A stretch of 35,153 nucleotides of DNA from a virus: positions 1 to 35,153 of the IMG/VR virus record IMGVR_UViG_3300046449_000213, one strand, 5' to 3'. This document shows, piece after piece, positions 1-35,153 of the stretch. Each line of letters starts with the position of its first letter. The stretch's first letter is position 1. The translations under genes and the position numbers were made by a program. The notes below the pieces were generated by a model. It was not told the DNA's origin. It saw only the letters and a list, made by a program, of their open reading frames with translations, and ran no database searches.

Positions 1-120
1 AGGCTGTTTTAAACGGCGCAGCAATAGAAGTGCCTGCGTTATTGTCGTCGCCCGTATCGCACACATAGTAGTTTTGCGCGTACAGATGCGAGCTGCATAG
101 CAGAAGCGTTAGTAATAGTA
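1..120. repeat. Terminal direct repeat (contig overlap), left copy
   Basis: The first 120 bases are identical to the last 120 (35034-35153). The beta-helix gene reads continuously across the joint, so the contig closes into a circle of about 35,033 bp. This shows a circular or circularly permuted map, or assembly through a terminal repeat. It does not by itself show the physical ends of the virion DNA. Confidence 0.97.
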
Positions 121-133
121 TTTTTTTCATCAT
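1..133 (-). CDS. Secreted beta-helix protein, 5' part (signal peptide); continues at 35033
   Basis: This is the start of the gene whose body lies at 33646-35153; joined through the repeat it encodes 506 aa. Two adjacent ATG codons (131-133 and 128-130) follow an AAAAGGG ribosome site. The N-terminus begins MMKKILLLTLLLCSSHLYA, a textbook Sec signal peptide (two Lys, a Leu-rich core, then a small-residue cleavage motif before QNYY). The product should therefore be exported by the host, which is unusual among phage late genes. It lies 9 bp downstream of the 56-aa gene, in the same leftward late operon. Confidence 0.88.
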   Translation of the reverse strand, partial: MMKKILLLTLLLCSSHLYAQNYYVCDTGDDNNAGTSIAAPFKTA

Positions 134-142
134 TAAGCCCTT

Positions 143-313
143 TTAAGTTGGATTAGAAATTTCACGATCAAACGCAGGTGTTGCAAATGTGTTTGAGCCG
201 TTGGCTATCAAAGCTTGAGCTGTACACGTTGTTATTGCGTAATCAGTACCATCATCAATAGCTACGTGATCGGCTGTTCCTGTGCAAGTTTCACCTGTGA
301 TGGTTAGGAACAT
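143..313 (-). CDS. Small late-operon protein, 56 aa
   Basis: The product begins MFLTITGETCTGTADHVAID and is rich in Thr, Ala and Asp with two Cys. No domain is recognised; the composition suits a small beta-rich virion or decoration protein. GGAGG lies 6 nt before the ATG at 313; the ATG at 316, which overlaps the upstream stop as TAATG, is only 3 nt away and less likely. It sits between a conserved structural gene and the secreted beta-helix gene, so a late role is inferred from position only. Confidence 0.7.
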   Translation of the reverse strand: MFLTITGETCTGTADHVAIDDGTDYAITTCTAQALIANGSNTFATPAFDREISNPT

Positions 314-315
314 CA

Positions 316-861
316 TTAGCCTCCTGAGGGTACCGTTAGCTCATACGTGAACTGAATAGCATCATCGGTGGCTAAATTGATAGCTGCAAATACTGATCTG
401 TCCATTAATGTTCCTGCTGTTGACGCATTAAACAAACCGTGTTCAACAATAGCTCTAGCTGATGTAGCCGTTATAGTGCCTACACTGCGGTATATGTTAG
501 AACTAGCGCCTTCTGTCTTGGTTCCGTTAGTCCTAGTCTCCACAGCGGTTCCTAGCGTCGTGTCACTGGCTGATTCTGCAGTATTGCTTGTGCCCATCTC
601 GTGATAACTGAAATTAGCTATTTCACCGGATGATGATTGAAGCTGATCAACAAGTAGGTTCACAAAAGCGTCTGTGACAACTTTTGTCGATAGTATGCCC
701 ATGTCATCAACATTGCCATTACTTCGTATGACCTTAGCTGTTAGCCGTGATTCTGGCATAACTGCGCCTGATTGATAGCCGCCGGACCCTAACGGCCTAG
801 CAATTTGTTTCGCTGTCAGTCTTAAATACTGACAAACAAGTTTATATAAGTTATTTAGCAT
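316..861 (-). CDS. Phage structural protein (virion-associated, podovirus type), 181 aa
   Basis: The body contains a pattern familiar from uncharacterised podophage virion genes: KVVTDAFVNLLVD near residue 60, then NFSYHEMGTSNT, EGASSNIYRSVGTI and IVEHGLFN, ending in a beta-rich stretch. I recognise the family but not a proven function. The ATG at 861 follows AGAGGACGGGGATA; upstream codons in frame lack a good ribosome site. It lies in the operon between the 99-aa protein and the 56-aa protein. A decoration or tail-accessory role is plausible. Confidence 0.78.
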   Translation of the reverse strand: MLNNLYKLVCQYLRLTAKQIARPLGSGGYQSGAVMPESRLTAKVIRSNGNVDDMGILSTKVVTDAFVNLLVDQLQSSSGEIANFSYHEMGTSNTAESASDTTLGTAVETRTNGTKTEGASSNIYRSVGTITATSARAIVEHGLFNASTAGTLMDRSVFAAINLATDDAIQFTYELTVPSGG

Positions 862-940
862 TATCCCCGTCCTCTCTTTTTCCAACCTCTGATTAAACAA
901 AAACCAACCCACCACGAATTAAGCTTTATAAATAGTTTCT

Positions 941-1240
941 TCATCTGCTTATCCTGTAGTTGATGGTGCCTGACGAATAGCTTGTACAGTTGAACCTATA
1001 AAGAACATGATACTCATGCTCTTCGACTACTCCGTTAATATCGTCTGTATAAGTAGCTGGATTAGGTACGCTGTCTTTACTAGCAACATGCCATGTGCTG
1101 CCATCATCGAATGACTTTTCTAGGCTAATGGTCGCTACTGCTCCTGAGAAGTCCAGCAAAACATTCCCGCTGCCGTTTAGCTCTACTGACTCGGTAGCAC
1201 CTGTGCTGGTTATTGTGCCGCCGATTGATCTAACAGCCAT
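941..1240 (-). CDS. Capsid decoration/head fiber-like protein, 99 aa
   Basis: The product starts MAVRSIGGTIT and ends with VLYRFNCTSYSSGTINYRIS, a pattern seen in small phage head or decoration proteins. It is predominantly beta, without a signal peptide. AGGTGG lies about 6 nt before the ATG at 1240. A GTG at 1249 overlaps the scaffold stop and is a less favoured alternative. Its position directly after the scaffold gene supports a head role. The exact function is unproven. Confidence 0.75.
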   Translation of the reverse strand: MAVRSIGGTITSTGATESVELNGSGNVLLDFSGAVATISLEKSFDDGSTWHVASKDSVPNPATYTDDINGVVEEHEYHVLYRFNCTSYSSGTINYRISR

Positions 1241-1241
1241 C

Positions 1242-2072
1242 TTAGCCACCTACCACAACACGATGCTCACCAGAACCCCACAAGGCATCACGTTTCTTTT
1301 CGTATTCTGCTTTGAATGAAGGGTCGCTGTTGATCTTTCTATTACCAAATTCATCCTTAGCAAATAACATTGACTTAACTTCTTCTTCAGTTACACCGCC
1401 AGCACTTTGAAGATCAGCGGATGATAACGGCGCCGAACGAGTTAACCCGATCATGTGCTCTAATGCTTTAACACTAGCTGCGGTCGCTGTCATCTGCTGG
1501 AAGCCTTCGACTAAATCTTCGCTTAGATTAGCACTGGCCCACGCGCTAAGGTTATTTAGTCGTGTTTGTGCGTTATTACCAAGAGCTTTTATTTCATCTT
1601 GCTTGCTTTGTTCTAATGCTTGAGCCTCTGCAATCTTTGTAATTGAATACAACTCGACCATTTCATTAAAGCCTTTCTGACTCATGTTTGAGTTCTTGGC
1701 AAATTCTTTAGCTTCTGCTAAGATTGGGTCGTCGTCGTCAATCTGTACGCCTTGCTCTTGTAATGATTCGCTCAACTCTAGCGCGTAATCTTCAGGTGCC
1801 CCAGTAAATGAGCCGAATTTACTCTCTAGCTCTGTGTAAGCCTTAGCCTGTTCTGACACTGTTTTATACTTATCAGCTTTGAACCATTCAGGCGGCTCAC
1901 CTTCGCCAGCTATGCCCTCGTTATAGCTCCATGTCGGGGCCTCTTGTTCACCATTAACAGCTTCAGCAACTAACTGTTCGTTAGTTTTCTGGTCTGTTTG
2001 CTCAGGCGTTACCTGCTCGGTTGCTGTTTGCTCGGCTGTTACTGTTTCTACTTGTTCGCTTTCTTCACTCAT
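1242..2072 (-). CDS. Scaffolding (capsid assembly) protein, T7 gp9-like
   Basis: The 276-aa protein has an acidic, Gln/Glu/Thr-rich N-terminus (residues 1-45), a helical middle and a charged C-terminal helix near SFKAEYEKKRDALW, the layout of T7-type scaffolds. The motif EPPEWFKADKYKTVSEQAKAY at about residues 59-79 is typical of this family. Such proteins organise procapsid assembly and are absent from the mature head. The start overlaps the stop of the 98-aa gene. Unlike in T7, the capsid gene is not next to it but about 5.4 kb further along the late strand, beyond the decoration, beta-helix and LamG genes. Confidence 0.88.
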   Translation of the reverse strand: MSEESEQVETVTAEQTATEQVTPEQTDQKTNEQLVAEAVNGEQEAPTWSYNEGIAGEGEPPEWFKADKYKTVSEQAKAYTELESKFGSFTGAPEDYALELSESLQEQGVQIDDDDPILAEAKEFAKNSNMSQKGFNEMVELYSITKIAEAQALEQSKQDEIKALGNNAQTRLNNLSAWASANLSEDLVEGFQQMTATAASVKALEHMIGLTRSAPLSSADLQSAGGVTEEEVKSMLFAKDEFGNRKINSDPSFKAEYEKKRDALWGSGEHRVVVGG

Positions 2073-2361
2073 TGCCTGACTCCACGCGCTTGATGGTTAA
2101 TAATATTTGACGGATGAAACGTTTCTGACCTTCATTAATACCAATTTCGACATATCCCATGTTTGGCTCTGCTGTGCTATTTAAGATCAGGGCCTCTTTC
2201 CACATCGCTAGAAGCTCTTTGCCTTTCTCGTTCTGCTCGAAAACAGCATGAATCAAGTAGTCGATCTTCTCAGCTTTAGCTTGAAGCTCTGCCTTTTGCT
2301 TGCGTACTTCTTCTTGATCTACTTCAATCCCAAGTTCATCAAAGAAATTCCTATCCTGCAA
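2065..2361 (-). CDS. Conserved phage protein between portal and scaffold, 98 aa
   Basis: This is a mainly helical, charged protein (coiled-coil-like at residues 15-45) of unknown function. It begins with TTG, preceded by AAGGAGG at 5 nt, which lies inside the end of the portal gene. The reading frame overlaps the portal stop by 11 nt and the scaffold start by 8 nt. The tight overlaps on both sides suggest translational coupling with head-assembly genes. Confidence 0.8.
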   Translation of the reverse strand: MQDRNFFDELGIEVDQEEVRKQKAELQAKAEKIDYLIHAVFEQNEKGKELLAMWKEALILNSTAEPNMGYVEIGINEGQKRFIRQILLTIKRVESGNE

Positions 2362-3895
2362 CTTGACCTCCTTGCTCTATTGATTGCTCAGCCGCTTGTT
2401 GTACGGATTCTGTAATTTGTTTCACTTCATCTTCTGATCTTACTAATGAAGCAGGAACACCCAATGTTTCCTGCCAATAACGCGGTAGATCTTCGATCTT
2501 GACCGAAGCGGCTACTACTTCAGGCGGTAATGACTGCGCCACTGAGCCAAACCACAATTGACTGTTTTGAAAATCTTCTTGCCCTTCTGCCTTTGCTAGT
2601 GGGCTAGTCATTCGAATTGTCACCTCTCGACCATCAACTCGCAAATCAGGCACCTTGCCCAATGATTGCATTATGTCGATAACAGCCGTCATCAATGGCT
2701 CGATAAGCTCTGTCTTTAATCTACCGAAGCTAGCGCCTTGAGTTCTAAGCATATCTTGGTTTCTTAGCGTAATCTCTGTTGCTGTTCGTACCGGGTCGGA
2801 TAAATCACCCATCGGGTCTGCAAATAAAGCTTTTCTAATGGCGTTTTGCAAATCTTCGAGTAACGCGCCACCTAAACCAATATCACCCGCTCTTGGTAGT
2901 GCTGATAGCGAAGGATTACCGCTTGCATTACTAGCCACTGGAAGTATCGCGCCCGGTGCTATTCGTGCGGTGTGAGGGTTAAAAATCCCATCATCAACAC
3001 CTGTGTAAACCCCAGTCATTTGAATTGCTGCGTTCTTTAACGTAAACTCGCGCACTTTGTTAGCCGTTCTAATATCTGCGATCATCTGTACAACGGGCCC
3101 ACGTCCATAGACCTCGCCCGGCGTTACATGCCATCGCACAGGAATAACACGCTTGCTATTGAATGATTGGGTGAATATTAAGGCTTTAAGCGGCTTGTAG
3201 ATGATGACTTGATGATATTTGCCATCTTTAGGGTTAAATAGTACGCCGTTAAGTATTTCTACTTCTTTCGATGTTTCTTTATCCGCTAGTTTTGCTAATG
3301 CTTCAGGTAATTCCGCACTTGGCCATAGTCGCTTAATATGCGAAGGCTTGACCTTCTGCTTGCGCCATGTGCTCTCAATTGGGCCAGAAGGCGGCTTCTC
3401 CGGGTATAACTCGGCTAAAGGTATATTGCTGAACCTTATCACCTCGCCTTTCTCAAAGTCCCCCTCTTCTACTGCAATAGCGCCTGTGCCAATGCCTAGA
3501 TCAATCAGTGTCGGTGCTATTTCTGTATAGAAGTTTGAGTGGTTAAGCTCGTCGAATACCTGAGAAGTAATCTCTTCAAGGTCCTCATTCACTTTGTCCT
3601 CGTCTGCTTCTGGTATATCCGAACCAGCCACGAACTCTAGGTACTCTTGCCAAGGTGGCATAAATGCGCCTTGTATTCGATTAGCAAATTGTTGCAGTCC
3701 TAGGACAGCGGTAGAGTCATAAACTTGACGGTTCTTTGATTGACCCTGCGAGTGGTCGTTAAACGTCTCACGGTTAGGCGCTGCGTAATCGAACGCCTCT
3801 TGGTGCAATGCTCGCCACAGCTCACGAATACGAGCAGCTTCATCAAAGCGCTTGATTAAGTCTGTAACTGAACCTAACCCCTTAGGTGTTTCCAT
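2351..3895 (-). CDS. Portal (head-to-tail connector) protein, T7 gp8-like
   Basis: The 514-aa product matches the podophage portal family in length and in landmarks: an early REAFDYAAPNRETF-type segment, QGAFMPPWQEYLEF near residue 75, VYGRGPVVQMIADIRTANKV near residue 260, and a Gln-rich C-terminus. It should form the ring through which DNA is packaged and to which the tail attaches. The start ATG overlaps the stop of the upstream 70-aa gene (TAATG). It lies two genes downstream of the large terminase. Confidence 0.93.
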   Translation of the reverse strand: METPKGLGSVTDLIKRFDEAARIRELWRALHQEAFDYAAPNRETFNDHSQGQSKNRQVYDSTAVLGLQQFANRIQGAFMPPWQEYLEFVAGSDIPEADEDKVNEDLEEITSQVFDELNHSNFYTEIAPTLIDLGIGTGAIAVEEGDFEKGEVIRFSNIPLAELYPEKPPSGPIESTWRKQKVKPSHIKRLWPSAELPEALAKLADKETSKEVEILNGVLFNPKDGKYHQVIIYKPLKALIFTQSFNSKRVIPVRWHVTPGEVYGRGPVVQMIADIRTANKVREFTLKNAAIQMTGVYTGVDDGIFNPHTARIAPGAILPVASNASGNPSLSALPRAGDIGLGGALLEDLQNAIRKALFADPMGDLSDPVRTATEITLRNQDMLRTQGASFGRLKTELIEPLMTAVIDIMQSLGKVPDLRVDGREVTIRMTSPLAKAEGQEDFQNSQLWFGSVAQSLPPEVVAASVKIEDLPRYWQETLGVPASLVRSEDEVKQITESVQQAAEQSIEQGGQVAG

Positions 3896-4107
3896 TAGTC
3901 ACCGCCTAGCTTATCTGACATTCCGCTAGTGCCACGTTCTGACGTTGACACTAATAATGATCGGCCGCCTGCCTTGCTTGTTGCAAGTGCTTTACGTCTA
4001 GCGACCTCATCATCTGCTTCAGCAAGCCTTAACTCTTCTTTCTTCTGCTGTGCTCTTAATGCGCTATCATCTGGTTTTTTTGGTTTACCGCCTAGTACGC
4101 CACCCAT
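3895..4107 (-). CDS. Small phage protein upstream of portal, 70 aa
   Basis: The product starts MGGVLGGKPKKPDDSALRAQ, has a charged helical middle, then a Ser/Gly-rich end (SLLVSTSERGTSGMSDKLGG). Proteins with a Gly-rich start, a charged middle and a Ser/Gly tail recur just before podophage portals; their role is not established. Its TAA stop shares a base with the portal ATG. The Arg/Lys-rich helix could bind nucleic acid or a membrane, but nothing here decides that. Confidence 0.8.
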   Translation of the reverse strand: MGGVLGGKPKKPDDSALRAQQKKEELRLAEADDEVARRKALATSKAGGRSLLVSTSERGTSGMSDKLGGD

Positions 4108-4108
4108 A

Positions 4109-4501
4109 TTAACTCCTATTGATTAGATATTTATACAACTGATACGGCGTATGAATAAAGAAATCTTTAATACCAAGCACGCCTTTGATTACTTCTACAC
4201 AATTGAACACGCATAAACGAGCCATTTTAGACTTACGTGATATATGAACAGTCACAGGGATAATCACAGCGTCAGCCCCAGCATATAGCCTTGGATGGGG
4301 GAAATCATTTGTTGACACCAGCGATAAATGAATATGAGATTGTGTCGGGTCTATAACTTGCCATAAATATCCACCTTCTGTTTCCCTCATAGCATACACG
4401 TGTTGGAAGCCTTTTTGAAGATACTTCGTCAAAATATTGTCGTTTTCTGCGTTTATAAATACAATGTGCCAATTTTCTGACACTTCTTCACTAGGTTTCA
4501 T
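4109..4501 (-). CDS. Conserved phage protein downstream of TerL, 130 aa
   Basis: The sequence contains WHIVFINAEND, GFQHVYAMRE, VIDPTQSHIHLSL and a C-terminal FNCVEVIKGVLGIKDFFIHTPYQLYKYL. This arrangement is known from many phages next to terminase or portal but has no assigned function that I can name. The ATG overlaps the TerL stop (ATGA), implying coupled translation. The conserved Cys/Val/Glu segment near residue 100 and the TPYQLYK end are the best landmarks. Confidence 0.8.
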   Translation of the reverse strand: MKPSEEVSENWHIVFINAENDNILTKYLQKGFQHVYAMRETEGGYLWQVIDPTQSHIHLSLVSTNDFPHPRLYAGADAVIIPVTVHISRKSKMARLCVFNCVEVIKGVLGIKDFFIHTPYQLYKYLINRS

Positions 4502-5964
4502 TCGAATAGATCAAAGTCAGTTCTTGCCACAATTGGCTTTGCAAACTCTGTAGACTCACGTTTTAGAGCTGCTCTACCTTCTCCACAAGCTAATAAACCA
4601 TACTCACCAGCCTCACAGATATGCGAGTACTTATTCTTGTCCGGTTCATCGTGATAGCGTTCGTCACCTGCAACTTGCTTTCTTTTATAGCAGAATCCTC
4701 CCGCTAGACCTTTGCGCCACGTTTTACACTTTGGGCTTATCATAAATGCTGGCTTGCCATCCATACACAGGCGTTTCATAGGGTTAATGATTGATGATCT
4801 TCTTACTAGTGGGCTGTTTGTGTGAGTTGGCTGAACGTTTATGCCATTCTTCCACAATACTTTGAACGGTGTCATTTCAGTGGCTTGACCTTTCTGCTCA
4901 CCTGCTGGGTCACCCCCACCTGTTTGAAAGGTAAAGCCGGGGTAAGTTTGATCTATATAGCGCTTCAATTCTGGTGCAAATACAGCCGCACTCATATCTT
5001 CCGTCACAAACTCATCGAATCCGATGTATCTACCCATTGCTTTGTCATATTGAATAAAGCTACAGGCAGGCGTTCTACCGAAGTCAACGCCCAAAATTAT
5101 TGGTAAATGTGACTGAGGCTTGTATTCTTCGCTCATACAGTGAACAGAATCAACATATTCAGGATAAACAGGCTTACCATCAGCAACAAATCCATATTCA
5201 TTCGCTAGATTGACTTTTATCCAATCTGGTGATTTACCCTGCATCCCCTTGATGTAATAGCCATCGGGAAGGTTAATAAGATTCTCGGCATTTTCATTGA
5301 TGGTAAACTTGTCACCCTGCTGTATAACTCCTCCCGGTTGCCTGTGAAAGTTCCAGCCTTCAGGGTGAACATTTTCGGCTAATTCATAATACCAATGATC
5401 TTCATCTGGTGCGTTAGTGTCGCCAATCATGCCATGCCAAGTTGGGCTGACGCCTCCAGCTGCCTTAGATGGATAACGCCCGTGTCTTAAGTCTGCCATA
5501 TCAACAACGGCCTTATTCAGCTCTTTAACCTCATTTAACCAAAAACCTGTAGCTTGAGCGCCCCTAAGCTTTTTCACAGCGTCAGCACGGTCTAAGGCTA
5601 AGAATATAAGCTCTGATTTAACATTAGTTCCATCTTCTAGATCAAAGTCTAATCTGTGCGTTGGTGGCTCTAAGCCTCCGCCTGTGTACCTGCCTAAATC
5701 ACGATAAAGCTCTAGCCAATCTTTGATCGTTGTAGTTGTTAAATCGGGGAATGTGTTTCTTACTGCGTAGAATCTCGATGGCCTAACGTTCTGGTCGTTC
5801 GGCTCTTGATTGCACATAGCATTAAATAGCTTCTGACAGGCTTGAACTGTCTTACCACTGCCCAAAGGCCCCATTATAAGCTCAACACGGTCCCATGAGC
5901 GTGCAAAGTCGCCTAACACCTTGCCTTGAGGCTTAGTTATAAACTCAATCGTCGCCGCTGTCAT
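4498..5964 (-). CDS. terL: Terminase large subunit (packaging ATPase/nuclease)
   Basis: The 488-aa protein carries a Walker A loop GPLGSGKT (residues 32-39), a Walker B/catalytic region GFWLNEVKE (about 140-148), and the nuclease entry strand ILGVDFGRTPACSF (about 290-303) with a later GGGDPAG motif. Length and motifs fit podophage packaging motors. The ATG at 5964 starts MTAATIEFITKPQGK and follows a TCAGG-type site; an upstream in-frame start at 6012 would lie deeper inside the small terminase gene. It overlaps TerS by 20 nt. Confidence 0.94.
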   Translation of the reverse strand: MTAATIEFITKPQGKVLGDFARSWDRVELIMGPLGSGKTVQACQKLFNAMCNQEPNDQNVRPSRFYAVRNTFPDLTTTTIKDWLELYRDLGRYTGGGLEPPTHRLDFDLEDGTNVKSELIFLALDRADAVKKLRGAQATGFWLNEVKELNKAVVDMADLRHGRYPSKAAGGVSPTWHGMIGDTNAPDEDHWYYELAENVHPEGWNFHRQPGGVIQQGDKFTINENAENLINLPDGYYIKGMQGKSPDWIKVNLANEYGFVADGKPVYPEYVDSVHCMSEEYKPQSHLPIILGVDFGRTPACSFIQYDKAMGRYIGFDEFVTEDMSAAVFAPELKRYIDQTYPGFTFQTGGGDPAGEQKGQATEMTPFKVLWKNGINVQPTHTNSPLVRRSSIINPMKRLCMDGKPAFMISPKCKTWRKGLAGGFCYKRKQVAGDERYHDEPDKNKYSHICEAGEYGLLACGEGRAALKRESTEFAKPIVARTDFDLFE

Positions 5965-6208
5965 CTTGGCCTGATAAATCAACAACTTTGACAATATGTC
6001 GAACGTTAACATCGCCTTTAATCGATAAAGGCAACACCTTACCCACTAGTGTTAGAAAAGCATTGGGGTTAGCTTCGGCTTGCTCTTGAAGATAGTTAAT
6101 GCCTCCAGCTCTATCTAAAGCTGTTAAAACCATGTCTTTAAGCTCTTTAGTCACCTTGTTTGGTGTTCCAACCGTCCTACCTCCCGTTTTCTTTCTCTTC
6201 GCTGTCAT
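5945..6208 (-). CDS. terS: Terminase small subunit-like DNA-binding protein
   Basis: The 87-aa product starts with a basic segment containing GGRTVGTPNK, followed by VTKELKDMVLTALDRAGG, NPNAFLTLVGKVLPL and an acidic tail ending DDSGDD. This is the pattern of small podophage terminase subunits that recognise packaging sites. It is directly upstream of and overlapping TerL. An AGAGG site precedes the ATG. No packaging site could be located by eye. Confidence 0.85.
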   Translation of the reverse strand: MTAKRKKTGGRTVGTPNKVTKELKDMVLTALDRAGGINYLQEQAEANPNAFLTLVGKVLPLSIKGDVNVRHIVKVVDLSGQDDSGDD

Positions 6209-6236
6209 TTCTAAATACCTCTACTATAGATAAAGT

Positions 6237-6413
6237 CTAACTTCTATACTTGCTCATATCTTTTTTACCCGGTTCCCAACGTTTAACACCAAATTCTAGC
6301 AACATATTACCTTGCCCTGCCATTACTGCTAGTTTACTGATTAATGCTTCTAAGTTATCTACTCGTTTCTTTAGTTCTAATACTGTCGGGGTTTTGCTGT
6401 TAGTGTTTGACAT
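6237..6413 (-). CDS. Small coiled-coil protein, 58 aa
   Basis: The frame runs from the ATG at 6413 to the TAG at 6237. The product starts MSNTNSKTPTVLELKKRVDN and has a heptad-like Leu/Val/Ile pattern through LEALISKLAVMAGQ, so a short coiled coil is likely, followed by FGVKRWEPGKKDMSKY. It overlaps the end of the 88-aa gene by 14 nt and ends 28 nt before TerS. No family is recognised. Position suggests a packaging or head accessory role. Confidence 0.65.
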   Translation of the reverse strand: MSNTNSKTPTVLELKKRVDNLEALISKLAVMAGQGNMLLEFGVKRWEPGKKDMSKYRS

Positions 6414-6666
6414 TAGTTGATCTCTTTAATGTTAGTTTACGTTCTGCAAGTTTTAACTTCTCTTCAATAAATAAAGCATCAGTTCTCTGCTTTGCTTGAT
6501 CTATTATATGTTTTCTTATGTCGTTGAATGTTGATCGATACATACCTGCCTTAGCAAATATCACCGCTAGTTCTTCTAATGACTCAGCGCCCTTGCTTAT
6601 GCTTTCACTTGCCAAATCCTCGATTGACTGCTCAATTAAATTGTATAACGCATCTTCACTTATCAT
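6400..6666 (-). CDS. Helical protein at the head of the packaging operon, 88 aa
   Basis: This is an alpha-helical protein (MISEDALYNLIEQSIEDLA...) with KAGMYRSTFNDIRKHIIDQA, which could be a small helix-turn-helix-like core, and a basic C-terminus. AAGGA lies 4 nt before the ATG. It is the first gene of the leftward packaging operon and is divergent from the small rightward island. It could be a late regulator or a terminase partner; the sequence does not decide. Confidence 0.75.
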   Translation of the reverse strand: MISEDALYNLIEQSIEDLASESISKGAESLEELAVIFAKAGMYRSTFNDIRKHIIDQAKQRTDALFIEEKLKLAERKLTLKRSTNVKH

Positions 6667-6703
6667 GTCCTTATTATAGCATAAAAAATTATTTTAAAAT
6701 AAA

Positions 6704-6745
6704 TTACATTTTCTTGTTGACTTGTTACGCGTAACACAATAAACT
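6704..6745 (+). promoter_or_regulatory. Rightward promoter with 14-bp palindromic operator in its spacer
   Basis: TTGACT (6717-6722) and TAAACT (6740-6745) are separated by 17 bp. The perfect palindrome TGTTACGCGTAACA (6723-6736) occupies almost the whole spacer, the ideal place for a repressor to block RNA polymerase. TTACATTTT (6704-6712) lies 4 bp upstream of the -35, matching a box seen at two other early promoters. It would drive the three-gene island 6790-7453. Confidence 0.65.
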
Positions 6746-6789
6746 ATCTCCAAGCGTTGAGAAAGACGCATCACAAACGGAGAAATAAA

Positions 6790-7035
6790 ATGACAGCATT
6801 GGAAATTACAACAGAGCACAATGAACATACAGTTGATGGATTGGCCTATATGTTTACTAGAGACGCTATTGATTATACTATTCTTTTTAGAGATGATTGC
6901 GTTGAAGTTTGGAAGAAAAACAATAAAAGAAGTGGCGCAATATCAAATGACTGTTTTTGGAACGGCGTAAATAATAAAGGAGCTAAAATGGCCAAGTTTT
7001 TAAGCGATTTCGTGCGGCTAATAAATGCTGCTTAA
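6790..7035 (+). CDS. Unknown island protein 1, 81 aa
   Basis: The product starts MTALEITTEHNEHTVDGLAY. It has a central DCVEVWKKNNKRSG segment and a C-terminal helix KMAKFLSDFVRLINAA. GGAG lies 7 nt before the ATG at 6790, which decides this start over one at 6757. It is the first gene of a rightward island running against the flanking leftward operons. No family is recognised; small size and early promoter suggest a host-takeover or regulatory factor. Confidence 0.75.
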   Translation: MTALEITTEHNEHTVDGLAYMFTRDAIDYTILFRDDCVEVWKKNNKRSGAISNDCFWNGVNNKGAKMAKFLSDFVRLINAA

Positions 7036-7076
7036 GTCATTAAATCACTATATAGACTAAAGAAAGGAGCAATAAA

Positions 7077-7310
7077 ATGAATCACACAGAAGAATCTACC
7101 TTTTACGCAATCATTACTGAAATAAAAAGAGTTTCAGGTGTTGATAGAATAGAAGAGATTGAAGAGATAAGAGGACTTAGAAATCCATTAGAGGTTGTTA
7201 GGAATATGTACTCTACAACTTGTAGAGTTTACAATAAAGCGCCTATTGAAAGATTAATTGGTGACGAGATGGTTGAGAAAATAGCTAACGACGAAAAGTT
7301 CTCAGATTAA
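7077..7310 (+). CDS. Unknown island protein 2, 77 aa
   Basis: A mostly helical protein (TFYAIITEIKRVSGVDRIEE, then CRVYNKAPIERLIGDEMVEK) of unknown function. AAAGGAG precedes the ATG. Its stop TAA overlaps the next ATG (TAATG), so it is coupled to the 47-aa gene. It belongs to the same transcription unit as 6790-7035. Nothing in the sequence supports an enzymatic role. Confidence 0.75.
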   Translation: MNHTEESTFYAIITEIKRVSGVDRIEEIEEIRGLRNPLEVVRNMYSTTCRVYNKAPIERLIGDEMVEKIANDEKFSD

Positions 7311-7453
7311 TGCCTAAATCAAATAAAGAAAGACAAGCCCTGTTGCGTAAGCGCAGGGCGGAGCAAGGGCTAATAGAAGTTAGGGGGATATACGCTAAGA
7401 AAGAAGATATACCAGATATTAAAGACTTCGCCAACTCACTTAAACAAAAATAA
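7310..7453 (+). CDS. Small basic protein, ribbon-helix-helix-like, 47 aa
   Basis: The product contains RQALLRKRRAEQGLIEVRGI, followed by an acidic helix EDIPDIKDFANSL. This layout (basic helix, then GLIEVRV-type strand, then a helix) recurs in small phage proteins that resemble Arc/MetJ-type ribbon-helix-helix DNA binders. It is the third island gene, overlapping the previous stop by one base. It is a candidate autoregulator for the palindrome at 6723-6736; this is inference. Confidence 0.65.
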   Translation: MPKSNKERQALLRKRRAEQGLIEVRGIYAKKEDIPDIKDFANSLKQK

Positions 7454-7464
7454 AAGCATATACG

Positions 7465-7489
7465 AAACCCCTATTTTTAGGGGTTTTTT
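7465..7489 (+). terminator. Rho-independent terminator of the rightward island
   Basis: AAACCCCTA and TAGGGGTTT form a perfect 9-bp stem with a TTTT loop, followed by TTT on the + strand (six T in a row including the stem end). It ends the 6790-7453 unit and directly abuts the convergent M15 gene, whose stop is at 7488. It may act weakly in the other direction. Confidence 0.88.
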
Positions 7490-7871
7490 AATATGTCCAA
7501 ACCCAAGGTCTATTGCCGACTTCAATATCATCAATATGAATAAATCTACTACTAAACGAACCCTTCTGGCTTAGCCCTAGCCCGTTTATACCTACATCGG
7601 TTACTAAATTTATAAGCTCTAGAGCATCATTCCCATAACAAAGTATATCCACTGCCTTTCCTGTTGTGTGAGGCCCGTTCTCACCAGTGCTTGATACATT
7701 CTTATTGTGATCTGGGCACCTGTAAGCCGAGCTTAATAACATTGGCTTACCCCAATACTCCCTAATTTGTTCTAACTTAACCATGAAATCAGCGTCCATT
7801 TCAGACCGACCACAGCCACCTTTGCATTTAAGCTCGTTCTCTGTAAAGTGTTTACTGCTTTTAACTTTCAT
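7488..7871 (-). CDS. Peptidase M15-family endolysin (Zn peptidoglycan peptidase)
   Basis: The 127-aa product begins with FTENELKCKGGCG, typical of M15A/VanY-like phage peptidases. The zinc ligands are visible: His68 and Asp75 in HTTGKAVD, and His112 in FIHIDD; SSAYRCPDHN precedes them. It should cleave peptidoglycan cross-links at lysis. There is no signal peptide, so a holin would be needed. Its ATG overlaps the metallophosphoesterase stop by 11 nt. It is the last gene of the leftward early operon, far from the holin-like gene at 20433-20732. Confidence 0.87.
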   Translation of the reverse strand: MKVKSSKHFTENELKCKGGCGRSEMDADFMVKLEQIREYWGKPMLLSSAYRCPDHNKNVSSTGENGPHTTGKAVDILCYGNDALELINLVTDVGINGLGLSQKGSFSSRFIHIDDIEVGNRPWVWTY

Positions 7872-9057
7872 TTTGCTGCTCTCTAAGTGATGACAAACTG
7901 AGCGTATGCCTTTCTATTTCGCCGTGTCGCTCATGTATATGAATTGACGACATATCACGCCCTGATCTGTACCCTTGTGCTGTGTGCCATGCGTCTTTTC
8001 CCGCTAGTGTTCTGAATGATTCCCACATGCAACCGGCCAACTCCATCGAATTTTTTGAATGAATGTGTCCAGTATACCAATATCTATGTTTTGTTTCACC
8101 CCAATCTAAAGGCTTATCAGTCGCCATAACTCCGGCTAACTTCTCGGGCTTGCAGCTATCTCCATGCGTTGAGCCTATCAAAACCTCGCCGTGCCTATAA
8201 AACCAAAACTTGCTTGGTGAATTATCAACTGTCACCCTTTTGTTGTTCTCAAAGTAAAGGCTCAGCGCTAAGGCTAAAGCTTGGCTTGTATGTTCGTCAT
8301 GGTTTCCTATAACGTTTTTGACAATAACTCTCTTGTGTTTTTTTAGCGCCGAGTAAACGCATTCAATTAATGCCCTTGCGCCTATGTTTAAGACTTTATT
8401 CCACCTTGCATCTGTGTCAACGTCTGTGCCTGCGGTTGTTGTGCTGCTCTTTGAGTCAGCGTGGAAGAAGTCGCCTAGGTTAAGTATGATTGCTGTGTGC
8501 GAAGGTGGGGACCTGTCCACTAAATTACGAACAGCATCTTTTAAATCTCTTTCTGCTATCTTTAGATCGAATGACTCTCCGCACTCTTTAGACCAAGCAA
8601 GCATACCAAAATGGGGGTCGCCCATTGGATAAACTGTTAGCATTTCTTTATTACTGATTTTTGGCGACTTTACTAACTCGCTCGTTGCTTTGTAGCCCTC
8701 AAAAGCATCTTGAAACGAATTAAGAACGCTGGTTAATACTTGGTCTTTATCTGCCTTTGTTTTTACCCACTGTATTTTTAAGTTTCCAGCTTCGTCATAA
8801 AGTGTACTTGTGCCTGATACCGTGAACCCCTCTGCTACTGGCTTGGTCATATCATTGGCAGGCGCATAACCTTTAGCCGCTGCCTTTGCTTTTAGTGACT
8901 TTAAAGACCTTTGATTACCCCTGTGATCTGTTCCTAGTAGTTTTGAAGCCTTAGTGAAGTTCATATCACACTCAATTAGTGCGTCGATTATTCTTTCCTG
9001 CACAGGCGTTGCAAACTCTCTCAACCCGTTCAGGTATTCAACTGTGTCTTTAATCAC
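7861..9057 (-). CDS. Calcineurin-like metallophosphoesterase with N-terminal HTH
   Basis: The 398-aa protein has an N-terminal region with a possible helix-turn-helix (MNFTKASKLLGTDHRGNQR, near residue 35) and the full metal-binding set: GDPHFG (146-151), GDFFH (about 195), GNHDEH (251-256), THGDS (about 298) and GHIH (329-332). Such phage proteins resemble DNA repair phosphodiesterases/nucleases. I chose the GTG at 9057: it has GGAGGGAG just upstream and overlaps the previous gene by 8 nt. Confidence 0.85.
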   Translation of the reverse strand: MIKDTVEYLNGLREFATPVQERIIDALIECDMNFTKASKLLGTDHRGNQRSLKSLKAKAAAKGYAPANDMTKPVAEGFTVSGTSTLYDEAGNLKIQWVKTKADKDQVLTSVLNSFQDAFEGYKATSELVKSPKISNKEMLTVYPMGDPHFGMLAWSKECGESFDLKIAERDLKDAVRNLVDRSPPSHTAIILNLGDFFHADSKSSTTTAGTDVDTDARWNKVLNIGARALIECVYSALKKHKRVIVKNVIGNHDEHTSQALALALSLYFENNKRVTVDNSPSKFWFYRHGEVLIGSTHGDSCKPEKLAGVMATDKPLDWGETKHRYWYTGHIHSKNSMELAGCMWESFRTLAGKDAWHTAQGYRSGRDMSSIHIHERHGEIERHTLSLSSLREQQNES

Positions 9058-9262
9058 TTTCTCCCTCCATGTCAAAAGCTCCGCAGCAACACTCATTAGA
9101 GCTATACGCAGCGCATACACATATTCGTTTTAGTCCGCCAGTTTCCTTGTTTAGATCATATCCAGCTATGCCGAAATCCCCCTTTAATACTAATGTGGGG
9201 TATCTCTCATCGTCGGCCGTCAAGTAATAAGTAACTCCGTACGACTCGCCGCCGTTAATCAC
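9050..9262 (-). CDS. Cys-rich small protein, 70 aa
   Basis: The product (VINGGESYGVTYYLTADDER...) ends with a cysteine cluster RICVCAAYSSNECCCGAF, which suggests metal binding. The GTG at 9262 has GAGG six nt upstream. It overlaps both neighbours by 8 nt. Each end of the gene carries the same 12-mer GAAAGTGATTAA (minus strand, at 9266-9255 and 9061-9050), so it looks like an exact insertion between the flanking genes. Function unknown. Confidence 0.72.
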   Translation of the reverse strand: MINGGESYGVTYYLTADDERYPTLVLKGDFGIAGYDLNKETGGLKRICVCAAYSSNECCCGAFDMEGESD

Positions 9263-9446
9263 TTTCAACCTCAGCGCTAGGTGTATTTATCACTAAATTA
9301 AGTTTCTCCGTCAATTCATTGATAATCATTAAAGCTACCGCAGCATCTTCTTTTGATCTAGCGTAATCGGTAAAGTGAGTCTTTATATCTTCAATAGCTC
9401 TTGAGTATTCATCAATCACTATCCTTGTTTTGCTGCACATATTCAT
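9255..9446 (-). CDS. Unknown helical protein, 63 aa
   Basis: A helical protein (MNMCSKTRIVIDEYSRAIED...) with a C-terminus AEVESD. GAGGG lies about 8 nt before the ATG. It sits between ninG and the Cys-rich gene and ends in the same ESD-stop sequence as that gene because of the shared 12-bp repeat. No family is recognised. Confidence 0.7.
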   Translation of the reverse strand: MNMCSKTRIVIDEYSRAIEDIKTHFTDYARSKEDAAVALMIINELTEKLNLVINTPSAEVESD

Positions 9447-9456
9447 AGTTTAACCC

Positions 9457-10137
9457 TCACATTTCTAAGTAAATTTTTAATTCTCTTATCTCAGCGTTAA
9501 ACATCTTACGCATAGCAATCAATTCATCACAATCCCAATCTACCACCCTGTCAACTTCGCAGTATTCGATAATTTCCTTTGCCCTTTCTTGACCAAATCT
9601 ATCTCTAAGACCTTGTAGATAACCGCGCGTGTTCTTATTACCGCTTATATTACCACTTAACCCCTTATTACAGTATCTATTGCATTGAAGATATGTATTT
9701 AATACGTCAAATCTTAGCTCGCTTTGGCTTCCAACTGTCTTATAATGTCCACAGCACCAATCCATATTCGGCTTATTGCAGCTAATACACGTCGGCTCTA
9801 ATCCTCTATCCTTGAACCACTTAAATTCCTGCAATCGCCTAAGCTTGTTAAACACGGGCTGCGTGATTTTCAACTGATACGCTAAATCGCTTTCTTTAAA
9901 CTCGCGCTTCTTCTTGGCCCACGCCTTTTTGTCCTTAATGTGTTCTTTCCTTAACGACTGTGCTAATTTTCGTGATTTCTTCTCGTTAACCTCTTGTTGT
10001 TTCTTCCTAGCCCACTTAATCGCGTGATCTGTCGAACAGAAACAACCTATCCCCCACGTTACCATCAATTCAACTGGTGCGGATGACTTACAAAACTTGC
10101 ATTTTTTAGACTTACCCACCATTTTTCTGACGGTCAC
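9457..10137 (-). CDS. ninG: NinG/Rap-type recombination protein
   Basis: The product has the NinG arrangement: N-terminal CKFC and CFC metal ligands (about residues 13-34), a long Lys/Arg-rich helix, then CISC (117-120), CCGHY, NTYLQCNRYCN and SGNISGNKNTRGYLQGL. In lambda, NinG (Rap) is a junction-acting endonuclease that aids recombination. The GTG at 10137 follows AGGGG and overlaps the region of the 28-aa ORF stop; an ATG at 10122 is the alternative (221 aa). It lies immediately downstream of the attC-type cassette region. Confidence 0.86.
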   Translation of the reverse strand: MTVRKMVGKSKKCKFCKSSAPVELMVTWGIGCFCSTDHAIKWARKKQQEVNEKKSRKLAQSLRKEHIKDKKAWAKKKREFKESDLAYQLKITQPVFNKLRRLQEFKWFKDRGLEPTCISCNKPNMDWCCGHYKTVGSQSELRFDVLNTYLQCNRYCNKGLSGNISGNKNTRGYLQGLRDRFGQERAKEIIEYCEVDRVVDWDCDELIAMRKMFNAEIRELKIYLEM

Positions 10138-10138
10138 A

Positions 10139-10225
10139 TTAACCCCTAACGGGAATATATTTACTAATAACAACGCTATGTACCGCTATCAGTTCGAACG
10201 GGAATAATTTAGGTTGATTTATCAT
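10139..10225 (-). CDS. Putative 28-aa peptide upstream of ninG
   Basis: A short frame (MINQPKLFPFELIAVHSVVI...) starts at an ATG with AGAGGA about 9 nt upstream and ends just before the ninG GTG. It could be a real peptide, a translational coupler for ninG, or the remnant of a longer gene. There is no homology evidence. Confidence 0.4.
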   Translation of the reverse strand: MINQPKLFPFELIAVHSVVISKYIPVRG

Positions 10226-10238
10226 CTGGTTCGGTCCT

Positions 10239-10409
10239 CTAGGTTTTAACTATAACAGCATCATCATACTGAACAAAATTAATATAGCCGTCATCCTCAA
10301 TGCTTTTGTATTCATTGCCAACATCACCAAGAAAGGGAACAGTATCGCCAATTTTACTTGAATACCACCTGCTTCTATCTGGGCATTGTGTTATTTTTAG
10401 CATTTCCAT
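10239..10409 (-). CDS. Conserved small phage/cassette-type protein, 56 aa
   Basis: The product begins MEMLKITQCPDRSRWYSSKI, then GDTVPFLGD and a C-terminal NFVQYDDAVIV. The CP-x-x-xRWYxxxIG opening recurs in small phage and mobile-element proteins of unknown role, from memory. AAAGG precedes the ATG. It is the first gene after attC-like site L1 in the direction of transcription. The fold is probably a small beta barrel, by inference. Confidence 0.72.
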   Translation of the reverse strand: MEMLKITQCPDRSRWYSSKIGDTVPFLGDVGNEYKSIEDDGYINFVQYDDAVIVKT

Positions 10410-10431
10410 AATATTAACCTTTATTGTTAAA

Positions 10432-10487
10432 TTATAACTAGCGCATAAACCGGACGCAAAAGAGCGCCGGTTATGCGGGTGTTATGT
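10432..10487 (-). other. attC-like site L1
   Basis: Read on the minus strand, it starts ACATAAC and ends GTTATAA. The arms ATAAC..CGCATAA.CCGG.CGC and GCG.CCGG.TTATGCG..GTTAT pair, with an unpaired 3-nt spacer and two extrahelical bases, the hallmark of attC hairpins. The stop codon of the 74-aa gene lies in the first core (TAA of ATAAC). There is no U-run as in a terminator. The stems match site R3 at 45 of 50 positions. Confidence 0.78.
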
Positions 10488-10706
10488 GTCTTGGTGCGTC
10501 ACAGGTTTATCGTCTTTAAATTGCAACTCATAAAGCACATCTTCTCTATAGCCTTCCTCAGAAATCCCTTTTTCGTACCCAGCTTGGTATGCGTAGCGCA
10601 TATCCTCTCTACTGAATTTGATATTAGCGGCAACGCCTTTCCCAAGTCCAACATAGTCATCAACCCACTTCAAAAAATCCGGCCACATTTCACTTAAATT
10701 TTTCAT
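10482..10706 (-). CDS. Cassette ORF, 74 aa, unknown
   Basis: The product (MKNLSEMWPDFLKWVDDYVG...) has a helix AANIKFSREDMRYAYQAGYE and an acidic-aromatic end. The motif REDMRYAYQAGYEKG resembles a segment common in phage small proteins. GAGGAAA lies about 5 nt before the ATG. It is enclosed by sites L2 (upstream) and L1 (its stop is inside L1), so it forms a single-gene cassette. Function unknown. Confidence 0.75.
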   Translation of the reverse strand: MKNLSEMWPDFLKWVDDYVGLGKGVAANIKFSREDMRYAYQAGYEKGISEEGYREDVLYELQFKDDKPVTHQDT

Positions 10707-10726
10707 AATATTTCCTCAAAATTCAC

Positions 10727-10789
10727 ACATAACAAATCTTTCAAAACGACCACCAAACAGCGGTGGCCTTTTAACTTTTGGTGTTATAT
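10727..10789 (-). other. attC-like site L2
   Basis: On the minus strand it runs from ATATAAC to GTTATGT. The outer box ATAACA/TGTTAT and inner box GxCCACC/GGTGGxC pair, separated by an unpaired region of about 12 nt per side, as in the R-box, spacer, L-box layout of attC. It follows the 42-aa gene stop directly and precedes the ribosome site of the 74-aa gene. Confidence 0.72.
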
Positions 10790-10917
10790 TACTGTTCGTC
10801 CATCCATGACTGCTCTGACTCGTAGTTTTCTATTTCAGAAAAATACGCTTCTCGCTTTTCCTCATCCGTCATGTCGTCGTCTTTATCAATCAGGTCGTAT
10901 AATCTATCTTTATTCAT
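10789..10917 (-). CDS. Cassette ORF, acidic 42-aa protein
   Basis: The frame from ATG (10917) to TAA (10789) encodes a strongly acidic helical peptide (MNKDRLYDLIDKDDDMTDEE...SEQSWMDEQ). GAGGG lies 7 nt before the ATG. It is the only gene between sites L3 and L2, with no other sequence, a typical minimal cassette. A DNA-mimic or anti-host role is possible for such an acidic protein but is speculative. Confidence 0.7.
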   Translation of the reverse strand: MNKDRLYDLIDKDDDMTDEEKREAYFSEIENYESEQSWMDEQ

Positions 10918-10928
10918 AGTTATCCCTC

Positions 10929-10990
10929 GTATAACAAGTCATCCAAAAAGAGCCGGAAAATCACCGGCCTGTTTAACTAGGGTGTTAGCA
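10929..10990 (-). other. attC-like site L3
   Basis: On the minus strand it runs from TGCTAAC to GTTATAC. The outer TAACA/TGTTA and the inner AGGCCGG/CCGGCTCT boxes pair, with one extrahelical base in the L box and an unpaired central spacer. It begins 3 nt after the stop of the 82-aa gene and ends just before the ribosome site of the 42-aa gene. Confidence 0.74.
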
Positions 10991-10993
10991 AGC

Positions 10994-11242
10994 CTACGCA
11001 TTGTCACGCAGGTATCGCGCTCTCTCTATGTATTCCTCGTCGGCTAAACCTGGCAGCCAGAACCGCTCTACATGCCCGTCTTCCAGCGTCACTATAATTT
11101 CGCCATCGGGCTCAAAACGCTCACAGGTTCTATCAACGGTCGGCTTGCTAACAACGAGTTCTACGGCGGACAAACCTGCCTCGCCGCATTCATCACACAT
11201 CCCACCGTAACCGCAAGTTCCGCCATCTTTTTTGCATTTCAT
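10994..11242 (-). CDS. Cassette ORF, zinc-ribbon-like protein, 82 aa
   Basis: The N-terminus MKCKKDGGTCGYGGMCDECG has four regularly placed Cys (3, 10, 16, 19), suggesting a zinc site; the rest is a small beta/helix domain (EIIVTLEDGHVERFW...YIERARYLRDNA). AGGA lies 6 nt before the ATG at 11242; an ATG at 11245 is possible but too close to the ribosome site. It lies between the degenerate site 11250-11280 and L3. Confidence 0.75.
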   Translation of the reverse strand: MKCKKDGGTCGYGGMCDECGEAGLSAVELVVSKPTVDRTCERFEPDGEIIVTLEDGHVERFWLPGLADEEYIERARYLRDNA

Positions 11243-11249
11243 CATCAAT

Positions 11250-11280
11250 CCTCGGTTTGCCCGTAAACGCTAGGTTAGGC
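11250..11280 (-). other. Degenerate or half attC-like site
   Basis: On the minus strand, GCCTAAC (11280-11274) overlaps the stop of the 107-aa gene and is followed by arms CCTAGCGTTT and AAACCGAGG around an ACGGGC loop. The expected closing GTTRRRY core is missing; the ribosome site of the next gene starts there instead. It may be a decayed or fused attC. Confidence 0.45.
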
Positions 11281-11598
11281 GTCTTGCATCTCAGCAAGCA
11301 CACTATCAACATTAGCCTCAACAGCCAATATACCTTCCATGATTGGCACAACTTCAAGAGGTCTATTTTTTCTTCTCCAGTCGGAAACGTACATCCATCC
11401 CTCTTCGTTGGCTGCAAATTCTAAGTACATGTCATCTTCGGTTGGGTCTGGGTACTTGAATGATATTGATACACCTGAGTAAGTCGGTTCATGTCTCTCT
11501 ACATACTCCCTATCAATAACACAGTTTTCTACATTCTCAGCAAACCATGTAATTTTGTGTGTGCAATCACAATGCTTGTTAACTCTTAAGTGTTCCAT
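11275..11598 (-). CDS. Cassette-type ORF, 107 aa, unknown
   Basis: The product has an N-terminal CDCTHKITWF segment and a beta-rich body with SGVSISFKYPD and an EEGWMYVSDWRRKN motif, ending in an acidic helix. GGAGAG lies 5 nt before the ATG at 11598. The gene is framed by GTTAGGC (11626-11620) and GCCTAAC (11280-11274), the canonical core sequences of integron cassettes. No family recognised. Confidence 0.75.
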   Translation of the reverse strand: MEHLRVNKHCDCTHKITWFAENVENCVIDREYVERHEPTYSGVSISFKYPDPTEDDMYLEFAANEEGWMYVSDWRRKNRPLEVVPIMEGILAVEANVDSVLAEMQDA

Positions 11599-11619
11599 CA
11601 ATCTCTCCTGTTCGTTCAC

Positions 11620-11626
11620 GCCTAAC
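11620..11626 (-). other. Canonical attC core (GTTAGGC), lone simple site
   Basis: GTTAGGC on the minus strand fits GTTRRRY, the point at which integron recombination occurs. It overlaps the end of the 83-aa gene (TAG stop is inside it). A full folded site is not visible upstream, because coding sequence lies there. It could be a secondary insertion point for the first cassette. Confidence 0.4.
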
Positions 11627-11873
11627 AAGGCTCATTAGATCGGTATAGCCTATTTCCATCTAATATCCCGAATGGCATTTGACCGCCGGCTAAAAAACCT
11701 TTTATAAGCATTACATCGTTTTCATTAATATGCAAAAAAGGCATACTGCTATTTTTGAATCTATTACTGACAGTCTCTTCGCTAAGCCACTCTATAAGCG
11801 GCTGAAGTTCGTATCTACATATTTCGCAATGGTTACTATCATTACTTTCTATGTTGCAAATGTAGCAGTCCAT
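11622..11873 (-). CDS. Small zinc-finger protein, 83 aa
   Basis: The N-terminus MDCYICNIESNDSNHCEICR has two CxxC pairs (Cys3/6 and Cys16/19), a zinc finger. The rest includes LQPLIEWLSEETVSNRF and a C-terminal GILDGNRLYR. The ribosome site is weak. It lies between the 64-aa gene and the first cassette core. Role unknown; a DNA/RNA-binding or protein-interaction role is likely by the finger. Confidence 0.72.
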   Translation of the reverse strand: MDCYICNIESNDSNHCEICRYELQPLIEWLSEETVSNRFKNSSMPFLHINENDVMLIKGFLAGGQMPFGILDGNRLYRSNEPC

Positions 11874-11900
11874 AAATCAACTCTAAATAATTAAAGAATC

Positions 11901-12095
11901 TTATCCGCATATCTTCCTAACTTCGTCTAACTTACGTTCTAATTGCCGTATATTGTTTTTCATTTCAGCAAAGAGCTGAACATTATCTCTATCGAGAAAC
12001 TCATGTATATCAGATAATTCAACGCCTGCAATATTTAACTTTTCTCTTACCTTAAAAAGTTCGTTTATATTCATACCAGCAAATTTTTCACACAT
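11901..12095 (-). CDS. Small coiled-coil-like protein, 64 aa
   Basis: The product (MCEKFAGMNINELFKVREKL...) is helical with a C-terminal heptad-like segment MKNNIRQLERKLDEVRKICG. AGGGTGAT lies about 6 nt before the ATG at 12095. An upstream in-frame start at 12152 would run into the promoter region and is not supported. It is the first gene after the internal promoter at 12121-12149. Function unknown. Confidence 0.68.
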   Translation of the reverse strand: MCEKFAGMNINELFKVREKLNIAGVELSDIHEFLDRDNVQLFAEMKNNIRQLERKLDEVRKICG

Positions 12096-12120
12096 AATAA
12101 TCACCCTGTAAAAGACTCTC

Positions 12121-12149
12121 TTAATATAGTTAATATTAACATATTTCAA
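12121..12149 (-). promoter_or_regulatory. Internal leftward promoter with palindromic spacer
   Basis: TTGAAA (12149-12144) and TATTAA (12126-12121) on the minus strand are 17 bp apart. The perfect palindrome GTTAATATTAAC (12140-12129) sits in the spacer, the same placement and the same GTTA-N4-TAAC half-sites as at 6724-6735. It would drive the 64-aa gene and the cassette genes downstream. Confidence 0.5.
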
Positions 12150-12170
12150 CAAAAGATAAACATTTATTTA

Positions 12171-12518
12171 CTATTTATTTTCCCACCATTGATTGTCACT
12201 GCTTATCATCTGATTCTCCTTGCTGTGCCAAGGATAATGAATACCGGACTGCTTAATCATGTGAAGCTCAAATACTTGGTAAGCTTCTTGTATTTCTACT
12301 GTGGTTAGCTGCGAGCTAGTCTTTCCGTACATAGCTTTAGTTACCTCATCAAATAATAGTTTCATGTTTTCTTTTGTCCATAAAACTTTAAAGCCGCGCT
12401 TATGGGCTTTTTCTATGAATACGTGGTAATCGAATCCGGCTTCATTTAACTTATTAGCATAGCCGTCCAGTGTTGAGTGTAGGCTTTTATTTTGAAGTCC
12501 TGTTCTTGGTTCACTCAT
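12171..12518 (-). CDS. Conserved phage early protein, 115 aa
   Basis: The pattern is known from many phage early regions: TGLQNKSLHSTLDGYANKLN at the N-terminus, LWTKENMKLLFDEVTKAMYG in the middle, LTTVEIQEAYQVFELHM and a final GIHYPWHS. The function of this family is not established as far as I know; it keeps company with replication and recombination genes. ATG overlaps the preceding stop (ATGA), implying coupling. Confidence 0.8.
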   Translation of the reverse strand: MSEPRTGLQNKSLHSTLDGYANKLNEAGFDYHVFIEKAHKRGFKVLWTKENMKLLFDEVTKAMYGKTSSQLTTVEIQEAYQVFELHMIKQSGIHYPWHSKENQMISSDNQWWENK

Positions 12519-12712
12519 TTCTTTGCCCTCAGCTTCATCAATAAATTTAACGTCTTTCTTAGTTTCTCGTCTCCAGTTCTATCTAAGTGCGCCTGTATCT
12601 CTTCTCGTGGACGTTTAAGCCATGACCTAGCCTCTTTGTCACGCTTTATACATTCGAGTTGGTGCGCTCTCATTTCGTCTTTTTCTTGCTGGCTAAGTTG
12701 CGCAAAGCTCAC
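12515..12712 (-). CDS. Small early protein, GTG start, 65 aa
   Basis: The GTG at 12712 overlaps the stop of the P-like gene (GTGA) and has GAGGT 5 nt upstream, which decides the start. The product (VSFAQLSQQEKDEMRAHQLE...) contains CIKRDKEARSWLKRPREEIQ and is helical and basic. It resembles small phage proteins found beside replication genes, without known function. It also overlaps the next gene by ATGA. Confidence 0.75.
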   Translation of the reverse strand: MSFAQLSQQEKDEMRAHQLECIKRDKEARSWLKRPREEIQAHLDRTGDEKLRKTLNLLMKLRAKK

Positions 12713-13254
12713 GATAACCTCGCATGCTCTGGACAATACCAATTCTCTGACCCTTTTAAGCTGCCTGTAACGCTCCCTGCCTTACGACAATGATTCACAG
12801 CGCACGTAGCCTCACTTCCTCTGTTTGGCGACCGTATCAGCCCTTTGCGCTTGTCCTGTGCTATTAACTGGTGATGTCTTTCAAGAAGAATATCGTGGTT
12901 AGTTGCGTTCTCACCTAGCTGCGCTTTTGCCAATTCCTCGATAACATCAACATCATGCGTTGGAGATGGTAACGCTGCTTGCTTTTCAGCTTCTAACCTT
13001 TCAGCATTTTCTTTTTGTGCCTTTTTCTGTAGAACAGATATTTCCTTAAGTGCTTCTATAATATCGGCTGGCTTAGGGCAATACTTAGACTCTAGCGAAT
13101 GCTTCCCGAACGCTGCCTTAATACTAGCTAAGTCAAAATTCCTTAGTAGCTTCCACCAAGCTCGTTTAACTTCGATGTCAGGGCAAGTCTTATTGTATAG
13201 CTTGAAGCTAGTATCTATTAATTCTTGAAATTCTGTTGAGTCGTTATCATTCAT
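12709..13254 (-). CDS. P-like replication protein (helicase loader type) with C-terminal Zn motif
   Basis: The 181-aa protein has the phage pattern VKRAWWKLLRNFDLASIKAA followed by KYCPKPADIIEALK (residues about 28-70), known from helicase-loader or replication P-like proteins. A charged linker follows. The C-terminus carries a Cys-Cys...Cys-His set (CAVNHC...WYCPEH), probably zinc binding. It follows the O-like gene, as P follows O in lambda. The assignment rests on pattern and position, not on a catalytic motif; no Walker A is present. Confidence 0.65.
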   Translation of the reverse strand: MNDNDSTEFQELIDTSFKLYNKTCPDIEVKRAWWKLLRNFDLASIKAAFGKHSLESKYCPKPADIIEALKEISVLQKKAQKENAERLEAEKQAALPSPTHDVDVIEELAKAQLGENATNHDILLERHHQLIAQDKRKGLIRSPNRGSEATCAVNHCRKAGSVTGSLKGSENWYCPEHARLS

Positions 13255-13332
13255 CTTTAATGATTACCTTGTTTAAGCAGCCTATTAAAACAATATTAAA
13301 TAGTTTTTTTTATCTCGATGCCAAATGCACAA

Positions 13333-13905
13333 CTATTTAAAGAATAAAGAATTATATAAATTATTGTAAATATTTCTTGTGCAAACAATTTTCTCACCTT
13401 CATACCCACCTTCAACTTTGTGAAAGTAAATCTTTCTGCTTCCTTTTGGCCAAAGTTTATGTTCTTCTATTTCCCACCCAGCTTGGCAGCCTTGACACTG
13501 GTTCTTAGAGCTGTCTATATGAGAATCATCTTTGCTCTCTTTGTCATCATCAATTAAAACCTCACTAACTGTAATTTCAGGCTTCATATCAAAACAACTA
13601 GGTTCATTTAATTCTTCTACTGTTGCGTGTTGTGACACTGTGTTTTCTGCGAAGTGCTCTAGCTTCTCACCACTTCTGCAAATTAGTTCAATATCATTAA
13701 AGGGTTTATTACGTGGATTAGCGCCCATCGACCAAGCATCTTGACGGCATCCGTTAATAGCATCTTTTATATCGTCTATCTCATAACCTTCTTTTAATCT
13801 GTCTTTAATAGCCTTGCTTCGCTTAGGTGTTAGCTTGCATTTATTAGGGTTTTTGTCCATCGCCACAACCCAGTAATTGAATATGTATTTTATATCGTCT
13901 TTCAT
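13333..13905 (-). CDS. O-like replication protein (conserved C-terminal domain)
   Basis: Residues 1-85 match a domain usually found at the C-terminus of phage replication initiators: YIFNYWVVAMDK, LTPKRSKAIKDRLKEGY, IDDIKDAINGCRQD, FNDIELICRSGEKLEHF. Here it stands at the N-terminus with no winged helix before it; a Cys-containing extension (NQCQGCQAGW) follows. It probably helps start DNA replication with the P-like partner. The last codons lie in a 19-bp sequence that recurs at 18721-18739. Confidence 0.72.
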   Translation of the reverse strand: MKDDIKYIFNYWVVAMDKNPNKCKLTPKRSKAIKDRLKEGYEIDDIKDAINGCRQDAWSMGANPRNKPFNDIELICRSGEKLEHFAENTVSQHATVEELNEPSCFDMKPEITVSEVLIDDDKESKDDSHIDSSKNQCQGCQAGWEIEEHKLWPKGSRKIYFHKVEGGYEGEKIVCTRNIYNNLYNSLFFK

Positions 13906-13931
13906 TATTAACTCCGTTAGTTAATCCGTAT

Positions 13932-13987
13932 AAAAAAGCTGCGGCGTTGAGTACGGTTCTCAATGTTCGGTAATTAGCCTAGCCGCA
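13932..13987 (-). terminator. Intrinsic terminator/attenuator inside the early operon
   Basis: On the minus strand TGCGGC (13987-13982) pairs with GCCGCA (13945-13940); a nested TTGAG/CTCAA hairpin lies within, and GC plus TTTTTT follow. It sits between the 61-aa gene and the O-like gene, the position of tR1 in lambda. It could attenuate replication genes unless antitermination occurs. The outer stem is short and the loop long. Confidence 0.5.
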
Positions 13988-14026
13988 ACGTAAAGTTTTA
14001 TTTTTTCGCTTATTGCGTTGTTACAT

Positions 14027-14212
14027 TTACAGTAAGTCGTTATTCTTCAGCTTAATAATTTCATCCGGAGTAACGCCCTGCTTGATCAGTTCCAAAACTG
14101 GCGACTTGTTGACTTCTTCCTCAAAAGGTGTCATGTTCATCATGTATACAACGTTGCCGCTTCTATCTTTAATTTCACCTGTTGCTGCATTATATTCAAA
14201 TATAGCCTTCAT
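14027..14212 (-). CDS. Small early protein downstream of Cro-like gene, 61 aa
   Basis: The product is MKAIFEYNAATGEIKDRSGN..., with PVLELIKQGVTPDEIIKLKN at the C-terminus. GGAGAG lies 6 nt before the ATG at 14212, preferred over an upstream ATG at 14230. It occupies the position of a cII-like or regulatory gene but has no recognisable HTH. A TTACATTTA sequence lies just past its stop (14021-14029). Confidence 0.72.
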   Translation of the reverse strand: MKAIFEYNAATGEIKDRSGNVVYMMNMTPFEEEVNKSPVLELIKQGVTPDEIIKLKNNDLL

Positions 14213-14267
14213 ATTTCTCTCCGTTTTCATTTAAAAAATCGTTAGTTTTTATTAACCTTAATAGTTA

Positions 14268-14462
14268 TTAATTGCCTTTAGGCAACATATCCCTACAAGT
14301 AACCTTGCCACTTGTAGCATCCTCAATTCGTATCGCTAAGCATAGCCCAGCATTACGATTACCACTTAAGATATTGCTTAGATAGCTTGGCAATATCCCA
14401 ATCTTTTTTGCAAAGTCTTTCTTAAGAATTTTGTTCTCTTTTAAATATTTTTCTAATGTCAT
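14268..14462 (-). CDS. Cro/CI-type HTH regulator, 64 aa
   Basis: The helix-turn-helix is clear at about residues 13-35: LKKDFAKKIGILPSYLSNIL followed by SGNRNAGLCLAIRIEDATSG, as in small Cro-like proteins. It lacks any CI-type oligomerisation domain. It is the second gene of the leftward operon, beside the divergent control region 14639-14795. It probably represses early promoters. No CI-like partner or integrase is seen, so lysogeny is not supported. Confidence 0.85.
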   Translation of the reverse strand: MTLEKYLKENKILKKDFAKKIGILPSYLSNILSGNRNAGLCLAIRIEDATSGKVTCRDMLPKGN

Positions 14463-14464
14463 TT

Positions 14465-14638
14465 CTATTTCTCTTTTTTATTAAATTCATTACCACCAAA
14501 TAAAAACCAGCACCTATCACATAAGCCGTCATGGTTAGCACTTGCGTCACGTTCGCCACATAAGCCACACTCTTCACATACTGGGCCTTTAAGGGCTACT
14601 ATAAGTAATATTACTAAGAATATTAGTAAGTAATACAT
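14465..14638 (-). CDS. Membrane-anchored zinc-ribbon protein, 57 aa
   Basis: One transmembrane helix (YYLLIFLVILLIVALKG, residues 2-18) is followed by CEECGLCGE and, after a loop, CDRC, giving a compact Cys4-type zinc site on the other side. AGGAG lies 7 nt before the ATG at 14638. The stop is 2 nt before the Cro-like ATG. It is the first gene of the leftward early operon. A host-membrane or superinfection-related role is possible but unproven. Confidence 0.75.
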   Translation of the reverse strand: MYYLLIFLVILLIVALKGPVCEECGLCGERDASANHDGLCDRCWFLFGGNEFNKKEK

Positions 14639-14674
14639 GTATTTTCTCCTGCTTTTAATTCATAACTTAACGAT

Positions 14675-14725
14675 ACTTTAACCGATGATTAAACATTATG
14701 CAAGTGGTAAATGTAATAAATGTAA
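14675..14725 (-). promoter_or_regulatory. Leftward early promoter with tandem TTACATTTA boxes
   Basis: On the minus strand TTGCAT (14703-14698) and TAAAGT (14680-14675) are 17 bp apart. Immediately upstream are two perfect tandem copies of TTACATTTA (14725-14717 and 14716-14708), 4 bp from the -35. The predicted start is about 30 nt before the 57-aa gene. The -10 and -35 are imperfect, which fits a promoter that needs an activator or is under repressor control. Confidence 0.55.
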
Positions 14726-14765
14726 AAAAAGACCCAGCCAAAGAACCTTCACTTGAAACGTGGGG

Positions 14766-14794
14766 TTGACAATGACCGAGCCTTATTTTATACT
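14766..14794 (+). promoter_or_regulatory. Strong rightward early promoter
   Basis: TTGACA (14766-14771), a 17-bp spacer and TATACT (14789-14794) form a near-consensus sigma70 promoter. The next gene on this strand starts 460 bp away, so it either drives a long leader or a separate RNA. It is divergent from the leftward promoter at 14675-14703. Confidence 0.85.
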
Positions 14795-15255
14795 GCCATC
14801 TAATCAGCGAGTTAGTAGCTCTTGATTAGTTAGTTGAAGGACACCAACTCCTAGCAACTAATTGAATATATTTTAATTCAATTCATCTTAAAAAGCAAAC
14901 GTTGGTTTTTAGTCTCGGTGGAAGTGACGGTCGGCTGAAGTAAAAACGTGATAGACGGGTGTATTTAATCACAGCGCCAAGAGTGACTTTAGTAGAGCGG
15001 GTATATTGGATTAATCCTTGCCCTAACTTAGATTGAAGGGTGTATCGGGCGTAATACTGAGCTGTTCACAGCGATACAAAGCGATACCAGTTAAGGAAGT
15101 GTACTTGCCTTAGCCTGAATGATACCGATGCTGATTCGCGTTAGGTTGATTTTTAGAAGCTCATCTTTACTCATACTTTAATGGGTAAGGGTGAGTATTG
15201 CCTGAATTCCTCCTCGCCTCAAACGCTTAGGTTAATAACATAAGGAATAAGAACA
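14795..15255 (+). ncRNA. Long structured leader or noncoding RNA; possible origin region
   Basis: No credible ORF lies here. The predicted RNA would start with two adjacent stem-loops: CTAATCA/TGATTAG (14800-14829) and TTAGTTG/CAACTAA (14830-14861). Further stems are GTGAT/ATCAC (14948-14972) and TACTCA/TGAGTA (15168-15197). No U-run follows any of them. GCGATAC occurs twice with a 10-bp period (15071 and 15081), with related GTATCGG at 15042 and TGATACC at 15120, so replication iterons are an alternative explanation. Confidence 0.45.
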
Positions 15256-15684
15256 ATGACAATGACTGGTAAAGAGTATCTTGCAAAGCACGATAAAAAA
15301 GTAAAGTCTAAACTAAGGGCTAAGCGAAGAAAGGCAAAGAAGAAAAAACAAAATTTTTCTATAGGCTCTTTTGAACAAAATCAAATAAATTCTTCAGCAA
15401 GTAAAATGAGGCGGTATTCACATAAAGACTTAAAGAAAAAGAATTATAGCGCCTTTTACAGGTCAGACGAATGGCTAAGAATCAGGTATCTGGCATTAAA
15501 GAATACTGACGGAAGATGCTGCTGTTGTGGAATATCTGCTAAAGATGGAGCAATACTACACGTTGACCATATTAAACCAAGATCAAGATACCCTGAGTTA
15601 GAACTAGACCTTGATAATATGCAAATACTATGCCAGTTTTGTAACACAGGGAAGGGCGCTTGGGACTGTACCGACTGGCGTTAG
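15256..15684 (+). CDS. HNH endonuclease
   Basis: After a very basic N-terminal tail (residues 11-33), YRSDEWLRIRYLALKN leads into the HNH domain: CCCC (88-91), HVDHIKPRSRYPELELDL (102-119), N121, and CQFCNTGKG (126-134). The Cys pairs form the usual zinc knuckle; His105 and the NxxxK end are catalytic-type residues. AAGGA lies upstream of the ATG. It is remote from the terminase genes, so a packaging role is less likely than recombination, replication or homing-type cutting. Confidence 0.88.
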   Translation: MTMTGKEYLAKHDKKVKSKLRAKRRKAKKKKQNFSIGSFEQNQINSSASKMRRYSHKDLKKKNYSAFYRSDEWLRIRYLALKNTDGRCCCCGISAKDGAILHVDHIKPRSRYPELELDLDNMQILCQFCNTGKGAWDCTDWR

Positions 15685-15741
15685 TAAATGATTGCTATTG
15701 CCTAAAATAATAGACAGCATAAAGAACTTTTCTAAATTAAT

Positions 15742-15792
15742 TTACATTTATTTCTCATTTGGTATTGACAGCGTGAGTATTCGTGCTAATAT
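15742..15792 (+). promoter_or_regulatory. Rightward promoter with upstream TTACATTTA box
   Basis: TTGACA (15765-15770) and TAATAT (15787-15792) are 16 bp apart. TTACATTTA (15742-15750) lies 14 bp upstream of the -35, one helical turn further than at the two other promoters that carry it. The promoter would drive 15823-18633, including recT. Confidence 0.65.
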
Positions 15793-15822
15793 GAACTTAT
15801 ACAAACGATTAAGGAAGAGCAA

Positions 15823-16458
15823 ATGATTGACTTAACAGAATACTCTCTTAAAGAGCTACAAGATAAGATTAAAAAGACTGTTACCGGTTGTGCTGTAGAG
15901 ATATACGCAATACATAAAGATCAAAAATATCCAATATTAGGTGCTTTTTTAATTGATAATGAGTGGATTTCTGATAGCTGGGGAGGGTTCGGTTTTTACG
16001 ATCCGAATCAAGAAGAACATGACAATGACCTAGACCTATCAGCCTTCAAACCAGAGATAGACTATAACCAATTACCAGTTGATACGCTTATAGAAGTTGA
16101 GGGTTTTGGGCGGAGGTATTTAGCTGGTGAGCCTACTAATAATATTGGTTTAGTATATTTTTATGATTATGGGCGAGACAGCATCACAAAAGACGGCATT
16201 ATGTATATAGATGAGAAAAAATGCAGATTAATAACTAACCCTCGAAAAGGATGGTTTGGCGGTGAAATCGGTATTCCTGATGGGGTTAGATTAGGAATAT
16301 GGGAAAACACTGCTCTTCATCCTATCAAAATTTATAAGAACTATATAAAAGTAATGGATGAGGACTTGCGTAAAAAGTTTAATGATTCGAAAGAATGGAT
16401 AGGAATAACCAGCTACCAAATACTAGGTGAAGATTATCAAGAAGGAGATGAGCTATGA
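15823..16458 (+). CDS. Unknown early protein, 211 aa
   Basis: A beta-rich, acidic protein with DNEWISDSWGGFGFYDPNQE near residue 45, LIEVEGFGRRYLAG near 98 and RKGWFGGEIGIPDGVRLGIW near 141. It is the first gene after the 15765-15792 promoter, with GGAAGAG before the ATG. It does not show exonuclease motifs expected of a RecT partner. It overlaps the next gene by ATGA. Function unknown. Confidence 0.8.
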   Translation: MIDLTEYSLKELQDKIKKTVTGCAVEIYAIHKDQKYPILGAFLIDNEWISDSWGGFGFYDPNQEEHDNDLDLSAFKPEIDYNQLPVDTLIEVEGFGRRYLAGEPTNNIGLVYFYDYGRDSITKDGIMYIDEKKCRLITNPRKGWFGGEIGIPDGVRLGIWENTALHPIKIYKNYIKVMDEDLRKKFNDSKEWIGITSYQILGEDYQEGDEL

Positions 16459-16583
16459 TTGACCAAAGAAGAAACTGTGAAGAACGCGACAACCGCAAAA
16501 TAAGAAACTCAATGATTGCTTTTTATTCAATCCTTGGCGTTAGTATATTGGCTTTAACTCACACGATTTACGCAGCGCTATGA
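16455..16583 (+). CDS. Small membrane protein, 42 aa
   Basis: The ATG overlaps the preceding stop and the TGA overlaps the next ATG, so it is held tightly within a translation-coupled chain. GGAG precedes it. The product has a basic N-terminus (MIDQRRNCEERDNRKIRNSM) and one transmembrane segment (residues about 20-40). It may be a membrane-targeted early protein; no family recognised. Confidence 0.65.
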   Translation: MIDQRRNCEERDNRKIRNSMIAFYSILGVSILALTHTIYAAL

Positions 16584-16918
16584 GTATCTCGAAAGGTATG
16601 CCGTGCCACATTACGGCAATGGGTGACGAGTTTGATAACCATGACTCGGTTGAGATTGATGAAGAAAAAGAAATAGCTATTATCCAAGAAGCTTTATTAA
16701 ATGGCGACAGATTTAATACTTTTGGCAGCCACATTGCTGACTTTAGTAATGTAGTAGATGATGAGCTTTGTTGTAATGCTGAATTTAGTAACGCATTAAG
16801 AAAGCTAATGATTGGTGATACTAGCCAAGCAGTTAAGGAAATACGCGCGGTTGTTAACAAAGAGGCTTATAAAATAGCTGAATTAATTTACATGGAAAGG
16901 GCGGCTAAAGATGAATAA
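16580..16918 (+). CDS. Unknown early protein, 112 aa
   Basis: A helical acidic protein (MSISKGMPCHITAMGDEFDN...) with a middle segment DDELCCNAEFSNALRKLMIG and a helical C-terminus ending YMERAAKDE. It overlaps both neighbours. It lies in the operon upstream of recT, so a link to DNA replication or recombination is inferred only from position. Confidence 0.78.
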   Translation: MSISKGMPCHITAMGDEFDNHDSVEIDEEKEIAIIQEALLNGDRFNTFGSHIADFSNVVDDELCCNAEFSNALRKLMIGDTSQAVKEIRAVVNKEAYKIAELIYMERAAKDE

Positions 16919-17156
16919 AACAATAGAAATTTTAATTGACGAGCAGTACGGTGAAGAGATTTATGAGCTTACTTACTCAGTAGAAGGTGATGCCGGCGAT
17001 GCGATAGAGCCTCAAGCAATAAAGATCATCATGTTAAAGGATAGCCAAGGCCACGATATAACAAGCGACGTTTCCAATCCGTTTTTAGAAGATGATGAAT
17101 TTAGACGTGTTTGCATAGAGCAAGCCCTAGAATATGAAGAAGGTGAAATATTATGA
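16911..17156 (+). CDS. Unknown early protein, 81 aa
   Basis: The product (MNKTIEILIDEQYGEEIYEL...) alternates beta strands and is acidic, with DSQGHDITSDVSNPFLEDDE in the second half. It overlaps the 112-aa gene by 8 nt and recT by 4 nt, so all three are translated as a chain. No family recognised. Confidence 0.76.
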   Translation: MNKTIEILIDEQYGEEIYELTYSVEGDAGDAIEPQAIKIIMLKDSQGHDITSDVSNPFLEDDEFRRVCIEQALEYEEGEIL

Positions 17157-18238
17157 GCAGGAATATTGCAGAATATATCGAAGATACCAAGGAACGTTTT
17201 AACGAGATAGCACCTAACGGTATAAAGTATTCTTCTGAAAAAGGATTCGCCATACAGTTATTAAAAGCTAATGAATATCTAATGGGCGTTGCAATAAAAA
17301 ACCCGCAGTCATTACAGCAAGCAATAACAAACGTGGCTGCTATTGGTCTTTCGTTAAACCCTGCTGAGAAACTTGCTTACCTAATCCCTCGAAATGTTAA
17401 GGTCGGTAAGAGCTGGGAAAGTCGCGTCTATCTTGAGCCTTCTTATATGGGGTTGATTAGACTAGCAACTAACTCAGGCGGGATTGCTTGGATTCAGGCC
17501 GCCGTTGTTAAGCAGAATGACTCCTTTAAGGACGTTGGTATGGGTCAAGCGCCATTGCATGAATATGAGGCTTTCGGTGATCGTGGTGATGTGGTTGGAG
17601 TATACGCTGTAGCCAAGACAAAAGACGGTGATTATCTAACAGAAATAATGACGTTAGAAGAGGTCCATAAAATAAGGGATAGATCAGAAAGTTATAAAAA
17701 ATACCAATCTGGCACTTGGGTAACTGACTTTATAGAAATGGCTAAGAAGGCCGTCATAAGACGATTATTCAAAACCCTACCATTGACCGATGAGAACGCA
17801 AGAATGGCTCATGCCATCGACCTGTCGAACGCTAACGCGGATATAGAGCAGATTGTTACATCGCCAAATGTCGGTAGCATATCAGTAGAACAAAAAAAGT
17901 TCTTTGATGAACTGATTGAAAAAGGTGACGCTTTCGGCATGACTGTCTTAATGAAGGGGCTTGATGAAAGAGAGTTCTCAAACCTGTATCATTCTTTCGA
18001 ACAAGGCACCAAGGGGAAGTATCAGAAGATAGTTGATGATCTAACAAAACGCGGCTCTAGCATCTTGGCTGATTATGTAACACAGTTCTCTGATATGTTA
18101 GAAGCTAACGACACTGACGGCGCTGGTGAGTTATTGGATGGAATGAGTAAAGAAGAAATAAATGTTATCTTAGATTCTTGCTCAACTGAGTGCTGTGCTT
18201 TTATTAATGAAGTTATTGAAAATGGTAGTGAGCTATGA
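17153..18238 (+). CDS. recT: RecT-family ssDNA annealing protein
   Basis: The 361-aa product has RecT landmarks: IQLLKANEYLMGVAIKNPQS, then ITNVAAIGLSLNPAEKLAYL, YLEPSYMGLIRLATNSGGI and, later, GTWVTDFIEMAKKAVIRRLF with TLPLTD. RecT anneals complementary ssDNA for phage recombination. The C-terminal third (from about residue 245) is an extension beyond the core. No RecE-type exonuclease is visible next to it. It overlaps 16911-17156 and 18235-18633 by 4 nt each. Confidence 0.92.
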   Translation: MSRNIAEYIEDTKERFNEIAPNGIKYSSEKGFAIQLLKANEYLMGVAIKNPQSLQQAITNVAAIGLSLNPAEKLAYLIPRNVKVGKSWESRVYLEPSYMGLIRLATNSGGIAWIQAAVVKQNDSFKDVGMGQAPLHEYEAFGDRGDVVGVYAVAKTKDGDYLTEIMTLEEVHKIRDRSESYKKYQSGTWVTDFIEMAKKAVIRRLFKTLPLTDENARMAHAIDLSNANADIEQIVTSPNVGSISVEQKKFFDELIEKGDAFGMTVLMKGLDEREFSNLYHSFEQGTKGKYQKIVDDLTKRGSSILADYVTQFSDMLEANDTDGAGELLDGMSKEEINVILDSCSTECCAFINEVIENGSEL

Positions 18239-18633
18239 AAGAGAATGAATGTCAATGGTGCGGAGGCCCCAAAACAATTCGCGAAGATGAAAGGCCCTGT
18301 ATATTCAGGATAAGGAAAACGTGTAGTCGTGAATGCAGAACTGCTTTAACAAATCACACAATGGCGAAGAAGCGAGCAGCCAATAAAATTGTAAAAAGAG
18401 TTGATATAAAGCCGCGAAGATGCCCAGAATGTGATAAACTATTTAGCATAAGAAAAAACGAAAGGGCCGATAGTTTTAAAAAATTGAAACGGTGCCCAGC
18501 TTGCACCGAAGAAAGAAACTCTACCAAGCCGTATAAATTGGAAGAAGTGTTATCAGTTTTAAAGAAGCGAGATAGGATGATGCAAATTGCAGTGCTTAGC
18601 CCGAAGATTGGGTTAATGCAATACATGAAATAA
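18235..18633 (+). CDS. Double zinc-finger protein, 132 aa
   Basis: Two Cys4 sites are visible: C6/C9 with C30/C34, and C63/C66 (RRCPECDKLF) with C87/C90 (RCPAC). The intervening region is basic (AKKRAANKIVKRVDIKPRR), which suits nucleic-acid binding. It overlaps recT by ATGA, so it may be a recombination accessory. Its stop codon lies inside the first core of attC-like site R1. Confidence 0.8.
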   Translation: MKENECQWCGGPKTIREDERPCIFRIRKTCSRECRTALTNHTMAKKRAANKIVKRVDIKPRRCPECDKLFSIRKNERADSFKKLKRCPACTEERNSTKPYKLEEVLSVLKKRDRMMQIAVLSPKIGLMQYMK

Positions 18634-18688
18634 CCTTTTTGTTAACGAGCGACGGCTTTATGTCGTCGCGTTGAACTGGTTGTTATGC
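18628..18688 (+). other. attC-like site R1
   Basis: It starts AAATAAC (TAA is the stop of the zinc-finger gene) and ends GTTATGC. ATAAC/GTTAT and AACG.CGACG/CGTCGCGTT pair, with a 9-nt unpaired spacer on each side and an AG extrahelical insertion. There is no U-run after it. It sets the upstream border of the rightward cassettes. Confidence 0.72.
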
Positions 18689-18717
18689 GCTTTTCTACAA
18701 ATAATTTAAAATAATGC

Positions 18718-18745
18718 TTGTATTCTTTAAATAGTTGTGTATAAT
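18718..18745 (+). promoter_or_regulatory. Cassette-internal promoter
   Basis: TTGTAT (18718-18723), 16 bp, and a perfect TATAAT (18740-18745) preceded by TGTG (extended -10). It stands between attC-like site R1 and the 55-aa gene, so the first cassette could be expressed independently. The 19-mer TATTCTTTAAATAGTTGTG within it recurs at 13328-13346 on the other strand. Confidence 0.7.
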
Positions 18746-18779
18746 TATTACATCAACTAGAGAAATGGAGCAAAACAAA

Positions 18780-18947
18780 ATGAAAAACCTAATTAGCCAG
18801 TTAAACAAAATCGCTAATAGCTCAAACGAAAGAGCGCGGCGCAACATCAAAAACCTTGTAGGGCGCATCGAGTGGTTTGAAGAGTGTGGTGACGAAGAAA
18901 AACTAAGCGAGTGTGTTGCAGAAGCAAGCTTGTGGGGTGCTAAGTAA
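18780..18947 (+). CDS. Cassette ORF, basic helical protein, 55 aa
   Basis: The product (MKNLISQLNKIANSSNERAR...) is helical and basic at first, then acidic (VGRIEWFEECGDEEKLSECV). GGAG lies about 9 nt before the ATG. It is the first gene after the cassette promoter and overlaps the next by TAATG. A toxin-antitoxin or defence function would fit the architecture but no known family is recognised. Confidence 0.72.
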   Translation: MKNLISQLNKIANSSNERARRNIKNLVGRIEWFEECGDEEKLSECVAEASLWGAK

Positions 18948-19171
18948 TGAGCGCGAGACAAGAAACAAAAAATGCTTGCCTTGACATATTTAGCAAGTTT
19001 CAAAAAAACTGGAGAGGTGAAGTAAGCGCGAAAGACGCGATTATTATAGCTAAAAATATGCAGCTAGCATCATTACAAAGAAAAATGAAAGAAGTCGAGA
19101 ATATTGATTTTGATGTTATGCAACGTCACGGCCTGATTGTTGATGGTGTGACTAAGGATTGCAAGCGTTGA
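18947..19171 (+). CDS. Cassette ORF, helical protein, 74 aa
   Basis: The product (MSARQETKNACLDIFSKFQK...) is helical, with IIIAKNMQLASLQRKMKEVE and a short end FDVMQRHGLIVDGVTKD. Its ATG shares a base with the preceding stop, and its TGA overlaps the following TTG start. The three genes are therefore co-translated. No family recognised. Confidence 0.72.
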   Translation: MSARQETKNACLDIFSKFQKNWRGEVSAKDAIIIAKNMQLASLQRKMKEVENIDFDVMQRHGLIVDGVTKDCKR

Positions 19172-19329
19172 CTCCCGCCCAGCAAGCCAAAAGCGTGGGG
19201 CTAAAAAGCCTTACGCAAGTTAGCCAGATAACCGGCGTATCACTAAACACGCTCACCAACTGGCACAGGAATAAGCCGGAGCTGTTTAGAATTGTGCTGC
19301 TTGGTTGTGTAGCTGAGATTGGCACATAA
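19168..19329 (+). CDS. Cassette ORF, small HTH protein with TTG start, 53 aa
   Basis: A frame beginning TTG ACT CCC, overlapping the previous stop as TTGA, encodes LTPAQQAKSVGLKSLTQVSQ followed by ITGVSLNTLTNWHRNKPELF. This is a helix-turn-helix (QVSQITGVSLNTLTNW) with a short tail, RIVLLGC. Proteins of this kind occur in phages and integron cassettes, from memory. The stop codon lies within the first core of site R2. Confidence 0.75.
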   Translation: MTPAQQAKSVGLKSLTQVSQITGVSLNTLTNWHRNKPELFRIVLLGCVAEIGT

Positions 19330-19386
19330 CGGCGGAAGTGAGGGGCCGGCGACTTTTGCCGGTCGCTCTCGACTGAATTGTTATAT
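19324..19386 (+). other. attC-like site R2
   Basis: It starts ACATAAC and ends GTTATAT, 63 bp. ATAAC/GTTAT and GAG...CGAC/GTCGCTC boxes pair, with an asymmetric GGG/CCG stretch unpaired. The central GCCGGCGACTTTTGCCGG element closely resembles loops I know from environmental and chromosomal integron attC sites. The HTH gene stop is in the first core. Confidence 0.76.
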
Positions 19387-19406
19387 TTTTAATTTAAAGG
19401 TGATTT

Positions 19407-19640
19407 ATGAGTGTAAGTATTGGATGGAAAAAGAAAGACCCTAAGAAGCTAGACTACATTAGTGGAGGCTCGTCATTTTATAAGGTATTAGAAAACGCTT
19501 TTGGTGGATTTCCTATGGAATTAGACTATAGCCATATTAGTGTTCTGCGCGGTATAGAGGCTTGCAGTTTTGATGGCGCAAATGAGTTGATAGCAGCAAT
19601 TAGTGACAATGGTTGCATAGTAGTTGATGCAGAGTGGTAA
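19407..19640 (+). CDS. Cassette ORF, 77 aa, unknown
   Basis: The product (MSVSIGWKKKDPKKLDYISG...) looks like a small alpha/beta domain, with FYKVLENAFGGFPMELD and SFDGANELIAAISDNG. AAAGGTG lies 6 nt before the ATG. It is the only gene between sites R2 and R3, a standard single-gene cassette. No catalytic motif is evident. Confidence 0.76.
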   Translation: MSVSIGWKKKDPKKLDYISGGSSFYKVLENAFGGFPMELDYSHISVLRGIEACSFDGANELIAAISDNGCIVVDAEW

Positions 19641-19644
19641 AGAA

Positions 19645-19702
19645 ATATAACACCCGCGTAACCGGCGCGGTTTTTAGCGTCCGGTTCATGCGCTGGTTAG
19701 AA
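19645..19702 (+). other. attC-like site R3
   Basis: It starts ATATAAC and ends GTTAGAA. The arms pair as in site L1, including two extrahelical bases and a CGCATGA/CGCGTAA inner region. The stems are 45/50 identical to L1 in the leftward operon. It ends 18 bp before the ribosome site of the SSB-like gene. Confidence 0.78.
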
Positions 19703-19729
19703 CAAATTTTAATTAGAAAAGGAAATAAA

Positions 19730-20038
19730 ATGACAAATAAAATAGGTGTAAGCCTCAAGATTGATGTAAGCAAGATTGACAAAAAAAGATTGTTTGAAGG
19801 CACCAAGGGAACTTATTTAGACGCAACTGTTTTTATTGATATTAACAATGAAGATCAGTACGGCAATAACGGATTTATAGCTCAATCAGTTAGCAAAGAA
19901 GAGCGCGGACAAGGCGTTAAGGGCGCGATACTAGGTAACGTTAAAGTATTTTATAAAGACAATAGCGAGTCTCAACAAGGCGGTAATTTTAGCGATGCTC
20001 CTAAGCAGCCAGATGATGGCTTCGATGTGTCTTTCTGA
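19730..20038 (+). CDS. SSB-like phage protein, 102 aa
   Basis: The product begins MTNKIGVSLKIDVSKIDKKR, then GTKGTYLDATVFIDINNEDQ, YGNNGFIAQSVSKEE and a strand GAILGNVKVFYKDN. The C-terminus is short and acidic (PKQPDDGFDVSF), like the tip of single-strand DNA-binding proteins. Proteins of this kind are common next to RecT in phages and are thought to bind ssDNA. AAAAGG lies 7 nt before the ATG at 19730, preferred over an upstream start in the attC region. Confidence 0.78.
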   Translation: MTNKIGVSLKIDVSKIDKKRLFEGTKGTYLDATVFIDINNEDQYGNNGFIAQSVSKEERGQGVKGAILGNVKVFYKDNSESQQGGNFSDAPKQPDDGFDVSF

Positions 20039-20040
20039 TA

Positions 20041-20433
20041 CTAAAGCTCGTATATAGTCCTGCTGCCTTCAGGCTTAACGCCGTTCCTGAAGTACAGCTC
20101 TATTGCTAAGTATTGATACTGCGCTCTAATTTTCGTCATACCATCCGCGATACATATCTCTTTGTAGAGTGTATTCGCGGCGGGTAGATGATCGACTGGT
20201 AACTTGTTATTACCAATCATAATACAAAGCGCATCATGGAAAAGTGACGCTCTCATAATGTTCTTCGTATCGAAGGCACCTGTAGCGCCATCCCAAGCAA
20301 AGCCTTTTTTAACCAATAAATACCCGTCAGGATATAGTCGGTAATAGGTTGATTTAATATCATACCCAACAATACCAGTATAAATACCCTCGTCCTTCTC
20401 TAGTTGAAACTTTACGTTTTTTGAATATAACAT
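20041..20433 (-). CDS. DUF1353-type protein (lysis/tail region), 130 aa
   Basis: KKGFAWDGATGAFDTKNIMR followed by ASLFHDALC (residues about 43-70) is the signature of the DUF1353 family found beside phage lysis or tail genes. No function is proven. The ATG at 20433 overlaps the holin-like gene stop, which excludes the longer frame starting at 20562. It is the last gene of the leftward tail operon and meets the rightward operon with only 2 bp between. Confidence 0.82.
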   Translation of the reverse strand: MLYSKNVKFQLEKDEGIYTGIVGYDIKSTYYRLYPDGYLLVKKGFAWDGATGAFDTKNIMRASLFHDALCIMIGNNKLPVDHLPAANTLYKEICIADGMTKIRAQYQYLAIELYFRNGVKPEGSRTIYEL

Positions 20434-20732
20434 TATCTTTTTGGAAACTCCATACCAAGCCAATGAAGAGCGCCAGCTAAGGCGGCTGATGTTACTGATA
20501 CCCATAACACAAACCGCCCCAACAAAGTCGCCACCTTTACAACACCGCTGCCTGCATTCCATGCTGCGACAAGACCATTAGTAGACGAAGCAAGAGAATC
20601 CACCGACTCACTAAGCTCAACAATTAACGACATTATCTCCCGATGTTTCTTATCTTCGTTAGACTTATCATCATTGTATTTCTTGATATGGCTATCAAGC
20701 CGCGCTCTTAAATCTCTTATATCTTCTTCCAT
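20433..20732 (-). CDS. Holin-like membrane protein with coiled coil, 99 aa
   Basis: A charged N-terminal coiled coil (MEEDIRDLRARLDSHIKKYN through about residue 55) is followed by one transmembrane helix (about 66-92, VATLLGRFVLWVSVTSAALA). This layout recalls XhlA-type and other phage lysis membrane proteins. It could act with the M15 endolysin at 7488-7871. It could also be an Rz-like or tail-associated membrane protein. Confidence 0.68.
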   Translation of the reverse strand: MEEDIRDLRARLDSHIKKYNDDKSNEDKKHREIMSLIVELSESVDSLASSTNGLVAAWNAGSGVVKVATLLGRFVLWVSVTSAALAGALHWLGMEFPKR

Positions 20733-20734
20733 GT

Positions 20735-20818
20735 CTATATTGCACTCGCATGGCGTAACACAGGTTGCATCTCAATCTGCAACCCATCTATTTTAACACT
20801 TTTATCTTTTACTTTCAT
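20735..20818 (-). CDS. 27-aa ORF, possible remnant of a lysis peptidase gene
   Basis: The frame MKVKDKSVKIDGLQIEMQPV... ends after RHASAI. Its opening resembles, from memory, the first 20 residues of small phage peptidoglycan peptidases (K-x-x-V-x-x-x-GLxPEM). It is cut off where the catalytic domain would begin, directly before the holin-like gene. It may be a truncated remnant or a functional leader peptide. Confidence 0.4.
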   Translation of the reverse strand: MKVKDKSVKIDGLQIEMQPVLRHASAI

Positions 20819-20856
20819 TTCACAATCTCTAAATGTGCTTACACTTTCGTATTGTA

Positions 20857-21198
20857 TTATAGTTGACCAGCCGCATTGAATAACGGTTGTAGTTCTACAT
20901 TCATTACATTACCCATTGCTATCACACTAGGGTCATTGATATTCAATGATGTAGTGATGTCCCAATCTTCTTGCATATCAGCATCACTTGCTAACGCAGT
21001 TTTAAAGTCGTCCCATAAGCTCATCGACACCAGTTGCTTCTTTAGTTGTAGCTTTGATATTTCTTTAACATCATCAGCTCTTGACGTGAAAGCTAGAACC
21101 TCAGCATCATCGGCAGCTAGGAACTCTTCAGCTATACCTGATTGCTTGCGATTGAATAACCCTGTCACTGCTCCGTCTGTTCTTTGTATGTATGGCAT
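20857..21198 (-). CDS. Tail fiber-associated protein, 113 aa
   Basis: The N-terminus MPYIQRTDGAVTGLFNRKQS with AEEFLAADDAEVLAF is typical of a small phage family located after tail fiber genes, often annotated as fiber assembly or hypothetical. CAGGAG lies before the ATG. It starts 3 bp after the fiber stop. A chaperone-like role for the fiber is an inference from position. Confidence 0.75.
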   Translation of the reverse strand: MPYIQRTDGAVTGLFNRKQSGIAEEFLAADDAEVLAFTSRADDVKEISKLQLKKQLVSMSLWDDFKTALASDADMQEDWDITTSLNINDPSVIAMGNVMNVELQPLFNAAGQL

Positions 21199-21201
21199 AT
21201 A

Positions 21202-22644
21202 TTATCTCCTGAAGTCTGTGTAACCGAGTGTGTATATTCTAAAATAACCAGAATTAGAACCTGATGAGCTTCTATATCTTACCTGTGCAGATGTGTTTAC
21301 TACTCTATCCATGTTACAAGCAGAAAAACTATTATTCACACGTAAGTCCTCAACACCCAGAGGGTCCACGTTTGTTTGAGTTATTTCTGTAATTACTATA
21401 GTAGCTGAGGAAGTACTATATAGCGTAGCCTTGAGATGCCCTAATAAACGAACTAGACCTTGTGGAACAGTTAATGTTAGGGATACTCCACCTGTTGTCT
21501 GCTCAGTCGTATCTAGGTCTGTTTGTATGTCCTCATAAGTCAGACGATAACCTCCACCAGCCGTTTCTATTGCAGAGAACCCTAATAAATTAGCCAAACC
21601 ATCTGTTAAGAATGAGGCTACTCTACGATATGCTGTATAACCTACTGGGATATTTGCAGCAGTTATACTGGTATCAAAACCTGCATCAATAGAACCATCA
21701 GAATCTTTCTCAATAATGAACAAGTGATACGTTGTATCAGCCGCAACAGTACCAGAAAACAACCCGCCTAAATTATCACCTGCCGCCCACGCTGCATCAA
21801 TCTGCTTCGTTAGCGTACTTGTCAACTCCAACACATTAGTTCCTGTTGAGTCGAACGCTTTACCAGCGGAGATCGTTATATCGTGATCAGCATCGGCAGC
21901 ATTAGAAGGGATTAAACCTGAGATGTTGTTAAATGAAACAGTACTCACAATAGAACTTGGATCGACTGAAGCAGCACTGGCAGCAGCATTAGTTTCGCTG
22001 GTTGCAGCATTACCTTCACTTACAAGAGCAGCAGCAGCAGAAGCAGCAGCATTAGTTTCGCTGGTTGCAGCATTACCTTCACTTACAAGAGCAGCAGCAG
22101 CACTGGCAGCAGCAGCAGCAATAGCATAGTCAGTTACGCCATCCGCGATAGCACTTACAGGAACGTTCTCAAGCCCTGACACGTCTGCTTTCCAGCGTAT
22201 AAACTCGCCTGATTCTGGATTAGGTAGTGTTAGCGGTTTAGGGCCTTGCAGGCATTCCGAGCTTAACAGTGATCTATCCGCCTTTGACTCAACCTGTTTG
22301 ATTAAGGAGATAGCCCGACCAATGTCATTGTTAACTGTCTCTGGGGTAAAGTCACCATTACTTTGATAGTCTGTTGTTCGACTAGATGGTATTGCTGACA
22401 CTATTGTCACTAGATCATTCGCTCCTGCGCCTGTGTTTAAAGTTATTGAGCCGCCATCTTCCAAGCCTACACCTGTAACAGTGTAGGCCTCGGTTAAATC
22501 TGTCACATCATTACACTCTTGACCTGCTGGGGTGACGTACACATTAAGGTCGGTTGCCGCGTATATCTTGAATGTGAAGTTGAATACAGTTTGCCCACTG
22601 GTAGCTATATATTCGTTTCGTGATGTATTTACGTTAATTGTCAT
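21202..22644 (-). CDS. Tail fiber protein (T7 gp17-like N-terminus)
   Basis: Residues 1-140 match the phage T7 fiber attachment domain: NEYIATSGQTVFNFTFKIYA, LNVYVTPAGQE, YTVTGVGLEDGGSITLN, IVSAIPSSRTTDYQSNGDFT. An Ala-rich stalk (about 168-230) with two 21-residue repeats follows, then a beta-rich C-terminal part ending in DFRR, which should bind the host receptor. The 480-aa length suits a podophage fiber. It overlaps the internal virion protein stop (ATGA). Confidence 0.9.
   Translation of the reverse strand: MTINVNTSRNEYIATSGQTVFNFTFKIYAATDLNVYVTPAGQECNDVTDLTEAYTVTGVGLEDGGSITLNTGAGANDLVTIVSAIPSSRTTDYQSNGDFTPETVNNDIGRAISLIKQVESKADRSLLSSECLQGPKPLTLPNPESGEFIRWKADVSGLENVPVSAIADGVTDYAIAAAAASAAAALVSEGNAATSETNAAASAAAALVSEGNAATSETNAAASAASVDPSSIVSTVSFNNISGLIPSNAADADHDITISAGKAFDSTGTNVLELTSTLTKQIDAAWAAGDNLGGLFSGTVAADTTYHLFIIEKDSDGSIDAGFDTSITAANIPVGYTAYRRVASFLTDGLANLLGFSAIETAGGGYRLTYEDIQTDLDTTEQTTGGVSLTLTVPQGLVRLLGHLKATLYSTSSATIVITEITQTNVDPLGVEDLRVNNSFSACNMDRVVNTSAQVRYRSSSGSNSGYFRIYTLGYTDFRR
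21980..22105 (-). repeat. 63-bp tandem repeat in fiber stalk
   Basis: The segment encoding ALVSEGNAATSETNAAASA occurs twice in tandem with a 63-bp period (ATTAGTTTCG at 21988 and again at 22051 on the + strand). The surrounding Ala runs come from repeated GCT/GCA codons. It lies in the stalk just before the distal domain, where slippage could change stalk length. Confidence 0.9.
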
Positions 22645-25553
22645 TTATCTATTCCCATTGAATCGTTTATCTCATTTTCTAGTTTCTCAAAACCCTGCCT
22701 AAGAATAGACAAGTTATTACCGGGTACTAATCGTTTGATCGTTCTTGTGTCTGCTTGCGTCCACTCTCCTGTATCACTAATTGCATTTAATCCTTTTATC
22801 ACATCCCCTGCTAATCCGAAAGTTGGCCCTAAAGCCGAATCTAACGCCGATCTTGATGCGTATCTTGAAGCAGGTGATGATACGCCTAATAAAGGTCTAG
22901 CGCCTACAGCGTTGCCAGTTATTTTCTCAACCGTGTTGTTCATTTCCATTAAAATTCCGAGTGCGCCTGATCTGTCTATACCCTCGATAACTAATGTCAT
23001 TGGGTCATCTGTGATTTCCCTGCCTGCGTCCCACTGTTTAAATGCGTAAGACATCATGCCAAGCGATACAAGCGACATAAGCCCTTGGAACATATGCTTA
23101 TCTTGTTTTTGCAACGAGCTAATCAATATTCTTTGCGTTGCTGATAGCATGAAAGACTTAAACTGAAATATGGTTTTCCCGAGTTCGGTTGACATAAACA
23201 ATGGTTTTTCTTGACCGGGCACAACAATGACGCGATCAGATTCTTTCCTTACTGCTGCTCGCCACATTCTGACTAATTCTGGCGCATCCCAATCCTTGGT
23301 ATTAGTTACCCAGACACCATCTATATTTTCAGCGTACTTTTTAAACTGCTGGGTGATATTTAAAGCATCTGCCTTATTAATTCCTAGCTGCCCTAATCGC
23401 TTATCATATGTTCCAGCTAATAAATCATTAACAACCCTTGTTTGCATGGTTACAGCGTGCATTTGCTTCATTGCACCTGTCCATTGATTCATTAAGTTGA
23501 TTGAGCTAAACTTTGTAGCAGCACTTCTAACGCCTCGCTCGAACGCTGTGCCACCGATCGCATAGTCTGCGGTATCAGCGATTATCTCAGCACGACCACC
23601 CATTAAAGCGTCTGTTCCAACGCCAGCCAGCTTAGCCTCTCTAGCAGATAACTTAAAAGAACTCATGTTCTTTATAAGCGGCTTTAACCCCATTACGAAG
23701 GTATTAACAATGCCCTCAGCCATAACTACCCTGCCAACGTCAGGAATGGAGGCTGCTACTACTCCACCCAATAACCGCATGTAGTTTAAGTCCCTCGCAA
23801 CTCGACCAGCTCTAACAGCTAGGTTATCTGAGTCAGGTATTTTATAAATATTCCTTAGTCTGTCCCTCATAGCTTCTAAGTTCTTTTGGTCTTTAGCAGC
23901 CTGTTTTCTTAGTTTTCTAGCCTTCTTAGGGTCTTTTTCTTTTTTTATTCTCTCTAGCCATTCCCGTTGGACATCTTTTAATTCGTTAGTCATGTTAACA
24001 TCGCCAAATTCACGAACTAGCTCAATATCAGGCGCAACGTTATTCACATAGCGAGCACCTAGTACCTCAATGTCATTTTCTAAAAACTCCTCTACCAAGG
24101 CATCGTCAATATCAAAAGAGCGTTTCTTAAACTGACCTTTTAGTCCGCTTGATTTTCCTCCTGTTGGCGCGTTCTCACCTATTTGGTAATCATAAGGTAG
24201 TCGCCCATCTGGTGATGCCAATATTCTTGTGGCTATTTGGTCGGCTAAGTCTGATGCTTCAAGCTGGTCTAATTCAGGGTTTCTCTTCATCAACCACTTT
24301 GTTGTCGTGCTAATAAACCCATTTACATTTGACGCTAGTTTTTCACGGTTCCAAACCCTGTTCAAATAGTTCTTTGCGGTGGTAACATCGACATCTTCTG
24401 GTAATATCTTGGCGGCTATGGCTTCTTTCTTTAATGGCTCATAAACAAGCTTATCCCAACTGTCAGCGGCTCTTTGTATGATTGGGTCTGATGAACCGTT
24501 CCTAACTGCCTTTCCAACTTCTTGATTAAATTCACGGCTTGACATCTTGCCACCATTAACAGCATATTCCTTATAAAGCTTGGCGTTGGAATCTATCGCC
24601 TCAAACAGTTTCCCATCATGTGCTTTAATATTACTCTCGACCGATGTTGATATATCCCTATCCATATCAATAGGGTTTTCAGCTAATCGAGCGGATGTTT
24701 TTCGTGTTGCTTTAACGTCAGACGTTATTGTTTGGCTTAATGGATCAAAACCTAATGCTTTTGTCATTACCCTTGCCATTTTACCCCTGACGTTTACATC
24801 ATCCATCACGCCAGCCGCGCCGACTGAACGAAGCTCGCCAGATAGGTTAGGATTATCACCATTATTTATGACCTCTTCGGGGGACATTGTTCGTTCAATA
24901 TCTAATAGTGCGTCATCTACATTGTTGCCTGACCTTGAGATATAATTCCTAACCGCGCCGGGAGCCGCACCAAGAATACCACCCAATAAAGCCGCGCCTG
25001 TAACATTAACGGCACTCTCGCCATAAGTACGCTTTACTTGTGAATAATGAAGCCCAGCCTCTGTTGCTGCTGTTGAGGCCGCCGCTGCCCCTGCTGTGAC
25101 AAGACCACCGCTTAAGATTGAAGAGCCTGTTTTATAGGTTTTATAAGCAACGCCACCAACGGGTATTAAGTTAATAGGGTCGGCTATTGCTGCCATAGCG
25201 ATTGCCAAAAAGCCGCCATCTTCTAATGTTGCTCGATCTTCTGACTCACGCGCGAATTGACCTCTAAGTGATTCTATTTCACTCTCATTATCAGCCATTA
25301 CCGCCTCTGATAAAAACCTATCATTTAGCTTTTCTTCTTCTGTTACATAGTCAAGTGGCGAAAAATCAGGATTAGTTACCCTGTTATCAGGCAGGTTGCC
25401 GTTTTTAGCCAGCAATGAGCCGACTGTGTTCTCTATTCTAAATGCTGCGTTCAGCTTGTCCTTAAAGTCAACATCATTTTCAACCTCAACATCATCTATG
25501 CCTATGGCTTTAGGCAAGGCAATTTGCATGTTTTCATCTTCTAAGAATGGCAT
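22641..25553 (-). CDS. Large internal virion protein (T7 gp16-like position), 970 aa
   Basis: It is the largest gene, placed between the gp15-like protein and the fiber as in T7. It has hydrophobic segments near residues 115-200 (AIAMAAIADPINLIPVGGVA; GAALLGGILGAAPGAV), charged central helices and a long helical C-terminus. T7 gp16 carries an N-terminal lytic transglycosylase; I see no such motif here. It should be ejected with DNA and help cross the cell envelope. Overlaps the fiber start. Confidence 0.85.
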   Translation of the reverse strand: MPFLEDENMQIALPKAIGIDDVEVENDVDFKDKLNAAFRIENTVGSLLAKNGNLPDNRVTNPDFSPLDYVTEEEKLNDRFLSEAVMADNESEIESLRGQFARESEDRATLEDGGFLAIAMAAIADPINLIPVGGVAYKTYKTGSSILSGGLVTAGAAAASTAATEAGLHYSQVKRTYGESAVNVTGAALLGGILGAAPGAVRNYISRSGNNVDDALLDIERTMSPEEVINNGDNPNLSGELRSVGAAGVMDDVNVRGKMARVMTKALGFDPLSQTITSDVKATRKTSARLAENPIDMDRDISTSVESNIKAHDGKLFEAIDSNAKLYKEYAVNGGKMSSREFNQEVGKAVRNGSSDPIIQRAADSWDKLVYEPLKKEAIAAKILPEDVDVTTAKNYLNRVWNREKLASNVNGFISTTTKWLMKRNPELDQLEASDLADQIATRILASPDGRLPYDYQIGENAPTGGKSSGLKGQFKKRSFDIDDALVEEFLENDIEVLGARYVNNVAPDIELVREFGDVNMTNELKDVQREWLERIKKEKDPKKARKLRKQAAKDQKNLEAMRDRLRNIYKIPDSDNLAVRAGRVARDLNYMRLLGGVVAASIPDVGRVVMAEGIVNTFVMGLKPLIKNMSSFKLSAREAKLAGVGTDALMGGRAEIIADTADYAIGGTAFERGVRSAATKFSSINLMNQWTGAMKQMHAVTMQTRVVNDLLAGTYDKRLGQLGINKADALNITQQFKKYAENIDGVWVTNTKDWDAPELVRMWRAAVRKESDRVIVVPGQEKPLFMSTELGKTIFQFKSFMLSATQRILISSLQKQDKHMFQGLMSLVSLGMMSYAFKQWDAGREITDDPMTLVIEGIDRSGALGILMEMNNTVEKITGNAVGARPLLGVSSPASRYASRSALDSALGPTFGLAGDVIKGLNAISDTGEWTQADTRTIKRLVPGNNLSILRQGFEKLENEINDSMGIDK

Positions 25554-27487
25554 TATCGCTTACCTCTTTTCGTCATACGCTTACTAAGGCTTTCTTTTCT
25601 TATATTAAGCGCCTCGGTAACATTCATAGAAGATAGTCGTTTTTCTTCTTCTTCCCTGCTGGGCTTCCACTGACCAAAAGGAACGAATGAACCATCAATA
25701 AGAACTCTAACCATATAAGAAGGCTCACCAATAGATGCCTCGCGAGCCGTTCTGTCGTTAGGTGTCAAGAATATATCTTCACGTTTAATATCTAGCCCGG
25801 CGGTATCTTTCTTAACGTCCTTAATTAGTTGATCACCTATCCAATCAGTCTCGCCTTCTACGGCATAATAGTCCTCAGGAGGGTACTTAATGATATTCTC
25901 TCTGCCTGTAACTGTTGACACTCCCCAGGTCCGTTGTATTTTCTTCTTAGCGATTTCCTCTGCTTGCTCGTCGGTTGAGCCGGCCAATCTTTGGGCCTCA
26001 TAGATGGCACCGTATTCTTTACCCATTTGAGCGCCAGAAACTTCATCAATATCAGGTGAGAATCCGAAGAACCCAGCAACGCCAACATCAAACGCATCAT
26101 TCGCCTTTTCAATATAAAAGCCGCGCTTGTTCTTAATACCTTTTAATTCATCATTAACCAGCTCAATTCTATCCTTGTCTGTTGGGTCTGTAGCACGCCT
26201 AGCAATTTCCACCGCTTCTTGTGGGTCAAGGTTTTGCATTAAATCGGTTACACGTGTGATATATGCTCTTTCATTCGCTGGCACCTGATCTACCAACCCC
26301 CTAACATCATCAATACGGTCTATTAGTTTAGCCGCTTCCTCTAATAAGATAGGGTCATCTGAATTAGCTGCGTTAGTGAGTTGACGCTTAATAGTTGCTG
26401 GAATGATTTTTGTCTGGTCAATAAGCTGTGCTTGCGTTGCTTGGCGCTGCTCAATAGGCATGTCGCGTACAATAGGCTCAACTTGTTGCTGATAATACTT
26501 ATCTAATGTTTTAGGGTTTATTATCTGGCTATTGTCTCCGGCTATGCGTTTCTCGATAGCATTAAATTCTTCTGCCTGTACAGCAATCTTAGCCATTTCA
26601 CGCGCTTTTTTCTCTTGCTGTGTTAGCAGCCTGTTTAAATCCGCTTGCTGGCTCCTTACTACTCTTTCCCATTCGTCAGGCTCCCAGCCTTTAGGAACAT
26701 TGCCTTCCATATCTGCCAACTTATCAAAAGCTGCATCTAAGCCTTTTTCGCCAACAACCTTATCAAAATCATTCTTGATAAAGTTCTCTTCCATTTCGAC
26801 GCGGGCCTCACGCTTCCTTTTGTTAGCTTGGTCAACTGGTAGGTTAAGTGCGTCAATGCTCGCATTAAATCTTAATAACTCCTCGCCTGCCTCTATCGAA
26901 TCACCGTTCCTAGCGTGCCGAGCTGCCTCTCTTCCTGCCTCGTCTGCGTTAGCTTTTATTTCAGACATTGCGGTTTCTTGGGCTTTTGCAACGGACGCTA
27001 TCTGTACCTTATTTCTCGCGCTAGATATACGGTCTTGAAGGTCAATAGTTACCGCTTGCCTTGCTGCTGGGTCAACACTACCAAGAACACCAGCCGCATA
27101 ACCTTCAGCCGCATCATTAAATGCTTGCAGGTTGTCGGTATTCTCTGCATATATTTGATTAATAGCGTTTCTGTTGTCGCTATCTAATGAAGCCATATAA
27201 GCCGCTTGTAGGGTCTTATTATGTGCTGCCACCTCTATGCTACCTATAAAGCTTTTTTCCTTCTTCTGCGGTGCCTGAGTGACCTGCTGGCCGTTAATAT
27301 CAGTCTTTTTAAGCTCAGTCTGCCCGGCTGACTCTACACCACGTTGAATGGACGCTTGTTCGGCCTCTTGTAATCGCTTCTGGCGAAACGAGTCTAACCT
27401 ATTAGCCAATGACAATGACGCTTCAACGCCTCCAACATTAGAGCTAACCTGTCTTATATTAACTGTTTCGTTAAATCGTTCAGCCAT
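25553..27487 (-). CDS. Internal virion protein (T7 gp15-like), 644 aa
   Basis: A long, charged, helical protein with motifs such as SLANRLDSFRQKRLQEAEQ, EVAAHNKTLQAAYMASLDSD and, late, PSYMVRVLIDGSFVPFGQWK. Size, helical content and gene order match the gp15-class inner-core protein that is ejected into the host. The end TKRGKR is very basic. TAATG coupling joins it to the next gene. Confidence 0.84.
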   Translation of the reverse strand: MAERFNETVNIRQVSSNVGGVEASLSLANRLDSFRQKRLQEAEQASIQRGVESAGQTELKKTDINGQQVTQAPQKKEKSFIGSIEVAAHNKTLQAAYMASLDSDNRNAINQIYAENTDNLQAFNDAAEGYAAGVLGSVDPAARQAVTIDLQDRISSARNKVQIASVAKAQETAMSEIKANADEAGREAARHARNGDSIEAGEELLRFNASIDALNLPVDQANKRKREARVEMEENFIKNDFDKVVGEKGLDAAFDKLADMEGNVPKGWEPDEWERVVRSQQADLNRLLTQQEKKAREMAKIAVQAEEFNAIEKRIAGDNSQIINPKTLDKYYQQQVEPIVRDMPIEQRQATQAQLIDQTKIIPATIKRQLTNAANSDDPILLEEAAKLIDRIDDVRGLVDQVPANERAYITRVTDLMQNLDPQEAVEIARRATDPTDKDRIELVNDELKGIKNKRGFYIEKANDAFDVGVAGFFGFSPDIDEVSGAQMGKEYGAIYEAQRLAGSTDEQAEEIAKKKIQRTWGVSTVTGRENIIKYPPEDYYAVEGETDWIGDQLIKDVKKDTAGLDIKREDIFLTPNDRTAREASIGEPSYMVRVLIDGSFVPFGQWKPSREEEEKRLSSMNVTEALNIRKESLSKRMTKRGKR

Positions 27488-27489
27488 TT

Positions 27490-27933
27490 TTATTTGCTCG
27501 GTAATGTTTTAGCCAGATCACTCATGCCAGTCAATAAACCGATATTTGCCTGTGTTCTTAGTGACTTAGATTGGTTGCTTGCTCTTATCTTTGCCGTACT
27601 CGCTGCTAGTTTTGCCCCAAAAACATCTCGTTCAGTTGCTACTTCCTCACGCCTTATATCCTCTTGTAATACCGATAACGGAGAGCCTTCAAAGACTGCC
27701 ACGCCTCGACTACCTGCTGATGCTGTTTGACTAGCCATTGCCCTAGCTAGGCGTTCTTTTCTATCAGCTTCACGTTGAACCGCAGCTAGGTTTTCTTGCT
27801 TAGCCGCAAACTCACCCTCTTGCCTTGCTGCCGTTGCTGCGTTCCTAGATTGGGCGTATTGCGAAGCTGTCGATGCCGCTGTTAACCCTAATCCAATCTG
27901 ACTACTAATTGGTAATGCTGCTAAGGTTGCCAT
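27490..27933 (-). CDS. Internal virion protein (T7 gp14-like), 147 aa
   Basis: An Ala/Gln-rich helical protein (PISSQIGLGLTAASTASQYA, then charged helices with ARQEGEFAAKQENLAAVQRE). Its N-terminal stretch is amphipathic or weakly hydrophobic, as in gp14, the first core protein to enter the host outer membrane. Its place between tail tubular B and the gp15-like gene supports the call. Coupled to 27933-29978 by TAATG. Confidence 0.82.
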   Translation of the reverse strand: MATLAALPISSQIGLGLTAASTASQYAQSRNAATAARQEGEFAAKQENLAAVQREADRKERLARAMASQTASAGSRGVAVFEGSPLSVLQEDIRREEVATERDVFGAKLAASTAKIRASNQSKSLRTQANIGLLTGMSDLAKTLPSK

Positions 27934-29978
27934 TATGTTTTTACCTCAAGACCGATACTTAATATTTGAAAAGGCATAGGCGTGTCCTGTGTTAGTGTTA
28001 CATCCGCCTCTAGGCTCCATCCTGTTAGGTGGATTCGTTTTGTTTCTGTCTGCGGCGTAGGTGCGTCGAATTGATCTATACCGATTGTTTTATCTGCCAA
28101 ACGATGCCCGTTTACAATCACCCCGTTAGACTCGTACATATTCACTGCTACACGGTTAATTCGTTTTTTAGATGCTGCGTTAGGGCCATTTTGTAAGCCG
28201 ATATTAAGCGGCATTGTTTTAACAATAGGCTGGTATTCTAGCCCCGCTTCGATTGTGTCTGCTGTTCTACCAATAGTTATCTGGCCAGATGTTACAACTT
28301 GATCTGCTTGTACTGCGCCATCTGCTTTAACTTTTACTGTTTCGCCTTCTAAATGGTCAAGGCCGGTCAATGTGTCACTAGCTAGCCCGGTTCCGATAAC
28401 CCCTGAATCGGTATTCAATAACTCGTTCTCACCTTCAATGTAATAAACTGTATTGCCGTCTATATATCGCTCAACTAGCATATAAACTTTAAAGTCTACA
28501 ACGGCTACGGATTTTATTAATCCGCTCGCGCCTTCTGTTTTCCAGCTAGTGAAGGCAGTTACGTTTTCGCTTGCCAGTGTGTTAAAAACAGTCACTGTGC
28601 CGTCATCATTCACCATGAACACATAGTTAGCATCTGAGCTTTCAGTGCCCACCCTTAATGCCATTTTTTTAGGGTTTTTGATAAGATGAGGCGCTAATAC
28701 CGATACTGACCTTGATTCATTAGCCTGAAACTCGTTAATAAATACAAACTGATTAATCGCCTTACCTGTGCGCTGGATGAATAGTGTAACACCGTCAATG
28801 GTGACAGGTCTTGCGCGCTTTGCTCCTAAATTACTTTGTGGTAATACTGCAATATTTTCTGGTGTAATAGGTGATTCTGGAACATAGAACTCACCGCCTG
28901 ATGTAAATACTTGCAATGATCGGTTAGAAAACATTGCCGTGACTGCGTTGATCTGGTCGCTGTCTAGTGTTGCTGTTATGCCTTCATCGTCTCTTGATCG
29001 GCCTTGATCAAAGTTAAAGAAGTCACCAACTCGGCTGCTCCAAATAGTTGACGGCCTTTCTTTTGAACCGCCAAACCACAACCTGCCCTCGTGGAAAGTA
29101 CAGGTTTTAGGCCATCCGCGCGTAGAACTCCAAACGTTCTCCTTACGAGAATCACCAAGTTGTGTGCGCGTTGTCACGACTTCGAACGCGGCATTCTTAG
29201 TTGAAATCGGAGTTACGGTTAATTCGTCCCATCTATTTGCCGAGTCTCCTGCGAATCTAATCCTATAAGTATCTAGTGATGTTACTGTAGAAACGGTAAT
29301 GCCAGTATTACCAGTATTAGGCAAAGCTAACAAAGCGTCTGCTATGTCGTTCTGGTTAGCAGTGTCGCTAGATGAAAAAACAATCTCTTCGGTTAATATC
29401 CCGTTAAGGCTTATTTTATATCTATCGCCATAGTTATGACCGGCAAAGTTAATTTCTTGTATGTTGTCAACTGGTGTAGGGCTACTGCCGTCGTTAAAAT
29501 CATACTTAGGTATATTAACAAGGGATGCGATTGCTATCGTCCAGTTTGTGTCTGAGCTTCGTGTTATTGTCCTTGTTTTTACATCTTCATGCGTGATGAT
29601 GATTGTATCTGCTGACTGTATGTAATCAAACTCCTCAATCTGAGCCAGCGTCCAAGGCGTAACAAGGTAATCATTACCAGTACCATTGATGTTTGTTTGC
29701 AATACCCCGTCTTTGAATATTTGCATTTTGCCGTTTGAAAAAGCCAGCAAGTAATTTTGTTCAACGTTAAAAGAGAATGTTTCTAGCCTTCCATTTCCTT
29801 CTGCGGTTGCTAGGTACTCCATTCCGTAACGTTTCTTTACGCCGCCTTGGGGGATTGTTAATACATTGGTTGCGGTCTTTAGTCCGTTGTAATAAGCTGC
29901 TAAGTCTACCCTTCCGGTTAATTGTGGCGATAACTCACCTCTGACCATTGAGCTTTGGAAAGTCCACAAGTCAGCCAT
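27933..29978 (-). CDS. Tail tubular protein B (nozzle), T7 gp12-like
   Basis: The 681-aa protein opens with WTFQSSMVRGELSPQLTGRV and PQGGVKKRYGMEYLATAEG, a clear signature of podophage nozzle proteins. The middle includes TCTFHEGRLWFGGSKERPST, another conserved element. The body is beta-rich, as in gp12. It forms the distal tail tube. It overlaps tail tubular A by TAATG. Confidence 0.92.
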   Translation of the reverse strand: MADLWTFQSSMVRGELSPQLTGRVDLAAYYNGLKTATNVLTIPQGGVKKRYGMEYLATAEGNGRLETFSFNVEQNYLLAFSNGKMQIFKDGVLQTNINGTGNDYLVTPWTLAQIEEFDYIQSADTIIITHEDVKTRTITRSSDTNWTIAIASLVNIPKYDFNDGSSPTPVDNIQEINFAGHNYGDRYKISLNGILTEEIVFSSSDTANQNDIADALLALPNTGNTGITVSTVTSLDTYRIRFAGDSANRWDELTVTPISTKNAAFEVVTTRTQLGDSRKENVWSSTRGWPKTCTFHEGRLWFGGSKERPSTIWSSRVGDFFNFDQGRSRDDEGITATLDSDQINAVTAMFSNRSLQVFTSGGEFYVPESPITPENIAVLPQSNLGAKRARPVTIDGVTLFIQRTGKAINQFVFINEFQANESRSVSVLAPHLIKNPKKMALRVGTESSDANYVFMVNDDGTVTVFNTLASENVTAFTSWKTEGASGLIKSVAVVDFKVYMLVERYIDGNTVYYIEGENELLNTDSGVIGTGLASDTLTGLDHLEGETVKVKADGAVQADQVVTSGQITIGRTADTIEAGLEYQPIVKTMPLNIGLQNGPNAASKKRINRVAVNMYESNGVIVNGHRLADKTIGIDQFDAPTPQTETKRIHLTGWSLEADVTLTQDTPMPFQILSIGLEVKT

Positions 29979-30547
29979 TAATACGTTCCGCCATTCCGCA
30001 CGTCTGTAAACGGGCTATCCACAATAGCTGTTTGTGGTCTGCCTTGCGAGTCTATGCTCTTAGCTTTTGATAGCGCTAATTGTGCTAATCGTGCGTAATA
30101 CTCTGCTTTGTTTCTGTCTTCTGTTATCGAAATAGCGAAGTCTGACGCTAATCTGTACTGTAAAGCGTCAACAAAGTGCGCTGGCAAGACTGTTTCACTA
30201 GGCTTATGCGTATAGCTAACAATCATATTCGACTCGTTACAATAAAGTAATGAGCCGCTTATTGTGTAATTAGTGTGCGGCATTGTTCGCCACAACCTGA
30301 GCATATCAGTTGGTAACTGGTACGCTGTGCTAAATCCTGTTTCTTTGTCTGGTGCTTGAGAGAGCTTACTTAACTCTTGCTCTTTAAAAGCAAATGACCA
30401 AGGATGTGAGGATAATAATGATTCATAGATAGTAGGGTACAAGTTAGCCGATACAGTTGGCCCGGCACCTGCTTCGGTGAATGAAGATATAGGGCTGTCC
30501 CCAACTAATAATAATGCGTTTGAGCATATACTAATATCTGTCGCCAC
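29978..30547 (-). CDS. Tail tubular protein A (adaptor), T7 gp11-like
   Basis: The 189-aa protein has ISICSNALLLVGDSPISSF at the N-terminus, LLSSHPWSFAFKEQELSKLS and QLPTDMLRLWR, typical of the gp11 adaptor family that links portal and nozzle. The start is a GTG with GGGGGA just upstream. It begins the tail block, after the two-hairpin region 30562-30611. Confidence 0.92.
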   Translation of the reverse strand: MATDISICSNALLLVGDSPISSFTEAGAGPTVSANLYPTIYESLLSSHPWSFAFKEQELSKLSQAPDKETGFSTAYQLPTDMLRLWRTMPHTNYTISGSLLYCNESNMIVSYTHKPSETVLPAHFVDALQYRLASDFAISITEDRNKAEYYARLAQLALSKAKSIDSQGRPQTAIVDSPFTDVRNGGTY

Positions 30548-30561
30548 ACTTCCCCCTTGAT

Positions 30562-30611
30562 TCAGGTGTTAACCTGATGTTAATGATATGCGCCCCAATT
30601 AGAGGCGCATA
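30562..30611 (-). promoter_or_regulatory. Double hairpin between capsid and tail genes
   Basis: On the minus strand TATGCGCC/GGCGCATA (30611-30587) forms an 8-bp stem and TCAGGT/ACCTGA (30577-30562) a 6-bp stem. No U-run follows either. It lies after the capsid and 87-aa genes and before the tail genes. It may be an RNA-processing, stability or partial-termination element that limits tail mRNA relative to capsid mRNA. Confidence 0.5.
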
Positions 30612-30622
30612 CCCTCCCTTAT

Positions 30623-30886
30623 TTAGTCAGTATCCGTTTCAGTTACTGCTAAACCATCTGACACGTCAACAACACCTGAAGCATTACTCAAAACGCTTAC
30701 AAAAGACGTTGTGGGTGTGGCCGTGTCTACAACTAAGATCACGTCACGAACATTCAATACATCTGAAAGATCGTTAAAGTAACCTGATGTGTTCACCGCT
30801 GCGATTGCGTCTGCTGAGCTATACGTATGAATACGCACGCCATTAGCGCGACCGTCAGGTGAGAATCCAGATAATGCAAAAGCCAT
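30623..30886 (-). CDS. Small head protein downstream of capsid, 87 aa
   Basis: The product (MAFALSGFSPDGRANGVRIH...) contains TYSSADAIAAVNTSGYFND and NVRDVILVVDTATPTTSFVS. This pattern is known from small head-associated proteins that directly follow capsid genes in podophages. It is 3 bp from the capsid stop. The function could be a decoration or head-stabilising protein. Confidence 0.82.
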   Translation of the reverse strand: MAFALSGFSPDGRANGVRIHTYSSADAIAAVNTSGYFNDLSDVLNVRDVILVVDTATPTTSFVSVLSNASGVVDVSDGLAVTETDTD

Positions 30887-30888
30887 GA

Positions 30889-31752
30889 TTATACCCCCTC
30901 GTCATATTGAATTTTAACGATGCCCTGTGGCTCACGAGCAACCGCACCAGCTTTAAAGATACCATTCGCCAACCAAGACGTTTTCTGTGCTACCCAATCA
31001 ATAGTCGTTTTCATATCAAGACCAATAGCAAGGCCAATAGCTGACTTTTGATAAGCAAATGCTACACGGCCGGATGCTGCGCCCGGTAAGCCGCCCTCAG
31101 TACGTGTGCCGATCTTCTTAAACTTGAAGCCCATGTAAGAATCTAAGTCACCATTAACCAAGGCTTTAACAACGCCATAGTCTGAGCTAGTAACAGTGGT
31201 ATCTTCTAGCAACTTCTGAAGAGCTTGGGCGCGTAACACAATGTAGCGATCTGAAGATTCAGCCTCAATATCATCCAAGTGACCAGCGGCGCTACGAATA
31301 GCGGATAAATCAAAGTTACGTGTAGCTGAAATATCAAAGACTCGACCAGTATCAGGGTTCTCATCGTTAGTAGATGCGAATGTTACTGCTGCCATTGCAT
31401 CAATGATAATTTGATCTTCACGACGACGAATAGCATTAGCGATAGTCATTGCTAATTCTTGCTTTTCATCGAAATTAACTTCTGCTTGATCGAAAATGTC
31501 TGTGTACTCAGGCGCGTTCCAGTTGGCTAAGGTAGCTGTTTGGCGATCATGCCCGATATCCATAGGCGTAACATCTGCTTGTGATGCTTTTTGATTAGCA
31601 ACACCTTTGCCCATGCGTGTGAATTTATAAGACTCGCCGACTACCCCTGTTCGGTTAGTGACTGTCTCCCGTAGATTGCCTTGCCCTTGATATTGATGTT
31701 TAACCTCTTGGTCGAACTCAATAACGGCGGCATTAGATAGGAATTTACTCAT
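30889..31752 (-). CDS. Major capsid protein
   Basis: The 287-aa protein has features of a phage capsid family: NAAVIEFDQEVKHQYQGQGN, KFTRMGKGVANQKASQADVT, RRREDQIIIDAMAAVTFAST and a C-terminal GIFKAGAVAREPQGIVKIQY. AGAGG precedes the ATG. It starts the second late operon, alone behind a near-consensus promoter, which fits a protein needed in large amounts. The scaffold gene is in the other late operon. Confidence 0.9.
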   Translation of the reverse strand: MSKFLSNAAVIEFDQEVKHQYQGQGNLRETVTNRTGVVGESYKFTRMGKGVANQKASQADVTPMDIGHDRQTATLANWNAPEYTDIFDQAEVNFDEKQELAMTIANAIRRREDQIIIDAMAAVTFASTNDENPDTGRVFDISATRNFDLSAIRSAAGHLDDIEAESSDRYIVLRAQALQKLLEDTTVTSSDYGVVKALVNGDLDSYMGFKFKKIGTRTEGGLPGAASGRVAFAYQKSAIGLAIGLDMKTTIDWVAQKTSWLANGIFKAGAVAREPQGIVKIQYDEGV

Positions 31753-31887
31753 TTTAATAGCCTCTTATATTTTAATAAAACTTTTGTTTAGTTTTACCAG
31801 TGACCGAAATCGGGTGGCTTAACTAATCTTTTTAGTCTGCCTTCCACAATTCCGGCCATAAGAGGGTATCGGATAGAAGTTAGTTAG

Positions 31888-31967
31888 ATATTAATACTAT
31901 TTTGCTCTAGTGTCAACTTTTTGACGTTATTCATCATGACGTTATTGCTATTAGTCAATATTTTGAC
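31888..31967 (-). promoter_or_regulatory. Capsid-operon promoter with paired inverted repeats
   Basis: On the minus strand TTGACA (31916-31911), 17 bp, and TAATAT (31893-31888) form a strong promoter. Two 14-bp inverted repeats GTCAA-N4-TTGAC lie at 31912-31925, overlapping the -35, and 31954-31967. Their centres are exactly 42 bp apart, four helical turns. This is an operator-like arrangement. The rest of 31753-31969 is the leader; nothing else is seen there. Confidence 0.68.
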
Positions 31968-31969
31968 TG

Positions 31970-33142
31970 CTATATATCCTCGTTCCTGTCTTTAATAACG
32001 CCCCTAACAACGCCTCTAATATAAGCAAACGCCCTTGTTGCTGCCACGTAGGGTACGAAAAGAGTATTAACCGCACCGGATAGAGTAAAGCTGCCAGCTA
32101 TAGTGATAAGAGAAACAAAAACCTCGTTAGGTGTGCCGGATAAGCTAACAGCACCGATTAGTTTTGTTCTTATCTCGTTTATTAACCTGCCTACTAATGT
32201 AACTGAGCCACCTATTGACTTTTCGGCCTGCTTGCTAATACCACCAGTTGATGTCACGCTTCCACCGCTAGACTTACTTATTCTCTTTAATATGCCCCCT
32301 GAAACGCTCACAGACCCCGATAGGCTACTTATTAGCATTAAGCTATTGATTGCATCGCCTGTTGGAGTTATAGAGCCTGACAAGCTCTTTGTGTAGGTTG
32401 TTATGCTGCTGGCTGCACTCCCTAGCCTTATTCCAGACTCTGCAAAACCAAACGGTGATGGCAATGGAACATGATCCGAAATCGTGGCGCCTGTTATCGT
32501 TCCATTGTTTGCATTGCCCGACAAATCTACTTGAGTCGTTGTGCCTGTGAACCCCATTGGCGGGTTATAAACGCAATCCGTTCTATTCGTATGAGCAATC
32601 CATTGTTCGGCTATAAATTCGTCTAAAGTTAGCAGACTATCGAACAACTTTACAACTGCGATTGACCCATTAAGAAAGCTGGTAGGTAATGCGTCGGGGT
32701 TAATTCCGATAGCTAAATCACCGTCTTGGTCAGTTGCTATTGAATTTGCGCTACCTTGTCCTGCCCCGTATATGCCTTCTTCAACAAACGCACTGGTTAG
32801 CGTACCCTTAAATATTTTATGTGCGGATTGTGTCGAATCCGAATTGTCATAGCTAAAAGCGAAAGCCTCCCAAGAACCCGTTGACGCGCCTATTGTTGAT
32901 GTTGTTGTGTAGCCAAGGCCGGTAGTCCTATCGACAACAAACTGTAAATTCCCTGATGTATCATCTAAAATTAGGCGCCATCGTCTAAGGCCACCTGCGT
33001 TGCCTTTAAATAAAATATAATCATCTTTAGCTAAAGCCGCTAAATTAATCCAAACTATACCGCTGAAACTGGTGAAGTTATCAAGCGAAGCGCTGCTGGG
33101 TACAATTATTCTCCTACCGCTGGCGTTAAAGTCTAAAGCCAT
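31970..33142 (-). CDS. LamG/concanavalin-like virion protein with GSV repeats, 390 aa
   Basis: Residues 1-185 look like a concanavalin A-like jelly roll (MALDFNASGRRIIVPSSASL; SGIVWINLAALAKDDYILFK; GSIAVVKLFDSLLTLDEFIA). From about residue 250 there are about six short repeats of the type SGS(I/V)-x-x-x-G (SLSGSITPTGD, LSGSVSVSGG, GGSVTSTGG, GGSVTLVG, GAVSLSG, GSFTLSG). Such proteins are found on phage capsids or tails and may bind glycans. It ends the first late operon. Confidence 0.8.
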   Translation of the reverse strand: MALDFNASGRRIIVPSSASLDNFTSFSGIVWINLAALAKDDYILFKGNAGGLRRWRLILDDTSGNLQFVVDRTTGLGYTTTSTIGASTGSWEAFAFSYDNSDSTQSAHKIFKGTLTSAFVEEGIYGAGQGSANSIATDQDGDLAIGINPDALPTSFLNGSIAVVKLFDSLLTLDEFIAEQWIAHTNRTDCVYNPPMGFTGTTTQVDLSGNANNGTITGATISDHVPLPSPFGFAESGIRLGSAASSITTYTKSLSGSITPTGDAINSLMLISSLSGSVSVSGGILKRISKSSGGSVTSTGGISKQAEKSIGGSVTLVGRLINEIRTKLIGAVSLSGTPNEVFVSLITIAGSFTLSGAVNTLFVPYVAATRAFAYIRGVVRGVIKDRNEDI

Positions 33143-33145
33143 TTT

Positions 33146-33646
33146 CTAAACGTCTGAATACTCAAAATAAACGCCAAAAACAATTGCTGCTGCTGCCATT
33201 GTGTCGCCTGCATCAGTACCATCGCGAAACAATTCAAACAGCACTTGGTCGCCAATGGCAAAATTAGCACTCGTTAGCGTAATTTCAGCCGTTAGTCTGT
33301 CATGTGCTGTCGCTGGTGCTGTGTCATTGACATTTACTGACTCTTGCGCTGTTGTTGGGTCAAGTGTTTCTCCCACTGCAATCGCTCGATAGTCAAAATC
33401 AAACTCGACATCACCTGTTGTCGCTGTTGCCGTCCAATCAATAATAATCTTTGCTGAACCCACAAAGTTTTGCGGTACTTGGAATCTTCCCCGTATGCCG
33501 TTTCTCGTTGCTGAATCGTTCATGATTAGCACCAAGCCGCCCAGTAAGTCATTCGTAGCTTTAACAGAATAAGGCTCAAAGAACACCTCACCGGAGCTAT
33601 CGGGCAATGCTCCTTGAGTGACAATCGGTAGTCTAAAGGTGCTCAT
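33146..33646 (-). CDS. Beta-sandwich virion protein, 166 aa
   Basis: A beta-rich protein (MSTFRLPIVTQGALPDSSGE...) with GIRGRFQVPQNFVGSAKIII and FDYRAIAVGET. The pattern occurs in phage structural proteins of unknown role, often beside lectin-like or tail genes. Its ATG shares a base with the beta-helix stop. It is inferred to be a virion or adhesion accessory. Confidence 0.75.
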   Translation of the reverse strand: MSTFRLPIVTQGALPDSSGEVFFEPYSVKATNDLLGGLVLIMNDSATRNGIRGRFQVPQNFVGSAKIIIDWTATATTGDVEFDFDYRAIAVGETLDPTTAQESVNVNDTAPATAHDRLTAEITLTSANFAIGDQVLFELFRDGTDAGDTMAAAAIVFGVYFEYSDV

Positions 33647-35153
33647 TAGTTACACACCGGCTTGCTTGTATCTAGTACTTCTTTAAGTACACTTATTTCG
33701 TTACGCACTTCATCAACCTTACCGTACAAATTACTCACCGAATTCATAGCTGAAACCGTGTTGTTTGCGTTTAGCATTAAATTATCAAGCTGCGTCAATA
33801 GCCCGTTTAGCTGGGCTTTGGTTGTACCTGTTACGCATTCGGGTTCAGGCTCAGGAGTAGGTAAATGCGTTGGTTCTGGAGTCGTCCCATGCCCGGGTTC
33901 AGGAGTAGGCGTTGGTTCTGGTTCTGGTTCTGGAATAGGTGTGGGCGTTACAGGCTCTCCTACCACAACATCGCCATTCGTTGAACAGGTATTTGACTCT
34001 GCTGTTAAAATACTAGGTTGCACTCTCACGCACACCGCATCAGTTCTACCCGCTAATGTGATTGTGTTGCCTGTTACACTGATATTTGCGGATTTAAGCG
34101 CATCTTCACCCCTATTAGGAACCTTAACCCCTTCACGCAAAGTACCGCCATTATCAGTAATCGTATTACCTTCAACCACAACGTCTACACAGCTTGAACA
34201 CCCAATCGCTAACCCACCAAGGTTCTCAATTGTGTTATTTCTAATGACAAGCCCACGAAATTCTTCCTCTGTTGAATAGCCTGTATCAATCGCAATACCC
34301 CAGCACCCAAAGCCAGCCGTGCCTTCATCTTCTTTAATAAGGTTATCTTCAATCAGTAAATTACTAATTAATCCATGCCCCACCAACGAGACGCCTTGGC
34401 AACTGCCGTTGATAAATGCAGATTTATACAGCGTGTTCCCACGGACAATAATGTCTGAGCTAGGGTTAGCTTCCTTGCCTGACAGATAAATATTATGGTT
34501 AAAAACGGCCTTTTCAAACCCGTTATTCTCAAAAATATTGTTCTCAATCAGCACACCGACACCACCACCTAACCAGCCCTGTCCATAATTATTAATAATG
34601 GTTGAGTCGCGCAGCACCAGCCTGTCATTCGTCCCATTTACATCTGATGAGGTGACGGGGTTCGACCCTGCTGAATAGACTCCTATACCAAAACCCTGAA
34701 TGTGTACGTTTTCAATGGTGACGTCATCAACATCATTTAAAAGCTCAATACCGAATAACGTGGTGCTATCTGATACTAAGGCTAGGTCTTTAATTAAGTA
34801 GCCTTTGCTGGGGGACGGGTCGCCACTGTCTGTAAAGTAAAGCGCCGCCGTCTGGCCTGTTGAAAATATTTCTGGCTTATTACCTTGCCCATATGCACCA
34901 AGCGTACACACTGAGTTTGCGCTACATTTTGGATTAAAAAGCGTGTTTCGATTCGGTGCAGGAAACTTACCGCCTTTGCAAAACAGAACGCTATCACCAC
35001 CGTTCATAGAATTGAATACGCTTAACCCACGAGAGGCTGTTTTAAACGGCGCAGCAATAGAAGTGCCTGCGTTATTGTCGTCGCCCGTATCGCACACATA
35101 GTAGTTTTGCGCGTACAGATGCGAGCTGCATAGCAGAAGCGTTAGTAATAGTA
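33646..35153 (-). CDS. Secreted beta-helix protein, main part (5' end at 1-133)
   Basis: With its start at 133 the protein has 506 aa. After the signal peptide, a right-handed beta-helix follows, seen as repeated units with NNxI/NxI ends (VTIENVHIQGFGIGVYSAGS; GVLIENNIFENNG; IVRGNTLYKS; LVIRNNTIENLGGLAIG). The many Cys suggest disulfides, fitting an oxidising compartment. A Pro/Glu/Thr linker (about 403-443, PTPEPEPE type) leads to a coiled coil with a final CN. It may be a depolymerase or a cell-surface modifier. It overlaps 33146-33646 by TAATG. Confidence 0.88.
   Translation of the reverse strand, partial: LLLTLLLCSSHLYAQNYYVCDTGDDNNAGTSIAAPFKTASRGLSVFNSMNGGDSVLFCKGGKFPAPNRNTLFNPKCSANSVCTLGAYGQGNKPEIFSTGQTAALYFTDSGDPSPSKGYLIKDLALVSDSTTLFGIELLNDVDDVTIENVHIQGFGIGVYSAGSNPVTSSDVNGTNDRLVLRDSTIINNYGQGWLGGGVGVLIENNIFENNGFEKAVFNHNIYLSGKEANPSSDIIVRGNTLYKSAFINGSCQGVSLVGHGLISNLLIEDNLIKEDEGTAGFGCWGIAIDTGYSTEEEFRGLVIRNNTIENLGGLAIGCSSCVDVVVEGNTITDNGGTLREGVKVPNRGEDALKSANISVTGNTITLAGRTDAVCVRVQPSILTAESNTCSTNGDVVVGEPVTPTPIPEPEPEPTPTPEPGHGTTPEPTHLPTPEPEPECVTGTTKAQLNGLLTQLDNLMLNANNTVSAMNSVSNLYGKVDEVRNEISVLKEVLDTSKPVCN
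35034..35153. repeat. Terminal direct repeat (contig overlap), right copy
   Basis: Identical to bases 1-120. Removing one copy leaves a circle of about 35,033 bp and joins the beta-helix gene body to its signal peptide in frame. Confidence 0.97.

Follow-up and report, generated by a model that had tools for sequence, protein, structure and literature searches.

What are the paired intergenic segments in the early region of this phage, and do the small genes between them come and go as integron cassettes? The window, by which we mean the whole 35,153-base virus record analyzed here, has a terminal repeat of 120 bases and structural genes of podovirus type, in agreement with the first-pass annotation, which had called it a podophage from its sequence. 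Small minus-strand genes occupy 9 to 14.6 kb and a plus-strand operon occupies 15.3 to 20.0 kb (based on the list of open reading frames), and the phage encodes a RecT-like annealing protein. The divergent region contains a sigma-70-like promoter close to consensus at 14766 to 14794 on the plus strand (TTGACA-17-TATACT, 11/12 matches). The three segments that the annotation had singled out (10432 to 10487, 10727 to 10789, and 10929 to 10990) lie where it placed them, have TAAC...GTTA cores, and are flanked by small minus-strand ORFs. An Rfam scan of 9.5 to 12.5 kb gave no match.

The window was scanned on both strands, with filters off, using R1, a covariance model made by hand solely from class 1 integron attC sites (12 in all, 11 of them from annotated plasmid arrays and the other being the aadA1 site), with the variable stem trimmed; R1 differs from the published HattCI/IntegronFinder model, which has a 20-bit threshold. 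When the window was searched with its own array, an extra copy emerged at 19640 to 19702 on the other strand (84% identical), and two further sites were recognized on reading that operon. The annotation had overlooked the sites at 11146 to 11280 (+), 18628 to 18688 (-), 19324 to 19386 (-), and 19645 to 19702 (-), as well as a stem-less remnant at 11620 to 11640.

These features are listed below together with their state in relatives, which are IMG/VR phages 91 to 99% identical to the window, all of them metagenome assemblies, and include 3300031841_003411 (L003/L054) and 3300045789_000414 (L004/L053). Among the viral contigs searched, the anchor core also occurs in 3300031841_004254 (L145), 3300031841_004194 (L118/L162), and 3300045790_002272 (L171); another anchor is in 3300022934_001304 (L150), which has the stretch adjoining anchor E in common with the window.

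10432 to 10487, plus strand: anchor attC A, cut at 10481/10482, R1 22.4 bits; retained in L004 and in L003/L054, the latter with an empty site
10482 to 10783, plus strand (attC direction): cassette 1; missing in L003, substituted in L004, with breaks at the cut point
10482 to 10706, minus strand: cassette 1 gene, 74 aa, no assigned function; homologue (67% over 51 aa) beside an attC of L161, from an unrelated phage
10727 to 10789, plus strand: attC B of cassette 1, R1 19.4 bits; R'' CACATAAC complementary to cassette start GTTATGTG
10784 to 10984, plus strand: cassette 2, by cassette-end matching
10789 to 10917, minus strand: cassette 2 gene, 42 aa (ORF call)
10929 to 10990, plus strand: attC C of cassette 2, R1 8.9 bits (weak); an attC of L145 is 92% identical; terminator-like stem
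10985 to 11274, plus strand: cassette 3; in L004 another cassette instead, up to 11274
10994 to 11248, minus strand: cassette 3 gene, ~84 aa (ORF call), starting within its own attC
11146 to 11280, plus strand: attC D of cassette 3, long type; 10-nt match of R'' with its own cassette start; left-arm extrahelical C and A (by eye)
11275 to 11634, plus strand: cassette 4, common to L004/L053 at 97 to 99%
11275 to 11628, minus strand: cassette 4 gene, 117 aa, with the TTA of G^TTA as its stop codon
11620 to 11640, plus strand: stem-less attC remnant, R1 10.4 bits; then the phage flank TTAGATCGG, joined straight to anchor A in L003
14021 to 14264, no strand assigned: third variable locus; two cassettes in relatives, window copy without a clear attC
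18628 to 18688, minus strand: attC G, R1 16.3 bits; its R' serves as the stop codon of the conserved gene upstream
18634 to 19329, minus strand: cassette 2 of array 2; substituted in L054, L053, and L052
18735 to 18947, 18947 to 19171, and 19159 to 19329, plus strand: genes of cassette 2 of array 2 (ORF calls)
19324 to 19386, minus strand: attC F, R1 32.4 bits (E 9e-6), best in the window
19330 to 19650, minus strand: cassette 1 of array 2; ends complementary over 9 nt; substituted in relatives
19407 to 19640, plus strand: gene of cassette 1 of array 2 (ORF call)
19645 to 19702, minus strand: anchor attC E, 84% identical to anchor A, R1 20.4 bits; anchors also in L118, L145, L150, and L171

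The five highest R1 scores in the window all belong to this system: sites A and B and the three sites of the second operon (18.63 to 19.70 kb). Three of these (19324 to 19386, 10432 to 10487, and 19645 to 19702) exceed 20 bits and two (10727 to 10789 and 18628 to 18688) lie at 16 to 19 bits, and the best match in the window outside the system reaches 12.3 bits. In the R1 alignments, the five sites have the attC core RYYYAAC...GTTRRRY, with L boxes inside it and bases that bulge from the left arm; matches in the window are strand asymmetric. As positive controls, the published phage attC clusters scored 29 to 37 bits (TJE1), 17 to 22 bits (H101, which is PH101 of PMC9892861), and 26 to 43 bits (ctTUS972), and the background was a single match in 768,582 bases of other phage DNA. 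A lone attC-like match of 23.6 bits is present at L069:2311-2378, in a phage whose portal protein is 52% related. All three segments fold as the annotation had described, with DNA z-scores of -4.8, -1.9, and -2.3 for the recombinogenic strand. Its claim that all three are attC sites is borne out by the model for 10432 to 10487 and 10727 to 10789; it is not for 10929 to 10990, since positions 10929 to 10989 score only 8.9 bits, below the best match outside the system. Site C therefore rests on R-box matching with its own cassette and on the 92% identical attC of L145, not on the model. The long site D gave no R1 match in the window scan; like site C, it is supported by R-box matching and by where the breaks fall. 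The remnant at 11620 to 11640 has R boxes without a stem, and this tail recurs in L006 with another R'' box.

In integron cassettes, the first bases, just after G^TT, pair with the R'' box of the attC in the same cassette. Across 15 cassettes from the window and its relatives, the matching between cassette start and own R'' beyond the core sums to 76; permutations average 33 and peak at 66, so that 0 of 100,000 reach 76. In array 2, for example, GTTATATTT is matched with AAATATAAC. These 15 cassettes have the makeup of a gene plus an attC site with complementary ends, as expected of a unit that closes into a circle. The annotation had noted that each site follows a small ORF whose stop lies in or next to the first core. 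We rejected a pairing of each gene with the hairpin after its stop codon, because the breaks in relatives spare anchor A entirely and lie at the opposite end of it; each gene belongs instead to the attC that is transcriptionally upstream of it. The R1 strand and the left-arm bulged bases show that attC runs against the operon in each of the two arrays. A gene in the operon direction is likely in 14 of the 15 cassettes (12 of 15 by a longest-ORF rule) and is found in 4/4 cassettes of L145. In the plasmid controls, gene and attC are on one strand. Among the published phages, H101 and ctTUS972 have the reversed polarity and TJE1 does not. A Pfam search assigned no function to the cassette genes of the window.

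Whole units are present, absent, or replaced among the relatives. In 3300031841_003411, anchor A is joined directly to TTAGATCGG, which is the window flank at 11635, so that the site is empty. In 3300045789_000414, a different cassette lies between the anchor A cut and the cut before TTAGGCG at 11274. At array 2 (18634 to 19650), L054 has three cassettes, L053 has one, and L052 has a short stretch; at the third locus (14021 to 14264), L054 and L053 have two cassettes each. Once shared letters are taken into account, L054 and L053/L004 have 12 breaks on G^TT; only 3.6 to 7.2% of the positions in these regions would lie 2 bases or less from a GTTR cut by chance. Movement of units with breaks at G^TT is seen in two phage lineages; the exceptions are L006, in which both breaks are off the cut, and L052, in which the left one is. 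Taken together with the R1 scores, the published-phage controls, the low background, and the cassette-end complementarity, this exact presence and absence in near-identical phages upholds the attC and cassette interpretation of the annotation, including its proposal that the genes at 10482 to 10706 and 10789 to 10917 are integron cassettes.

The same comparisons revealed other differences. In L004 an IS605-type TnpB element (Cas12f1-like_TNB, OrfB_IS605) lies just outside anchor A (L004:640-1995, at window position ~10425). The 52.8-kb sequence L004/L053 matches the early region of the window (7.8 to 20.1 kb) at about 82 to 99% identity and outside it has no match to the window structural genes, so it is a mosaic with another module. 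The window has ~20 bases at 20010 to 20033 where L053:9678-10163 and L054:13076-13535 carry an HNH-like endonuclease gene (by eye); this gene is a homing-type insertion.

Anchors and cassettes are not confined to this phage group. L145, L118/L162, and L171 have no blastn similarity to the window beyond these sites. L171 and L162 are 95 to 98% identical where aligned, and at the anchor a single 413-bp cassette, inserted at the cut, sets them apart. The gene of this cassette and the second cassette gene in L145 share 93% identity. The L118 phage has the homologue of the window cassette 1 gene that adjoins an attC (L161). The presence of the same cassettes or genes in separate phages indicates that cassettes circulate among phages. 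Cassettes of the relatives encode N6_N4 DNA methyltransferases, and a phage-like contig (ERF, YqaJ) of a Paraglaciecola metagenome-assembled genome (MAG) contains a 63% relative of the L053 methyltransferase cassette, in which the cassette-end motif is the same. An array of about five cassettes, including one with an N6_N4 methyltransferase and with one attC of 45 bits, is present at L150:2225-4112. In an alignment of eight anchors, mean column identity is 86% and 97.9% of pair cells are kept. Three pairs are changed on both sides, and none are in slid controls; because all three changes come from one sequence, L052, this covariation is modest evidence for folding. L169 and L170 were considered as further anchors and rejected, since they are apparently inside tail genes and lack an attC.

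One possible explanation is that the cassettes were captured once from host chromosomal integrons and are now passive, decaying relics. The lack of an integrase, the stem-less remnant, and the lack of assigned functions for the cassette genes are all consistent with this. However, the same anchors hold different cassettes in phages that are 91 to 99% identical elsewhere, which points to recent turnover, and unrelated backbones share a cassette, so we consider a single past capture unlikely. It is also quite improbable that homologous recombination between coinfecting phages shuffles these genes, with the conserved intergenic hairpins as shared landing sites. The RecT-like protein could serve such a process, and the anchors share ~58 bp across phages, but at the far-side breaks only the GTT core and a few bases are shared and the breaks are still on the cut, which so few positions in these regions approach by chance. 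Nor does homologous recombination predict the insertion of a single cassette at one anchor or the matched cassette ends. That the hairpins are terminators or RNA-processing sites between small genes, with a chance likeness to attC, is hardly credible: the site C stem (10951 to 10969, minus strand) is terminator-like in the gene direction and is followed by CTTTTT, and weak terminator activity is reported for attC sites (PMC9892861), but terminator-like matches in the region are scattered and near chance (10 versus 8.6 expected), a GC stem with a T run in the gene direction is not found site by site, most sites being uncovered in that direction, and R1 matches are strand asymmetric and cassette exchange is exact.

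We conclude that the phage very probably carries two, and probably three, integrase-free cassette clusters that are exchanged at G^TT by way of a host IntI. In two of the clusters, a phage-borne anchor attC marks the 3' end of a gene cluster. On infection of an integron-bearing host, the attC strand would fold as single-stranded DNA and be recombined at G^TT by the host IntI. Cassettes may then be inserted beside the anchor, excised, or traded with cassettes of coinfecting phages. Cassettes with the gene against the attC direction would be kept because the phage operon reads the inserted genes. If replication runs outward from the divergent region at ~15 kb, the recombinogenic strand would be on the lagging template in both arrays. 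GC skew in the window tracks transcription, and the replication origin therefore cannot be located by skew.

The catalyst is likely to be a host IntI acting in trans. A search for tyrosine recombinases (PF00589) gave no match in the window or in G001, G002, G011, and G012, and neither the window nor its close relatives have the intI of a complete integron, which leaves a host IntI to be assumed. The L145 phage encodes three tyrosine recombinases; these were rejected as IntI, as the best scores 65.8 bits where the cut-off is 265. In the Paraglaciecola MAG, three integrases lie above the IntI cut-off, which indicates that suitable hosts exist. The array gave no blastn match in 50,697 phage records, and the cassette proteins gave no tblastn match in phages. 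Against plasmids, the matches listed were only to generic methyltransferases with at most 54% identity, and none of the cassette proteins was found in 395 genomes of the order of the Paraglaciecola MAG, a weak negative because that search had no positive control. These plasmid and 395-genome searches revealed no bacterial integron holding these cassettes.

Stem-loop elements described with early promoters in T4-type phages have been proposed to mediate gene shuffling, and like them the window sites are hairpins between small phage genes at shuffling points; unlike them, the window sites have R and L boxes, extrahelical bases, and a fixed cut. The system shares its attC architecture, the G^TT cut, and cassettes of gene plus attC with mobile and sedentary chromosomal integrons, and differs from them in that it has no intI, its genes are reversed, and an attC anchor takes the place of attI as the entry point for cassettes. 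Having at least two close attC sites and no integron integrase nearby, it is a CALIN, not a complete integron. Phage CALINs (attC clusters lacking an integron integrase) have already been published (Qi et al. 2023, PMC9892861), and there 5 of the 6 virulent-phage attC sites assayed recombined with attI1 through IntI1. As described there, phage CALINs likewise have small cassettes and at least two attC sites, lack IntI, and include methyltransferase cassettes (which here are in relatives). In contrast to that description, the window anchor occurs in two operons and in phages of other backbones, and natural gain, loss, and an empty site are seen. The part of PMC9892861 used here does not note cassette polarity, although R1 indicates that in H101 and ctTUS972, as in the window, genes run against attC. 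Our search of the literature on phage integrons and attC sites turned up no comparable later report. What this analysis adds is natural gain and loss resolved to the base, one conserved anchor that recurs in several loci and backbones, a pool of shared cassettes, and the reversed polarity.

Earlier phage attC sites were isolated cases with laboratory recombination data. Natural empty and filled sites, together with a cassette shared by unrelated phages, make phages active partners in cassette traffic. The system provides a mechanism by which genes in small phage operons could be swapped with base precision, among them those of DNA methyltransferases, which may counter host restriction. With a defined anchor and cassettes, the system is directly testable, and the prediction is that a host IntI is needed. 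The conserved anchors at gene-cluster ends and the pool of phage-adapted cassettes with genes against attC may mean that this phage group keeps an integrase-free platform, a proposal that we regard as evenly balanced. If it is true, these phages would rely on the integrase of the host to trade genes rapidly with one another.
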